A stretch of DNA of 64,000 nt from Bacteroidaceae bacterium. GTDB taxonomy: Bacteria > Bacteroidota > Bacteroidia > Bacteroidales > Bacteroidaceae. Positions 1 to 64,000 of the stretch are shown here, one piece after another. The notes beneath the pieces are model-generated. The model saw only the letters and a list, made by a program, of their open reading frames with translations. It made no database searches and was not told the origin of the DNA. Numbering within the stretch: the stretch's first letter is position 1; every line of letters starts with the position of its first letter. The stretch is taken from NCBI GenBank assembly GCA_017548075.1, contig JAFYNL010000017.1:37277-101276 (forward strand), read 5' to 3'. Position numbers and translations under genes: made by a program.

Positions 1-2966
<2,966 letters not shown>

Positions 2967-2988
<22 letters not shown>

Positions 2989-4124
2989 TCTTCAGGAACC
3001 CATTCCTCGGCAGGCTTGACGACACTCTTGTATTCGCCGTCCTTAAGGCTCTTCCTGGCTGGTGCCGGCGTACTGCTACTACTGTAAGAACGGGCACTTC
3101 CTCGATATTGATTCCATCGGTTCATGATGAGTCGGACATAAGCCTCCGTCTCGCTTCCACGCATATAACCGTTCAAAACATCCGGATCTCGGTAGTATTG
3201 GGGCTCGGAAAGGTGCAGAATAAAGGGGGCTACATCTTGCCAGACTTGATGATTTCGCCCGTTCTTTCGAGCCAAAGTCTGAGCATCTTGAACGTGCCCA
3301 ACGCCTCCATTATAGGCCGCAAGCGTGAATCGGATACGCTCTTCGCCGTCCTTAATGTCCGCAAACGACTGGCTGACCTTCCTGATATAACGAGCCGAAG
3401 CCGAAATGTTCTGCTCTGGATCGAACCGTTTATCCCTGGGAACTCCCATTGCATCTGCAGTCGAGGGCATCAACTGCATGAGTCCCATCGCTCCCATCGA
3501 AGAGACTGCATTGGGGTCGAAACCTGATTCCTGATAACATATCGCAGCCAAAAGTCGCCAATCCCAACCGGCAGAACTACTGTATTTGCGAAAGAGATCG
3601 TCGTAGGCGGAGATAATTCCGTGAGCGGCATCCTGCATGACTGGCCGCATTCGACGTTTCACAGTAACGGTCACATTGTTGGCCTTACTCTCAATTTGAT
3701 GAATGCGTTCAGGCTTCCACCACTCTGCAATCGCCTTTTTCAGTAGGGATTCACCCTCTCGAACCTGCCATTTCGGCATTTCGAGGGCAATGAAGTCAAT
3801 CTCTCCAGCCTCCAATCTCTTCAAAAGAGTCGCGGTATCAGGGGAAATCTCCATTTGTACGACGACTCCGATACTTTGTGCAAAGGCTTCTGCAAGCTTG
3901 AATTGCAGGCCCATTCCTTTGCCGTGATACTCGTAATAAGTGTCTGGCCCGCTCAAAGTTCCCGCAATAATCGTACCGCTAGCCTGTATTTCGTGGAGGT
4001 CGTAATACTGCAAAGTGTCCGTCTTCTCTTCTTCTGTCGCAAAGAGAACAGAAGTGTCTTTCTCCTGTTTAACGGTACAAGCGACAAACAGGAAAAGCAG
4101 AGAAAAGACGACAGAATACTTCAA
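2967..4124 (-). CDS. mltF: MltF-like membrane-bound lytic murein transglycosylase (lipoprotein)
   Basis: A 385-residue lipoprotein with a lipobox ending at C16 (FVAC). Residues about 43-145 resemble a periplasmic substrate-binding domain (SBP_bac_3). Residues about 175-320 are a goose-lysozyme/SLT-type domain with the catalytic glutamate at E199 in YQESGFDP, followed by GAMGLMQLMP and AAYNGG. This is the MltF architecture: peptidoglycan strands are cleaved to 1,6-anhydro-muropeptides, and the first domain regulates activity. It is the last gene of the 9992-2967 operon, 11 bases after udk. The tail is serine/proline-rich and its last residues and stop come from the 22-bp repeat. The symbol is by architecture and could cover several Bacteroidota paralogues. 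Confidence 0.85.
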
Positions 4125-4135
4125 GTTCAGGAGTC

Positions 4136-4747
4136 TTATGGCTTTATTCTATGAATAATGTATGTCCTCATGATCTCGATGGCCTGCTTGTTCTCTCCGC
4201 CTTGCGGGATAATCAGGTCGGCATAACGCTTCGTAGGCTCGATAAACTCTTCGTGCATCGGCTTGAGGACATCGCGATAACGGTCGAGAACCATTTGTGT
4301 GGTGCGTCCTCTCTCTACCGTATCTCGCTGAATAACGCGGATAAGTCGTTCATCGGGGTCAGCATCTACGAAGATCTTCAAGTCCATGAGGTCGCGCAAC
4401 TGCTTCTTCCACAAGGCCATAATGCCTTCGATGATGATGACTTCGCAAGGCTCGATGTGGACAGTTTCCGGCAGACGATTGCTGATGAGGTAGCTGTAAG
4501 TGGGTTGCTCGATGCTTCTCCCTTCTCGCAAAGCCTGGATTTGTTGGGTAAGAAGCTTCCAGTCGAAGGCGTCAGGATGGTCGAAATTGATGCGACGACG
4601 CTCTTCTGGAGTGAGATGAGTAGTGTCGTTGTAGTACGAATCCTGCGGGATGAGCGCCACTCTATCTGTAGGAAGTGTTTCGATAATCTTCTTTACGACT
4701 GTTGTTTTGCCAGAGCCTGTGCCTCCAGCTATGCCGATGATATACAT
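4136..4747 (-). CDS. udk: Uridine kinase
   Basis: 203 residues, the usual Udk length. It phosphorylates uridine and cytidine to UMP and CMP with ATP or GTP in the pyrimidine salvage pathway. The Walker A loop GGTGSGKT is at residues 8-15, followed by QDSYYNDTTHL and NFDHPDAFDW, which are characteristic of the uridine kinase/PRK family. EVIIIEGIMAL is the Walker B-like strand. It lies one base after the fucosidase stop and 11 bases before the transglycosylase, so it is translated from the same transcript. Nothing is unusual. Confidence 0.93.
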   Translation of the reverse strand: MYIIGIAGGTGSGKTTVVKKIIETLPTDRVALIPQDSYYNDTTHLTPEERRRINFDHPDAFDWKLLTQQIQALREGRSIEQPTYSYLISNRLPETVHIEPCEVIIIEGIMALWKKQLRDLMDLKIFVDADPDERLIRVIQRDTVERGRTTQMVLDRYRDVLKPMHEEFIEPTKRYADLIIPQGGENKQAIEIMRTYIIHRIKP

Positions 4748-4748
4748 A

Positions 4749-6050
4749 TTATTTTAGTGTTGCTTTTAGGATGCAATCAGTTGTTTCAGGTTGTTTTGGC
4801 AGGAAGATGCGATAACCTTCCTTTTCGCGTTTGAACTTCAAAGGTGTTCCGTCGCTAAACATACTGACCTTCGAGAGTTTCCGTTCTGTAAGTGGAAGGA
4901 AGAGTTGTCCGTCCTCTACCTTATTAAGAATATGTATGAAGAGGTCTTTCCCCTTTTGTGTCGTCACACCCCAATCTTGCGGAGGAACGCATCCACCTCG
5001 AGTTTCATAGATGGTCGAGCCATTGACTTTCATAAACTCACCAATCTGCTTGAGTCTTTCAACTGCTTGATCGGGCAGTTTTCCATCGGGTCGAGGGCCG
5101 ATATTCAACAGGAAGTTGGCATTCAGACCTGCAGCCGTGACGAGCTTTCGAATGAGTTCATCGCCACTTTTATAGTTCTTGTCGGTAATGCTATAACCCC
5201 AAGTGTTGTTCATCGTCATGCAAGTCTCAAGGGGAAGCTGTGATATAACCTCTTCTCCATTGAAGCCTGCGGTATTTTGTCCCGGCAGATCTTGCTCGAA
5301 TAACTGAAAGTCTTCGAGTCCGATAGGCGAGCCATGATGGTTGTTACCAATAAGGCAAGTGGGCTGCAAACGCTTGATGAGGGCGTATTGCTCCTCGAGT
5401 CGCCAGTCGAATTCCTTCTCTTTGTGGTCCCACATGCCGTCGAACCAAATGGCTCCAATCGGGCCATAATTGGTCAGAAGCTCAGTCAACTGACGATTCA
5501 TGAAAGCATAATAGCTATCCCAATTCGTGGTGGCTGGGTCGTGAGGGCAGTTCTTGCAGATTCCCGTCGGGTAGTCTGTCCGCTGCCAATCCATGTGGCT
5601 GTAGTAGAAATGGAGTTTGAGACCTTGTTCTCTGCAAGCCTCTGCGAGCATACCCACCACATCTTTCCCGTAAGGAGTGGCTTCGACGATATTATAAGGA
5701 CTTGCCTTCGTTGCCCACATCGAAAAGCCGTCATGATGCCTGCTGGTAAAGGTAACGTATTGAGCACCAGCCTCTTTGAAGAGTTTTGTCCATTCGCGAG
5801 CATCGAACTGGGCAGGATAGAAGCCTCCAGCTAGCTTTGCATATTCGTCGCGATCAAGGTGGCGATTGTGCATTACCCATTCTCCATCGGCCAACATAGA
5901 ATAGATGCCCCAATGGAGGAAGATGCCGAACTTGCGGTCTTGAAACTCTTCCCTGATGCGTTTTGTCTCGTCGCTCAGGGTAGAGAGGCTTTGTGCTGAG
6001 ACTGAAAGAACCAGCAGAAGAAGGGAAAGAGACGTGAGTAAGCGCTTCAT
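4749..6050 (-). CDS. Secreted GH29 alpha-L-fucosidase
   Basis: 433 residues from the ATG at 6050. A GTG 21 bases upstream is in frame, but the ATG gives a clean signal peptide (MKRLL to VSAQ, residues 1-20). The glycoside hydrolase family 29 barrel shows KFGIFLHWGIYS, the SRHHDGFSMW loop and the nucleophile D204 in IWFDGMWDH. GH29 enzymes release alpha-linked fucose with retention. In this genus-level context the likely substrates are mucin, N-glycan or plant fucosides. It shares an operon with udk (one base between them), which is not functionally explained. A hairpin sits just before the start codon. Confidence 0.9.
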   Translation of the reverse strand: MKRLLTSLSLLLLVLSVSAQSLSTLSDETKRIREEFQDRKFGIFLHWGIYSMLADGEWVMHNRHLDRDEYAKLAGGFYPAQFDAREWTKLFKEAGAQYVTFTSRHHDGFSMWATKASPYNIVEATPYGKDVVGMLAEACREQGLKLHFYYSHMDWQRTDYPTGICKNCPHDPATTNWDSYYAFMNRQLTELLTNYGPIGAIWFDGMWDHKEKEFDWRLEEQYALIKRLQPTCLIGNNHHGSPIGLEDFQLFEQDLPGQNTAGFNGEEVISQLPLETCMTMNNTWGYSITDKNYKSGDELIRKLVTAAGLNANFLLNIGPRPDGKLPDQAVERLKQIGEFMKVNGSTIYETRGGCVPPQDWGVTTQKGKDLFIHILNKVEDGQLFLPLTERKLSKVSMFSDGTPLKFKREKEGYRIFLPKQPETTDCILKATLK

Positions 6051-6063
6051 GTTATTAGTAAAG

Positions 6064-6087
6064 AGCCCCACCCAAAAGGGTGAGGCT
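6064..6087 (-). terminator. Intercistronic hairpin before the fucosidase gene
   Basis: AGCCCCACCC (6064-6073) and GGGTGAGGCT (6078-6087) pair over ten positions with one mismatch around an AAAA loop. On the minus strand it follows the nucleotidyltransferase stop and ends 14 bases before the fucosidase ATG. The T-tract is weak, so it could act as a partial terminator, an mRNA stabiliser or a block on fucosidase translation. Confidence 0.5.
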
Positions 6088-6095
6088 GGTTTGTA

Positions 6096-7010
6096 TTAGA
6101 ACATCTGAGCGGGATATTGACCTGCTTCGTGAAGCGCAGCAAGCTTTGCAACAACTTCAGGACGGTCTTCAGGATAGGTCACACCAAACCATTTGCTGGT
6201 TGTGTCGAGCACTTCGCAAGTGGCCTGACCTGTTTTAATCAGGTGGTCGACCATCAGAGGAATGAAGAACTCGCTCTTGAGGTTTGCCTGATTCTTCGGG
6301 TCAGAAAGGAACTTCTTAAAGAAGTCTTCGCTATACTTAAAGTAGTCTGGAGTGAATCCCCAGAAGTTCATGCTGACGGGAGTGGTGTCAGGGATGCTTA
6401 CCCATTCGTCGTTCTCATCGAGATACTGCACGACACCATTGTGGCGTTCAATCTTTGTGCGCTCAACAACGCCAGTAAGCAAGTGTGTTTGCTCGTCGTT
6501 TTCGCAGATGCCGCGACTAACTGTTCCGCTCTCGCTCAAAGTGTTATCTACGCGGAAGCCCACCATAGCATACTTGCCGGTGCTGCCTTCGGGAAGCTCG
6601 CTAAGGAACTTCGCCATTACACGGAAAGCGTCACGATCATAGAAGTCATCGCAGTTGAGGACTGCGAAAGGCTCGTTGATGACGTCCTTACCCATCATTA
6701 CGGCGTGGTTTGTACCCCAAGGTTTCTGCCTTCCTTCAGGGACTGTGAAGCCTTCGGGAAGTGCGTCGAGACTCTGGAAACAGAGTTCACAAGGCACATG
6801 ACCCTCGTACTTAGAGAGGATTTGGGTGCGGAACTGGTCCTCGAAATCACGTCGAATGACCCAAACTATCTTGCCGAAGCCGGCCTGAATAGCATCATAA
6901 ATGCTATAATCCATGATGCTTTGTCCCTGAGGACCCAGCGTATCAAGCTGCTTAAGGCCGCCGTAACGGCTTCCCATACCTGCAGCTAGGAGGAAAAGTG
7001 TCGGTTTCAT
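6096..7010 (-). CDS. Nucleotidyltransferase family protein (sugar-1-phosphate type)
   Basis: 304 residues with the nucleotidyltransferase Rossmann core. The N-terminus TLFLLAAGMGSRYGGLKQL is the glycine-rich nucleotide-binding loop of sugar-nucleotide pyrophosphorylases. FAVLNCDDFYDRDAF carries the metal-binding aspartates. The C-terminal half has no hexapeptide repeats. The protein resembles glucose-1-phosphate thymidylyl/uridylyl-transferases, but the substrate cannot be read from the sequence. It starts 24 bases after the V-ATPase K stop and is probably on the same transcript. The nearby surface-polysaccharide genes would fit a sugar-nucleotide role. Confidence 0.8.
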   Translation of the reverse strand: MKPTLFLLAAGMGSRYGGLKQLDTLGPQGQSIMDYSIYDAIQAGFGKIVWVIRRDFEDQFRTQILSKYEGHVPCELCFQSLDALPEGFTVPEGRQKPWGTNHAVMMGKDVINEPFAVLNCDDFYDRDAFRVMAKFLSELPEGSTGKYAMVGFRVDNTLSESGTVSRGICENDEQTHLLTGVVERTKIERHNGVVQYLDENDEWVSIPDTTPVSMNFWGFTPDYFKYSEDFFKKFLSDPKNQANLKSEFFIPLMVDHLIKTGQATCEVLDTTSKWFGVTYPEDRPEVVAKLAALHEAGQYPAQMF

Positions 7011-7034
7011 ATTATCCTTTTTTAGTGTCTAACT

Positions 7035-9386
<2,352 letters not shown>

Positions 9387-9390
<4 letters not shown>

Positions 9391-9992
9391 GCGATCTCCT
9401 CCTTTCTCTTCTCCTGAAGTGACTTTAGAATCTTCTGTGACGACTTGCTGAGGTTTTCCTCGTCCTCCATGAAACGCTTGATCTTACGCACAGCTTCCTG
9501 GAAACCAGGGATTTGAACCTTCTCGAAGAGGTTGACCTTCTGAGTCGTTTTTCTTCGTGCATGATCCAAGAGGTGCAGCTTTGCGAAGACGAATTCGCGT
9601 TCTACGGCAGTCTTCGCAAGCCCTTGCAGGAGCTTGATTCCGTCGAAATACCACTTCGGAGCGCTGAACAAACCGAAGGGTTTCACTTTGAGACTGATGT
9701 TGTCGAGCACAGGAACTCTGACGCCGGCAACTTTCTTGACGCTCAACTTCACATCGTCCAAGCTGACGAGCGAAGTGTCGAACTCGCCCCAAAGTGCATA
9801 CATCCGCTCGTAACCGGCGATTTGACTTTGCAGTTTTCGCTCCAGTTCTTCGGCCTCTTCCTTGCATTTCTTGACCTCAAGTCGCAGAGCCGTTTCCTTG
9901 CTCTTAATGATTGGAAGGGTGCGTTGACGCATCTTCAGAGCCTTCTCAATCTGTTGCAGCGAGGTCTTATTATATTGAAACTTTATCGCCAT
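9387..9992 (-). CDS. ntpD: V-type ATP synthase subunit D
   Basis: 201 residues. This is the central-stalk subunit of A/V-type ATPases, a long antiparallel coiled coil. It begins AIKFQYNKTSLQQIEKAL, has the conserved central RVPVLDNISLKV region, and has a basic, heptad-like C-terminus (VRKIKRFMEDEENLSKSSQKILK). It is the first gene of its operon. A TACCTTTG box lies 40 bases upstream, and the preceding DNA is a non-coding gap followed by divergent surface-polysaccharide genes. The A, B and E subunits, which normally precede D in Bacteroidota, are not here. Confidence 0.9.
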
Positions 9993-10031
9993 TCTTTATG
10001 TCTGTCGTTTCTCTTTTGCCAAATACGGGCG

Positions 10032-10039
10032 CAAAGGTA
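10032..10039 (-). promoter_or_regulatory. -7 box of the ntpD-ntpI-ntpK operon
   Basis: TACCTTTG on the minus strand, 40 bases before the ntpD ATG, is an exact TAnnTTTG match. It marks the likely start of the transcript running to 2967. Confidence 0.65.
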
Positions 10040-10319
10040 CAAAAAAAATAGGAATATAGAAAGAAGAAACGAAGATTTATTTGAGCGAAATGAAAAAAAC
10101 AGTTGTGGTATTCGAGTGGATTCGGCATTGTTTTGTAAAGATTTTGGTGAGGTGAGTGAGTGGAATTAAAGTGGCTCTCTAACTGACTTCGCTTTGAGGA
10201 AAGGGGAGAGGGGAATGAGTTTTTGCCCCTCGAAAAGAGCTAGAAAAGGTAAGATTTCAGGCCTCTCGTAACCCCTTAATACAGAGTCTATTACAAGACA
10301 GCTAAGATAAATTGAAAAT
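10040..10319. other. Non-coding gap left of array B
   Basis: No gene, RNA or element is recognisable between the ATPase promoter and array B. A short purine-rich stretch near 10200-10225 (GGAAAGGGGAGAGGGG) resembles the interspersed SPKGEG-type repeats found inside genes elsewhere in this window. Confidence 0.4.
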
Positions 10320-10473
10320 GACGGCAGTTAAGTTGGCCGATTTAACGTGTTACGTTTGCATTTTTAACGAGTGAAGTTGACCAACTTAACGAGTGAAGTT
10401 TGCAATCTTCACAGGTTAACTTTTGAAACTTCACTAAGGTCTCGAACCCTTTTAACCTTTTGCGTTGGAAATC
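10320..10473 (+). repeat. 22-bp tandem array B (7 units, degenerate)
   Basis: Units begin at 10320, 10342, 10364, 10386, 10408, 10430 and 10452. The unit at 10342 matches the consensus (TTAACGTGTTACGTTTGC). The next ones read TTAACGAGTGAAGTT, and the last two are diverged but keep the 22-base period. The array lies between divergent operons, unlike most others, which follow gene ends. Confidence 0.8.
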
Positions 10474-10588
10474 CTGTCGAGTTAAAGTCGCCGATTTTGT
10501 CAAGATATTTTCTTCGCTCGAAAAGTTTGTCCCACTCTTTTAGCTCAAATTAATCGATAATCTTCTTTATTTATTCAGCAGAAATTAG

Positions 10589-10596
10589 TAACTTTG
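10589..10596 (+). promoter_or_regulatory. -7 box of the surface-polysaccharide operon
   Basis: TAACTTTG ends only seven bases before the ATG at 10604. With the usual spacing of a Bacteroidota -7 box, transcription would begin at or next to the start codon, giving a leaderless or near-leaderless message. Confidence 0.55.
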
Positions 10597-10603
10597 CAGA
10601 GCG

Positions 10604-12046
10604 ATGGAAGAGAAATCATTGAAGGAAAGAACTGCTGGCGGAATGCTTTGGGGCGGGCTGTCGAATGGCTTGATGCAGTTGATGGCAGCCATCTTCGGCT
10701 TGGTTCTGCTTCGCTATCTCACGCCAGACGACTACGGAAAAGTGGCTATGCTGACCATCTTTTCTGCAATTGCCTGCGCCCTTCAAGAGAGCGGATTCAT
10801 CGCGGCCCTTTGCAATAGACGCGAGCCGACTCACGAAGAATATAATGCGGTCTTTTGGTTCAACCTCCTGGTAAGTGCCTCGCTCTACATTATATTATGG
10901 TTCTGCGCCCCGCTTATCGCTCGATTCTATGGAATTCCTGAACTCATTCCGCTTGCAAGAGTGCTTTTCCTGAGTTTCTTCTTCTCAGGTCTTGGAACCG
11001 TTCAACGTGCCTATCTCTTTGGACATCTGATGGTTAGGCAGACGAGCATCTGCTCCCTGACGGCTATGCTCCTCTCTGGAATTATTGGCGTAACGATGGC
11101 TATGAACGGCTTCGCTTATTGGGCAATTGTGACGCAGGCAGTCTGCTTTGTCCTCATCACTCAGTTGATGGCCTGGTATTTCTCGAGTTGGAGGCCAACA
11201 CTCAACTTCGACCTGACTCCTGCTTGGAAGATGTTTGGCTTCAGTAGCAAGTTGATGCTGACAAATATCGTGAATATCTGCAACCTTCACGCCTTTTCCG
11301 TCCTGCTTGGCAAGTTCTTTGGCGACCATACTGCAGGCATTTATTCGACTGCCAGAAAGTGGGACGATATGGCTTCGAGCACGATAAACGGAATGGTGAC
11401 GAGTGTTGCTCAACCCACTTTGGCACAAGTGAACGATGAAATTGGCCGTTATCGTCAGGTCTTTCGAAAGATGCTTCGCTTCGTTTGCTTTGTGAGTTTC
11501 CCTGCTATGCTCGGCTTGGGATTGGTGGCGCAAGAGTTCATCTTGCTTGCAGGAGGCGAGAAATGGAGGGAGAGCGGCTTGCTCCTCTCGTTGCTTTGCC
11601 TGCATGGAGCCTTCGTTCCCATTACCACTCTCTATAGTAATCTTACGATAAGTCGAGGCAGAAGCGGAGTGAATATGGGTTGCACAATTGCTCAATGTCT
11701 TGCAGTTTGGGTGGGACTCATCCTGCTTTATCCTTATGGATTGCTTCCGATGGTAATTTATTTCGTGGCTCTCAACATAGCTTGGCTCGCGATTTGGCAG
11801 TGGTTTGCCTGGCGTTTGACTGGCCTCACCTTCATGGAAGCCCTAAAAGACATTCTGCCTTTCCTCGTTTTCACCCTCGCCGTCCTTACCCTCACTTGGT
11901 GGCTCACCAAGGGAATCGAGAACCTTTGGCTGCTCCTGATAAGTCGTATCCTTATAGCCGCAATCCTATATGCCGGCATAATGTGGGTGAGTGGGGCAAA
12001 GATAATGCGAGAAGCTATACATTATATATTTAATAGGAAGCTATGA
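10604..12046 (+). CDS. Lipopolysaccharide/polysaccharide flippase (MOP superfamily)
   Basis: 480 residues with about 12-14 hydrophobic helices. It is a Wzx-like oligosaccharide exporter of the Polysacc_synt/MviN type. It begins KERTAGGMLWGGLSNGLMQL, shows the LRYLTPDDYGKVAML segment typical of the family, and has the conserved TARKWDDMASSTINGMVTSVAQPTLAQV stretch around residues 245-275. It would move lipid-linked sugar repeats across the inner membrane. It is the first gene of a four-gene operon, and its stop overlaps the next ATG (ATGA). The exact polymer is unknown. Confidence 0.88.
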   Translation: MEEKSLKERTAGGMLWGGLSNGLMQLMAAIFGLVLLRYLTPDDYGKVAMLTIFSAIACALQESGFIAALCNRREPTHEEYNAVFWFNLLVSASLYIILWFCAPLIARFYGIPELIPLARVLFLSFFFSGLGTVQRAYLFGHLMVRQTSICSLTAMLLSGIIGVTMAMNGFAYWAIVTQAVCFVLITQLMAWYFSSWRPTLNFDLTPAWKMFGFSSKLMLTNIVNICNLHAFSVLLGKFFGDHTAGIYSTARKWDDMASSTINGMVTSVAQPTLAQVNDEIGRYRQVFRKMLRFVCFVSFPAMLGLGLVAQEFILLAGGEKWRESGLLLSLLCLHGAFVPITTLYSNLTISRGRSGVNMGCTIAQCLAVWVGLILLYPYGLLPMVIYFVALNIAWLAIWQWFAWRLTGLTFMEALKDILPFLVFTLAVLTLTWWLTKGIENLWLLLISRILIAAILYAGIMWVSGAKIMREAIHYIFNRKL

Positions 12047-13041
12047 AGACGCGAAACCATGCCTTCGATCTGCTCTGCGGACTCTGCATCCTGCGAATGG
12101 TAACCCTGCATGCAATTTGCCAGACGCAACTTCGACAGACTCCTTGGTGGAAGGAAACGATGGCTTGGACATTCTTCTTCATGAGTTTCTTCTTCTTCAA
12201 AGCCGGCTACTTCAACAAAGGTATTACGGGCAAGACACTTCCCTATCTTCGCGACAGAGTGCGTCGTCTCTTCATTCCTTACCTTTCTTGGGGCATTATT
12301 GGAGGTGTGATAGCATTCTGTTGGCTGTGTCTCTTCCCAGAAGGTCCCAGCAAAGCCTTTACGGCTCTGGCAAAGTTCCGTTGGCATGTGGGCGGTTTGA
12401 CTTTCGGGAATAGCCCGCTTTGGTTTCTGCTTTCCTTCTTTACGACTTATGTTCTGATGCATTTCATAGAACGAGTTCGCTACCTTCATTGGCTCGTTCT
12501 CCTCTTTCCTGCAATCGGTTATTGGCTTTTCAAGCACGATAATCCTTTGTGGTTCTACCTGAGTAATGTCTTTTGCGGAACCTTCTTCTTCTATATGGGA
12601 AAGGTTTGGCACCATATTCTCGACGTTCTCACAAATCAGTTTGCGCTCTTCATAAGCATCCTGCTTTGCATAGGTTTCGTGTTTGCCAACATCTATCTGC
12701 ATGGAGAATACGAGATGAAGACCAATCTCTGGATAGGTCCATTCTGGCAAGTTCTGCTCATTATGCCGCTTTCGTTGTTGGGCATTTCTGGCGTCTTGCT
12801 CTCTCTTCCCACACCTCGAGTGCCCGTCATCAACTTCATAGGCGAGCATAGTATGGTCTTCTTCGTCATGCATTACCCGATAATCCTGAGCTATGCATAT
12901 GCTAGCATCCTTCTCGGACACAATATACATAAGAGCATACCCGACCTTATCATCATCCTGCTCCTAACCTTTGCGCTTTGCTTTATTGCAGTTCCCTTAG
13001 TGGAAAGCGTGCCTTGGTTGAGCGGACGATGGAGGAAATGA
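12043..13041 (+). CDS. Acyltransferase family 3 membrane protein
   Basis: 332 residues with about ten membrane helices. It belongs to the acyltransferase-3 (OafA/NodX-like) family, which transfers acyl groups to cell-surface sugars. It opens with the family pattern FDLLCGLCILRMVTLH, whose histidine is the likely catalytic residue, and later has RDRVRRLFIPYL, the conserved arginine/proline segment. Its ATG overlaps the flippase stop by four bases and the glycosyltransferase follows after ten bases. It probably acetylates the glycan made by this operon. The substrate is not readable. Confidence 0.85.
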   Translation: MKTRNHAFDLLCGLCILRMVTLHAICQTQLRQTPWWKETMAWTFFFMSFFFFKAGYFNKGITGKTLPYLRDRVRRLFIPYLSWGIIGGVIAFCWLCLFPEGPSKAFTALAKFRWHVGGLTFGNSPLWFLLSFFTTYVLMHFIERVRYLHWLVLLFPAIGYWLFKHDNPLWFYLSNVFCGTFFFYMGKVWHHILDVLTNQFALFISILLCIGFVFANIYLHGEYEMKTNLWIGPFWQVLLIMPLSLLGISGVLLSLPTPRVPVINFIGEHSMVFFVMHYPIILSYAYASILLGHNIHKSIPDLIIILLLTFALCFIAVPLVESVPWLSGRWRK

Positions 13042-13051
13042 GCAAACGCAA

Positions 13052-14095
13052 ATGACCGTATACTTCTATCATACACAAGACACAGAACGAATCGTTCAGG
13101 AATGGAAACAAGGGACCTTCCCCTCGCATTTCCTTTATGGTGCTTTGCAGTTGGAAGATTACGGCATAAGTGTGGTCTGGCACCATCAGAAACATACTTA
13201 CAAGCGACTTCGAGATATGCTTGTTGCCACTTGGAAAGTGCTCACTTGCCGCAAGTCTTATGATGTTCTCTATGCCACTCATTCCTTGGGAATCGAGCCT
13301 ATCATCCTGCTTCGGGCTTTGAGACTTTATCGTCATCCCATAGTTGTGTGGCATCATCAGCCTATTGTAAAGGCAAAGAACCCACTTCGAGAGGCCTTTG
13401 CTCGCCTGTTCTATCGAGGGATAGACCACATGATCTTCTTTTCCGAAAAACTCATTCAGGACAGTCTTCTCTCGAAGAAAGCCGACCTGAAGCGAATGAG
13501 TATGGTGCATTGGGGAGCGGATCTCGACTATTACGGCCCCCTCCTTGCCTCCCCCAAAGGGGAGAAACCTTTTATTTCGACAGGCAAAGAGTTGCGAGAC
13601 TTCGAGACTCTAATCCAAGCTTTCCACGAAACAGAACTTCCTCTAACACTCTTTGTCGAGAAAAAGCGGCAGTCGTACTTCGAATCGCTTCTTGCTGGCA
13701 AGCAGAACATCGAAGTCCATTATGGCAATCGTCCCATTCCTCATGAGATAGCTCAATATGTCGCGCAAAGCAAATGTGTGTGCATTTGTTGCCAGAAGAG
13801 CAACTATACAGTAGGCCTGACCACAGTTGTGGAGGCTCTTGCTCTTGGCCTTCCCATCCTTTGTACCCGCAATCCTCAAATGCCGATGGACATTGAGGCG
13901 GAAGGTTGCGGCTTTTGGCTTGAGCCGAAAGATGTGGAAGGTTGGAAAGAGAAACTCAGGTATATTGCCAATCATCCTGAAGAAGCAAAGGCAATGGGCA
14001 AGCGAAGTCGTGCTCTGGCAGAGCATTACTATAATGTCGAACAATGTGGCAAAGAAGTGGCAAAGATATTAAAGAACACTAAAGAAAAAGTATGA
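13052..14095 (+). CDS. Glycosyltransferase, GT4/GT1-like (GT-B fold)
   Basis: 347 residues, with no signal peptide. The C-terminal half has the retaining GT-B donor-site pattern (GLTTVVEALALGLPILCTR, about residues 257-275) and the usual C-terminal helices. It would add a sugar to a lipid-linked or surface glycan in the cytoplasm. Residues about 164-173 (LLASPKGEKPF) interrupt the linker before STGKELRDF and come from an interspersed repeat seen elsewhere as SPKGEG. The stop overlaps the next ATG (ATGA). Donor and acceptor are unknown. Confidence 0.8.
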   Translation: MTVYFYHTQDTERIVQEWKQGTFPSHFLYGALQLEDYGISVVWHHQKHTYKRLRDMLVATWKVLTCRKSYDVLYATHSLGIEPIILLRALRLYRHPIVVWHHQPIVKAKNPLREAFARLFYRGIDHMIFFSEKLIQDSLLSKKADLKRMSMVHWGADLDYYGPLLASPKGEKPFISTGKELRDFETLIQAFHETELPLTLFVEKKRQSYFESLLAGKQNIEVHYGNRPIPHEIAQYVAQSKCVCICCQKSNYTVGLTTVVEALALGLPILCTRNPQMPMDIEAEGCGFWLEPKDVEGWKEKLRYIANHPEEAKAMGKRSRALAEHYYNVEQCGKEVAKILKNTKEKV

Positions 14096-15858
14096 GCGAA
14101 GTACTAAACAAGCGTCTCTCTTGGCTGGATGCTTTGAGAGGCTTTACGATGATATTGGTTGTGGCCTATCATGTTGCGCAATTCGCTTTCCATGAGAACG
14201 AGAAAACGAGTTCAGCTCTGCCGTTCTTGGTGTTGATGCGAATGCCTTTGTTCTTCTTCGTAAGCGGTTTCCTTGCCTATAAAGCCACGTTTTCTTGGAC
14301 GATTCCTAATGCTTTGAAACTTACTTGGAAAAAGTTCAAGGTGCAAGTTATCCCGACTTTGGTGTTCCTTTGCATCTTCGTGATATTCAGGATGAAAGGT
14401 GACTTTGGGGATAACTTCATGCGTCTGATGGCGAGTCCCACTAAAGGAGGCTATTGGTTCACTTGGGTTCTCTTGCAGATGTTCATTATTTATTACGTCT
14501 GTTGCTATGTTGGAAACCTCTTGCAAAGACTTGTGGGCAAGAACGATTGGCTGACTCCACTCCTCTTGTTTGCAGGTTGGGCTGCCAGTGTCTTTGCTTA
14601 CGAAACCCTTTATCTGCCGAGAACTTTTACCTATCACAAAGACCTCTTCTTCGACTATTCCAGCCTTATACAGACGATTCGCTATATGCAATTCTTCCTT
14701 TTGGGTAATATAGTTAGGTGTTATTGGAGTAGGGTAGAGCAACTCTTCGATAGTTCTTGGTTCTTCCCATTTGTTGTAACGTTGGCTGTTGTCTGTTGTG
14801 CTGAGTTCTTCCAACTGCATACACTAAAGAAAGTCTGGGTTAATCTGCCTCGAACAACTGCAATGTATGCGCTTCTTTTGCTTGTTGTAATGTTCTTCAG
14901 ACACTATAAAACATGGTTTGATGGCGAGAAAAGAGCAGGTCGTTTGCTCAGTTTTATCGGCACAAGAACACTCGACATTTACCTCCTTCACTTCCTTCTC
15001 TTGCCAAAGATGCCGCAAGTGGGAGAGTGGTTGAATGCCAATCAGCCGAACTTTGTGCTATCATTAGTATTGTCCATAAGTGTCGCTCTTGTAGTTATTG
15101 CCTTCTGTCTTTTGGTGAGCCAACTGCTTCGCGTCAGTCCTTTCCTGCAGTTGTATCTGTTTGGAAAGAAGGCTTCTACCAAACTTCCTCTAATTCTTCT
15201 GGTTACTTTCCTTAGTTTCGGAACTCTTTCCGCTTCTGCAAAGAAGAAAGAGAAACGTCATATAGTTCGCATCGAAACGAGTATGGGCAACATTCGAGTC
15301 GCGCTTTCCGACGATACACCTCTGCACAGAGACAACTTCCTCAAACTTGCTCGCGAAGGTTTCTACAATGGAACTCTCTTCCATCGATGCATTAAGAACT
15401 TCATGATTCAAGGAGGAGACCCTGATAGTCGAGGCGCAGAACCAGGGAAACTGCTGGGTGATGGGGGTACTAACTACACTATTCCTGCTGAGTTCGACCT
15501 TCCTTATCTCTATCATTGGCGAGGTGCTTTGGCAGCTGCAAGAGAGCCTGATGATGTCAATCCCGAGATGGAGAGCAGCGGTTGCCAATTCTATATTGTC
15601 TATGGAAAGAAGCAGGCAGCAGCCGATATCCGCAAAGTTCGTGAAATGCTCGAAGAGAAAGGCATCGAGCTCACACCCCAAATGATAGACGATTACATTA
15701 TGCGAGGCGGTACACCTTACCTTGATGGGCAATATACAGTCTTTGGTGAGGTCATAGAAGGCATGGAAGTCGTTAAGAGAATTCAGCAAGTGAAAACAGA
15801 TGAGAACGACCGTCCGTTGGAAGATGTCGTTATTCGTCGAATGGTAGTGGAGCAATAG
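14092..15858 (+). CDS. Fusion: acyltransferase family 3 + cyclophilin-type peptidyl-prolyl isomerase
   Basis: 588 residues. Residues 1 to about 355 are a complete ten-helix acyltransferase-3 domain (start WLDALRGFTMILVVAYHVAQ). Residues about 364-382 (LPLILLVTFLSFGTLSASA) look like the core of a signal peptide. Residues about 389-588 are a cyclophilin with the hallmark FHRCIKNFMIQGGDP. The reading frame is continuous and the parts belong to unrelated families. An ancestral secreted cyclophilin gene seems to have lost its start and fused to the acyltransferase. The old signal peptide would act as an extra helix placing the isomerase in the periplasm. An in-frame TTG near 15147 could still allow separate cyclophilin synthesis. 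Confidence 0.88.
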   Translation: MSEVLNKRLSWLDALRGFTMILVVAYHVAQFAFHENEKTSSALPFLVLMRMPLFFFVSGFLAYKATFSWTIPNALKLTWKKFKVQVIPTLVFLCIFVIFRMKGDFGDNFMRLMASPTKGGYWFTWVLLQMFIIYYVCCYVGNLLQRLVGKNDWLTPLLLFAGWAASVFAYETLYLPRTFTYHKDLFFDYSSLIQTIRYMQFFLLGNIVRCYWSRVEQLFDSSWFFPFVVTLAVVCCAEFFQLHTLKKVWVNLPRTTAMYALLLLVVMFFRHYKTWFDGEKRAGRLLSFIGTRTLDIYLLHFLLLPKMPQVGEWLNANQPNFVLSLVLSISVALVVIAFCLLVSQLLRVSPFLQLYLFGKKASTKLPLILLVTFLSFGTLSASAKKKEKRHIVRIETSMGNIRVALSDDTPLHRDNFLKLAREGFYNGTLFHRCIKNFMIQGGDPDSRGAEPGKLLGDGGTNYTIPAEFDLPYLYHWRGALAAAREPDDVNPEMESSGCQFYIVYGKKQAAADIRKVREMLEEKGIELTPQMIDDYIMRGGTPYLDGQYTVFGEVIEGMEVVKRIQQVKTDENDRPLEDVVIRRMVVEQ

Positions 15859-15922
15859 AACAGAAATGTGGTACAATTGCATCTTTCTACCGAAAAGAAG
15901 AAGTTATTTCCAAATAAAGTTG

Positions 15923-15930
15923 TACCTTTG
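15923..15930 (+). promoter_or_regulatory. -7 box of the PCMD lipoprotein gene
   Basis: TACCTTTG, an exact TAnnTTTG match, lies 28 bases before the ATG at 15959. It separates this pair from the polysaccharide operon. Confidence 0.65.
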
Positions 15931-15958
15931 TACGCAAAATACGAAACCATAATATAAA

Positions 15959-17170
15959 ATGAAGAAAACATCCATTTTTGCTTTTGTCGCAGTTCCTCTC
16001 CTCTTGGCTTCTTGTATTGCGGCAGAGCAGGATAATACAGAGTGCGACATAGAAGAGGTTTCCCTACACCTCGATTCTCCTATCGACTTTTTCTTTCACG
16101 AATACGACACACTCCAGACAGTCATTTCAACAGAGACAGATATTGTCTTCACCATCCGCAGTTATGCCAACATACAGAGTGTTCCTCTCTCCCTTCGAAT
16201 CACAGAAGGAGCTTCAATATACATGATTTCGGAAGACGGAACAGAGACTCCTTTCCTTAGTGGTTCGCCAGTTGACTTCTCGAACGAGAAAGTTTATCAT
16301 TTCCGAGTTGTTTCTGAGGATAAGGTCTGGAGCCGCAACTACAGCATTTCTGTCGTGCATGACAAACCCAGCGAAGGCAACCTCTTCATAGATTATGAGA
16401 GTTATCATTTGGATGCTTCGGGCAAGTACTTTGTTTGGGATGCTCCAGAAGTCTTTCCTGATGCCACTTGGAAGAACGGCAATCCAGGTTTCAAGATTAG
16501 TAAGTCTTCTGCCAAACCGATGGATTATCCCTCGACTCCTGCAGTTGGAGCGGGTCCTGATGGTAGTGATTGTGTTAAGCTCGAGACTTGCGATACAGGA
16601 CCTTTCGGCAGAATGGCGAATATGCGTCTTGCTTCCGGCTCTATGTTCAATGGCATCTTCGATGTTGGTAATGCTTTGACGGCTCCCCTCGAAGCTACTT
16701 TGATGGGCTCTCCCTATACCCACAAACCTATTCAGGTACGAATTTGGTTGCGTTATGAGCAAGGAAGTGTCTTCCAAGATCGCGATGGCAAACTTGTTGA
16801 GGGAGTTGTTGATGAGCCAGACTTCTATATTGTATTTTATCGGAATGAAGATGCAGAAGGGAACAAGGTGCAACTTAATGGTGGCGATATCCTGACCAAT
16901 CCTAATATTGTTGGCCTCGGACGTTTGCCGCATCATTACAATTCAGATGGTAGCGACCAACTTTCCAACGATCCCATTCATGGGGTAACTGACGAGTGGC
17001 AAGAGTTCACGATTCCTGTTGTCTATAGGAGCGAGATTGATGCCACCATCTTGGAGAATCAAGGTTACAGTATCGCTTTTGGTTCTGCAAGCAGTTGGCA
17101 AGGAGGTTACTTTGCAGGAGCAATCGGAAGTAAACTATATATGGACAACTTGCAACTCTTTTGCGAATAA
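15959..17170 (+). CDS. PCMD domain-containing lipoprotein
   Basis: 403 residues. The N-terminus ends in the lipobox LLASC (C at residue 19), so it is exported and lipid-anchored. Residues about 35-125 form an Ig-like domain of the type found before PCMD regions. Residues about 135-403 match the putative carbohydrate metabolism domain pattern: FIDYESY near the start, a jelly-roll-like core with RIWLRYEQG, and an ending of LYMDNLQLFCE. The biochemical role of PCMD proteins is unknown; a glycan-binding or hydrolase role is only suggested by context. The next gene, 11 bases downstream, encodes a beta-barrel and the two look like a functional pair. Confidence 0.8.
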   Translation: MKKTSIFAFVAVPLLLASCIAAEQDNTECDIEEVSLHLDSPIDFFFHEYDTLQTVISTETDIVFTIRSYANIQSVPLSLRITEGASIYMISEDGTETPFLSGSPVDFSNEKVYHFRVVSEDKVWSRNYSISVVHDKPSEGNLFIDYESYHLDASGKYFVWDAPEVFPDATWKNGNPGFKISKSSAKPMDYPSTPAVGAGPDGSDCVKLETCDTGPFGRMANMRLASGSMFNGIFDVGNALTAPLEATLMGSPYTHKPIQVRIWLRYEQGSVFQDRDGKLVEGVVDEPDFYIVFYRNEDAEGNKVQLNGGDILTNPNIVGLGRLPHHYNSDGSDQLSNDPIHGVTDEWQEFTIPVVYRSEIDATILENQGYSIAFGSASSWQGGYFAGAIGSKLYMDNLQLFCE

Positions 17171-17181
17171 ACCGGACAAAT

Positions 17182-17979
17182 ATGAAACACATACTCTATA
17201 CCATTGCCGCACTCTTTGTTTTTGCAGCATCAATACAAGCTCAAGAAGAGGATTCTTGGGAGAAGTGGGGGCCAACGACTGGACTTAAAGACGGCGGCTT
17301 TATTGCTCGAGTTGGTTATGTCTTAGGCGGAACCACACCAATTCCCTTGCCTGCAGAGATAAGAAAGGTGAACGGCTTTAGTCCCAGAGGCGGAATAAGT
17401 CTGGGAATAGATGGCTACAAGATGTTTTCGAAACGTTGGGGCGTTAGTGCCGGAGCACACTTCTTCTGGGAAGGGTTTCACACGAATGCAGATGTCAAGA
17501 ACTACTATGTGTGGCTTGAGCAGGAAGGTGAGGTTACGAAAGGCTACTTCACAGGTACCAATGTCACAAGCACGGAAATGTGGGGCGTAACACTTCCCTT
17601 GCTTGCCACCTTCAGAATGAGCCCGAGATGGAACGTCAGCGCTGGTCCTTATCTGAGTCTTTACTTCCATCAAACGTTTTCGGGTGAGGTTTTCGACAAT
17701 GACGAGGGCGTAGGTTATTTGCGAGAAGATACGCCGACAGGCACCAAGATTCTGATGACAAGAGAGAATCCGACTCCCTATCCCGACAACTTTCCTGAGA
17801 AGATGCAGCCTGTAGCTCTTGGCATAGAGATTGCTTTCGACTGGAAAGCCATGAAACACATGAACGTCTTTGGTCTTCTCGACTGGGGTATGACAGATAT
17901 TTGGGATCGCAATTTCGAGGCTATCACCTTCAAGATGTATCCCATCTATGCCACTGTTGGTTTAGCTTACAGATATTAA
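17182..17979 (+). CDS. Outer-membrane beta-barrel protein
   Basis: 265 residues from the ATG at 17182, which gives a signal peptide (MKHILY to SIQAQ). The mature part is rich in alternating aromatic/polar strands and ends in an aromatic-tyrosine strand (ATVGLAYRY), as expected of an outer-membrane barrel of about eight to ten strands. No catalytic motif is visible. It sits directly after the PCMD lipoprotein and its stop is followed by 22-bp array C. It is probably a small porin-like or structural partner of the lipoprotein. Beyond the fold, nothing can be assigned. Confidence 0.75.
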   Translation: MKHILYTIAALFVFAASIQAQEEDSWEKWGPTTGLKDGGFIARVGYVLGGTTPIPLPAEIRKVNGFSPRGGISLGIDGYKMFSKRWGVSAGAHFFWEGFHTNADVKNYYVWLEQEGEVTKGYFTGTNVTSTEMWGVTLPLLATFRMSPRWNVSAGPYLSLYFHQTFSGEVFDNDEGVGYLREDTPTGTKILMTRENPTPYPDNFPEKMQPVALGIEIAFDWKAMKHMNVFGLLDWGMTDIWDRNFEAITFKMYPIYATVGLAYRY

Positions 17980-17989
17980 GGGAACAAAC

Positions 17990-18099
17990 GCAGGCAGTTA
18001 CGATGTCAAACGTAACACGTTAAGTTGGGCAACTTAACACGTTAACTTTGCAAACATAACACGTTAAGTTTGCATTTTAACCTAGGTGTGTTTGAAGAG
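17990..18099 (-). repeat. 22-bp tandem array C (5 units, reverse orientation)
   Basis: Units begin at 17990, 18012, 18034, 18056 and 18078 and read GTAACACGTTAA then TTTGCAAAC, the reverse complement of arrays A, D and E. The end unit carries CCTAGGTG. The array fills the gap between two convergent genes and ends two bases before the stop codon of the DUF1846 gene. Confidence 0.88.
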
Positions 18100-18100
18100 A

Positions 18101-19564
18101 CTATACCTTCTTGACTGGATCGCAAGTAAGGTCGACGCCTAACTTCTTGAAAATCTTACGGTCAACCTCGCCAAGCATAATGGTTGTGTGTGCTTGCAGA
18201 CCAGCCAAGCTGGGCAGTTGTGCGAGGGCTCTTCGGCAGTTCTCATCCTGACGACTCAATACACTCAAAGCCACAAGAACTTCGTCGGTATGCAGACGAG
18301 GGTTGTGTCCACCTAAGTATTCTATCTTTGTGCGTTGAATAGGTTCGATGAAGTCCTGCGAAATGAGCTTGAGTTCGTGGTCGATACCTGCAAGATGCTT
18401 GGTGGCATTAAGCAGGAGTGAAGACGCAGTACCAAGCAGAGGAGAGGACGCAGCCGTAATGATGGTGCCATCTTCGAGTTCCATAGCTGACGATGGAACG
18501 CCAGATTCTTCTTTTCTCTTGCGGGCTTCAACAGTCACTTTACGGTCGTCGGTACTGATTTTTGCCTGTTTCAGGAGCAAGTCAATCTTGTTTACTTCGG
18601 CATCGTTAATAGCTCCGTCGGCCATTTGATTGAGGGCTGTGTAGTAACGACGGATGATTTCGTCCTTACCTGCTTGCTGGCAAACCTTGTCATCACAAAT
18701 GCAGAAGCCCACCATATTCACACCCATATCGGTCGGCGACTTGTAGGGACACTCGCCATAAATGCCTTCGAAGAGGGTGTTCAAGACTGGGAATATCTCC
18801 ACATCTCGGTTGTAGTTGATGGCCACTTTATTGTAGGCATCCATGTGGAAGGGGTCGATCATATTGACATCACCCAAGTCGGCTGTGGCAGCTTCGTAGG
18901 CAATATTGACAGGATGCTTGAGAGGAAGGTTCCAAACAGGGAAGGTCTCGAACTTCGCATAACCAGCTTCGATTCCTCTTTTACGTTCAGCATAGAGCTG
19001 ACTCAAGCAGACGGCCATCTTGCCACTACCAGGACCTGGAGCCGTTACGATAACAAGAGGCCGAGTTGTCTCCACATAATCGTTCTTGCCGAAGCCTTCG
19101 TCGGAATTAATCAACTGTACATTATTGGGATAACCCTCAATATTATAATGGTAGTAGGCACGAATGCCGAGATGCTCCAAGCGACGGCGATAGATGGCGG
19201 CACTACTTTGTCCGTTGTAATGAGTTATGACTACGCCGTTCACAAGAAAACCTCGCTTCTGGAATTCATTGCGCAGTCGAAGTACATCTTCATCGTAGGT
19301 GATGCCCAAGTCTTGACGGACTTTGTTTTTCTCAATGTCGAGAGCACTAATGACGATTACTATTTCGGCGCTTGAGCTGAGCTGTTGGAACATCCGCAGC
19401 TTGCTGTCAGGCTGGAAACCAGGCAACACTCTACAGGCATGATAGTCGTCGAAAAGCTTGCCGCCAAGCTCCAGATAGAGCTTTCCTGAGAACTGAGCGA
19501 TACGCTCTTGAATGTGCTGCGACTGAATGGAAATGTATTTGTCGTTGTCGAAACCGTACTTCAT
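18101..19564 (-). CDS. DUF1846 domain-containing protein
   Basis: 487 residues from the ATG at 19564. The open frame extends to a TTG, but the promoter box at 19593-19600 makes the ATG the better start. The sequence matches the DUF1846 family along its whole length (YGFDNDKYISIQSQHIQERI, then LYLELGGKLFDDYHA). Residues about 175-183 (APGPGSGKM) form a P-loop-like turn, which suggests nucleotide binding, but no activity is established for the family to my knowledge. It is cytoplasmic, with no signal peptide, and transcribed alone. Its 3' end meets array C. Confidence 0.88.
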   Translation of the reverse strand: MKYGFDNDKYISIQSQHIQERIAQFSGKLYLELGGKLFDDYHACRVLPGFQPDSKLRMFQQLSSSAEIVIVISALDIEKNKVRQDLGITYDEDVLRLRNEFQKRGFLVNGVVITHYNGQSSAAIYRRRLEHLGIRAYYHYNIEGYPNNVQLINSDEGFGKNDYVETTRPLVIVTAPGPGSGKMAVCLSQLYAERKRGIEAGYAKFETFPVWNLPLKHPVNIAYEAATADLGDVNMIDPFHMDAYNKVAINYNRDVEIFPVLNTLFEGIYGECPYKSPTDMGVNMVGFCICDDKVCQQAGKDEIIRRYYTALNQMADGAINDAEVNKIDLLLKQAKISTDDRKVTVEARKRKEESGVPSSAMELEDGTIITAASSPLLGTASSLLLNATKHLAGIDHELKLISQDFIEPIQRTKIEYLGGHNPRLHTDEVLVALSVLSRQDENCRRALAQLPSLAGLQAHTTIMLGEVDRKIFKKLGVDLTCDPVKKV

Positions 19565-19592
19565 CTTGGTGCCCTTTTTTGTTTTCAAAGCA

Positions 19593-19600
19593 CAAAGGTA
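19593..19600 (-). promoter_or_regulatory. -7 box of the DUF1846 gene
   Basis: TACCTTTG on the minus strand lies 29 bases before the ATG at 19564 and decides that start over the upstream TTG. Confidence 0.65.
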
Positions 19601-19655
19601 CGAAGAAAATTAGAAAATTAAGGAAGAAGAGAACAAGAATTTGAAGAAAAAAGTG

Positions 19656-19663
19656 TAATTTTG
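19656..19663 (+). promoter_or_regulatory. -7 box of the HD-domain gene
   Basis: TAATTTTG ends ten bases before the ATG at 19673, again predicting a leaderless or near-leaderless message. It is the divergent partner of the box at 19593-19600. Confidence 0.55.
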
Positions 19664-19672
19664 TGCAAGTTT

Positions 19673-20206
19673 ATGGTAGAGGAATTAATTCATAAGTATT
19701 GCGAAGGCAACAAGCCGTTGGAGGAGTTGCTCCTTCGGCATAGTGGTGATGTGGCTCGTCGTGCTCTTCTGATAGCCAAGAAACATCCCGAATTGGGGGC
19801 AGACGAAACCTTTCTTTGGGAAGCCGCAATGTTGCATGATATCGGGAATGTTCGCGTAAATGCTCCTTCCATCCATTGCTTTGGCACAGAGCCTTACATC
19901 TGTCACGGCATTCTTGGAGCTGAAATCTTGCGTAATGAAGGCCTTCCTCGGCATGCTCGAGTGGCAGAACGGCACACGGGTACAGGCCTTACTGCAAGCG
20001 AGATAGAGCATCAGAACCTGCCCCTTCCTCATCGAGATTTCAGGCCTGAAACTATCGAAGAACAAATCGTTTGTTATGCCGACAAGTTCTACTCCAAGTC
20101 TCGTCCCGAAATAGAAAAGACTCCGGAACAGGCTTTGCGCAGTTTGGAGAAGTTTGGTAGCGAGGGTTTGGACGTCTTCAAGGCCTGGATGGCTCGCTTT
20201 GAGTGA
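19673..20206 (+). CDS. HD-domain phosphohydrolase-like protein
   Basis: 177 residues from the ATG at 19673; an in-frame TTG upstream overlaps the promoter box. The HD superfamily metal ligands are visible in order: an early histidine in LLLRHSGDVA, the HD pair in AMLHDIGNVRV, then CHGILGAEIL, VAERHTGTGL and a late aspartate in CYADKFYSK. The family hydrolyses phosphate esters of nucleotides and related compounds, and the exact substrate is unknown. The fold is that of small stand-alone HDIG proteins. It is followed by the LptD gene, which has its own promoter. Confidence 0.85.
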   Translation: MVEELIHKYCEGNKPLEELLLRHSGDVARRALLIAKKHPELGADETFLWEAAMLHDIGNVRVNAPSIHCFGTEPYICHGILGAEILRNEGLPRHARVAERHTGTGLTASEIEHQNLPLPHRDFRPETIEEQIVCYADKFYSKSRPEIEKTPEQALRSLEKFGSEGLDVFKAWMARFE

Positions 20207-20256
20207 AAAAATCATAATAATAAAAGGAAAAGACGTAAAGTCTCGGAAAATAATCT

Positions 20257-20264
20257 TACCTTTG
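20257..20264 (+). promoter_or_regulatory. -7 box of the lptD gene
   Basis: TACCTTTG, exact consensus, lies 24 bases before the TTG start of lptD. Confidence 0.65.
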
Positions 20265-20288
20265 CAAATTGGAATAATTGTATAGCAA

Positions 20289-23066
20289 TTGAAGGCAAGA
20301 CTATTATCGATACTGACGGCTTGTTATGTGCTGGCATCATTGGCGGCCCGTCCTACAGGAAGAATGTTCTTCCTGCGGGGAGACGTTGATTCGCTTTTGA
20401 GGGACAGCATTCCTTTGCGTCCTTATACCATCTTGCCCGATACTGTGCCAGAAGATACTGTGGCTGTCGATACGACTCGAAAGAGCAAGAATGCCCTCGA
20501 TATGCCCGTCACCTATTCAGCCAAAGACTCTATTACCTTCGATTATGGTCGTTCTCGAGCCCATCTCTATGGCGAAAGTAAGGTTCAGTACCAGAATCTG
20601 GAACTCGAGGCCGAGATTATCAATATCTCCATCGACAGCAGTCTTGTGCACGCTAGCGGCAGAACCGATTCCACGGGAAATGTTAAGGGCAAGCCTCTCT
20701 TCCGCCAGGGGAGAGATGAATACGAGCCTGATAGCATCAGTTACAACTTCAAGACGCGCAAAGCCTTCATTTCCAATGTCTATACTCAGCAGGGAGAAGG
20801 CTACATGAAGAGTATGGATGGCAAGCGCGACAGTAGTGGAACGATGTATGTAAGGAAGGCATTCTATTCGACTTGCGATGCCCAACATCCTCATTTCTAC
20901 TTGAATATGACCAGAGCCAAGATGCGTCCAGGCAAGGATGTGGTGTTCGGACCGACCTATCTGGTTGTTTGCGATGTGCCTTTACCCTTGGCTATTCCAT
21001 ACGGATTCTTCCCCTTTAAGAACAAGTACAGCAGCGGTTTCATCATGCCAAGCTATGGTGATGAGACTACTCGAGGTTTCTATTTGCGAGACGGAGGCTA
21101 TTATTTTGCCTTCAACGACTATGTGGATGCTAAAGTTTTAGGTGAGATCTATACGAAAGGTTCTTGGGCTCTTTCCCTGCAATCCACTTATAGAAAGCGA
21201 TACAAATTCAACGGAGGTCTTTTCGTAAGCTATCAACACACCCAAACTGGCGAGAAGAATATGCCCGATTTTACTGTTTCGAAGAGTTTCAAGATAGCTT
21301 GGACGCATCGTCAAGATGCAAAAGCCAACCCCACACAAACGTTTTCGGCCAGCGTTAACTTTGCTACAAGCAGTTACGAGCGCAACAATCTCACCAGTAT
21401 GTACAATCCTGAGAGCTATACGCAAAGTACCAGAACAAGTAGTATAGCCTACAGTAAGTCCTTCCCAAATATAGGTCTGACGCTGAGTGCAACTCTCAAC
21501 TTGGCTCAGAATATGCGTGATAGTAGTATTGCCCTCACTTCGCCCAACCTCACAATCCAGCTCAACCGCTTCTATCCCTTCAAGCGAAAGAAGGTGGCAG
21601 GCAAGGAAAGATGGTACGAGAAGATTGGTATGAGCTACTCTGGTTCACTCACAAATACCATCAACACCAAAGAAGATATGCTCTTCAAGAGCAGTCTGGT
21701 GAAGGATTGGCGTAATGGTATGCGCCATCAAATCCCGATTAATGCGAACTTTACTGTGCTCAAGTACATCAACATCACTCCTGGCTTCAGCTTTACAGAC
21801 CGCATGTATAGCAAGAAAGTCATGCAGTCGTGGGACGAAGAAGCTCAGAAAGTTCAGCGAGATACTGTGTTTGGCTTCTACAATGTCTACAACTTTAACA
21901 TGAGTGTGGCTGCAAATACGAAGCTTTACGGCTTCTATACTCCCATGCCTTGGTTTGGCGGAAAGAAGATTAAAGCCATTCGACATGTGTTAACTCCCCA
22001 GGTATCTTTCAGTTATGCTCCTGATTTCAGCACTTCAAACTGGGGCTTCTACGACACTTATGTCCGCACAGATTCCAAAGGAAACGTTTCCACAGTAACC
22101 TATTCTCCCTTTGCCGGAAGTGCTTACGGAACGGCTCCAAGTGCAAAGACGGGTAGTGTTCAGTTCGACGTCTCCAATAATCTTGAGATGAAAGTGCGTT
22201 CAGAGCGCGACTCGACGGGTGAGAAGAAGATCAGTCTTATTGATGAACTTGGTATGTCCATGAGCTATAATATGGCTGCGAAGCGAAAGCCTTGGAGCGA
22301 TTTGAACATGCGAGTCCGCTTGAAACTCTCGAAGAGTCACACTTTCTCCATGAATGCAGTCTTTGCCACTTATGCCTACGAGTTCAACCAGAGCGGGAAT
22401 GTAGTTGTGGGAGACCATACTGAATGGGGTAGAGGAAGGTTTGGCCGTTTCCAAGGTATGAGCCAGCATTGGTCCTGGACCTTCAACAACCAGACTCTCA
22501 AAAAGTTGTTGGGTATGAGGGATAAGTTGACGAATCGTTTCTCAGGTCAAGATGTTGATGACGAAGACGAAGATGAATACGACGACGATGAAGCAGATCC
22601 GACGATGCAGAACCTCGATCCTGAAAGGAAGAAAAGCAGGGATGCGGCTAAGGAAGAAGGTTCGAAAGACGTTGATGATGATGGTTACCTGAAGTTCCAA
22701 CTGCCTTGGAGTCTTACAGTCAGCTATGGTGTTTCGATGAGGGAAAATACTGCGGCAAAGATCAATGTCAAACGAATGCGCTATCCTTACCGCTTCAACC
22801 AAACACTCAACTTCTCTGGAAACGTTCGCATAGCTGAGGGTTGGAACTTTAATTTCTCGTCGGGTTACGACTTCAACTACAAGAAGTTGAGTATGACGAC
22901 TGTTTCTTTGGCTCGAGACCTCCATTGCTTCACGATGTCTTGCAGTATGGTAATCTCTCCTTACACCAGTTTCAACTTCCTCTTTGCCTGCAAGGCCGGC
23001 ACTCTTACAGACGCTCTTCGATGGAAGAAGCAAAGCTCCTACAGTAGTAATGTCGAGTGGTATTGA
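20289..23066 (+). CDS. lptD: LPS-assembly protein LptD (LptD_2 type)
   Basis: 925 residues from a TTG codon at 20289. No ATG gives a signal peptide, while the TTG gives KARLLSILTACYVLASLAA. Residues about 60-230 are the periplasmic OstA-like slide (GESKVQYQNLELEAEIINI), and YGFFPFKNKYSSGFIMPSYG opens the C-terminal barrel. A very acidic stretch lies at about residues 755-775 (DEDEDEYDDDEADP), probably a surface or periplasmic loop. LptD receives lipopolysaccharide from LptA and inserts it into the outer leaflet. The length suits the Bacteroidota form. Array D follows its stop. Confidence 0.87.
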   Translation: MKARLLSILTACYVLASLAARPTGRMFFLRGDVDSLLRDSIPLRPYTILPDTVPEDTVAVDTTRKSKNALDMPVTYSAKDSITFDYGRSRAHLYGESKVQYQNLELEAEIINISIDSSLVHASGRTDSTGNVKGKPLFRQGRDEYEPDSISYNFKTRKAFISNVYTQQGEGYMKSMDGKRDSSGTMYVRKAFYSTCDAQHPHFYLNMTRAKMRPGKDVVFGPTYLVVCDVPLPLAIPYGFFPFKNKYSSGFIMPSYGDETTRGFYLRDGGYYFAFNDYVDAKVLGEIYTKGSWALSLQSTYRKRYKFNGGLFVSYQHTQTGEKNMPDFTVSKSFKIAWTHRQDAKANPTQTFSASVNFATSSYERNNLTSMYNPESYTQSTRTSSIAYSKSFPNIGLTLSATLNLAQNMRDSSIALTSPNLTIQLNRFYPFKRKKVAGKERWYEKIGMSYSGSLTNTINTKEDMLFKSSLVKDWRNGMRHQIPINANFTVLKYINITPGFSFTDRMYSKKVMQSWDEEAQKVQRDTVFGFYNVYNFNMSVAANTKLYGFYTPMPWFGGKKIKAIRHVLTPQVSFSYAPDFSTSNWGFYDTYVRTDSKGNVSTVTYSPFAGSAYGTAPSAKTGSVQFDVSNNLEMKVRSERDSTGEKKISLIDELGMSMSYNMAAKRKPWSDLNMRVRLKLSKSHTFSMNAVFATYAYEFNQSGNVVVGDHTEWGRGRFGRFQGMSQHWSWTFNNQTLKKLLGMRDKLTNRFSGQDVDDEDEDEYDDDEADPTMQNLDPERKKSRDAAKEEGSKDVDDDGYLKFQLPWSLTVSYGVSMRENTAAKINVKRMRYPYRFNQTLNFSGNVRIAEGWNFNFSSGYDFNYKKLSMTTVSLARDLHCFTMSCSMVISPYTSFNFLFACKAGTLTDALRWKKQSSYSSNVEWY

Positions 23067-23092
23067 TGCTCGAAACTGGAGTCGTTTGGAAA

Positions 23093-23190
23093 CACTCCCA
23101 GTTACGTTGGCAAACTTAACGTGTTACGTTGGCGATTTTAACGTGTTAAGTTTGCAAAGTTAACGTGTTACGTTTTGATTTTAACTGAGG
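23093..23190 (+). repeat. 22-bp tandem array D
   Basis: Units at 23116, 23138 and 23160 read TTAACGTGTTACGTT or TTAACGTGTTAAGTT followed by a TGC-containing tail; the third unit has lost one base. Diverged outer copies flank them. The left outer unit (ACTCCCAGTTACG) can pair with ACTGGAGT about 15 bases upstream. The array lies between the convergent lptD and engB genes. Confidence 0.85.
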
Positions 23191-23202
23191 ATTGTTTTTC
23201 CG

Positions 23203-23796
23203 TTACCCCTGAATGATGGTTTCGATATACGAGAGAACTTCCTCTTTTCCCTGTTTTGTCTCGCTACTTGTAATGAAGTGTGGGGGCAATTCTTCCCATT
23301 GTTTCGAGAGTTCGCTCAAGTAGTGTTTGATGTTCCCAGCCAGTTTTCCCTTCGACAACTTATCGGCCTTTGTGAAGACAATACTGAAGGGAATCCCGTT
23401 TTCGCCAAGCCATTCTATGAACTCGAGGTCGATTCGTTGAGGCTCGTGACGAGCATCAATAAGCAGGAAGAGGTTCATCATCTGCTCCCTTCGAAGGATG
23501 TAACCCGTTATCATCCTTTGCAACTCTTCCCTTTGCTTCTGTCCTCTCTTTGCATAACCATAGCCTGGAAGGTCCACCAAATACCAGTTCTGATTGATAA
23601 GGAAATGGTTAATCAGGATGGTTTTGCCAGGAGTTGCAGACGTTTTGGCGAGATGCTCCCTTCCAGTCAGCATGTTGATGAGACTCGACTTACCAACATT
23701 ACTTCGCCCTATAAAAGCGAATTCCGGCAGTTCTCCAGCAGGACATTGGTCCACGCGAGCACTACTGATGGTATATTCGGCTGATTTTATGAGCAT
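23203..23796 (-). CDS. engB: YihA/EngB-family ribosome biogenesis GTPase
   Basis: 197 residues, normal for EngB (YsxC). This essential GTPase acts in assembly of the large ribosomal subunit. G1 is GRSNVGKSS (residues 30-38), the G2/switch region is SATPGKT, G3 is [10 protein letters not shown] and G4 is TKADK. All are intact. It lies 20 bases after the DUF3078 gene and appears to share its transcript. Its stop is 13 bases beyond array D. Confidence 0.95.
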
Positions 23797-23816
23797 CTGA
23801 GGAAGGGTGAAAGTAT

Positions 23817-25154
23817 CTAGAAATTGTAGGTCAAGCCGAGACTAATCAGTTCCTTGAACATGAGATAAGTGCCGTCGTGTTTCTCTCCAGAACGATAATT
23901 CTTGTTACTATTATCGAAGCGAGGATAGAGATGAAGGTTCGCAGTAATGAGTTTCGTGACTGTGAAGTTGAAGTTATTCTCCCATTCCCAGATATGATAG
24001 TCAAAGTTGCTGAACCAATACATTCGGTTAACCCAGAGAATTTGCTTGCAGACCTGCCACTTTGTATTCAGGGTAATGTTGGGACCAAACGTGGTCTTCT
24101 GGTGCTTTCCTTCAGGTAAGCCGAAGTTCTTGACGAGGTCATCATCATTGACATACAGAATCTTCATGGCAAGAGGGGCTATGTTGAGTTGTCCTGTCAT
24201 AGGTCTCTTTTTGCCCCACTTTATTTCGTATTTCATACTGGGGGCAACCGTAACTTCAAGAGGAGACAGGAATTTCGAGGTGACCGTATTGGTATTTCTC
24301 TGGTAGTTGGGTGCTATCTGAGTCTGAAGAATTACCAAAAGAGAGTAGTACCAGTTCTTCCAAGCCTTGTAGCCGGCATTCGAAGTATAGCGAAGCAAGT
24401 TGTGGCTTGGGCGGAAGACGCGTAATGTATCGGTTCCTGTCGTTTGGAAACCCAGTTGAGCATCCAGCGTATTCTCCCAAGTTATCTTGCGCATGTCGTT
24501 ATAGTTGGCTCGCAAAGTGACGTCGAAGTTACCAGTCCAGTTGGTCTCACCACCTTTGTACCAGTTGTCCGAGATATAGTTTTGGGCAAACTGCAACGAA
24601 CTTGTACCCGAGTATTTCCAGAAGTTGGGACGACGAGTAATGACTTCAACAGGTTCGTCCACTTGCGGAAGCATAGAAGCAGCAGCAACCTTATCGGCCA
24701 GTTTGTCTGCAGTCTGAATTCTGTCATGAATGTCACTTCGAATCGCAACCTGTCCTAAAATGTCACTTTCAGTTTGTGTAACCAGTTGAGGTGCCCCAGC
24801 ATAAAGCGAAGATAGCATCTTTCGGGCTGCATAAAGGCGTTGCAACTGAAGGTCAGGACTTGAGGTATTTGTCTGACTTAGCGATTGATGAATCGAAGAA
24901 CTGTATAGAGCGGGCTGAGAAAGAATCTGATAATAATAAGGATTAGGGAAGGGAGATGCGGTAGATGAGTTCAAAGAGTCGCGTTCCTTCACCAGAGCCT
25001 CGAGCGCTTTCAGGTAGTTATGCAGCAAATGAGAGGAGTGGCCGAGAGAATCGGTAATCTCCTGTTCTGGCATAGTTTTTGTTTCTGCCTTTATAGAATG
25101 ACTGGCTCCAAAAGTCACCAGAATGAGAAAGAAAAGTATAGTTAAGCGCTTCAT
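23817..25154 (-). CDS. DUF3078 outer-membrane protein
   Basis: 445 residues from the ATG at 25154 (signal peptide MKRLTILFF to IKAE). The frame is open upstream but the promoter box lies there. Residues about 95-150 contain a serine/glutamine-rich helical segment. From about 180 ([25 protein letters not shown]) the sequence is a run of amphipathic strands ending [10 protein letters not shown], a beta-barrel signature. This matches the DUF3078 family, whose function is unknown. It is first in a two-gene unit with engB. No enzymatic motif is visible. Confidence 0.85.
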
Positions 25155-25170
25155 TTGTTCTATTTTTGTG

Positions 25171-25178
25171 CAAAGATA
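25171..25178 (-). promoter_or_regulatory. -7 box of the DUF3078-engB unit
   Basis: TATCTTTG on the minus strand, 17 bases before the ATG at 25154. Confidence 0.6.
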
Positions 25179-25252
25179 GGACATTTAATCCATAAATCAT
25201 AGCTCAGAATTCATAATTCTTCTTTTTTAACTCTTAATTGCTAATTTTTTCG

Positions 25253-25260
25253 TAACTTTG
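25253..25260 (+). promoter_or_regulatory. -7 box of the yidC operon
   Basis: TAACTTTG, 22 bases before the yidC ATG. The DNA between this box and the divergent one holds AT-rich simple repeats of the ATTCATAATTC kind. Confidence 0.65.
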
Positions 25261-25282
25261 CGCCCAAAATGAATTAACGAAT

Positions 25283-27139
25283 ATGGATAAAAACACAATT
25301 ACGGGATTTATTCTCATCGCCCTCGTTGTTATTGGCTTCAGTTGGTATAGTCAACCCAGCCGCGAAGAGTTGGAGGCGATGGCCAAACAAGATAGTATTG
25401 CTGCCGTAGCTAAGCAAAAGCAGGAAGAAACAGAGAAGGCTAAGGTCGTTGAGGCAGAAGTGGTGCCTCAAGCACAAGATAGTAGTGCACTCTTTTTCTC
25501 GCAACTTGGTGGCGAAGAGCAGCGTGTCGTCTTACATAATAATAAGGTAAAGATTGGCATCAACAGTAAAGGTGCCGTCGTAGAGGATGCTGAGATTATC
25601 GGTTACAAGAGCCGTCGCAGAGATGGTGACGTCATGATTCTTGGCAAAGAAGACGCTTCTATGAAGTTCACTCTGCCTCTCAAACAGGAGAATCTTTGCC
25701 TGACCGACCTCAGTTTCAATATTACGGAACAGACCGACTCGAGCGTCACCTTCGCAGTAGAGCAGGAAGGCAAGCAGTTGCAGGTAATCTACTCGCTTCG
25801 TCCAGAGTCTTATATGCTCGATATGGACATAGTTTGCGAGGGCTTGGAAGGTCTGACGATGCCTGGCCAAAGCAACCTCCTTATCGATTGGAACGCTCGA
25901 ATTCTTCAACAGGAAAAGGGTAGGGACTTCGAGAATCGTTATAGCTCTCTCACTTATAAGCGCCAAGGAAAGGGTGTGAAGAAGCTTAGCGAGATGAAGG
26001 ACGAAAGCAAAGAACCGGAAGAAGCCCTCGAATGGGTTGCCTTCAAGAACCAGTTCTTTAGCGCAGTTCTCATTAGTGAAAAGCCGATGACTCAGGCTTC
26101 GCTCTCTACAGAACAACTTAAAGATGAGGAAGATTACCTGAAGGCTTATCAGGCTTCTGCACAGATTCCGTTCGACGCAACAGGCAAAGAACCCACTCAT
26201 CTGCAGATGTATCTGGGTCCGAACGACTTCCATATCCTCAAGGCACACAGCAAGATGACGGCTTACGGCTCGGATGCCGACCTCGACGAACTCGTTTATC
26301 TTGGTTGGTCGTTCTTCCGTTTCATCAATCGTTGGTCAATCCTCTACATCTTCGACTGGCTCAAAGCCTTCGGTTTGCCGATGGGTATTGTCCTTCTTCT
26401 GCTGACAGTCATCATCAAAGTGCTTGTCTTCCCAACTCAGAAGAAGAGTTTCATGAGTAGCGCAAAGATGCGTGTCCTCAAGCCGAAGATTGATGAACTC
26501 TCAAAGCAATATCCCAATCCCGATCAGGCTATGCAGAAGCAACAGGCAATGATGCAAATCTATAGCCAGTACGGAGTTAGTCCTATGGGTGGCTGCCTGC
26601 CGATGCTCATACAGATGCCTATCTGGATAGCGATGTTCAACTTCATTCCTAATGCCATAGATTTGCGAGGTGAAAGCTTCCTTTGGGCAGATGACTTGAG
26701 TGCTTATGACGACCTTATCCGTTGGGGAAAGAACATTTGGCTTATCGGCAACCACTTGAGCATCTTCTGTTTGCTCTTTAGCTTGACCAATATCATCAAT
26801 ACTTGGATATCGATGAGGCAGCAGCAAAACCAGTTCACAGGCGATCAGGCTCAGCAAATGAAGATGATGCAATGGATGATGTACCTCATGCCTTTGATGT
26901 TCTTCTTCTGGTTCAATAACTACTCAAGCGGTTTGAGCTACTTCTATTTCATCTCTGGTTTGCTCAATATCGTTACGATGTGGTACCTCCGATGGAAGAC
27001 TGACGACAAGAAACTCCTTGCTGGTCTGGAGTCTTATCGCGAGCAACATAAGAACGATCCCAAGAAGTCTTCAGGTCTCCAAGCACGCCTCGAGGCTCTC
27101 CAAAAGATGCAGCAGGAACAGGCGAACCGCAGAAAGTAA
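25283..27139 (+). CDS. yidC: Membrane protein insertase YidC
   Basis: 618 residues, the Gram-negative long form. An N-terminal anchor helix (ITGFILIALVVIGFSWYSQ) is followed by the large periplasmic domain (about 60-340). The C-terminal insertase core (about 360-580) includes the MGGCLPMLIQMPIWIAMFNF region, whose positive cytoplasmic groove inserts membrane proteins alone or with SecYEG. The lysine/arginine-rich tail (LQKMQQEQANRRK) fits ribosome contact. It starts a three-gene plus-strand unit with an S9 peptidase 18 bases later. All expected parts are present. Confidence 0.95.
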   Translation: MDKNTITGFILIALVVIGFSWYSQPSREELEAMAKQDSIAAVAKQKQEETEKAKVVEAEVVPQAQDSSALFFSQLGGEEQRVVLHNNKVKIGINSKGAVVEDAEIIGYKSRRRDGDVMILGKEDASMKFTLPLKQENLCLTDLSFNITEQTDSSVTFAVEQEGKQLQVIYSLRPESYMLDMDIVCEGLEGLTMPGQSNLLIDWNARILQQEKGRDFENRYSSLTYKRQGKGVKKLSEMKDESKEPEEALEWVAFKNQFFSAVLISEKPMTQASLSTEQLKDEEDYLKAYQASAQIPFDATGKEPTHLQMYLGPNDFHILKAHSKMTAYGSDADLDELVYLGWSFFRFINRWSILYIFDWLKAFGLPMGIVLLLLTVIIKVLVFPTQKKSFMSSAKMRVLKPKIDELSKQYPNPDQAMQKQQAMMQIYSQYGVSPMGGCLPMLIQMPIWIAMFNFIPNAIDLRGESFLWADDLSAYDDLIRWGKNIWLIGNHLSIFCLLFSLTNIINTWISMRQQQNQFTGDQAQQMKMMQWMMYLMPLMFFFWFNNYSSGLSYFYFISGLLNIVTMWYLRWKTDDKKLLAGLESYREQHKNDPKKSSGLQARLEALQKMQQEQANRRK

Positions 27140-27157
27140 ACAAGAAAAACAGCAGAA

Positions 27158-29368
27158 ATGAAAAAGATACTAACGATTATGGCAGCGGCTCTATTGTGTG
27201 CGGCATGCGGCACACAGAAGGAAAGCGACAAGGTTAACATAGAAAAGCAAACCATTCAACTCGAAGGGGATCTGATGACGCCTGAAGCTCTTTGGGCAAT
27301 GAGCCGCATTAGTGGCTATCAGGCCTCACCCGACGGAGAGCACATTGTCTTCCAAATGGGCTATTACAGCGTGGCTGAGAACAAAAGTCATCAGGTTCTT
27401 TGGATGATGAATGCTGATGGCAGCGAGCAAAAGCAGCTGACAGAAGACGCCGAGAACGAGACCGATGCGCAATGGTTGGACAATGAAACCATCGCTTTCC
27501 TCAGGGAAGGTGAGGTCTGGAAAATGAGCTTGAATGGCAACAAACGCAAGCAACTGACCAAGACAGACGGCCAGGTAGAGGGCTTTATGTTTTCTCCAGA
27601 TGGCAAGAAAGCCATTCTCTTGAAGAGTATCGACTTTAATGAAATCATTGAGAAGAAGCCCGAGGACCTTCCCAAAACTACTGGTCGTGTGATAAACGAC
27701 TTGATGTATCGTCATTGGGACCACTTTGTGGAAAGCATCCAGCATCCCTTCGTCCTCGACCTCGAAACGGGTGAGGAGTTCGACATCCTTGAAGGCGAAC
27801 CCTTCGAATGCCCGATGGAACCCTTTGGCGGCATTGAGCAACTGGCTTGGAGTCCTGACTCGAAGTACATCGCCTTTACTTGTCGCTGCAAGACTGGCTT
27901 GGAGTACAGTATCTCAACCGACTCTGACATTTTCCTTTATGAAGTTGAAGCTCGCGACCTCAACAACTTTGAACATACAAAGAACCTATGCAAACCGTTC
28001 CACGAGTTTGGCATTCAGCCTTGTGACGCAATGGCTTATCATGGGGACGGAAAGCAACTGAACCCCACCAAGACACTCAAAGACCAGGCTATCAATGAGA
28101 AGGAGAAGCACGAGAACGTCGGCTACGACGTTAATCCGAAGTTTTCTCCCGACGGACGCTATGTGGCTTGGCTCTCGATGGAGCGTGACGGTTATGAAAG
28201 TGACCGCCAGCGTCTCTGCATTTTTGACTTGAAGGAGAATACGAAGACCTATGTTACGGAGTCGCTCGACTCCAGTGTTGATGACTATTGTTGGGCACCT
28301 GACTCGCGTACATTATATTTTATAGCTGTTTGGCACGCACAGGAGAACCTATACAAGACCAACCTCGAGGGAGAGGTTAAGCAACTCTCTGACGACTGGG
28401 CTGACTTTGGTTCTTTGCAGATGCTCAGTGATAAAACGCTTGTTGCAGAACGTCATAGCTTCACGGAACCTGCAGACCTTTATGTCGTTAATCCTGGCGA
28501 CAGTATTGCCGACACACAGATAAAGCAGATTACCGAAGTGAATAAGGACATCCTCGACCAGCTTGCAAAGCCCAGCATCGAACAGCGTTGGACAAAGACA
28601 ACCGATGGTAAGGAGATGCTTTACTGGGTTATTCAGCCTCCTCACTTTGACCCCTCGAAGAAATATCCCACGTTGCTCTTCTGCGAAGGCGGTCCTCAGA
28701 GTGCCGTTTCGCAGTTCTGGAGCTATCGTTGGAACTTTATGATTATGGCCTCGCAGGGTTATGTGGTGATTGCTCCGAATCGTCGTGGCGTGCCTGGCTT
28801 CGGGCAAGAGTGGCTCGAGGAAATCAGCGGAGATTGGACTGGACAATGTATGAAAGACTATCTTTCTGCGATTGATGATGCCGTAGAGAATCTTCCGTAT
28901 GTTGATAAGGATCGTCTTGGTGCCGTCGGAGCCTCGTTTGGTGGCTTCTCAGTTTACTATCTTGCAGGTCATCACGATGGACGCTTCAAGTGTTTCATTG
29001 CGCATGATGGTTCCTTCAACCTCGAGGCAATGTACACAGAGACTGAGGAAAACTGGTTCTCCAACTGGGAGTACGACGATGCTTACTGGAATAAAGACCA
29101 GACCGCTCGTGCCCGTAAGACCTACGAGAACAGTCCTCATCGATTCGTCGACAAGTGGGATACGCCCATCCTTTGCATTCATGGCGAGAAGGATTATCGT
29201 ATCTGTGCGACTCAAGGAATGAGTGCTTTCAATGCAGCAAGAATGCGAGGTATCGAAGCGCAACTGCTTCTCTTCCCAGACGAAAACCATTGGGTGCTCA
29301 AACCACAAAACGGAATCTTGTGGCAGAGGACTTATTTCGCTTGGCTCGACAAGTGGCTGAAGAAGTAA
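27158..29368 (+). CDS. S9-family prolyl oligopeptidase-like peptidase (lipoprotein)
   Basis: 736 residues. It begins with a lipoprotein signal (MAAALLCAACGTQ). The first about 480 residues form a beta-propeller with WD40-like blades (AWSPDSKYIAF, KFSPDGRYVAW). The C-terminal alpha/beta-hydrolase carries S593 in VGASFGGFS, D679 in HGEKDYRI and H711 in DENHWVL, a complete triad. This is the DPP-type S9 architecture, and it resembles DPP5-like periplasmic dipeptidyl-peptidases of Bacteroidota that release dipeptides for amino-acid use. Cleavage preference cannot be read directly. It is in an operon with yidC and an MFS carrier, which may import the products. Confidence 0.9.
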   Translation: MKKILTIMAAALLCAACGTQKESDKVNIEKQTIQLEGDLMTPEALWAMSRISGYQASPDGEHIVFQMGYYSVAENKSHQVLWMMNADGSEQKQLTEDAENETDAQWLDNETIAFLREGEVWKMSLNGNKRKQLTKTDGQVEGFMFSPDGKKAILLKSIDFNEIIEKKPEDLPKTTGRVINDLMYRHWDHFVESIQHPFVLDLETGEEFDILEGEPFECPMEPFGGIEQLAWSPDSKYIAFTCRCKTGLEYSISTDSDIFLYEVEARDLNNFEHTKNLCKPFHEFGIQPCDAMAYHGDGKQLNPTKTLKDQAINEKEKHENVGYDVNPKFSPDGRYVAWLSMERDGYESDRQRLCIFDLKENTKTYVTESLDSSVDDYCWAPDSRTLYFIAVWHAQENLYKTNLEGEVKQLSDDWADFGSLQMLSDKTLVAERHSFTEPADLYVVNPGDSIADTQIKQITEVNKDILDQLAKPSIEQRWTKTTDGKEMLYWVIQPPHFDPSKKYPTLLFCEGGPQSAVSQFWSYRWNFMIMASQGYVVIAPNRRGVPGFGQEWLEEISGDWTGQCMKDYLSAIDDAVENLPYVDKDRLGAVGASFGGFSVYYLAGHHDGRFKCFIAHDGSFNLEAMYTETEENWFSNWEYDDAYWNKDQTARARKTYENSPHRFVDKWDTPILCIHGEKDYRICATQGMSAFNAARMRGIEAQLLLFPDENHWVLKPQNGILWQRTYFAWLDKWLKK

Positions 29369-29411
29369 TCCGACCTAAGAAAATAACGAAATAACACAAT
29401 AACAACATATT

Positions 29412-31031
29412 ATGACACAAGCAATTCAAAAGACTTTGCGCGATAGTGCCGGAATGCGCTGGACCGCTCTTCTGCTCTTGGCTCTAGCCATGTTCTGCAG
29501 TTACATTTTCATGGACATTCTATCTCCCATTAAAGACCTGATGCAAGAGACACGTGGATGGGATTCTACAGCCTTTGGAACGATGCAAGGCTCCGAGGTC
29601 TTCCTCAATGTCTTTGCTTTCTTCCTCATCTTCGCAGGCATCATTCTCGACAAGATGGGCGTGCGTTTCACGATGATTCTCTCAGCCGCAGTAATGCTTA
29701 TAGGCGCTTGTATCAAGTGGTACGCCGTTGATGAGGCTTTCGTGGGTACAGGCTTGGCAACTTGGTTCACCAATCATCTGAATTACATTCCTGTGTTTGA
29801 CGAACTCGGAGTGTCGCCTTTCTATGAAGGAATGCCTGCTTCTGCTAAGTTCGCAGCCTGCGGATTCATGATATTCGGATGTGGTGTGGAAATGGCCGGA
29901 ATTACTGTCAGTCGAGGTATCGTCAAGTGGTTCAAGGGAAGAGAAATGGCTTTGGCAATGGGTTCGGAGATGGCTTTGGCTCGTCTTGGCGTTGCAACTT
30001 GCATGATTTTCTCACCCTTCTTTGCTCGTTTAGGAGGTCAGGTAAGTGTTTCTCGCTCAGTTGCTTTTGGCGTAGTGCTGATGTGCATTGCCCTCATCAT
30101 GAGTATCGTTTACTTCTTTATGGACAGAAAACTCGACTCGCAAACTGGTGAGGCAGAGGAGAAAGACGATCCCTTCAAGATTAGCGACTTGGGACAAATC
30201 CTCACTTCAAGCGGTTTCTGGCTTGTTGCCCTGCTTTGCGTGCTCTATTATAGCGCAATCTTCCCCTTCCAGAAGTATGCCGTAAACATGCTCCAATGCA
30301 ACCTCACACTTGTGGCTCCTGATGCAAATTCGTTCTGGGCAAAGCCTGATGTGACCATTATTCAGTACATCATCATGCTTTTTGTTGCGGCAACTGGCTT
30401 CGCAAGCAACTTCCAGAAGAAGGCAGGAGCGAAGTATGGTTTGCTGGGAATTAGCATCTTGGCGCTCATTACCTATTGTTATATGGGTTATATGAGGCAG
30501 TCTGCTGAGAGCATTTTCGCAGTCTTCCCACTCCTGGCCGTACTTATCACACCTATTTTGGGCAGTTATGTCGACCACAAAGGAAAGGCAGCCACAATGC
30601 TGATTCTGGGTTCGTTATTGCTCATATTCTGTCACCTGACTTTCGCTTTCGTGTTGCCAATGTTCAAGGGCTCAGCCATTGGAGGTATCGCGATTGCTTA
30701 CGTCACCATCCTTGTGCTGGGTTCCAGCTTCTCGCTCGTGCCTGCAAGTCTGTGGCCAAGCGTGCCTAAGTTGGTGGATGCTAAGGTGATAGGCTCTGCT
30801 TATGCACTCATCTTCTGGATTCAGAACATAGGTCTTTGGCTCTTCCCATTGCTTATCGGCAAGGTTTTGGACAAGACTAATCCTGGAGTTGACGACCCGA
30901 CCAAGTTCGATTATACTGCTCCGTTAGTAATGTTGGCTTGTCTGGGAGTCGCAGCCCTCTTGCTTGGCTTCGTCCTGAAAGTCGTTGACAAGAAGAAAGG
31001 ACTGGGTCTTGAGGAGCCGAATATCAAGTAG
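29412..31031 (+). CDS. MFS transporter
   Basis: 539 residues with 12 or more predicted membrane helices. The MFS motif-A-like loop between helices 2 and 3 reads GIILDKMGVRFTM. The large loops (about residues 95-140 and 290-315) are typical of the Bacteroidota MFS group that follows yidC and S9 genes. It lies 43 bases after the peptidase stop, on the same strand. Peptide or amino-acid uptake would suit the context, but the substrate is unknown. Array E follows. Confidence 0.85.
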   Translation: MTQAIQKTLRDSAGMRWTALLLLALAMFCSYIFMDILSPIKDLMQETRGWDSTAFGTMQGSEVFLNVFAFFLIFAGIILDKMGVRFTMILSAAVMLIGACIKWYAVDEAFVGTGLATWFTNHLNYIPVFDELGVSPFYEGMPASAKFAACGFMIFGCGVEMAGITVSRGIVKWFKGREMALAMGSEMALARLGVATCMIFSPFFARLGGQVSVSRSVAFGVVLMCIALIMSIVYFFMDRKLDSQTGEAEEKDDPFKISDLGQILTSSGFWLVALLCVLYYSAIFPFQKYAVNMLQCNLTLVAPDANSFWAKPDVTIIQYIIMLFVAATGFASNFQKKAGAKYGLLGISILALITYCYMGYMRQSAESIFAVFPLLAVLITPILGSYVDHKGKAATMLILGSLLLIFCHLTFAFVLPMFKGSAIGGIAIAYVTILVLGSSFSLVPASLWPSVPKLVDAKVIGSAYALIFWIQNIGLWLFPLLIGKVLDKTNPGVDDPTKFDYTAPLVMLACLGVAALLLGFVLKVVDKKKGLGLEEPNIK

Positions 31032-31086
31032 AAAAGGGCGATTTACTAAGTGGTTGATTTTCAGGCAATGAGTTAAGCCTGAAAAC
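31032..31086. other. Post-MFS gap with a perfect inverted repeat
   Basis: TTTTCAGGC (31058-31066) and GCCTGAAAA (31077-31085) form a perfect 9-bp stem around a 10-base loop, directly before array E. There is no T-tract, so it is not a classical terminator. A weaker version of the same sequence precedes array F. Confidence 0.6.
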
Positions 31087-31196
31087 AACCCTAGTGAAGT
31101 TGCCAAAGTTAACGTGTTACGTTGGCGATTTTAACGTGTTACGTTTGCAATCTTAACGTGTTATGTTTGCCAACGACCCTAGTTAAGTTTTCCGAC
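31087..31196 (+). repeat. 22-bp tandem array E (5 exact-length units)
   Basis: Units start at 31087, 31109, 31131, 31153 and 31175. The three central units begin TTAACGTGTTA[CT]GTT. Both outer units contain ACCCTAG. It lies between two genes of the same orientation, together with the promoter at 31302. The remaining DNA of this gap (31197-31300) shows nothing else. Confidence 0.92.
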
Positions 31197-31301
31197 TTGA
31201 TTCGTCACAATTGAAAAAGGAATAGTAGAGAAGAATCATCAGATAGTGGACCTAAGTGTAAGAAAAATGCATAAAATGCTTGGGATTCGGTTAAAAAAGA
31301 G

Positions 31302-31309
31302 TATTTTTG
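31302..31309 (+). promoter_or_regulatory. -7 box of the CotH-protein gene
   Basis: TATTTTTG, 31 bases before the ATG at 31341. Confidence 0.55.
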
Positions 31310-31340
31310 CAGAGGCTTAGGCCCAATATCAACCTTTCAG

Positions 31341-34300
31341 ATGAATCGCAAGATCCTTTCGATACTCGCTTTATGGTGTTTTGCAGCTTTCAGTTTGAGG
31401 GCTGCAACTACCGATGTTTCCCAGTTGGTGATAAACGAAATCCAAGTGGCAAATATCGATATGTTCATCGATCCTTCTTTCAATTATGGAGGTTGGATAG
31501 AGTTTTATAATCCCACAGATGTTTCCGTCAGCCTTCGAGGAGCCTTTATAAGCGACAATCCTTCCAATCCGCGACGCTTTCGCCTGTCTACTAGTTTGAG
31601 TTTCGTCCCTGCTCATGGTTATAAAGTCATATGGTTTGGGCATTATGATACAGGCAACAAATACAGTTCTACAGCCAATACGCAAGTGGACTTTAAGTTG
31701 GATTATGAAGGCGGAACCATCTGTCTTGCAGATTCAAAGGAGCAGTATCATTTGTCGCAGTCCTATCCTCCTGCTAAGCCGAGATGTAGTTATGCTCGTA
31801 CAACGGATGGCGGAAACGAGTGGCGTTGGTGTGCCACACCTACTCTAGAAGCCTCGAACGAAGGGAGCATGTTTGCTGATAAGGAATTGCAGGCTCCTGT
31901 TATAGATGTCGATAGCAAAGTGTTTACTTCAGGTTTCTCCGTTCATGTCGAGATTCCTGAAGGTGCTACATTATATTATACGACTGACGGAAGCACCCCA
32001 ACTCTTTCGAGCGACTCGAGTAGTGATGGCGAGTTTTATGTAGACGAAGTGACGACAATATATCGATTCCGTCTGTTCAAAGAAGGTTATCTCCCCAGTC
32101 CTGTAGTTACCCGATCATACATCTACAATGATCGTGGGTACTATCTGCCTGTCGTATCCGTTGTGACTGATGCTAAGAACCTTTATGATAGTAAGATTGG
32201 TGCTTACACAGACGGCACAAATGGAATCTCAGGCAATGGTGTAAGTTATTCCACCAACAAGAATCGTGAATGGGAGCGCCCTGTAAACTTCGACTATCTT
32301 GTGCCTGAAGAGAACGACGAAACTGGAGATTCGTATAAAATGGCGCTGAATCAGGAGTGCGACTTCGAAGTGGCTGGTGGATGGAGCCGCAACCTATTTG
32401 CTCCAAATTCCTCGTTCCGTCTTAAGGGACACAAGTACTATTATGGCAAGAACTTTCTTCCTTATTCTTTCTTTAAGGGCAAGCCTTACATAAAGAGCAA
32501 AGCCATTGTGGTTCGTAATGGAGGTAACGATGGTTATGGTCGAATAAAAGATGCAGCCACACACCAAATCATGCTTCGAAGCGGATTGTATGTGGATTGC
32601 CAGGAATATCAGCCTGTTCATGTTTTTATCAATGGTGTATTCCAATTCACATATAACCTGCGCGAGCCCAGCAACAAGCATCATGGCTATGCCAACTATG
32701 GTATGGATACCGATGAAATGGACCAGTTTGAGATTAACGGCAGTGTAGGTTACGAACAGAAAGAAGGCGACAATCAGGCTTTTAATCAGTGGATGACGCT
32801 AGCAACACAGTTGGGTGTCAGTCCTACAAACACATCTCTCTACGACCAGATTTGCGAGTTGGTGGACATCGATGAGTATTGCAACTATATGGCTGCAGAG
32901 TGCTATATAGGAAGTACTGACTGGCTGACTAACAGTAATAACGTCAAAGGTTACCGTGATCGCAATGACGGCAAGTTCCATCTCATTTGTCTGGACCTCG
33001 ATGCAGCCTTTAGTTCTTCGTCAATGTTAGGAAGTCTGGAAGGCAGTCTCAGCGATTCTCGATATAGTACGGGCAAGAATTTCCTCATCGACATCTTCTT
33101 GAAGATGCTGAAGTACGAGCCTTTCAAGAAACGTTTTATTGATGCTTTCTGTCTGGTTGACGGCAGTGTTTTCGAGACAGAACGTTGCCGACAGATTATC
33201 ACAGAGATGAGGAATTACAAATACAACGCTCATGCAATGGAAGGCTCTGCCGGTTCTTTGAATTCTTCGAGCAATTGGCTCATCAATGCTATCAGTGGTG
33301 GGCATAGTTCTCGAATGAGTCATCTCAGCAGTTACTTCAACCTAAAGAATCCTATCAAAGTAGAGTTGAGCAGTAATATTGATGGAGCAACTATCTTGGC
33401 AAATGGTCAAGAAGTGCCGACAGGCTGTTTTAAGGGCTCGCTCTATACACCTATGGTTCTTACTGCAAAGGCTCCTGCAGGCTATCGTTTCATGGGATGG
33501 CAACAAGTTGGGGACGGCAATGTAAGTTCCAGCATCAATGTCTTTGATACAAACGACACTTGGGACTACTATGATCAGGGTTCTCTTGATGGCCAGACTT
33601 GGAAGGTTTTGTCCTACAATCTCTCGTCTTGGAATACGGGAAATGCACCTTTTGGCTACGGCAATGTGGGTATAAACGGCTCTGCTGACTACCAGACCAC
33701 ACTCGATTATGGTAATGATGCCAATAATAAACGCCCCACATATTACTTCCGCAAGACTGTCGAATTGGAGAATGCACCAGAAGATAAGGACACTTATTTG
33801 CTTAGATGTTATGTGGATGATGGTTGTGTCGTCTATGTTAACGGTCATGAACAGGGGCGATATCTTATGCCAGAAGGTACAATTACCTACGAGACATTCT
33901 CTACTTCTTATGCTTCTACAACGGCAGGATATTGCGAGTTCGTTTTGGACAATAAGTGGCTTCGAAAGGGAGCAAATGTAATTGCGGTTGAAGTTCACAA
34001 TACTCATGAACATTCTTCGGACATTTATTGGACAGCAGAACTGAGACATGATGAGTTGAACGTTGACGTTGAATTGTCCAAACAACCAGAGTGGGACTTG
34101 AGCGACTATGCCGGCATGAACTTGTCGAAAGTGATGGCAGTCTATGAGCCTATACCTGAAACCCAACTGATGGAGAATCTCGCTTTCCCACTTAGGCTTA
34201 ATGAGTTGTCGGCAAGCAATAGCATCTTTATCAACGACCACAACAAGAAGAATGACTGGTTCGAGTTGTATAACCCAACAGATACAGATTTGGATGCAGC

Positions 34301-34907
34301 AGGACTGTTTGTCTCCAACGATCCGGACGATCCTCTTAAGTATCAGATTCCTTCTTCATCGACGATAAATACTATTGTTCCAGCTCATGGTTATCTCGTT
34401 ATCTGGGCAGACAAACTGGAAGAAGTGACACAACTTCACACACCATTCAAGTTGACTAACGACGATGAACAGGCTTTGTTCATTCTTTCTTCAGATGAAT
34501 TTATTAGCAATAATGCGGAGTTCTTCCAAAGTCATCCGTCCTTGCAATTGTTTGTAGATGGCTTCACATACGCAATTCATGATGGCGACCAATCTGTAGG
34601 GCGCTATCCTGATGGCAGCAATGAAATCTATCTTTTCCATCGTCCTACTATCAATAAGGCTAATTCATTACTGACCTGCGACACCTTCCTTGGGGCAGAT
34701 ACAGGTTTGCCGCAGACCGACGAAATCATCTTGGGTGTTGAATTTGCTGAGGAACAGACGACAAAACAACAAGGCGATGGAGCACTTCAGGCTGGCTACT
34801 ACAACTTGTATGGTATGTATTTGGGTGAAGAGGCTCGTGGTTTGCGTCCAGGTCTCTATGTAGTTCGAATGCAAGATGGCTCGTCTCGCAAAGTCCTTCT
34901 CCGTTGA
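31341..34907 (+). CDS. Secreted CotH-kinase-like protein with lamin-tail domains, likely T9SS cargo
   Basis: 1188 residues with a signal peptide (about 1-21). In order: a lamin-tail domain (about 23-150, LVINEIQVAN then WIEFYNPTD); a chitobiase-C-like module (about 180-260, LYYTTDGSTPT); a CotH-like domain (about 270-660, LRGP-type segments and the acidic FHLICLDLDAAF near 552); a galactose-binding-like insert (about 715-900, YVDDGCVVYVNG); and a second lamin-tail domain (about 955-1110, RLNELSAS). The end (GLYVVRMQDGSSRKVLLR) looks like a Bacteroidales C-terminal sorting signal. CotH domains are protein-kinase-like and can phosphorylate surface proteins, but catalytic competence here is untested. 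Confidence 0.82.
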   Translation: MNRKILSILALWCFAAFSLRAATTDVSQLVINEIQVANIDMFIDPSFNYGGWIEFYNPTDVSVSLRGAFISDNPSNPRRFRLSTSLSFVPAHGYKVIWFGHYDTGNKYSSTANTQVDFKLDYEGGTICLADSKEQYHLSQSYPPAKPRCSYARTTDGGNEWRWCATPTLEASNEGSMFADKELQAPVIDVDSKVFTSGFSVHVEIPEGATLYYTTDGSTPTLSSDSSSDGEFYVDEVTTIYRFRLFKEGYLPSPVVTRSYIYNDRGYYLPVVSVVTDAKNLYDSKIGAYTDGTNGISGNGVSYSTNKNREWERPVNFDYLVPEENDETGDSYKMALNQECDFEVAGGWSRNLFAPNSSFRLKGHKYYYGKNFLPYSFFKGKPYIKSKAIVVRNGGNDGYGRIKDAATHQIMLRSGLYVDCQEYQPVHVFINGVFQFTYNLREPSNKHHGYANYGMDTDEMDQFEINGSVGYEQKEGDNQAFNQWMTLATQLGVSPTNTSLYDQICELVDIDEYCNYMAAECYIGSTDWLTNSNNVKGYRDRNDGKFHLICLDLDAAFSSSSMLGSLEGSLSDSRYSTGKNFLIDIFLKMLKYEPFKKRFIDAFCLVDGSVFETERCRQIITEMRNYKYNAHAMEGSAGSLNSSSNWLINAISGGHSSRMSHLSSYFNLKNPIKVELSSNIDGATILANGQEVPTGCFKGSLYTPMVLTAKAPAGYRFMGWQQVGDGNVSSSINVFDTNDTWDYYDQGSLDGQTWKVLSYNLSSWNTGNAPFGYGNVGINGSADYQTTLDYGNDANNKRPTYYFRKTVELENAPEDKDTYLLRCYVDDGCVVYVNGHEQGRYLMPEGTITYETFSTSYASTTAGYCEFVLDNKWLRKGANVIAVEVHNTHEHSSDIYWTAELRHDELNVDVELSKQPEWDLSDYAGMNLSKVMAVYEPIPETQLMENLAFPLRLNELSASNSIFINDHNKKNDWFELYNPTDTDLDAAGLFVSNDPDDPLKYQIPSSSTINTIVPAHGYLVIWADKLEEVTQLHTPFKLTNDDEQALFILSSDEFISNNAEFFQSHPSLQLFVDGFTYAIHDGDQSVGRYPDGSNEIYLFHRPTINKANSLLTCDTFLGADTGLPQTDEIILGVEFAEEQTTKQQGDGALQAGYYNLYGMYLGEEARGLRPGLYVVRMQDGSSRKVLLR

Positions 34908-34964
34908 TTTCTGAGGAGGTTGCTAAGTTCCTGATTTTCAAAAGGCGAGTTAAGTCTGAAAACG

Positions 34965-35074
34965 ACTGCAGTTAAGTTGGCAAAGTTAACGTGTTACGTT
35001 GGCGATTTTAACGTGTTATGATTGCAATCGTAACTGGGGTTGTTTGCAAACGTAACTGGCGTGGTTGAAAGAAA
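34965..35074 (+). repeat. 22-bp tandem array F (5 units)
   Basis: Units lie at 34965, 34987, 35009, 35031 and 35053. The two central ones read TTAACGTGTTACGTT and TTAACGTGTTATGAT. The right-hand pair carries AACTGGGGTTG and AACTGGCGTGG. The DNA just upstream (34934-34964) repeats the hairpin-like leader of array E in degenerate form. Confidence 0.88.
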
Positions 35075-35132
35075 AAGCACAAATCTCCTTCATTTTTTTC
35101 GTGGCAAAAGAGTAAAGTTACAAAATTAATTG

Positions 35133-35140
35133 TAACTTTG
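35133..35140 (+). promoter_or_regulatory. -7 box of the three-module protein and GH92 operon
   Basis: TAACTTTG, 40 bases before the ATG at 35181. Confidence 0.62.
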
Positions 35141-35180
35141 TCGCAGAAATAATCATGCAACAAACTAAAACCAAAATCGT

Positions 35181-37148
35181 ATGAAGACACGAATCTTTAC
35201 CCTTTTAATGTCGCTCTTAGCATTCGTTTGGAGTGCAAAAGCCGATGAAATAACCAGCATGACGCTGACAATCAGCTTTAATGGCGGAGACTATTTCGAG
35301 GTGCCTTTCCCTGCTCAGGGCTGGCCCGACTTGGACATAACTGACGAGCCTGCAACGTCTATCCGTATCAAAAAAGTTGAGGTACAGACCTCAGGAACGG
35401 TAAGCGACGTTGTCTTCGAGGCCACGATGTATAAGACCGAGAACGGTTTGAGACCCGATGATGGCTGGCGAACCTTTGATTTGATACAGAATGGGAACAC
35501 TTGGGCGCTTGACTTTGGTGATGCGGCTCCAGACCTTATCGATAGTGAGATGGGTTCTTCGCCAAGAACTTTCCAGTTCCATGTTAAGGGTAAGAATGGT
35601 TCTGGCACAGATATCTACTACAATAACGGAGGTCTAGATTATAAGGTACTGTTTGTGAAAGGCAGCGTTTCCCCGTCTTCCGATGGTATCAAGAACATGA
35701 GGCTGACCATCAGATACAACGGAGGCGAGTCCTTCACGCAGGATTTCCCTGCCGAAGACTTTCCTGTAATCGATTTGACAGACGACCGAACGACCTCCTT
35801 AATCATAGAAAAAGTCGAGGTTGAGGCAGAAGAAACTGTGTCGGATGTTAGCTTTAGTGGCACGATGTATTCAACTTCTCAGGGCGGACCATCCGATGAA
35901 TGGCGGAGTTTCCCCTTGCAAAACCAAGGTGGAGGCAACTGGGTGCTCGATATGGGAGAAGGTGTGGAACTTGTGGAAAGCAAGTGGTTGACAGAAAACA
36001 AAACAAAGACCTTCCAATTCTTCGTGCAGGCAAAAGACGGCGAGGGTCATGATATCTACTACAATAATGGTGGCGAAGACTATAAGGTAACGTTCACTAC
36101 TGGCGAAGGTGGCGACGATGATTGGAAGGTTAAGTTCCTCGACGAAGTGACCGCCGAACTAGATCTTCGTGTCAACGATGAGTTGCGAGTGTATGCTTTC
36201 TATGGTGACGGCAGTCGTACACCTGAAGAACAGCCAGGACGACTCAGTTCCCTCACGATAGAACAATTCGATCTGATATTCCGTATAAAGGAAGGTTTGA
36301 GCACGAAAGATATGAGCCTTCAGTACAAAGTCTATGAAGAAGGACATGCAGACGAAGGTTGGTGGAACAGGATCGACGCTCAGCAATACTTCGATCAAGG
36401 TGACAACATAATGTATTGCCATGCAGGGGATCTGGGACAGCAAGTTGCAGATGGCCTGGAAGTGGGTAAGAACTATGTGCTCGAGGTATGTTATCAAGTC
36501 GTTGTTAATGGGGACTACATCTTCTTGGGTAAAGAGAAAGAAAGTAGTAAGTTCCGCTTCTCCGTCGAGGAAAACGTGCAGCCAGAAGGCATCAGAAGCT
36601 TTAGGTTGACCGTCAATTGCGATGGTGAAACGTTTACAGAGTCGTTCCCAGAGTCGGGTTGGGATAATGTAGTTATTCCTGATGAGACCTTCTCCCTTAA
36701 GATATTGAAGGCAGAAGTCGAGGCAAGCGAGTCTGTAAGTTACGTTGGCTTGTGTTCGACGATATACGATACCTCGGATGGTTGGCAGCACGATACTGGT
36801 GCGTGGGATTGGACTCCTCTCGAGAATCAAGGTGGCGGCTATTGGGTACTCGACTTTGGAGATGGTAAGGAACTCATCGAAGGCGACTGGTTGATGCAGA
36901 GCAAGACAAAGACTTTCGAGTTCTTTGCTGATGGAGGAGATGCCTATGACAATAAATACAAGTTCAACAACGGTAGTGAATACAATAATTATAAGGTTAC
37001 CTTCACTACTGTCGAAGATCCCGATGGCGTTCATCTCATTCCTGCTTCACAAAAGAAGAACGGAGAACTGTATAATCTTGCAGGTCAGCGTGTAAGCAAA
37101 GACTATAAGGGTATCGTGATTAGTAATGGTAAAAAGATTCTGAAGTAA
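35181..37148 (+). CDS. Secreted protein with three repeated modules and a C-terminal sorting motif
   Basis: 655 residues with a signal peptide (about 1-21). I do not recognise the family. Three homologous modules of about 140 residues lie at about 24-160, 170-310 and 470-612. Each starts with a strand such as MTLTISFNGG, MRLTIRYNGG or FRLTVNCDGE, has a WVLDxGxG-type centre and ends YYNNGGxDYKV-like, followed by TFTT in the last two. A distinct segment (about 313-468) sits between modules two and three. The end (ELYNLAGQRVSKDYKGIVI then GKKILK) is the Bacteroidales C-terminal pattern linked to type IX export. The GH92 gene follows after two bases, so a glycan-binding or scaffold role is possible but unproven. 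Confidence 0.75.
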   Translation: MKTRIFTLLMSLLAFVWSAKADEITSMTLTISFNGGDYFEVPFPAQGWPDLDITDEPATSIRIKKVEVQTSGTVSDVVFEATMYKTENGLRPDDGWRTFDLIQNGNTWALDFGDAAPDLIDSEMGSSPRTFQFHVKGKNGSGTDIYYNNGGLDYKVLFVKGSVSPSSDGIKNMRLTIRYNGGESFTQDFPAEDFPVIDLTDDRTTSLIIEKVEVEAEETVSDVSFSGTMYSTSQGGPSDEWRSFPLQNQGGGNWVLDMGEGVELVESKWLTENKTKTFQFFVQAKDGEGHDIYYNNGGEDYKVTFTTGEGGDDDWKVKFLDEVTAELDLRVNDELRVYAFYGDGSRTPEEQPGRLSSLTIEQFDLIFRIKEGLSTKDMSLQYKVYEEGHADEGWWNRIDAQQYFDQGDNIMYCHAGDLGQQVADGLEVGKNYVLEVCYQVVVNGDYIFLGKEKESSKFRFSVEENVQPEGIRSFRLTVNCDGETFTESFPESGWDNVVIPDETFSLKILKAEVEASESVSYVGLCSTIYDTSDGWQHDTGAWDWTPLENQGGGYWVLDFGDGKELIEGDWLMQSKTKTFEFFADGGDAYDNKYKFNNGSEYNNYKVTFTTVEDPDGVHLIPASQKKNGELYNLAGQRVSKDYKGIVISNGKKILK

Positions 37149-37150
37149 CG

Positions 37151-39436
37151 ATGAAAAACAAATCCTTCCTCATTCTGTCGGCCTTTGTGCTGAGTGTTTT
37201 GCCCTGCAAAGCAACGGTTGACCTGGTGCAATATGTTAATACTTTGCAAGGGACGCACTCCAACTTCGGGCTGTCTCACGGCAATACTTTCCCTGCGACG
37301 GCAATGCCGTATGCCCAACATATGTGGACTCCGCAGACAGGACCCAACGGGGAAGGGTTCAAGTACCTTTACGAATCTGACCAGATAAGAGGTTTCGGGC
37401 AGAGTCATCAGCCTTCGCCTTGGGTGAGTGACTATGCTGTCTATACTTTCTTCCCTGAAGTTGGGGCTTTGGAAGTCGACCCGGATAAGCGAGGAGCACG
37501 TTTCTGCCATTGCCAGGAAGAAGGTCATCCGCACTATTATCGCGTGGCTTTCGACAATGGCATTCGTACTGAAATGGCTCCAACAGAGAGATGCGTCCAC
37601 CTTCGCTTCACTTTTCCCAAGCAGAAAGGCGACGCTTTCCTCATTATCGACGGCTATACTGAGCAGTCGGAAATCCATGTGAATCCTGAGAAAAGGCAGG
37701 TTGCGGGCTGGGTTAACAATCAGCGTTTCGTCAATCATAGCGAGAACTTCCGTTGCTATTTTGTGGTTCAATTCGACCAGCCGATACTCGATTATGGCAT
37801 TTGGGAAGGGGAGCAAAAGCAGACTTTCCCTCATGAAAAGGACGGCAAAGGCAAGCGTTATGGTTGTTATCTCAAGTTCAAGCCGGGCAGTAAGGTGCAG
37901 GCAAGAGCCGCCAGTAGCTACATTTCCGAGGAACAGGCCTGGCAGAATTGGCGTTCGGAACTTGGTGCAGACAAAAACTTGGAACAGACAAAAAAGCGAG
38001 GCTTCGAGACTTGGAATGCTTTGCTCAATCGTGTTCGAGTGGAAGGAGGCAGCGACGAGCAGTTGCGCACCTTCTATAGTTGCTTGTTTAGGGCAAATCT
38101 TTTCTCTCGCCACTTCTATGAAATGAAGGCAGACGGCACACCTTATTATTATAGTCCTTACGATGGAAAGATTCACGAGGGCTATATGCTGACCGACAAC
38201 GGCTTTTGGGACACTTTCCGCAGCCAGTTTCCATTGACGAATATCCTGCATCCAACGCAACAAGGACGCTATATGCAAGCCCTTCTCGACGCGCAAAAGC
38301 AGTTCGGATGGCTGCCTGCGTGGTCTTGTCCAGGTGAAACTGGAGGCATGTGTGGCAACCATAGTATCTCGCTTCTGGCAGATGCTTGGGCAAAAGGAAT
38401 ACATTCTTTCAACCCAGATTCCGCTTTGGCTGCCTATGCTCACGAGGCTATGAACAAAGGGCCGATGGGTGGAGCAAACGGACGAGCCGGGTGGAAAGAG
38501 TATTGGCAACTCGGCTATGTGACTTTCCCAGAGTCCCACGGGAGCGTCACACAAACGCTAGAATATGCTTACGACGACTGGTGTGCGTGGACTTTGGCTC
38601 GCAGTTGTGGCAATAAGTTCTACGAAAAAGTGTTCGAGAAAGTGCTTCGTAACTACCTGAATCTGTGGGACCCAGAGACCAAATTCTTTCGTGGAAGAGG
38701 ACTTGACGGCAAATGGTACGAGCCTTTCGACCCTCTTGTTTGGGGCGGACCATATACCGAGGGCAATGCCTGGCACTATATCTGGAGCGTTTTCCACGAT
38801 GTGCAAGGTCTCATCGAACTCTTTGGCTCGGATGAAGCCTTTTGTGAGAAGATGGATAGCGTCTTTTCGCAACCTGGCACAGTTAAGCCTGGCTGGTATG
38901 GAGGCAAGATTCATGAAATGACGGAAATGGAGATAGCGGGTATGGGGCAGTATGCTCACGGCAATCAACCCATTCAACACATGCCCTACCTCTACAGTTA
39001 TGCCGGTCAGCCTTGGAAGACTCAGTACTGGGTTAGGCAGATTATGGAGCGCCTTTACAACAGTACTCCAGACGGCTTCCCAGGTGATGAGGACCAAGGC
39101 GGCATGAGTTCGTGGTACGTTCTTTCTGCTCTTGGACTTTATGCGGTTACCCCTGGAACGGACCAATATGTGCTTGGCAGTCCTGTCTTCCAGCGTGCTA
39201 CCATTACGATGGAGAATGGAAAGCAATTCGTCATCGAGGCAAAGGACAACTCGAAGGATAATGTCTATGTGGAAAGTCGCAGTTTGAACGGCCAGTCTCT
39301 CTCACGTAATTACATCACTTATAGCGAGTTGACTTCTGGAGGAACGCTCCAAATGCAGATGTCCGACAAGCCTAACAAGCAATTGGGAACTGCCAAGAAG
39401 GACGCTCCTTACAGCCTGACTTCAAGGGGTAACTAA
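37151..39436 (+). CDS. Secreted GH92 alpha-mannosidase (first copy)
   Basis: 761 residues with a signal peptide (MKNKSFLIL to PCKA). It is a full-length family 92 glycosidase: VQYVNTLQGTHSNFGLSHG at the start, the catalytic acid region YTEGNAWHYIW (about 550), and the base region GDEDQGGMSSWYVLSALG (about 645). GH92 enzymes are calcium-dependent inverting exo-mannosidases acting on alpha-1,2, 1,3, 1,4 or 1,6 links of N-glycans or yeast mannan; linkage specificity cannot be read here. It starts two bases after the three-module protein and shares its transcript. Its stop codon lies within the first unit of array G. Confidence 0.93.
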   Translation: MKNKSFLILSAFVLSVLPCKATVDLVQYVNTLQGTHSNFGLSHGNTFPATAMPYAQHMWTPQTGPNGEGFKYLYESDQIRGFGQSHQPSPWVSDYAVYTFFPEVGALEVDPDKRGARFCHCQEEGHPHYYRVAFDNGIRTEMAPTERCVHLRFTFPKQKGDAFLIIDGYTEQSEIHVNPEKRQVAGWVNNQRFVNHSENFRCYFVVQFDQPILDYGIWEGEQKQTFPHEKDGKGKRYGCYLKFKPGSKVQARAASSYISEEQAWQNWRSELGADKNLEQTKKRGFETWNALLNRVRVEGGSDEQLRTFYSCLFRANLFSRHFYEMKADGTPYYYSPYDGKIHEGYMLTDNGFWDTFRSQFPLTNILHPTQQGRYMQALLDAQKQFGWLPAWSCPGETGGMCGNHSISLLADAWAKGIHSFNPDSALAAYAHEAMNKGPMGGANGRAGWKEYWQLGYVTFPESHGSVTQTLEYAYDDWCAWTLARSCGNKFYEKVFEKVLRNYLNLWDPETKFFRGRGLDGKWYEPFDPLVWGGPYTEGNAWHYIWSVFHDVQGLIELFGSDEAFCEKMDSVFSQPGTVKPGWYGGKIHEMTEMEIAGMGQYAHGNQPIQHMPYLYSYAGQPWKTQYWVRQIMERLYNSTPDGFPGDEDQGGMSSWYVLSALGLYAVTPGTDQYVLGSPVFQRATITMENGKQFVIEAKDNSKDNVYVESRSLNGQSLSRNYITYSELTSGGTLQMQMSDKPNKQLGTAKKDAPYSLTSRGN

Positions 39437-39582
39437 GGTCGTTTGAAAACAACCCTAGTGAAGTTTGCCAACGACCCACGTTAAGTTGCCCAACTTAACA
39501 CGTTAACTTTGCAAACTTAACACGTTATGTTTGCCATCGTAACTGCAGTCGTTCGGAAACGTTACTGCAGGTCCACTTTGAT
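39429..39582 (-). repeat. 22-bp tandem array G (7 exact-length units)
   Basis: Seven 22-base units start at 39429, 39451, 39473, 39495, 39517, 39539 and 39561. The middle ones read TTAACACGTTAAC or TTAACACGTTATG plus TTTGC[AC]A. The first (GTAACTAAGGTCGTT) and sixth (GTAACTGCAGTCGTT) are near-copies of each other. The stop codons of both convergent flanking genes (39434-39436 plus, 39562-39564 minus) fall inside terminal units. Confidence 0.93.
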
Positions 39583-40566
39583 TAGGTCTTTTTGGGCGGT
39601 AAACCAAGGCAGGTATTTCTTCAGAAGCCAGCAGCAGAACACAGAGAAAGCTAAGGTGATAGCCAGGAAGATAAGGCTGTGCCAAATGCCTGTCTGACGA
39701 GCTGTTTCCGGCAAGAAATGGAGTGAAGCAACAAGGAGCGTCACTATTGCCATATGTGTGCAAAGCACTATGAGAGAGTAGCGTCCAATATATGAGATGA
39801 CGGGGAACCATTTGATGACGCTACTTAGCAACAGGACAGCAAGCGTGCCAGAGAAGCCTGCAATATAAAGCAACGGCCAAGAACTGTTATAAGTGTTGGT
39901 GAAGAAGAAGTTCTCGCCCACATACAGATAGTATACCATCCCAAACAAGATGAGCGCCATAATGAGTGCCATCCACCAAGGAATCCTTCTTTGCAGGAGA
40001 TGCAGCCTTCTGTTCAGGACAAATCCAGACCATAGAAAAGGCATGCACGTCATTGCAGTACCAAAGTTTAGACGTAAGTCCCCTAGATGATAGCCGAGAA
40101 TGCCGATAACGAACATCGTTGTTCCCAAGAGCACTTCTGAAGCAACGGCACTCATTTTGATTCGTCGAATTGCGTAATATGATATCGCAAAAATGACGTT
40201 CATGATGAAGAGACAACGCAAGAACCACAAAGGTCCCCAGATGCTTGTAATGTTGGCTCCAGTAGAAGCAAAGTTCGTGTAGTTCTGAACAAGCCAGGCT
40301 ATCGCTTTATAAATAATGTAAAAGAAGAGGTAGGGGACAAGTATGCGATTGAACTTACGCAGCAGAAACTCGCGAATACCTCCTTGATAGTCCTTGAAGA
40401 AAAGGCCTGAGAGAATGAAGTAGAGCGGCATTCGCATCTGTTCGAAAACTTCATTCAGGGGATATTTTCCTGCAGAAAAGTAGCCTTCATTCGAGATGTG
40501 ATCCAGCACGACAAGAAAGATGCAGATGCCTTTCGCCAGATCGATATACTCAATTCGCTCTTTCAT
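39562..40566 (-). CDS. Acyltransferase family 3 membrane protein
   Basis: 334 residues with about ten membrane helices. It has the acyltransferase-3 start pattern IEYIDLAKGICIFLVVLDH, with the likely catalytic histidine, and the LRKFNRILVPYLFFYI arginine/proline segment. It is likely to O-acylate a surface sugar. It is the last gene of the 46640-39562 run, 11 bases after ispF. Its last codons (VDLQ) and stop are encoded by array G. This is the third acyltransferase-3 domain in the window, and its substrate is unknown. Confidence 0.85.
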   Translation of the reverse strand: MKERIEYIDLAKGICIFLVVLDHISNEGYFSAGKYPLNEVFEQMRMPLYFILSGLFFKDYQGGIREFLLRKFNRILVPYLFFYIIYKAIAWLVQNYTNFASTGANITSIWGPLWFLRCLFIMNVIFAISYYAIRRIKMSAVASEVLLGTTMFVIGILGYHLGDLRLNFGTAMTCMPFLWSGFVLNRRLHLLQRRIPWWMALIMALILFGMVYYLYVGENFFFTNTYNSSWPLLYIAGFSGTLAVLLLSSVIKWFPVISYIGRYSLIVLCTHMAIVTLLVASLHFLPETARQTGIWHSLIFLAITLAFSVFCCWLLKKYLPWFTAQKDLIKVDLQ

Positions 40567-40577
40567 AGAGGAAAGGG

Positions 40578-41057
40578 CTAGCGTTCAATAAGGACAGTTG
40601 CGTAGGCAGAAATGCCTTCTTCACGACCAACAAAGCCGAGTTTTTCTGTTGTAGTTGCCTTGATGGAAACGTCATCCATATCAATTCCCATCACTTCGGC
40701 AAGACATTTCTGCATTTCAGGGATGCGCGCCTTCAGTTTAGGTTGCTCGGCACAAATGGTAGCATCGATATTGCCAACCTTGTAACCTTTAGTCGCAATC
40801 AGTTCAACTGTTTTGCGCAAAAGAACCTTGCTGTCGATGTTGTGGAATTCTTCGCTATTATCAGGGAAGTGAAAGCCGATGTCCCTCATGTTGGCGGCAC
40901 CCAGCAAAGCATCACAAATGGCGTGAATCAGAACGTCGGCATCGCTATGACCCAGAAGTCCGAGAGTGTGTTCGAAACGGATGCCACCCAACCACAACTC
41001 GCGTCCCTCAACTAATTGATGAACATCATAGCCAAAGCCAACTCGAATCTTACTCAT
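40578..41057 (-). CDS. ispF: 2-C-methyl-D-erythritol 2,4-cyclodiphosphate synthase
   Basis: 159 residues, the standard IspF length. It converts the 4-diphosphocytidyl-methylerythritol 2-phosphate intermediate to the cyclic diphosphate in the non-mevalonate isoprenoid pathway. Metal ligands D9 and H11 lie in GYDVHQL, a third in LLGHSDADVLIH, and the conserved DIGFHFPD and ATTTEKLGFVGR segments are present. It starts seven bases after porV ends. The pairing with type IX secretion genes is a conserved-looking neighbourhood with no obvious functional link. Confidence 0.96.
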   Translation of the reverse strand: MSKIRVGFGYDVHQLVEGRELWLGGIRFEHTLGLLGHSDADVLIHAICDALLGAANMRDIGFHFPDNSEEFHNIDSKVLLRKTVELIATKGYKVGNIDATICAEQPKLKARIPEMQKCLAEVMGIDMDDVSIKATTTEKLGFVGREEGISAYATVLIER

Positions 41058-41064
41058 ATTCTCC

Positions 41065-42243
41065 TTATCTTCTCCTCATCTTTCCGAAGAGGTCACGCAT
41101 GCCGTCCAAGTCGAAGCCAAGCGAGAAACGCATAGTCTGGTCCAAAGGATTGGTTTGTGCCGTAGAGAATACATAAGAAGCATCGACGGAGAACACACTC
41201 ATGTGGAAGCCCGCACCAACGGTAAAGTACTTACGATTACCTTTGTTTTCGGCTTCATGATGATAACCTGCGCGGAGCATAAAGCGGTCGTTATAAGTGT
41301 ATTCGGCACCAAAACTATACTGAATCTCCTGCATCTCTTCCTTGAAACCACCAGGAGCATCGCCAAAACTCTTGAACATACCGGCAATCGAGGAGACATC
41401 GTAGTAGTCCTTTTGCACGCGGTCTTCGTAATCGTTATCAGCCTCGTCCTCCTTCTTCATTGGGTATGTGGGAACAAGAAGCTTGTTCAAATCCAATCCA
41501 ATGCTGAACTTGTTGTACTCGTTGAAAGGAATTGTCAGGTTGCAACCAATACGAAGGTTTGTGGGAATGAACTCCGAGTTGTCGCTTCCACCGTATGAAA
41601 TCTTTGAACCGATATTGCTAATGTTGATACCCCAGCCAAAGCTGCACTCGCGATTGCCAGCCATAAAGTAACCCAAACGATACATGGCGATATCAGCGGC
41701 AAACGCCTTACCCGCACTACTCTCTGCAGTATAGTCGTACTTAATATCGGAAAGGATGAAGCGAAGGTTAACACCCATTGAGAAAGTCTCACTAAGCATA
41801 CGGCTATAACCTGCGTCGATGGCCATCTCATAAGGTCTGATAGTCATATCATCCATATCAGCAAGATACACTTCGCCAAGGCTGAAGTAACGCAAAGAAG
41901 CGTGTACTGCGCTGTAATCACCTATGCGATAGAAGCCTGTCAGGTTGGCAAGATTGATGTCGTTGACCAGTTTGCGCAACCAAGGTGTATAGCTGACACC
42001 AACGCCAGCGCGAGCAATGTTAAAGGGATACTTTGCAGGATTCCAATACTGCGAATAGACATCGGCTTCGGTGGCGGCACCAATGTCGCCCATTGCACCT
42101 GCACGAGCATCTGGAGCAATAGCTAGAGAAGTAACACTCGTGTTAACTGGATTGAACATATTTTGCTTGTCCTGCGCAAGGACAGCCTCTGTGCTGCATA
42201 CTACAAGAAGCAGCAGGATGCGGATGATTCTGTGTGCTTTCAT
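41065..42243 (-). CDS. porV: Type IX secretion outer-membrane protein PorV (LptO)
   Basis: 392 residues with a signal peptide (to VLAQ, about residue 24). It is a FadL-like 14-strand barrel with the PorV/PorQ-family opening AIAPDARAGAMGDIGAATEAD and SQYWNPAKYPF. The strong TSLAIAPDARAGAMGD start and position after porU favour PorV over PorQ. PorV shuttles cargo from the SOV translocon to the PorU attachment complex at the outer membrane. It lies 25 bases after porU. Confidence 0.9.
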   Translation of the reverse strand: MKAHRIIRILLLLVVCSTEAVLAQDKQNMFNPVNTSVTSLAIAPDARAGAMGDIGAATEADVYSQYWNPAKYPFNIARAGVGVSYTPWLRKLVNDINLANLTGFYRIGDYSAVHASLRYFSLGEVYLADMDDMTIRPYEMAIDAGYSRMLSETFSMGVNLRFILSDIKYDYTAESSAGKAFAADIAMYRLGYFMAGNRECSFGWGINISNIGSKISYGGSDNSEFIPTNLRIGCNLTIPFNEYNKFSIGLDLNKLLVPTYPMKKEDEADNDYEDRVQKDYYDVSSIAGMFKSFGDAPGGFKEEMQEIQYSFGAEYTYNDRFMLRAGYHHEAENKGNRKYFTVGAGFHMSVFSVDASYVFSTAQTNPLDQTMRFSLGFDLDGMRDLFGKMRRR

Positions 42244-42268
42244 ACTCTATTATAACTGAGCAGGAGGC

Positions 42269-45200
42269 TTATTTATTGTTTCGAACCACGATTTTTTGCG
42301 TCTTTGAGGTCCATTTGCTCTGTCCGCACCTTACTCTGCAACGATAGAGATAGATGCCCGTATCGACCTTTGCGCCTGCGCCGTTAGTAAGATTCCATGT
42401 GACAGTATAGACACCTCTTTCGCCAGAAGTGCTTTCTTCGCGCATCCAAATGCGGCGTCCAGAGAAGTCGAAGACCTCGAAAACAAAGTCGCAATCGCTT
42501 CCAGGCAGGTCGTAACTTACCATAAAGTTCGTGCTTGTAACTGCTGGGTTCTGACTTGCCATGAGTTGCAGGATGTTAGTTGCCAATCCATCATCAACAA
42601 CAAAGTTGAGTGTTGTCTGACTTGTGTTGTTCAAAACGTCCCAAGCACGGAAAGTAAGATAGTGCGAGCCATTCTCAAGTTGCGGAATGTTGTAAGCAAC
42701 TGTTCCCTTTGTAAAGTCACCAAATTCGTGCGTATAGTATTCGTTGATGTTATAGGTAAGGTCGCTTCTTCCATCAATACAAAGCGAGAGGTCGTGCCCA
42801 ATGCCATTTCCGCTGGAACTAACGCCGCTGGCGTCTGTAAGCTGCGCCACAAAGAGAGGCGTTGCATTTACTTTGTCGCCATCTCGGAACTCTTCGTCAT
42901 TGAGGTAAGCAAATATTTGAGGTCCGTCCTTATCAAAGTCTGTATTGTCCACTATACCGCCAAGAGGAATGTCCTCATTGTAGCCATTTGCCTCGATGGT
43001 GCCGGTATTGTCTATCGCATAAAAGACAAGTCGTCCGGGTTGATTGCTGAAGTTAATGTCAACAGGAATAATGAACTCCTCGCTGAATTCACCTGCCTGC
43101 ACACTATCTTGCGACTCATAGAGCATGGCTTTATGTTCGGTGAAGGTGAAAGCCTCGCTTGCTCCAGCATTGTTACGGCAGACTATTGTTTCCTTGTTGT
43201 CGAAGAGGCGGGTATAGATAATGCCGTTGAAGTTTGTCATAGTTGTGCCGTCTTCCTGTTCTATGTGACCAGAGAGTTTCACTCGCTCGCCTGCTTTCAG
43301 GGGAATGGGTGTGCCGTCCACCTCTTTGTCATTAATCTTGTCCACAACAATCTGCTGAAGAGGATTGCCCATTGTCAGGGCTGGGTCGCCAAGAAGAGCG
43401 TATTGCAACTTGTTCTCCAAGTAGCCTGCCTCACGTCCATCGCTGATGATACTGTTCTTTGCCAGTCGAACAGCGTCGCCAATGCGATTGCGTTCCTTCT
43501 TTCCACTTGTGCTTCGAGCAAAGATGTATTGCATAAAGTAGCGGTTCATGTTGTAGTTTTGGCTGGCAAATACTGTGCGAGCTGTTCCATAGAAGGCAAG
43601 CGCTCCTCCATTTGGATTGAGGACGGCAGCTTCACCTATGTTGCTCATATATGAGTCGAAAGGCATAACATCGCAAGCACAAGTAACCCAAAGCGGCAAC
43701 TTCGTACTCTTGCTCTTCTCGAAATCTTCGCGAAGAATCACATATTCGTGACTGAAAGCGTGTGCCCCGGCATGCCCTGTGTAGTTCATTATCAGAGCTC
43801 CGTCGGTCATCTGTTTCTTAATCTCCTTAGCAGCTCCTGGATAGGTGTTGCTATTTGCCGAGCTGACGCGAGTGTATGAATCCCACATAATCTTGTGGAC
43901 TTCCATGCTGGGGTACTTGGAGATGACGTTGTCTGCTACGTTGTTGGCATACCTCATGTGTTCGTTTTCGTCTCCGTCGTCACCTAAGAGATAAACAAGA
44001 TTCTTCCACGGACCAGCATTCTGATTGCTCATATAGGCAATGCTCTTGTCCACCATAATCTTTGCGTCGGAAATCGTAGTTACGGGGAAACGGCCAATGC
44101 CAATGTCGCTCTTTTCGCGAAGGGGATTGTAGCCTTCGCCATCATCGAGCAATCCGAAGTAATCCTCCATCACATAGCTCTTGGTGTCGCTGAAGCTGTT
44201 CTCACTCTCGTAGCAGAGCAGATAGTCGTCAGGAGTGCTGTTACGCCAAGCTCCGGAAAGCATTCTGTTGTCCCAGGCACAATCGCCAAAGAGCAGAAGG
44301 TATCGGGGAGCAACATCTGCGCTTGCAGCTTTGTCGTAGAGCATCTTCATGAAGAGACGATAAGCCGTTGGGTCGGGAGTTCCGCTGGAGAACTCGTTGA
44401 AGATTTCATCGGCACGAACAATTCCCACTCGCAGCCCATCGTATTGTGCGTGGGCATCTGCCAGACGCTGTGCCTCGGAAAGAAGTTTGCCGCTTGTCGG
44501 TATGATGATAACCATATCGAGGCTGTCTAGGGCGTGCAAGTTCTGGTTGGCAATGTTCCCCACAATGGTGGGTTCTGGGAAGTTAGCTGCCGAGTTGAAA
44601 GCCACGAAGTGCTCTCCGCCATCGTCCACGTTGATAGTGTAGGTGTCGCCTTGAGTGCCTTCAACCAGCGCATCCTTGACACCCACATATCCTGTGCGGA
44701 TGACTTTCACATTACTGCCGGCAATGTTGAACCTTGCGGGACCTCCATTGGGGTCAGAAAGGGTAAAGTCGACGAAGCCTTTTCCTGTGGTGCTGAGCTT
44801 GCGGTCGTAACTGTATGCAAGATAGTCGAGACGTGCCTTCTTCCCCGATTCGGAACGAAGATTGATGTTGACTGTTGCTGGTGTACCCAAGTCCGTCAGG
44901 TTATAGTTGCGAGTGGTAGAGCTACCATAAACATAGTCTCCTGGAGGCGAGACGGTAAGGGCAGTAAAGGCAGTCCCGTTGATGGTGACATTCACCTGGT
45001 TCGATGTGGAGCTATACCCTGTAAATACTACTGTCAGCACGCCTTTGCCTACAGGGTCTATGGCAGAGAGATAGTAGTTGTGGGAGTTGCTATTGGCATA
45101 GTTCTCGCCATCAAAGAGGTGACGTCCAACAGGGTGCCAAGCGGCTTCGTCCTTCTCGTAGAGCGTGTGTGCCCTTGTGGTGTTTTCTGAACTCCTGGGA

Positions 45201-46018
45201 AGTTCGGGGTCGTAGCCGAGAGTCTCCATTGTGGAAGGCGCATCTTCTTGCGTCAGGAAGTAGCAGGCTTGGCGAGCATAGGTGTTGCTGATGCGAGTGT
45301 CGCCATTCCAATACACCAGACCGTTGCCCCAGAAGAGCCAACTGTCCGTCTTGCTGTTGTAGTAGAGAGGCACTTCCACCATATCGTCGTGATGAGTGCC
45401 TTCGCGGATGAGTTCGGGCAGCAAGTGACCTCCATAACCGTAGAGATGCACGTTTTCAGGATTGGTGAAGCCCATCTTCTTGAGCGAAGCGCGCGAGAAC
45501 TGATAGAGTCCGTCCTCAGTGATGCTTACCTTTACCCATTTGCCGCTTGCCAGCTTGGAGTTTGCGGCATAGCGTTCTGCCTTGCCTGCTTGCCTGCGGG
45601 CATTGAGCCTGCCTGTATAGTTGGCATTGATGACAATCTGTGCGCTGATGAGTTTCTCGTATCTTGAGCCTTGACGGCGAATGGGGATGAACGAAATGTC
45701 GAGCAAACCATTGCCACGCTCTATGCCGACGAACGTCTCAACGTCAATTGTTTCGCTCAGGAGACTGTCGAAACGCTCTGCCACCTGTGCCTCCTTGCCG
45801 CTCAGCGGAGCATACTCGGGGTAGAGTAGGGAGACGGTGTAGGTGTGCGTCCTGTAGTCGGTCTCCAGGGGCACAACTTCAGTATAGACAGGCAGAACGG
45901 AGTCGATTTGCATCTCGTTCCAGTCGAGGCTGGTAAAGGTCAACTCCTTCTCCTGTTGAGCGATGATGCCTTGCGTCAAAGCAATAAGCATCAGGCATAT
46001 AGTGGAAAGTCTTCTCAT
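42269..46018 (-). CDS. porU: Type IX secretion sortase PorU
   Basis: 1249 residues with a signal peptide (about 1-20, ending IIAQ). The central domain belongs to peptidase family C25 (gingipain-like), with H749 in NYTGHAGAHAF and C782 in TCACDVMPFD; their spacing of 33 residues matches what I recall for gingipain H211/C244. The C-terminus (SGRRIWMREE to KTQKIVVRN) is itself a type IX sorting-like domain. PorU removes C-terminal signals from cargo and joins the proteins to anionic LPS. It starts one base after the FAH-family gene and is followed by porV. Length and organisation are typical. Confidence 0.94.
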   Translation of the reverse strand: MRRLSTICLMLIALTQGIIAQQEKELTFTSLDWNEMQIDSVLPVYTEVVPLETDYRTHTYTVSLLYPEYAPLSGKEAQVAERFDSLLSETIDVETFVGIERGNGLLDISFIPIRRQGSRYEKLISAQIVINANYTGRLNARRQAGKAERYAANSKLASGKWVKVSITEDGLYQFSRASLKKMGFTNPENVHLYGYGGHLLPELIREGTHHDDMVEVPLYYNSKTDSWLFWGNGLVYWNGDTRISNTYARQACYFLTQEDAPSTMETLGYDPELPRSSENTTRAHTLYEKDEAAWHPVGRHLFDGENYANSNSHNYYLSAIDPVGKGVLTVVFTGYSSTSNQVNVTINGTAFTALTVSPPGDYVYGSSTTRNYNLTDLGTPATVNINLRSESGKKARLDYLAYSYDRKLSTTGKGFVDFTLSDPNGGPARFNIAGSNVKVIRTGYVGVKDALVEGTQGDTYTINVDDGGEHFVAFNSAANFPEPTIVGNIANQNLHALDSLDMVIIIPTSGKLLSEAQRLADAHAQYDGLRVGIVRADEIFNEFSSGTPDPTAYRLFMKMLYDKAASADVAPRYLLLFGDCAWDNRMLSGAWRNSTPDDYLLCYESENSFSDTKSYVMEDYFGLLDDGEGYNPLREKSDIGIGRFPVTTISDAKIMVDKSIAYMSNQNAGPWKNLVYLLGDDGDENEHMRYANNVADNVISKYPSMEVHKIMWDSYTRVSSANSNTYPGAAKEIKKQMTDGALIMNYTGHAGAHAFSHEYVILREDFEKSKSTKLPLWVTCACDVMPFDSYMSNIGEAAVLNPNGGALAFYGTARTVFASQNYNMNRYFMQYIFARSTSGKKERNRIGDAVRLAKNSIISDGREAGYLENKLQYALLGDPALTMGNPLQQIVVDKINDKEVDGTPIPLKAGERVKLSGHIEQEDGTTMTNFNGIIYTRLFDNKETIVCRNNAGASEAFTFTEHKAMLYESQDSVQAGEFSEEFIIPVDINFSNQPGRLVFYAIDNTGTIEANGYNEDIPLGGIVDNTDFDKDGPQIFAYLNDEEFRDGDKVNATPLFVAQLTDASGVSSSGNGIGHDLSLCIDGRSDLTYNINEYYTHEFGDFTKGTVAYNIPQLENGSHYLTFRAWDVLNNTSQTTLNFVVDDGLATNILQLMASQNPAVTSTNFMVSYDLPGSDCDFVFEVFDFSGRRIWMREESTSGERGVYTVTWNLTNGAGAKVDTGIYLYRCRVRCGQSKWTSKTQKIVVRNNK

Positions 46019-46019
46019 A

Positions 46020-46640
46020 TTATTTCACATTAAACTCCAATACTTTTTCTCCTTCGAGGTAGCCTTCCAGATGGTCTTCCACGCTGACTGGACCTACACC
46101 TACAGGCGTGCCCGTGAAGATGATGTCGCCCGTCTTGAGCGTGAAGAACTGACTGATGAAGCTCACCAGTTTGTCCACCCCGAAAATCATGTCTGCCGTG
46201 CAACCTTCCTGCACCTTTTCGCCGTTGCGAAGCAAGTGGAACTGCAACTCCTGAATGTCTTTTCCGTAGCGGGATAGAGGCATCCATTTGCCAATGGCAG
46301 CGCTTCCGTCGAAGCCTTTGCAGAGGTCCCATGGCAAACCCTTCTGCCGTAGTTCCGTCTGGAGGTCGCGAGCCGTGAAATCGATGCCTACCGTCACTTC
46401 GTCGTAGTAGCGATGGGCAAAGCGTTCAGGTATGCTGCGCCCCAAATGGTTAATGCGTACACAGAGCTCCGTTTCATAGTCGCATCGCTTCGTGTAAGCA
46501 GGTATGAAGAACGGCTTGCCGCCCGATAGCAGGGCAGAGTCCGCCTTCGTGAAGACCACAGGCCTCTCTATATTTAATAACGAATTTTGCAGCTCTTTAT
46601 TGTGTGCCGCGTAATTCATTCCTATGCCGAATATCTTCAT
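46020..46640 (-). CDS. Fumarylacetoacetate hydrolase-family protein
   Basis: 206 residues, the short single-domain FAH fold. It begins MKIFGIGMNYAAHNKEL, with metal ligands suggested by YETELCVRI and GIDFTARDLQ, and ends near DIIFTGTPVGVGPV. Family members are acylpyruvases, oxaloacetate decarboxylases or tautomerases, and the specific reaction is not readable. It precedes porU with a single base between, so it is co-transcribed with the secretion genes for no obvious reason. Confidence 0.85.
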   Translation of the reverse strand: MKIFGIGMNYAAHNKELQNSLLNIERPVVFTKADSALLSGGKPFFIPAYTKRCDYETELCVRINHLGRSIPERFAHRYYDEVTVGIDFTARDLQTELRQKGLPWDLCKGFDGSAAIGKWMPLSRYGKDIQELQFHLLRNGEKVQEGCTADMIFGVDKLVSFISQFFTLKTGDIIFTGTPVGVGPVSVEDHLEGYLEGEKVLEFNVK

Positions 46641-46916
46641 TGCGGGTGTAAATTTACGAAAAACTTTCCATACTATGCATACATTTTACCATAAAAAGTG
46701 AGAAAATGAGAAAGTAACATATAGACAGGAATAGGTTTTTAGGTAGTCCACGGAGCAGAAGAGAAGAGATAATAATTCATTTATTATCTATTATAATTAT
46801 AATATAATATTATTAATAATAAAACTCTATTAATAATCTTATAGTCTTGTCGTGATTCCGTCCATTTCGCTTCCTGTCTAATAACAACTTTCTAATTATC
46901 TAACTTCGCCCGCACC
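46641..46916. other. Non-coding AT-rich gap
   Basis: From about 46770 to 46850 the sequence is almost only A and T, with ATTATAATTATAATATAATA-like runs. No gene or structured RNA is recognisable. It separates the porU operon from array H and the tsf terminator. Confidence 0.5.
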
Positions 46917-47031
46917 GTAACTATGCTCGTGAAGTTTGCAAACGACCCACGTGAAAATCGTCAACGACCCACGTGAACTTTGCAAACATCACACGTTACG
47001 TTTGCGATATAACTACGTTATGATACAAACA
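46917..47031 (-). repeat. 22-bp tandem array H (5 or more units)
   Basis: Units start at 46922, 46944, 46966, 46988 and 47010. Two read GACCCACGTGAA and one ATCACACGTTACG. The AACGACCCACGT variant is the same as one unit of array G. It follows the tsf terminator in the minus direction. Confidence 0.85.
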
Positions 47032-47034
47032 AAA

Positions 47035-47065
47035 ATGCCTCACAAGTTTTTGGCTCATGAGGCAT
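47035..47065 (-). terminator. Rho-independent terminator of rpsB-tsf
   Basis: ATGCCTCA (47035-47042) and TGAGGCAT (47058-47065) form an 8-bp stem with a 15-base loop. On the minus strand the stem is followed by TTTTTG, 24 bases after the tsf stop. Confidence 0.8.
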
Positions 47066-47088
47066 AACTGAATCAGTATCGTTTGCGA

Positions 47089-48081
47089 TTACTCTGCGCG
47101 GAGTGTGAAACGCTTGAAGTCGGTGACTGTCAGCTCCTTATCGATGCTCTGAAGATAAGATGCAACGGTGAGGTTCTTGTCCCAAATGTACTCCTGACTC
47201 ATCAGGCAGTTCTCTTTGAGGAACTTGTTCACACGACCCTTTGCGATGTTCTCAATCATTGCGGGATTGAGGTTCGCAGCCTTCTCAGCAGATACGGTTG
47301 CGATGATTTCCTTTACCTTGGCAACGTCGTCAGCTGTGATCCAGCCCTTAGCCTGGTTGCTCTCCATGTGGTCTTCGCTGTCGAAGTGTGCGGGGTTGAA
47401 GCCAGCCTTCTTGATGGCAGCCTCAACGGCCTTCTGAACCTGCTCGCTCTTGGACTTCTCGACGGCAACAGCATACTCGTTGTCCTTAACGCTCTGAGGA
47501 ACGCCTGTCTCGTCGATAGCCACGGGAGAAGCGCTTGCAATCTGCATGGCGATGTTCTTGCCCACAGTCTCGTCCTCTACCTTCTTGCTCAGGTTGAGCA
47601 TGGTGCAGAGTCCGTTGCGGTTCATGTGGTTGTAGATAGCGATGTTCTCGCCCTCGATGGTGCAATAGCCGTCGAGTTCCATCTTCTCGCCTGTGATACC
47701 GCTGCGAGCAGTTACTGCATCGGCAACAGTTCCTTCGCCCATAGGCAGAGCCTTCACTTCGTCGAGAGTCTTGCACTTTGCAGCAACGGCAGCGTCGAGA
47801 ATCTGCTTGGTGAGGGCTACGAAGTCGGCATTGTTAGCCACGAAGTCGGTCTCGCACTTGAGGGCGATGATAGCACCAAATCCGTTCTCAGCCTTAACGA
47901 GCACGCAACCTTCAGCAGCCTCGCGGTCGCTACGCTTTGCAGCAACAGCCTGACCCTTCTTGCGCAGGTATGCCACAGCACCGTCCATGTCGTCGCTTTC
48001 TGCCAGAGCCTTCTTGCAGTCTGCTAGACCAGCGCCCGTCATTTCGCGGAGCTTCTTGATATCATTCATTGTAACTTCCAT
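47089..48081 (-). CDS. tsf: Elongation factor Ts
   Basis: 330 residues, the longer Bacteroidota form. It is the nucleotide-exchange factor for EF-Tu. The N-terminal UBA-like domain has the signature IKKLREMTGAGLADCKKALAES, and the core begins VAAKRSDREAAEG and has CETDFVANNADFV. The second core repeat ends near GRVNKFLKENCLMSQ. It lies 35 bases after rpsB, the usual S2-Ts pairing, and is followed by a terminator. Confidence 0.97.
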   Translation of the reverse strand: MEVTMNDIKKLREMTGAGLADCKKALAESDDMDGAVAYLRKKGQAVAAKRSDREAAEGCVLVKAENGFGAIIALKCETDFVANNADFVALTKQILDAAVAAKCKTLDEVKALPMGEGTVADAVTARSGITGEKMELDGYCTIEGENIAIYNHMNRNGLCTMLNLSKKVEDETVGKNIAMQIASASPVAIDETGVPQSVKDNEYAVAVEKSKSEQVQKAVEAAIKKAGFNPAHFDSEDHMESNQAKGWITADDVAKVKEIIATVSAEKAANLNPAMIENIAKGRVNKFLKENCLMSQEYIWDKNLTVASYLQSIDKELTVTDFKRFTLRAE

Positions 48082-48116
48082 AGTAGTACGAATGTTTTTT
48101 AGTTGTTGAACATTGA

Positions 48117-48926
48117 TTATTCAGCCTCAGGAGCTTCTTCGACTTCAGCCTCAGCCTCGCGAGCCTTACCGCTGCGACGGCCCTTCTTCACGGGCTGGTC
48201 TTCCTGCTCTGCTGCAGCTTCGCTATCAGCCTTTTCAGCCTTACGCTCTTCGAGACCCTCGTTGATGGCAGCGCAGCAAGCCTGGAGGATGACCTCGATG
48301 CTCTTGCTTGCATCGTCGTTAGCGGGGATTACGAAGTCGATGTTGTCGGGATTGCTGTTGGTATCGACGATACCGAACACGGGAATACCCAGACGATTAG
48401 CCTCGCGAACTGCAATCTGCTCTTTCAGTACGTCAACGACGAAGAGTGCAGAGGGCAGACGATTGAGGTCGGCGATAGAGCCGAGGTTCTTCTCGAGCTT
48501 AGCACGCTGGCGGCTAACCTGCAGAATCTCACGCTTGGAGAGGTTGCTGAAAGTACCGTCGGCAATGAGCTTGTCGATGTTTGACATCTTCTTCACAGCC
48601 TTGCGGATTGTGGGGAAGTTGGTGAGCATACCGCCGGGCCAGCGCTCGATAACGTAGGGCATACCTACAGAGGTGGCGAGGTCGGCAACGCATTGCTTGG
48701 CCTGTTTCTTGGTAGCGACAAAGAGGATTTTCTTTCCGCTCTTGGCAATCTGCTTCATAGCTTCGGCAGCCTCGTCAACCTTAGCCACAGTCTTGTGAAG
48801 GTCGAGGATATGAATGCCGTTGCGCTCCATGAAGATGTAAGGAGCCATAGCGGGGTTCCACTTTCTCTTGAGGTGACCGAAGTGACATCCGGCCTCCAAT
48901 AAAGTCTCAAAATTAGTTCTTGACAT
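48117..48926 (-). CDS. rpsB: 30S ribosomal protein S2
   Basis: 269 residues. Signatures include NFETLLEAGCHFGHLKRKWNP, RNGIHILDLHKT and GIPVFGIVDTNSNPDNIDFVIPAND. The C-terminal tail is charged and alanine/glutamate-rich (about 225-269, ending EVEEAPEAE), an extension common in Bacteroidota. It is the first gene of the rpsB-tsf unit, with its own promoter box and a structured leader upstream. Confidence 0.97.
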   Translation of the reverse strand: MSRTNFETLLEAGCHFGHLKRKWNPAMAPYIFMERNGIHILDLHKTVAKVDEAAEAMKQIAKSGKKILFVATKKQAKQCVADLATSVGMPYVIERWPGGMLTNFPTIRKAVKKMSNIDKLIADGTFSNLSKREILQVSRQRAKLEKNLGSIADLNRLPSALFVVDVLKEQIAVREANRLGIPVFGIVDTNSNPDNIDFVIPANDDASKSIEVILQACCAAINEGLEERKAEKADSEAAAEQEDQPVKKGRRSGKAREAEAEVEEAPEAE

Positions 48927-49045
48927 TGTTCTTGTTTGTTTTGATTGTTGTTTACTTTCTTTGTTAATTCTTTTGTGTTAGAACCAATCTGCGAGTAGTC
49001 CCCCTCTCTATACATTATATAATATATATAGGGGCGGGAGTCAGG
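48927..49045 (-). promoter_or_regulatory. rpsB leader with AT-rich hairpin
   Basis: About 115 bases lie between the promoter and the S2 start. CCCC plus TATA (49001-49012) face TATA plus GGGG (49027-49034) across a TATAT-rich loop, with a TCTC bulge. Such a leader could bind S2 for feedback control, as in other bacteria, but this is inferred from position and pairing only. Confidence 0.4.
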
Positions 49046-49053
49046 CAAATTTA
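49046..49053 (-). promoter_or_regulatory. -7 box of rpsB-tsf
   Basis: TAAATTTG on the minus strand, about 120 bases before the S2 ATG and about 48 bases after the rpsI stop. Confidence 0.5.
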
Positions 49054-49100
49054 GATACTAAACAGCTTGACGCAATCCAATCCAGAATATTATGCTGCGA

Positions 49101-49496
49101 TTAACGTTTGCTGAACTGGAAGCGACGACGAGCCTTTGGACGTCCGGGCTTCTTTCTCTCGACCTCGCGGCTGTCGCGTGTCATGAAACCTTCGGCACGA
49201 AGAGCCTTCTTGTCCTCGGCGTTAATCTTTACGAGTGCGCGAGCGATAGCCAGACGAAGAGCCTGAGACTGACCGGTGAAACCGCCACCGTAGAGGTTAA
49301 CATTAATATCATACTTCTCGGCAACGTCGAGCAGAGTCAGAGGCTGCTTAACCACGAACTGCAGGATGGAGCTGGGGAAGTATTCAGTAAGGTCGCGCTT
49401 GTTGATGGTAATCTTACCATTACCTTCTTTCACATAGACGCGGGCAACGGCGCACTTGCGACGGCCCAATGCATTTGCAATGTATTTCGTATCCAT
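49101..49496 (-). CDS. rpsI: 30S ribosomal protein S9
   Basis: 131 residues. It shows ANALGRRKCAVARVYV, the GGGFTGQSQALRLAIARALV core and the basic C-terminal tail RRRFQFSKR, which reaches the P-site tRNA. It lies nine bases after rplM, the standard L13-S9 pair. Confidence 0.97.
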   Translation of the reverse strand: MDTKYIANALGRRKCAVARVYVKEGNGKITINKRDLTEYFPSSILQFVVKQPLTLLDVAEKYDINVNLYGGGFTGQSQALRLAIARALVKINAEDKKALRAEGFMTRDSREVERKKPGRPKARRRFQFSKR

Positions 49497-49505
49497 GTTT
49501 GGTGA

Positions 49506-49967
49506 TTATTTATACTGGTTAATATCGATAGCCTTGGGGCTCTGTGCCTGCTGCTTGTGCTCTGCGCCACCATAAACATAGAGGTTGCCAATGAGCTGGT
49601 CAGCCAGCTTGTTCTTGGGCAGCATGCCCTTTACTGTGCGGCGAATCAACTTCTCTGAACCGTTGGGCTTAGCCAAAATCTCGGCAGGAGTTGTAGCGCG
49701 CTGGCCACCGGGGTAGCCTGTGTAGGACAGATAAGTGCGGTCTGTCATCTTCTTACCAGTGATGATAATCTTGTCGGCATTCACGATGATTACGTTGTCA
49801 CCGCAGTCCACATTGGGAGTGAACTCAGCCTTGTACTTGCCTCTCAGCAATTTTGCCACCTTCGTGCAGAGGCGACCCAGAACTTGGTCAGTAGCGTCAA
49901 CTACTACCCATTCCTTCTTCACGGTAGCCTTGTTCATCGAGATGGTCTTGTAACTCAAAGTATCCAT
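49506..49967 (-). CDS. rplM: 50S ribosomal protein L13
   Basis: 153 residues from the ATG at 49967. The frame stays open for 33 more codons upstream, but that part is leader RNA. The protein has KEWVVVDATDQVLGRLCTKVA, TYLSYTGYPGG and VKGMLPKNKLADQLIGNLYVY. It is co-transcribed with rpsI from a box at 50114-50121. Confidence 0.96.
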   Translation of the reverse strand: MDTLSYKTISMNKATVKKEWVVVDATDQVLGRLCTKVAKLLRGKYKAEFTPNVDCGDNVIIVNADKIIITGKKMTDRTYLSYTGYPGGQRATTPAEILAKPNGSEKLIRRTVKGMLPKNKLADQLIGNLYVYGGAEHKQQAQSPKAIDINQYK

Positions 49968-50107
49968 TCTTTGTCTTACTTTTGTTTTGTTTCTACCTAG
50001 TTTACTTCTCTTGTTTCGTTGCGATTCACGAACCGTCCGTTCAGGCCAATGATGCGGACTATTCACACGCTTCGAAAGGACCTTTTAGGGGCCCTTTGAT
50101 AATAATC
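49968..50107 (-). promoter_or_regulatory. rplM leader with 5' hairpin
   Basis: The leader is about 140 bases. AAAGGACC (50075-50082) and GGCCCTTT (50090-50097) pair over eight positions with one G-U around a 7-base loop, about ten bases from the predicted transcript start. It is a candidate autoregulatory element for L13-S9. I do not recognise a named RNA family. Confidence 0.45.
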
Positions 50108-50113
50108 GGCGTG

Positions 50114-50121
50114 CAAAGGTA
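50114..50121 (-). promoter_or_regulatory. -7 box of rplM-rpsI
   Basis: TACCTTTG, exact consensus, on the minus strand. Confidence 0.65.
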
Positions 50122-50175
50122 CAACTTTTTCCCTATTCTGCAAGCATTCGCAAGACTTTTTTCTTGCCTAAGTGC

Positions 50176-51162
50176 TTATTTTTGTGTTTTTGAGGATTTC
50201 AAGACGTTTCTTACGAAACGCATAATAGGCCAAACTACAGGCAACAGGAGCAACTTGGAGAAACGGATCTGACGATTGTCGGCGACATTCATCTCTTGTT
50301 GCATCTTCAAGGCTTCAAATTTCAAAGACGACTTGCCGCTTCGGAAAGCATGCATCAGGAGTTTGTGGATGCGAGCCTGGAAAAAATCGTCGAGTCGCTT
50401 GCCTTTTATGTTGAAAGTTTGTGCCAAATCGAAGGAAAGTTGAGTGGTGTTTGCCCAGAACAGGAATTGCTTCTCTTCGCTATCGGGATTTGAGATGGTG
50501 CTTCTGCCACAAGAGTAGGCGAGGGTAGGTTTGTCGAGATAGGCCACTTTGCCCATTCTGGCGAGGAAGAAGCTAATTTGCAAGTCCTCGCATTGGTAGG
50601 TTTCGGCGTCGAAGAATTGTGGATAATCCTGCATTGCCTGGCGAATCCACGCATTGCGGTAAAGTGCGGTGCAGAGCTGAATGGCAGGCCGTTCTATGGG
50701 AGTTAGGATAGCCTCCAATGTCACTTCTCCGCTTTGTCCTTCTGGTCTGGTTCGCTCTCCTGTCTCCTCATCGTATCTGAGCCAGTCGGTATGCACAATG
50801 CCGACATTCTCGTCTTGCTCTAGGAGGAGAGAAGTCTGCTCGAGTTTCTGGTCGTCTATCCAAAAGTCGTCGCCAGCACAATCGGCAATGAACTTTCCTT
50901 TGCAAGCACGAAGGCAGTCGAAATAGTTCCTCACAAAGCCTTTGTTGACCTCGTTTTCAAGGATGCGAATTGTGTCTGGATACCGCTCCTGATACTGCTT
51001 GCAGACGGAAAGAGTGTCGTCTGTGGAGCCATCTTCCCCGATGACGATTTCGATAGGCAAATGGCATTTCTGCATCAGGATGCTGTCGAGCGTTCGCCCA
51101 ATGGTGTCCTGTTGGTTATAAGTGCAAACAATGACGGATATAAGGTCTTGGAGATTTGCCAT
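50176..51162 (-). CDS. Glycosyltransferase family 2
   Basis: 328 residues, cytoplasmic or peripheral. The N-terminal GT-A domain starts LISVIVCTYNQQDTIGRTLDSIL and has EIVIGEDGSTDDTL with the nucleotide-binding aspartates, then FIADCAGDDFWID, where the DDF corresponds to the metal-binding DxD. Family 2 enzymes transfer sugars from nucleotide donors to glycans. It has its own promoter, is divergent from the flippase gene and ends just before the rplM promoter. The acceptor is unknown; a role in the same surface polysaccharide as the flippase is likely. Confidence 0.88.
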   Translation of the reverse strand: MANLQDLISVIVCTYNQQDTIGRTLDSILMQKCHLPIEIVIGEDGSTDDTLSVCKQYQERYPDTIRILENEVNKGFVRNYFDCLRACKGKFIADCAGDDFWIDDQKLEQTSLLLEQDENVGIVHTDWLRYDEETGERTRPEGQSGEVTLEAILTPIERPAIQLCTALYRNAWIRQAMQDYPQFFDAETYQCEDLQISFFLARMGKVAYLDKPTLAYSCGRSTISNPDSEEKQFLFWANTTQLSFDLAQTFNIKGKRLDDFFQARIHKLLMHAFRSGKSSLKFEALKMQQEMNVADNRQIRFSKLLLLPVVWPIMRFVRNVLKSSKTQK

Positions 51163-51192
51163 TTATCATTTACCATTTACCAAATTCTCGCA

Positions 51193-51200
51193 CAAAGGTA
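51193..51200 (-). promoter_or_regulatory. -7 box of the GT2 gene
   Basis: TACCTTTG on the minus strand, 31 bases before the ATG at 51162. The DNA just inside it (ATTTATCATTTACCATTTAC) is a simple repeat. Confidence 0.65.
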
Positions 51201-51242
51201 CAAAATAATTATGAATTATGAAAGATGTAACGAATAATTTCG

Positions 51243-51250
51243 TACCTTTG
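51243..51250 (+). promoter_or_regulatory. -7 box of the flippase-GH92 unit
   Basis: TACCTTTG, 22 bases before the ATG at 51273, divergent from the box at 51193. Confidence 0.65.
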
Positions 51251-51272
51251 CAGCCCGAATGCCATAAAACTG

Positions 51273-52787
51273 ATGGACGAATTAAAGAATCTTCATAATC
51301 CCGAGACGAACGACACCTCATACGACCATGTGCTGAAGTACACGGGCATCTTTGGTGGTGTGCAGGGCTTGAAGATGCTTGTCAGTGTGGTGCGAGAGAA
51401 GCTTACTGCTCTTCTTCTCGGTGGTTGGGGAATAGGACTGATTACGGCTTACAACTCAGTCTATGAGTTCCTCAACAATGCCAGCAATATGGGTATTCCC
51501 TTGAATGCGACGCGAAAGACTGGTGAGCTTTTCGAGAACGGCACAGAGGAAGAGATTAAGCATCAGGTAATGGTGATTCGCACTTGGGTGCTTTGGTCGG
51601 CACTTCTTTCTGTGTTCATCTGCCTCTTCTTCTCGCCTATCATCAGTTATTTCTACTTCAACCACGATTGGCATCGCTGGCCTGTAGTCATGCTTACTTC
51701 GCTTGTGGCTGTGAGCAACATCATCGCTGAAGGCGAGTGTGCCATTCTGAAGGGTTTGCGACAAGTAAGAAAGGTGGCGATTATCGAGACGATTCTGGCC
51801 CTCGGAACATTGCTTTGCACCATTCCGATGTACTACCTGCTGGGCATTCGAGGCGTTATTGTGGGACTCATTGCTTGCGGTTTTCTGTCGGCAATAGTGC
51901 ACTTCTCTTTCTCGCTTCGTTTGGTTTCGTATAAGGTGAAACCCCTTTCGCAAAGGACTTTCTGCGAGGGCTTGCCGCTCATTAAGGTGGGCATTCCTTA
52001 TGTGCTTGCAGGTGTGGCCAATTCCTTCCTGCCGATGGTTATTGTTGCCATCATTCTTGCCAGTCACTCGGAAGCCGAATTGGGCCATTATAGTGCAGGA
52101 TGGAAGCTGATGGTCGGCTATTCAGGTCTCGTTTTCCTAGCTTTGGAGTCGGACTATTTCCCTCGTCTTTCTTCCGTCAACAACGACAAGCAGCGAATGA
52201 ACGACACCATCAATCAGCAAATCGACGTTTGTACGCTCATTCTTACGCCCTTGCTTGTATTGCTGGTTGTGTTCATGCCCTATGCTTTGAACATACTTTA
52301 CAAAGAGGAATTCTTGGTTGTAACGGGCATGGCCACGCTTTCCGTCTTCTATTCCTTCCTGCGTTGTATCGCTTTGCCCATGGGCTATAGCGTCCTTGCG
52401 AAAGGTCATAGCGTTGCATATCTGATTTTGGAGGTCTGCTACGATGTCTTCTTCGGACTGCTCATTTGGTGGTGCTACAACTCTTGGGGACTTGTTGGTG
52501 CAGGAATTGCCTTTTCTGTCGGAGCCCTCTACGATGTCATCGTCTATTTCCTCTACTGCCATTTCCGCTATGGATTTGCTTTCCGCAGAAGCACTTTGCT
52601 GTTCTGTCTCGGCCAGTTCGCCTGCCTTTTGGTAGCCGTAGAATACTGCTATCTGGTCAATCCCTCTATTGAAGAGCGATACATAGCTGGCGGTATTGCC
52701 TTTGCTGCGGCATCTGCCCTGAGCCTCTCCCGACTCATGCATCGCTCGAATTGCATGAAGTGCTTGATGCGAAAGCTCAGGAAATAA
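51273..52787 (+). CDS. Polysaccharide/O-antigen flippase (MOP superfamily)
   Basis: 504 residues with about 12-14 membrane helices and the Wzx-type opening TGIFGGVQGLKMLVSVVREKLTALLLG. The helix pattern YSAGWKLMVGYSGLVFLALESDYFPRLSSV (about 272-300) is characteristic of Bacteroidota O-antigen translocases. It would export lipid-linked oligosaccharide units. It is only distantly similar to the flippase at 10604-12046, so the two probably serve different polymers. The GH92 gene begins 32 bases downstream on the same strand. Confidence 0.86.
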   Translation: MDELKNLHNPETNDTSYDHVLKYTGIFGGVQGLKMLVSVVREKLTALLLGGWGIGLITAYNSVYEFLNNASNMGIPLNATRKTGELFENGTEEEIKHQVMVIRTWVLWSALLSVFICLFFSPIISYFYFNHDWHRWPVVMLTSLVAVSNIIAEGECAILKGLRQVRKVAIIETILALGTLLCTIPMYYLLGIRGVIVGLIACGFLSAIVHFSFSLRLVSYKVKPLSQRTFCEGLPLIKVGIPYVLAGVANSFLPMVIVAIILASHSEAELGHYSAGWKLMVGYSGLVFLALESDYFPRLSSVNNDKQRMNDTINQQIDVCTLILTPLLVLLVVFMPYALNILYKEEFLVVTGMATLSVFYSFLRCIALPMGYSVLAKGHSVAYLILEVCYDVFFGLLIWWCYNSWGLVGAGIAFSVGALYDVIVYFLYCHFRYGFAFRRSTLLFCLGQFACLLVAVEYCYLVNPSIEERYIAGGIAFAAASALSLSRLMHRSNCMKCLMRKLRK

Positions 52788-52819
52788 ATTCCAGAACCAT
52801 ATTAACCACCCTTATATCT

Positions 52820-55141
52820 ATGAAAAGAACTCTGTTCCTCGCAGCCTTTTCGGCTTGTTTTTTTACGTCGATGGCACAGCCCTCATACTCTCTAACCAAG
52901 TATGTAGAGCCCAGAATCGGTACAGCTCATTGTCGCGCTTTCCATTTCGCTCCAGGCTCTATGCCTTTTGGAATGGCGAAACCCGGCCCTTCCACCAACG
53001 GCTCTCTCGGTAATGCCGACGGCTGGCAAGCTACCGGCTACGACTATCGCGACACTTCCATCGAGGGTTTTGTCTGCACCCATGAGTTTCAAGTCGGTGG
53101 CATCTCTGTGATGCCCACCACAGGCCTCTTGCTCACCACTCCCGGACTTCCCGATGGCACAGGTCCTCGAGGCTATCGTTCCGCCTATTCTCATGATGAT
53201 GAGTACGCTACTGCAGGCTACTATCAAGTCATGCTCAACGACTACGACATCAATGCGGAAGTGACTGCTACTCAGCGCGTTGCTTTCCTTCGCTTCACCT
53301 ATCCTGAGACGCAAATGGCGCACCTCATCTTCGATATCGGTCATCAGCAAGGCGAGAGCGGCAAGGTGAAGGATGCGGAGGTCTGGGTGAACGAGGACGG
53401 AACGGCCGAAGGCTGGGTGATTACGCGCCCTGAATACATCAAGAAGTACCAGCCGAATGCCGACCAGCGCATCTATTTCTCTGCCGAAGTCGATACGAAA
53501 CCCGTTTGCGTTGGCGTGTTCAATGGCGATGATGTTCGCGACGACCAGACCTACACTCACGGCATCGGAGCTGGTGCTTATATGAACTTCCATACCAAAG
53601 ACAATCAGCAGATTACGGTCAAGGTTGGCATCAGTTATACTTCCGTCCAGAATGCCCGCATCAACCTCAAGGCAGAGGCCACAGGCGTCAGCTTCGACGA
53701 AGCCAAAAACGCCTCGCAGATGATTTGGCACGAGGCACTCAACCGCATTCAAGTGGAAGGCAAAAACGAGGAAGATTTAAAGAAATTCTATTCGGGTCTC
53801 TATCATGCTCTTCTCGGAAGAGGCGTGATGAGCGACGTGAATGGCGCGTATCCTAAGCACGACGGCACTATCGGGCAGGTTCCTATGGAGGGCGGAAAGC
53901 CGAAGTTCCAGATGTTCAACACCGATGCCATGTGGGGCGGACAATGGAATTTGACGCAGCTCTGGGCGTTGGCCTATCCAGAGCATCTCTCCGAGTTCAT
54001 TTCTTCAACGCTTCAGGAATACAAGGATTGCGGCTGGTTGGCCGACGGACTCGCCAACTCGAAGTATGTCTCCGGAGTGGGTACGAACCAGTTGCCCTTG
54101 ATGATTGATGCGGCCTATCAGTGCGGCATTCGCGACTTCGACCTCGACCTCGCTTATGAAGCCTGCCTGAAGAATGAAATGGACGGCAATCATCGGCCTG
54201 AAGGAGCGGGCAAGGACGATACCGCCGACTTCGTGGAGCTTGGCTATGCACCCCACAAGAACCTTGGCGAAAGGGGCGAAGACTTCTACTTCTCTGGCTC
54301 TCACACCCTCGAATATTCCTTCTCGGCCTATGCCACCGCAATGCTCGCCAAGAGCCTCGGCAAGATGGAGCATTTCGACAAACTGATGTGGATGTCGAAA
54401 GGTTGGGAACGCATCTTCGACGAGAAGACCGGATACATGCATCCACGCTTAAAAAACGGCGATTTCATCGAGAATTTCGACCCCATGCAAGTGTGGCGAG
54501 GCTTCCAGGAAGGCAATGCTGTGCAGTACACTTTCTATGTGCCTCACACCCCCGAAGAACTCATCAAGAAGGTAGGAAAAGACGAGTTCAACAAGCGCCT
54601 GAACGACATCTTCGTTGCCTCGCAGCCGCAAATCTTCTCGGGCGGCAAGGAGATAGATGCTTTCGCAGGCCTTCGCACCTACTACAATCAGGGCAATCAG
54701 CCTTGCCTGCACATCTCTTGGCTCTTCAATCACAGTGGGCGTCCGGACCTCTCGCAGAAGTGGGTTCGAGCCATTTGTGACGAGTTCTACGGCACCGACG
54801 GCATTCACGGCTACGGCTACGGACAGGACGAAGATCAGGGGCAACTGGGAGCCTGGTATGTGATGGCAGCCCTCGGACTCTTTGCAGTCGATGGTCTGAC
54901 CTCGCCCGAACCGAGTTTCTCCATTGGCAGCCCCATCTTCGACAAAGCCACCATCAAGCTTAACTCGCAGTATTACAAGGGGAAAGAGTTCGTCATCACC
55001 ACCAAAGGCAACGGCAAGCAAAACGTTTATGTAAAGCCCTCGAAGCGCATCAACGGCAAGCCGAGCAAGGCCGGCAGCATCAAGTTCAGCGATGTCGTCA
55101 AAGGCGGCTCAATAGAGCTGACAATGGGAAAGAAGCCGTAA
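52820..55141 (+). CDS. Secreted GH92 alpha-mannosidase (second copy)
   Basis: 773 residues from the ATG at 52820, which gives a clean signal peptide (MKRTLFLAAFSACFFTSMAQ). The upstream in-frame ATG overlaps the flippase gene. The family 92 fold has YVEPRIGTAHCRAFHFAPG, the acid region QEGNAVQYTFYVPH (about 570) and the base region GQDEDQGQLGAWYVMAALG (about 675). It differs clearly from the copy at 37151-39436, so the two enzymes probably cut different mannoside links. Its 3' end lies 21 bases from the 3' end of the convergent carbamoyl-phosphate synthase gene. Confidence 0.93.
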   Translation: MKRTLFLAAFSACFFTSMAQPSYSLTKYVEPRIGTAHCRAFHFAPGSMPFGMAKPGPSTNGSLGNADGWQATGYDYRDTSIEGFVCTHEFQVGGISVMPTTGLLLTTPGLPDGTGPRGYRSAYSHDDEYATAGYYQVMLNDYDINAEVTATQRVAFLRFTYPETQMAHLIFDIGHQQGESGKVKDAEVWVNEDGTAEGWVITRPEYIKKYQPNADQRIYFSAEVDTKPVCVGVFNGDDVRDDQTYTHGIGAGAYMNFHTKDNQQITVKVGISYTSVQNARINLKAEATGVSFDEAKNASQMIWHEALNRIQVEGKNEEDLKKFYSGLYHALLGRGVMSDVNGAYPKHDGTIGQVPMEGGKPKFQMFNTDAMWGGQWNLTQLWALAYPEHLSEFISSTLQEYKDCGWLADGLANSKYVSGVGTNQLPLMIDAAYQCGIRDFDLDLAYEACLKNEMDGNHRPEGAGKDDTADFVELGYAPHKNLGERGEDFYFSGSHTLEYSFSAYATAMLAKSLGKMEHFDKLMWMSKGWERIFDEKTGYMHPRLKNGDFIENFDPMQVWRGFQEGNAVQYTFYVPHTPEELIKKVGKDEFNKRLNDIFVASQPQIFSGGKEIDAFAGLRTYYNQGNQPCLHISWLFNHSGRPDLSQKWVRAICDEFYGTDGIHGYGYGQDEDQGQLGAWYVMAALGLFAVDGLTSPEPSFSIGSPIFDKATIKLNSQYYKGKEFVITTKGNGKQNVYVKPSKRINGKPSKAGSIKFSDVVKGGSIELTMGKKP

Positions 55142-55162
55142 AATGCGAGCTTCTTTGGCGAC

Positions 55163-58015
55163 TTAGAGATAGGAGAGATAGAGGTAGTTCGTTTGGGCAG
55201 GGTACTCAGCGGCGAGTGTATCGATTTGATGAACTGTAGGCTCGATGCCGAGCTCCTTACGCCACTTGCGAACAACTAGTCCAGCTTGCTCCATATTCAT
55301 GTCTGCTCCGAGACCAAGGGCGCGGGCTATCTGGAAGTCAGAAAAGCCATTAATCTTTGCCTCTCGCAGCAAGTCGAAGCACTCAGGCTCTTCGAGAAGT
55401 TCAAGTAACTCAGAGTAATCGGCATACTTAGAGTATTCCCTAATATAGCTGTGTTCACTCAATCGTTCGTTGATGTTGACAATGTGTTTGAGCTTTTGCA
55501 GGAACCAGTTGTCTATCTTTGTTAAGTTATGGATTTGCTCTTTCGAGTAGCCCATCATCATGGCCTTTGCTATGATGAAAATGCGCGTATCTGTAGCGTG
55601 TTGCAGGGCCTCGGGAACATTGGTAACGTGCTGAGCCTTGTTATCCACAAAGCCGTGCATTCCCTGACCAATCATGCGTAAGCCTTTCTGCATGGCTTCC
55701 TCGAAGGTGCGACCTATTGCCATCACCTCGCCCACACTCTTCATGCTGGAACCCAGTTCGTGGTTCACGCCATGGAACTTGGAGAGGTCCCAACGCGGAA
55801 TCTTGCAGACGACATAATCGAGAGCAGGTTCGAAGAAAGCGGAAGTGGTCTTGGTGACCGAGTTCTTTAGTTCGAAGAGACCATAGCCGAGACCAAGTTT
55901 TGCAGCGACAAAAGCGAGCGGATAACCCGTAGCCTTGCTGGCCAAAGCTGAAGAACGACTCAGTCTGGCGTTGACCTCAATAACTCTATAATCCTCGGAA
56001 TTGGGATCAAGAGCATATTGCACATTACACTCGCCAACGATGCCAATGTGACGTATTATCTTGATTGCTAAAGCACGAAGTTTATGGTACTCGCTATTGC
56101 TGAGTGTTTGGCTTGGAGCAACCACGATGCTTTCGCCTGTATGGATGCCAAGCGGATCGAAGTTCTCCATGTTGCAGACGGTAATGCAGTTGTCGAAGCG
56201 GTCGCGAACAACCTCGTATTCTATCTCTTTCCAGCCTCTCAACGATTTCTCGACAAGGACTTGCGACGAGAAAGAAAAGGCTTCTTCAGCTTGTGTCAGA
56301 AGTTCCTCATCATTATCGCAAAAGCCTGAGCCAAGTCCGCCAAGAGCATAAGCAGCTCGCAGAATCACAGGGAAGCCCAAATCGTGAGCGGCCTTCTGCA
56401 CTTCTTCTATCGTATTACAAGCCTCGCTCTTGATGGTCTTAACGTCGATTTCATCAAGTTTCTTTACGAAAAGTTCGCGGTCTTCAGTATCGATAATCGC
56501 CTGAATGGGAGTGCCGAGCACCTTTACACCATATTTCTCGAAAACACCTTTCTGGTAGAGTTCAACGCCACAGTTCAGAGCCGTTTGCCCGCCGAAACTG
56601 AGCAGAATGCCATCCGGCCTTTCTTTCTCGATGACGCGCTCAACAAAGTCGGGCGTAACAGGCTGGAAGTAAACCATATCTGCAACATCTTTCGAGGTCT
56701 GAACGGTAGCAATGTTGGGATTGATGAGTACGGTCTTGACGCCCTCTTCTTTTAAAGCTTTCAAAGCTTGAGCACCACTATAGTCGAACTCGCCAGCCTG
56801 ACCTATCTTTAATGCTCCGCTACCCAAAAGCAAAACTTTAGAAGCCTTCTGAACAACATTTCTCTCTTCTTTATATAGAGGAATAGGAGTCTGACCTTCA
56901 AGCGCCTTCACGAACTCATCGAACATCCACTCTGTATCGGTTGGACCTGAGCAAGCTTCTGGATGGAATTGTGCCGAGAACCAAGGGTTTGTCTTGTGAC
57001 GAATGCCTTCATTCGAGCCATCGTTCATGTTCACGAAAAGCGGTTCCCAATCCGAAGGCAAAGTGCTATCGTCCACAGCATAGCCATGATTCTGCGAAGT
57101 AATGAAGCACTTATTTGTCCCCACTTGCCTTACCGGTTGATTGTGGCTGCGATGACCATATTTCAATTTATAAGTCTTGCCTCCAGCCGCTTTTGCAAGC
57201 AACTGATTCCCCAGACAAATTCCCATAAGCGGACGCACCTTTTTATTATTTAGGAAGGTACGGATATGCTCTACAGTCTTGACACATTGCTCAGGGTCGC
57301 CAGGTCCATTCGCCAAGAAAAGTCCGTCAAATTCGAGTTGATTGAAGTCATAGTCCCAAGGCACGCGAATCACCTCTACTCCTCTGCGCAACAAACAGCG
57401 AATGATATTGGCTTTCACGCCACAATCCACAAGCACTACGCGCTTGAGTGAAGAGTGTAGAGTGAAGAGTGAAGAATTTGCTGCCGCTGTAGAATCAGGC
57501 TTATATGTTATCACTTCCTTGCAACTAACCTTCTCTACCCAATTGATAGAGCCATAATCTTCCGAGCAATGTTCAATATTCAATGAAGAATGTTCAATGA
57601 TAATCTTTCCCATCATGACTCCTTGTTCCCTAAGAACCTGAGTCAAGCGACGAGTATTGATGCCTGTAATGCCTGGAATCTTTTCGCGTTTCAGCCACTC
57701 AGCCAACGATTCCTTTGCATTCCAATGACAGTATTCCTCGCTATAATCCGCCACAATGATGGCCTTTGGATGAATCTGGTCGCTTTCCATAAAACGAGGA
57801 AGAGGTTCGCCTCCAGTATCGGGAACCCCATAATTCCCAATCAACGGATAAGTAAAAGTCAGTATTTGTCCTGCATAACTCGGGTCGGTCAAACTTTCCG
57901 GGTAACCCGTCATAGCAGTATTGAACACCACTTCCCCCTCGACTTCTGCTTCATAGCCGAAACTCTTACCACAGAAGACCGTTCCATCACTCAATATCAA
58001 TTGCGCATCTTTCAT
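55163..58015 (-). CDS. Carbamoyl-phosphate synthase: glutaminase subunit fused to the first half of the synthetase subunit
   Basis: 950 residues from the ATG at 58015 (a GTG 12 bases upstream is possible). Residues 1 to about 395 are CarA, with the glutaminase cysteine C267 in GICLGNQLL and the histidine/glutamate in QFHPEAC. From about 395 (KASKVLLLGSGALKIGQAG) to the end is the N-terminal half of CarB: pre-ATP-grasp, first ATP-grasp domain (EVNARLSRSSALASKATGYPLA) and oligomerisation domain. It stops after TLAAEYPAQTNYLYLSYL, where CarB normally continues for about 500 residues. The second ATP-grasp and regulatory domains are missing. CarA has in-frame repeat-derived inserts at about 138-149 and 180-191. 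It follows asnB. Confidence 0.9.
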   Translation of the reverse strand: MKDAQLILSDGTVFCGKSFGYEAEVEGEVVFNTAMTGYPESLTDPSYAGQILTFTYPLIGNYGVPDTGGEPLPRFMESDQIHPKAIIVADYSEEYCHWNAKESLAEWLKREKIPGITGINTRRLTQVLREQGVMMGKIIIEHSSLNIEHCSEDYGSINWVEKVSCKEVITYKPDSTAAANSSLFTLHSSLKRVVLVDCGVKANIIRCLLRRGVEVIRVPWDYDFNQLEFDGLFLANGPGDPEQCVKTVEHIRTFLNNKKVRPLMGICLGNQLLAKAAGGKTYKLKYGHRSHNQPVRQVGTNKCFITSQNHGYAVDDSTLPSDWEPLFVNMNDGSNEGIRHKTNPWFSAQFHPEACSGPTDTEWMFDEFVKALEGQTPIPLYKEERNVVQKASKVLLLGSGALKIGQAGEFDYSGAQALKALKEEGVKTVLINPNIATVQTSKDVADMVYFQPVTPDFVERVIEKERPDGILLSFGGQTALNCGVELYQKGVFEKYGVKVLGTPIQAIIDTEDRELFVKKLDEIDVKTIKSEACNTIEEVQKAAHDLGFPVILRAAYALGGLGSGFCDNDEELLTQAEEAFSFSSQVLVEKSLRGWKEIEYEVVRDRFDNCITVCNMENFDPLGIHTGESIVVAPSQTLSNSEYHKLRALAIKIIRHIGIVGECNVQYALDPNSEDYRVIEVNARLSRSSALASKATGYPLAFVAAKLGLGYGLFELKNSVTKTTSAFFEPALDYVVCKIPRWDLSKFHGVNHELGSSMKSVGEVMAIGRTFEEAMQKGLRMIGQGMHGFVDNKAQHVTNVPEALQHATDTRIFIIAKAMMMGYSKEQIHNLTKIDNWFLQKLKHIVNINERLSEHSYIREYSKYADYSELLELLEEPECFDLLREAKINGFSDFQIARALGLGADMNMEQAGLVVRKWRKELGIEPTVHQIDTLAAEYPAQTNYLYLSYL

Positions 58016-58085
58016 CCTATTTTTCACTCTTCACTTTTAATATGCTTGTTCGTGTACTCCTTTTACGAAACTAATGGGTGTTCCG

Positions 58086-59777
58086 TTAGTACGCCATTTC
58101 ATGTACTCCCTTAACGGCTCGACCGCTTGGGTCGTTCATGTTCTTGAAAGCCGCATCCCATTCAAGAGCGATGGCTGTAGAGCAAGCCACACTGGCCTCG
58201 CTGGGAACACTTAAAGCCGCGGAGTCGCTTGGGAAATGCTCTGCGAAAATGCTGCGGTAGTAGTACTCTTCCTTATTCTTCGGCGGATTGATGGGGAATC
58301 GCTCTGCCGCATGAGCCATTTGTTCGTCGCTGACAGCTTGGGAGGTAATCTCCTTCAAAGTGTCAATCCACGAATAACCCACACCATCGCTGAACTGCTC
58401 TTTCTGCCTCCAAGCCACAGCCTCGGGCAGCATATCGGCAAAGGCTTCGCGCACAATCCTCTTCTCAATTGTCTGGCCTGGACACATCTTTGCTTCGGGA
58501 TTTGTCCGCATTGCCACATCGAGGAATTCTTTGTCGAGGAACGGCACACGACCTTCAACGCCCCAAGCCGAAAGGCTCTTGTTGGCACGAAGACAATCGT
58601 AGAGATAAAGTTTGCCGAGCTTGCGGACCGTCTCTTCGTGGAAAGCCTTTGCGTTGGGAGCTTTGTGGAAGTAGAGATAACCGCCAAAAATTTCGTCAGC
58701 ACCTTCGCCACTGAGCACCATCTTGATGCCCATCGACTTGATGACGCGAGCCAAAAGATACATTGGCGTAGAGGCTCGAACGGTTGTCACATCGTAGGTC
58801 TCGATGAAATAAATCACATCTCGAATGGCGTCAAGTCCTTCCTGAATCGTATAGTTGATTTCGTGATGAACGGTTCCGATGTGCTCAGCCACGAGTCGCG
58901 CTTTCTCTAAATCTGGAGCGCCTTTCAGTCCTACTGCAAAAGAGTGGAGTCGCGGCCAATAGGCACGAGTCTGCGAGTTGTCCTCGATTCTGTGCTCACT
59001 GAACTTCTCCGCAATGGCAGAAACGACACTCGAATCCAAACCGCCAGAAAGAAGTACTCCATAAGGCACATCGCTCATCAATTGTCGTTTTACTGCCGCC
59101 GTCAAAGAAGTGCGAATATCCTCAACCGATGCAGGATTATCCTTCACAGCATCGTACTCGAACCAATCTCGCTGATAATAGCGTTTTAATGGTAACTTAT
59201 ATTCTTCACTCTTCACTCTTAACTCTTCACTCCAAAGATAATGTCCTGGCAGGAAAGGCTCATACCTTTCGCACTGCCCTTCGAGCGCCTTCAGTTCCGA
59301 AGCCACATAGACCTTCCCATCGTTATCATAACCAATATAAAGAGGTATCACGCCAATTGGGTCGCGAGCAATCAGGAACGCATCCTTCTCCTCATCATAA
59401 AGGACAAAGGCGAAAATGCCCGAAATATCCTCCAAGAAATCGACGCCCTTGTCGCGATAAAGTGCCAGAATCACTTCGCAATCGCTTCCTGTCTGAAAAT
59501 CGTATTTCCCAGCATATTGGCGACGTATTTCCTGATGATTATAGATTTCGCCATTCACAGCCAAAACCTGTTTGCGGTCTGGCGAGAAAAGCGGCTGCCC
59601 ACCACTTTCGGGGTCAACGATACTGAGACGTTCGTGAGCAAGAATAGCCGAGCCTCCGCAATATATTCCGCTCCAATCGAGACCACGATGACGAATCTTA
59701 TGACTCATCTGCAAAGCCTTTTGTCGCAGTTCTGGAGTCTGCTGCTTTATCTTTAGAATTGAAACTATTCCACACAT
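58086..59777 (-). CDS. asnB: Asparagine synthase (glutamine-hydrolysing)
   Basis: 563 residues. C2 (MCGIVSI) is the glutaminase nucleophile, with NGEIYNH and GSDCEVIL in the N-terminal domain. The synthetase domain has the pyrophosphate loop SGGLDSS (244-250) and LSGEGADEIFGGYLYF. It makes asparagine from aspartate, ATP and glutamine. Residues about 182-194 (WSEELRVKSEEYK) are an extra loop encoded by a TTCACTCTTCACTC-type interspersed repeat; the flanking sequence (LPGHY, then LPLKRYY) is standard. It lies 13 bases after pyrG and 70 bases before the car fusion gene. Confidence 0.94.
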   Translation of the reverse strand: MCGIVSILKIKQQTPELRQKALQMSHKIRHRGLDWSGIYCGGSAILAHERLSIVDPESGGQPLFSPDRKQVLAVNGEIYNHQEIRRQYAGKYDFQTGSDCEVILALYRDKGVDFLEDISGIFAFVLYDEEKDAFLIARDPIGVIPLYIGYDNDGKVYVASELKALEGQCERYEPFLPGHYLWSEELRVKSEEYKLPLKRYYQRDWFEYDAVKDNPASVEDIRTSLTAAVKRQLMSDVPYGVLLSGGLDSSVVSAIAEKFSEHRIEDNSQTRAYWPRLHSFAVGLKGAPDLEKARLVAEHIGTVHHEINYTIQEGLDAIRDVIYFIETYDVTTVRASTPMYLLARVIKSMGIKMVLSGEGADEIFGGYLYFHKAPNAKAFHEETVRKLGKLYLYDCLRANKSLSAWGVEGRVPFLDKEFLDVAMRTNPEAKMCPGQTIEKRIVREAFADMLPEAVAWRQKEQFSDGVGYSWIDTLKEITSQAVSDEQMAHAAERFPINPPKNKEEYYYRSIFAEHFPSDSAALSVPSEASVACSTAIALEWDAAFKNMNDPSGRAVKGVHEMAY

Positions 59778-59790
59778 AATATGCTGATTT

Positions 59791-61389
59791 TTAGTTTATA
59801 CAAGCCTTAATGAAACTCATGAAGAGAGGATGCGGATTTAGTACCGTCGAACTGTATTCTGGATGAAACTGTGTTCCTATGTACCACTTCTTCTCTGGAA
59901 TCTCTACTATCTCTACCAGATTTGCCTTCGGATTGATACCCACGCACTTCATGCCAGCCTTTTCGTATTCCTCTTTATATTGGTTATTGAATTCGTAGCG
60001 ATGCCTGTGGCGTTCGCTGATAAGTTCCTTTTCGCTATATGCCTCATAAACGCGACTCCCTTCGCGCAACTCACATTCGTAGGCTCCCAGTCGCATTGTA
60101 CCACCCATTTGGGTGATGCTCTTTTGCTCCTCCATGATGTCGATAACGTTGTGAGGTGTATCTGGATTCATTTCTGCACTATTGGCATCCTTGTAACCCA
60201 GTACATTGCGGGCAAACTCTATGACCATCATCTGCATGCCCAGACAAATACCGAAAGTTGGAATATCGTGGGTTCGAGTGTATTCTGCAGCGATGATTTT
60301 GCCTTCGATGCCACGCTGACCGAAGCCCGGACAAACCACAATTCCCTGCAGGCCCTCAAGCTTCTCGGCCACATTCTCCTTGGTAATCTCCTCGCTGTTC
60401 ACAAAGTGCAATTTTGCTTTCACATCATTATAGATGCTAGCCAGATTCAGACTCTCGCGGATGCTTTTGTAGGCATCTTGGAGGTCGTACTTGCCAACCA
60501 AACCGATATGTACCTCATGAGTTGCATTGCGCTGTTTTTCAAGGAAATCGCGCCAAGCCTTCATGGCGGGTGTCTCGCCTACGGGAATGCCAATCTTGCG
60601 CATGATGGCTGCATCCAATCCTTGATGTTGCATGTTAACGGGCACCTCGTAGATGCTGGGCATATCTTCGCTCTGAACCACGCATTCAAGGTCCACATTA
60701 CAGAAAGAAGCCACCTTCATACGCATGCTATCGTCGAGGTGGCGTTCGGTACGAAGTACCAAAATGTCGGGCTGGATGCCCATTCCTTGCAATTCCTTAA
60801 CACTATGTTGCGTGGGTTTGGTTTTCAGTTCGTCCGCCGCCTTCAAATAAGGAACATAGGTCAGGTGTACGCAGACAGCGCTCCTGCCCAACTGCCATCT
60901 TAGCTGTCGGATAGCTTCCATAAAAGGTGCACTCTCTATGTCGCCAATTGTGCCTCCCACCTCGGTTATGACGAAGTCCCAGTCCTCGCCCTGCTCGTCT
61001 TCGCGGAGCATCCTCCTTTTAATCTCGTCCGTGATATGAGGCACAACCTGAATGGTCTTGCCCAGATAGTCGCCATGACGCTCTCGATCTATTACCGTTT
61101 TATATATGCGTCCCGTAGTGATGCTATTGTTGCGAGTGGTATGAATTCCCGTAAAGCGTTCGTAGTGTCCGAGGTCGAGGTCCGTCTCGAAACCGTCTTC
61201 TGTCACATAGCATTCGCCATGTTCGTAGGGATTGAGCGTGCCTGGATCGATGTTGATATAGGGGTCGAACTTCTGAATCGTGACCTTGTAGCCGCGAGCC
61301 TGGAGCAACTTGCCTATGCTGGCAGAAATGATTCCCTTGCCAAGAGAAGAGACTACGCCGCCTGTAACAAAGATATAGTTGGTCTTCAT
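59791..61389 (-). CDS. pyrG: CTP synthase
   Basis: 532 residues from the ATG at 61389 (MKTNYIFVTGGVVSSLGKG). Another ATG at 61401 overlaps the purF stop (TAATG) and could serve by re-initiation. The synthetase domain keeps the GVVSSLGKGI P-loop and EVGGTIGDIES. The glutaminase domain has its cysteine in FGICLGMQM and the histidine/glutamate in QFHPEYSS. It converts UTP to CTP using glutamine nitrogen. All regions look normal. It lies between purF and asnB in the amidotransferase cluster. Confidence 0.96.
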   Translation of the reverse strand: MKTNYIFVTGGVVSSLGKGIISASIGKLLQARGYKVTIQKFDPYINIDPGTLNPYEHGECYVTEDGFETDLDLGHYERFTGIHTTRNNSITTGRIYKTVIDRERHGDYLGKTIQVVPHITDEIKRRMLREDEQGEDWDFVITEVGGTIGDIESAPFMEAIRQLRWQLGRSAVCVHLTYVPYLKAADELKTKPTQHSVKELQGMGIQPDILVLRTERHLDDSMRMKVASFCNVDLECVVQSEDMPSIYEVPVNMQHQGLDAAIMRKIGIPVGETPAMKAWRDFLEKQRNATHEVHIGLVGKYDLQDAYKSIRESLNLASIYNDVKAKLHFVNSEEITKENVAEKLEGLQGIVVCPGFGQRGIEGKIIAAEYTRTHDIPTFGICLGMQMMVIEFARNVLGYKDANSAEMNPDTPHNVIDIMEEQKSITQMGGTMRLGAYECELREGSRVYEAYSEKELISERHRHRYEFNNQYKEEYEKAGMKCVGINPKANLVEIVEIPEKKWYIGTQFHPEYSSTVLNPHPLFMSFIKACIN

Positions 61390-61400
61390 ACTTTCTCTCA

Positions 61401-63164
61401 TTATTTCGTTATACCGTTGTGATGATTCTCATACCAATTGACAAAAGCCTCATTTACGCGACGAATGCCGCCAGGAGTTGGGTAGTCGCCCGTAAAGTAC
61501 CAGTCGCCATGATGATTCGGAATGGCTGTGTGGAGGCCTTCTATGCTTTGGAAGACCAGTTCTATCGGCGCTTCCATCCCTTGAGGCCGCATCATCTCGA
61601 CCATCTTCTCGTTAATCTCCTCAACCGAGAACGGCCTGTAAATGGCCTGAACAAAGTTCCCCTCGCCTTTTGGAGAGGGGTTAGGGGTGAGGCTATTCTT
61701 ACAAGCCTCGTAAGTGTCTGTAATAACCTGCCACATTCCCCTTTCTTCCAGCAGAGCAATGGCAGCTCGGAAAGCACAGAGCTCCTCCAGCCGGGCCATA
61801 TCTATGCCGTAGAAGTCGGGATAGCGAACCTGCGGCGAGCTGCTCACCATCACTATCTTTTTGGGGTGCAGGCGGTCGAGAATCTTGAAGATGCTCTCCT
61901 TCAAAGTCGTGCCGCGAACTATTGAGTCGTCTATGATGACGAGGTTGTCCTTGTAGGGTTCCAGACAGCCGTAAGTGATGTCGTAGACGTGAGCCGCGAG
62001 GTCGTTTCTGGCACCGGCTTCCGTGATGAAAGTCCGCAGCTTGATGTCCTTCCACGCCACCTTTTCCGTCCGCACATCCAGCCCTTGCCTGCGAAAGCCT
62101 TCCACCATGCCGTAGAAAGCCACCTCGGCCGTGTTGGGGATGAACGAGAAGACCGTGTGCTCCGTATCGTCTTCTACTGCCCGAAGGATGGGAGCCGTCA
62201 GTTGCTCGCCCAGTCGTTTGCGTTCCTGATAAATCTCGCAATCCGAACCGCGACTGAAATAGATGCGCTCGAAACTGCACTGGTAATCGCCCTTCTGAGG
62301 CATGATGATGTCCGTCTTCGCTTCCCCGTGACTGCTCACAATAAGAGCCTGACCTGGAGCAATCTCTTGAATCTGGTCGGCAGAGAGGTCGAAAGTGGTC
62401 TGCAGCACTGGCCGTTCGCTTGCAACCGCCACAACCTCATCGTCCTGATAGTAGAAAGCAGGTCGGATGCCCCAAGGATCGCGGACTGCAAACATCTCGC
62501 CGCTGCCCGTCAGACCGCAAAGCACATAGCCTCCGTCGTAGTCTGGGAGGGCACTTCGCAGCACTCGGCTTATATCCACATGGTCGTCAATGTAATGCGT
62601 CACATCGAGGTCCTGAAGTCCTATTCGCTTCGCCGCATTGAAGTTGCGCTCCACCTCTCTGTCGAGCCTGTGCCCCATCCATTCCAGCGTGATGTAACTG
62701 TCGCCGAACATGCGAGGTGACTGGCCTTGCTGGACGATTTTCTCGAAGATTTCGTCGATGTTCGTCATGTTGAAGTTGCCGCAAAGACAGAGGTTCTTGG
62801 CTCGCCAATTGTTGCGACGCAGGAAGGGATGAATGTATTGCAGACCGCTCTTGCCCGTCGTCGAGTAGCGCAAATGTCCCATGAAGAGCGAAGCCTCCTC
62901 CCAGCCCTGAACATGATTGAAAATCTCCGTAATCGCCTCTTTCCCCTCAGCCCTCTCGCGGAACATATACTCCTCACCAACGGGAGCCTTCATGTTGACG
63001 CAAGCAATGCCAGCGCCTTCCTGACCGCGATTGTGCTGCTTCTCCATCATGAGGTACAGCTTGTTCAGAGCATAGTGCTTAGTGCCATATTTCTGCTGAT
63101 AATACGACACAGGTCTTAGCAGGCGAATCATCGCCACACCACATTCATGTTTCAGCTCTTCCAT
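61401..63164 (-). CDS. purF: Amidophosphoribosyltransferase (PurF-like, long form)
   Basis: 587 residues. The class II glutaminase nucleophile is C8 (KHECGVAM), so a seven-residue propeptide must be removed, as in Bacillus-type PurF. The glutaminase has HNRGQEGAG and GHLRYSTTGKSG. The phosphoribosyltransferase has the PRPP loop VIIDDSIVRGTT. It makes phosphoribosylamine, the first step of purine synthesis. A C-terminal extension (about 480-587) is longer than in short PurF and holds, at about 490-504, the repeat-encoded insert SLTPNPSPKGEG. It is the first gene of the cluster, with a TAACTTTG box about 50 bases upstream. A second, short PurF elsewhere in the genome is possible. Confidence 0.88.
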   Translation of the reverse strand: MEELKHECGVAMIRLLRPVSYYQQKYGTKHYALNKLYLMMEKQHNRGQEGAGIACVNMKAPVGEEYMFRERAEGKEAITEIFNHVQGWEEASLFMGHLRYSTTGKSGLQYIHPFLRRNNWRAKNLCLCGNFNMTNIDEIFEKIVQQGQSPRMFGDSYITLEWMGHRLDREVERNFNAAKRIGLQDLDVTHYIDDHVDISRVLRSALPDYDGGYVLCGLTGSGEMFAVRDPWGIRPAFYYQDDEVVAVASERPVLQTTFDLSADQIQEIAPGQALIVSSHGEAKTDIIMPQKGDYQCSFERIYFSRGSDCEIYQERKRLGEQLTAPILRAVEDDTEHTVFSFIPNTAEVAFYGMVEGFRRQGLDVRTEKVAWKDIKLRTFITEAGARNDLAAHVYDITYGCLEPYKDNLVIIDDSIVRGTTLKESIFKILDRLHPKKIVMVSSSPQVRYPDFYGIDMARLEELCAFRAAIALLEERGMWQVITDTYEACKNSLTPNPSPKGEGNFVQAIYRPFSVEEINEKMVEMMRPQGMEAPIELVFQSIEGLHTAIPNHHGDWYFTGDYPTPGGIRRVNEAFVNWYENHHNGITK

Positions 63165-63380
63165 TTAGGCGAAATTAGTGCTCAAAGGTTAACAAATTGT
63201 CTTATTTCGCCCACAAAGTTACATCATTTTGTCATTTCTTGCAAGTGTTTTCTTACTTTTTGTTGCAAAAAGCATAAATTTCATTGACATAAATCAATTT
63301 TTAGTGAAGCAAAGAGGCTTTTCGCTCAAAATGGCTTGTTTGTTTTGTTCATGGCTTTTGAAATGGTTATAGGTTTTAAA
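63165..63380. other. purF upstream gap
   Basis: It holds the purF promoter, and otherwise AT-rich sequence in which no gene or riboswitch is recognised. Confidence 0.4.
63214..63221 (-). promoter_or_regulatory. -7 box of the purF-pyrG-asnB-car cluster
   Basis: TAACTTTG on the minus strand, about 50 bases before the purF ATG. The leader would be only about 40 bases, too short for a purine riboswitch. Confidence 0.6.
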
Positions 63381-63384
63381 TTTT

Positions 63385-63465
63385 TGACTACTGACTACTG
63401 ACTACCGACAACTGTCTATTTTCTGTTGTCTATTTTCTGTTGTCTATTTTCTGTTGTCTGTTGTC
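63385..63465. repeat. Period-7 and period-14 simple tandem repeats
   Basis: TGACTAC occurs three times in tandem (63385-63405), followed by CGACAAC. TATTTTCTGTTGTC occurs three times exactly (63417-63458), with a further TGTTGTC. Both share a seven-base rhythm. Confidence 0.9.
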
Positions 63466-63489
63466 GTTTTCACTCTCTCGTGTGTCATG

Positions 63490-63560
63490 GGCAAAGATAA
63501 CTCGTTAAATTGCGCACTTTAACTCGTTAAGATTGGACTCGTCACTGGTCATCCGGATTT
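63490..63560 (-). repeat. Degenerate 22-bp units (possible array I)
   Basis: ATAACTCGTTAAATTGCGCAC and TTAACTCGTTAAGATTGG lie 22 bases apart. They resemble the TTAACACGTTAA unit with the central ACA changed to CT. Confidence 0.5.
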
Positions 63561-63635
63561 GACATTGCGAATTTACGACAGTTTTATTGCGGTCTACGAA
63601 TTTTTGAGCAACTTTTTTACAAAAAAATGCTTTAG

Positions 63636-63752
63636 CACCCTCTGTTGTCTGTTGACCTTCGGTCGAGACTGCTTCCACTCGGCAATACGTGCAAGCATGG
63701 TACTGCTCTCGCTTACTCACAGCCTTGTCTGTTGTCTGTTGTCCGTTGTCTA
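63636..63752. repeat. TGTTGTC-flanked segment
   Basis: CTGTTGTCTGTTGACC on the left and TGTCTGTTGTCTGTTGTCC on the right flank a unique stretch of about 70 bases (63655-63720) with no open reading frame of note. Confidence 0.5.
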
Positions 63753-63812
63753 AATAAGGTGCGCGGAGGTCAGATATTTTGTCAAGAAATTTCCTTTCCG
63801 AGCGGGGGCGCA

Positions 63813-63984
63813 GTCATTAAGTCATTAAGTCATTAGTCATTAAGGACGAAATGAATGCGCCAAAATTTTTATATATATGAATATATATAATATATATTAT
63901 TATTATATTATTATATAGTATTCTTTACTTCTTCCCTGCAAGTTGGAGAGGTCTTAATGACTTAATGACTAATGACTTGATGAC
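63813..63984. repeat. Inverted arrays of an 8-bp repeat around an AT-rich core
   Basis: The left arm 63813-63843 is GTCATTAA, GTCATTAA, GTCATTA, GTCATTAA. The right arm 63954-63984 is TTAATGAC, TTAATGAC, TAATGAC, TTGATGAC. The arms are largely complementary and enclose 110 bases, of which about 55 are almost pure A and T (63867-63920). Confidence 0.85.
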
Positions 63985-64000
63985 TTGGTGGGGAATGTAA

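Follow-up and report, generated by a model that had tools for sequence, protein, structure and literature searches.

A conserved fusion of CarA with half of CarB in uncultured Bacteroidales, a candidate half-size glutamine-dependent carbamoyl phosphate synthetase

Introduction

The question raised by this locus is whether a carbamoyl phosphate synthetase (CPS) that lacks the second half of its large subunit can be a working enzyme. The locus lies in what we call the window, the whole stretch of 64,000 nucleotides that was analyzed (G000:C8:37277–101276). Its source genome, G000, is a Bacteroidaceae draft assembly of 2.66 Mb in 66 contigs and is 88% complete. A first-pass annotation, made from the letters of the window, had described a gene fusion of carA with the first half of carB and had offered three readings: a compact homodimeric enzyme, a split enzyme whose other half is encoded at a different site, or a decaying gene. 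Here we call the fusion and its relatives the half form, the CarB of the full CarA-CarB enzymes CarB1, and the separate full-length paralogue CarB2.

Results

The fusion occupies 55163..58015 on the reverse strand, stop included, and is one open frame encoding an intact protein of 950 aa with its ATG at 58015; an alternative GTG start at 58027 would add 4 aa. On that strand Pfam placed the CarA small-chain domain (CPSase_sm_chain, PF00988, aa 6–138, 57602..58000), a class I GATase glutaminase domain (aa 194–370, 56906..57436), the L1 pre-ATP-grasp domain of CarB, which alignment showed to include the tunnel-loop (CPSase_L_D1, aa 391–507, 56495..56845), the L1 ATP-grasp domain, whose ligand residues were checked and equal those of full CarB1 (CPSase_L_D2, aa 512–714, 55874..56482), and the Pfam part of the L2 oligomerization domain (CPSase_L_D3, aa 802–899, 55319..55612). 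The Pfam search found neither a second ATP-grasp nor an MGS domain in the 950-aa protein. The whole protein aligns with positions 45–962 of the 1500 of human CPS1, and its CarB part with 9–547 of the 1073 of E. coli CarB. The model for the CPS small subunit (TIGR01368) scored 449.5 bits against a cut-off of 307, with the triad intact, whereas that for the large subunit (TIGR01369) reached 857 of the 1027 bits needed and matched over model positions 4–542 of 1052 only. Because the fusion passed NF003671 (728 against a cut-off of 599), automatic annotation would probably name it CarB.

A GH92 glycosidase gene on the forward strand, a convergent neighbor outside the system (52751..55141; Pfam), ends 21 bases (55142..55162) from the half-carB stop, which leaves no space for a second half. 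On the contig that stop falls at about C8:92440, which leaves about 92 kb of contig sequence past the half gene. The frame running from CarA through the L1 ATP-grasp and L2, the absence of the carbamate-kinase half and the allosteric domain, and the 21-base gap with no room left had all been claimed in the first-pass annotation, and each was confirmed. The same 7-base repeat (GAGTGAA / TCTTCAC, 4.3 copies) occurs within carA (57446–57475) and within asnB (59203–59232). Linker inserts of the PSPxGEG kind were seen in 13 of 69 half-form proteins.

Residues C267, H351 and E353, which we take to be the catalytic triad of the glutaminase, were invariant among 33 aligned half-fusions. We compared 63 halves with 82 full CarB1 sequences at 34 CarB positions that we assume to be ligand sites; the commonest residue was the same at 33 of them, and 32 were invariant among the halves. 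The ammonia gate (C232, A251, A314) was kept in 63/63 halves. The earlier remark that the conserved motifs look intact was thus borne out. The sole ligand-site exception was E. coli position 22, which is Q in all 63 halves of the first set and in CarB2, and E in 82/82 full CarB1. By alignment Q406 of the fusion (nt 56798–56800) is Q437 of human CPS1, beside G436 at the tip of the tunnel-loop. Q22 did not hold as a universal mark of the half form: of 20 further genomes with data at this position 17 have Q, but G312, G207 and G204 have E.

The remaining half-specific positions were few (E. coli 31, 67, 130, 155, 191, 194, 372, 516 and 546). The L2 segment was mostly 30 residues long in halves versus mostly 17 in full CarB1. 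This 13-residue insertion (about aa 858–876 of the fusion, 55388..55444, reverse strand, by alignment) contains E869 and E872, both present in 63/63 halves; it was read in 22 of 23 further genomes, G204 having been missed by the search pattern. The idea that half-specific residues are copies of L3 was rejected, as the comparison showed no simple turn into L3 residues. In the structure of human CPS1 the tunnel-loop (430–443) is situated between L1, L3 and L4, and the T-loop, in which position 372 falls, is packed on L3 (PMC4655335). The tunnel-loop change, the L2 insertion and the other half-specific changes may serve a new interface.

A half-size CPS is carried by many uncultured rumen and gut Bacteroidales. 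In a census of the genus with the CarA part as query, CarA was found (E <= 1e-60) in 95 of 139 genomes. When the 3' ends were read and recounted, the half form was present in 55 of the 139; this count includes genomes with the gene in two frames (G123), unfused (G117) or starting at a contig edge (G035), and leaves out G152, in which the gene is cut by a contig end. The other CarA-bearing genomes of the genus have a full CarA-CarB1 fusion (open frames of 1449–1567 aa) or separate carA and carB1 genes. Relatives were compared for the same end point, as had been suggested, and it proved to be shared: all first-set halves end near ...AAEYPAxTNYLY[LMV][ST]Y (at about position 547 of E. coli CarB) with a variation of 0–3 residues, and 23 further genomes have the same end point.

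A match to the half-specific L2 region (E <= 1e-48) was seen in 47 of the 399 genomes of the family, spread over 7 of its 30 genera. At the order level 2 of 392 genomes matched it (E <= 1e-46), namely G000 itself and G607, a single genome of another family in which the half form is also present. Half-carB without fusion occurs in G509, G224, G241, G204, G426, G490, G117 and N075. Named half-form loci (L064–L076) make up 13 of the at least 80 named loci listed; their MAGs come from several studies, some with the RUG label, which presumably stands for rumen genomes, and among the loci listed the record titles mention goat, sheep and red deer. A search of a viral collection gave one partial relative, and a plasmid search gave 114 matching records, a count of matches and not of half forms. 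A second L2 match was seen on another contig in G126 (C77 and C82). In G112, which has the full fusion, locus L160 (G112:C93) holds an additional, partial CarA whose similarity is of the half type.

In FastTree the 63 halves formed one group (support 1.0, stem 0.15); left out of this set were seven named loci duplicating genomes already in it, contig-edge pieces and partial sequences including that of G123. With the family loci added (84 tips, G607 counted twice) the support of the half clade was 0.84, and in an IQ-TREE analysis of 32 halves, 32 full CarB1 and 8 CarB2 it was SH-aLRT 97.5 and UFBoot 91. The IQ-TREE sister group was mostly Prevotella full CarB1, the joint group having 100/100; the FastTree of 63 halves had N127 as a weak sister (0.74). 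The half clade mixes genera, and two half-form genes from different sub-clades occur in G009 (C77 and C104); both observations suggest that half genes have been transferred between genera and kept.

The halves are under purifying selection, with a median dN/dS of 0.086 (Nei-Gojobori, 402 pairs, dS 0.05–1.5). The value for full CarB1 was 0.128 (158 pairs, same dS range), but the greater divergence of these pairs prevents a direct comparison of the two medians. The relaxed selection and scattered ends of a pseudogene were not seen; the exceptions are the broken copies of G123 (two frames) and G394 (internal stop).

The gene order in the window is purF-like, pyrG, asnB and half, on one strand and with short gaps. 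The genes for a glutamine-dependent asparagine synthetase (asnB, 58086..59777) and a glutamine-hydrolyzing CTP synthase (pyrG, 59791..61401) lie upstream of the half gene in this run. The gene for a PurF-like amidophosphoribosyltransferase (61401..63164) scored 143.7 bits with TIGR01134, against a cut-off of 350, and so may be a distinct type of that enzyme kept beside carA; among the full CarB1 loci, 27 of 84 rows likewise show a purF-like gene on the upstream side. Upstream sequence of 5.8 kb or more was available for 11 half loci; all 11 had pyrG and purF-like genes there, and 10 had asnB within 2 kb on one side; N067 ends 61 bases past the gene. None of the three was present in the 5.2 kb upstream in G126. 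The neighborhood is one of glutamine-dependent anabolism and fits a glutamine-dependent CPS.

The missing half was sought elsewhere with the second half of CarB1 as query. Matches were found in 49 of 56 genus candidates (E <= 1e-55) and, beyond the genus, in 31 of the 33 genomes with a half form (at least 63% identity). All of them belonged to CarB2, being either its second half or a piece of it that was broken or lay at a contig edge; the genus pieces were compared with CarB2. A stand-alone CarB second half was found in none of these 89 half-form candidate genomes (56 genus, 33 outside), all draft assemblies, and the suggested split of the enzyme over two loci was not borne out. A split CPS of the Aquifex type, with a separate CPS.B gene, was rejected for the same reason. 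The genomes lacking a match to the CarB second half were, in the genus, G014, G017, G018, G029, G065, G123 and G152 (7/56; 73–85% complete) and, outside it, G204 (87% complete) and G405 (63%). Fragments of a CarB2 first half were present in G018 and G029. No remnant of a CarB1 second half (>45% identity over at least 40 aa) was detected in 97 sequences, comprising half-form loci, some of them overlapping, and the whole window; at least 500 nt of downstream sequence was available for 63 of 68 first-set half genes. Carbamate kinase was rejected as the source of the missing step: none scored above the cut-off in 30 genomes (weak sub-threshold matches in 19), a cut-off passed by only 2 of 14 controls. 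Carbamoyltransferases were present in 30/30 genomes, with two copies in 28. What remains is the content of a half-size enzyme of the GLN-CPS.A type, with CarA and L1-L2 only, L1 catalytic residues kept at 33 of 34 positions and, within assembly completeness, no free second half.

The only other CarB of G000 is CarB2, a protein of 1073 aa on contig C48 (L144:6668–9889) with no carA beside it, whose first half is 60% identical to the CarB of the half fusion. The search of the genome for another CarB, proposed in the first-pass annotation, thus yielded a full CarB and no stand-alone second half. A complete carA-carB pair elsewhere, together with decay of the present copy, had also been envisaged; the full CarB that exists is a paralogue without an adjacent CarA, and this copy has no signs of decay.

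We searched 199 family genomes for CarB2 (G000 and 198 of at least 90% completeness) and classed 194, leaving out G000 and four genomes without a match (G150, G218, G220, G893). CarB2 was called at a best E below 1e-260, a cut-off of our own choice, and the class of other genomes may hide a half (G173). CarB2 was present in 18/18 near-complete half-form genomes versus 102 of 176 others, 74 being without it (Fisher p 1.6e-4, kinship ignored). In every one of the 18 a single CarB second half was present, the one belonging to CarB2. The CarA loci of G218, G173, G220 and G267 showed no half without CarB2: in the stretch read, G218 has CarA and then a CarB that lacks the L2 insertion, whereas in G173 CarA stops near a contig end, ahead of any readable CarB. 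Loci L327 (G220) and L328 (G267), of genus g36, represent a third, more distant CarA-CarB type whose CarA is about 40–42% identical.

CarB2 occurred without a CarB1 second half in 28 genomes. In 26 of these, among them the single-contig G171 and G473, no CarA was detected at E <= 1e-15; the exceptions were G173, with CarA near a contig end, and G267, with the more distant CarA. In 46 CarB2 sequences the nine L1 catalytic positions checked were kept throughout. Of six L3 motifs, four were found in all 46, one in 44 and one, the loose pattern EVE.D, in 15. Gate position 232 was A or V in 46/46, whatever the background. We rejected the idea that CarB2 evolves differently beside halves, since CarB2 had no fixed difference at 18 positions whether beside a half, beside full CarB1 or alone. 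In G393 (L269:3598–8387) pyrB, pyrI and CarB2 form one run, which links CarB2 to pyrimidine synthesis. CarB2 is probably a bacterial CPS working on free ammonia.

Discussion

The reading that we prefer, and to which we give marginally better than even credence, is that the fusion is a functional half-size glutamine-dependent CPS (GLN-CPS.A) that acts in homodimeric form, with an ammonia-type CarB2 alongside. The retention of the glutaminase, gate and L1 residues argues for carbamate production. CarA would hydrolyze glutamine, the ammonia would pass the intact gate to L1, and L1 would make carboxyphosphate and then carbamate. Two halves may pair through L1/L2, replacing the lost L1/L3 pseudo-dimer, and in the pair the same kind of ATP-grasp domain could also phosphorylate carbamate; the L2 insertion and the tunnel-loop change would be adaptations to this pairing. 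The separate full-length CarB2 would cover an ammonia-driven, probably regulated supply. A review describes the two CarB halves as functionally equivalent (PMC6245113), and isolated A. aeolicus CPS.A and CPS.B are each reported to catalyze both ATP-dependent partial reactions (PMC6022934, PMC6245113). The compact homodimeric enzyme first suggested stands as the most likely reading, with the dimer, the activity and the division of labor with CarB2 predicted from sequence comparisons. We regard as an even call the fuller proposal of a true CarB-family CPS whose ancient internal duplication has been undone, in which one kind of ATP-grasp domain, paired as a homodimer and fused to its glutaminase, would carry out both phosphorylations, with a new L2 element taking the place of the lost half, and which would be spreading between genera with a cluster of glutamine amidotransferase genes.

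The strongest evidence against self-sufficiency is that a half without CarB2 was not seen in near-complete genomes. Since all 18 of these have CarB2 and 74 of the 176 others do not, the half may not be sufficient alone, and this constant presence is why we hold the homodimer at about one half. G204, in which no CarB2 was seen, and the transfer between genera point toward self-sufficiency. Also weighing against the preferred reading are the exceptions to the tunnel-loop change, half-specific residues that do not become those of L3 in any simple way, and the broken copies of G123 and G394. In the main rival explanation, which we take seriously without thinking it likely, the half serves as a glutaminase-carbamate module and binds to the orphan CarB2; CarB2 would phosphorylate the carbamate, and the mixed complex would be the working enzyme. 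Besides the association in the survey, docking would account for the finding that full CarB1 occurs without CarB2 whereas the half was not seen to do so in a near-complete genome, and for CarB2 being the owner of the sole CarB second half in each of the 18. However, CarB2 has its own L1 and L3, occurs without detectable CarA in the 26 genomes noted above, two of them single-contig, and shows no fixed difference at the 18 positions, and A or V at gate residue 232, whichever partner is present; moreover, no CarB2 second half was found in the less complete G204, G405 and seven genus candidates.

It is improbable that the half has ceased to be a CPS and supplies some other acceptor with carbamate or a different activated C1-N product. 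In favor of this explanation are the loss of the carbamate-kinase half and of the allosteric domain, and the likelihood that CarB2 already covers carbamoyl phosphate; but the identified neighbors are nucleotide and amino acid amidotransferases, and the half agrees with full CarB1 at 33 of the 34 ligand positions. Nor does a slowly decaying relic, tolerated since CarB2 took over, seem more than very faintly probable. A few half copies are broken, and of the 139 genus genomes 44 lack a CarA match at the census threshold while 126 have a CarB second half; yet the halves, found in dozens of species, make up a single clade and end at a fixed point, with a dN/dS near 0.09, intermixed genera and a clade-specific insertion with invariant residues. 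The decay suggested for this gene is thus not borne out for the lineage, whose catalytic residues are kept. Loss of the second half at a contig join is hardly credible: although G000 is a draft in many contigs, the same end recurs in RUG, RGIG, red deer and other assemblies from several studies and in the 99%-complete G393 on a 251-kb contig, which contradicts the earlier proviso that the half might have been lost in assembly.

The preferred reading, a half-size homodimeric CPS, appears to undo a very ancient gene duplication. A natural lineage that lost one CarB copy yet retained the enzyme under selection would make the idea of functional equivalence testable in a natural protein, and the half would offer a minimal CPS for work on the carbamate tunnel and channeling. 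Automatic annotation probably calls it full CarB and so conceals it. The orphan CarB2 without detectable CarA, including that of single-contig genomes, is a second testable point, probably an ammonia-using bacterial CPS. We found no report of a natural, conserved CarA-half-CarB among the open-licence papers listed, which does not prove that none exists.

The known systems closest to the half form are the full CarA-CarB1 enzymes of Prevotella and other Bacteroidales, fused or separate, which are its closest relatives in the trees; L1-L2 is about 73–78% identical in the nearest. They differ in having L3 and L4, in lacking the L2 insertion and in carrying E at E. coli position 22, where most halves have Q. 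The engineered GLN-CPS.A and isolated CPS halves of Guy and Evans, from 1996 and 1997, reportedly have the same domain content as the half and are active as dimers. Those constructs are laboratory truncations, whereas the half described here is a natural lineage with changes of its own and a predicted activity.

Engineered half CPSs and split CPSs are already known, and a natural small CPS has been claimed in Methanobrevibacter smithii but is disputed (PMC11915815). Aquifex aeolicus resembles the half form in having CPS.A on its own chain, as described in PMC6022934, but it has a separate CPS.B gene, of which none was found in the 89 half-form candidate genomes. The 41-kDa "smallest CPS" of M. 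smithii is a natural single ATP-grasp enzyme reported to be a dimer (PMC6022934); PMC11915815 argues that it is no CPS and that it in no case clusters with CarB. Unlike that enzyme, the half described here is a true CarB N-terminal half fused to a glutaminase. Human CPS1 likewise combines CarA-like and CarB parts in one chain, and its structures 5dot and 6uel were the best-scoring solved structures for the half fusion. It differs in that L3 and L4 are present and in that its glutaminase, as stated in PMC4655335, is inactive, with Ser in place of Cys.
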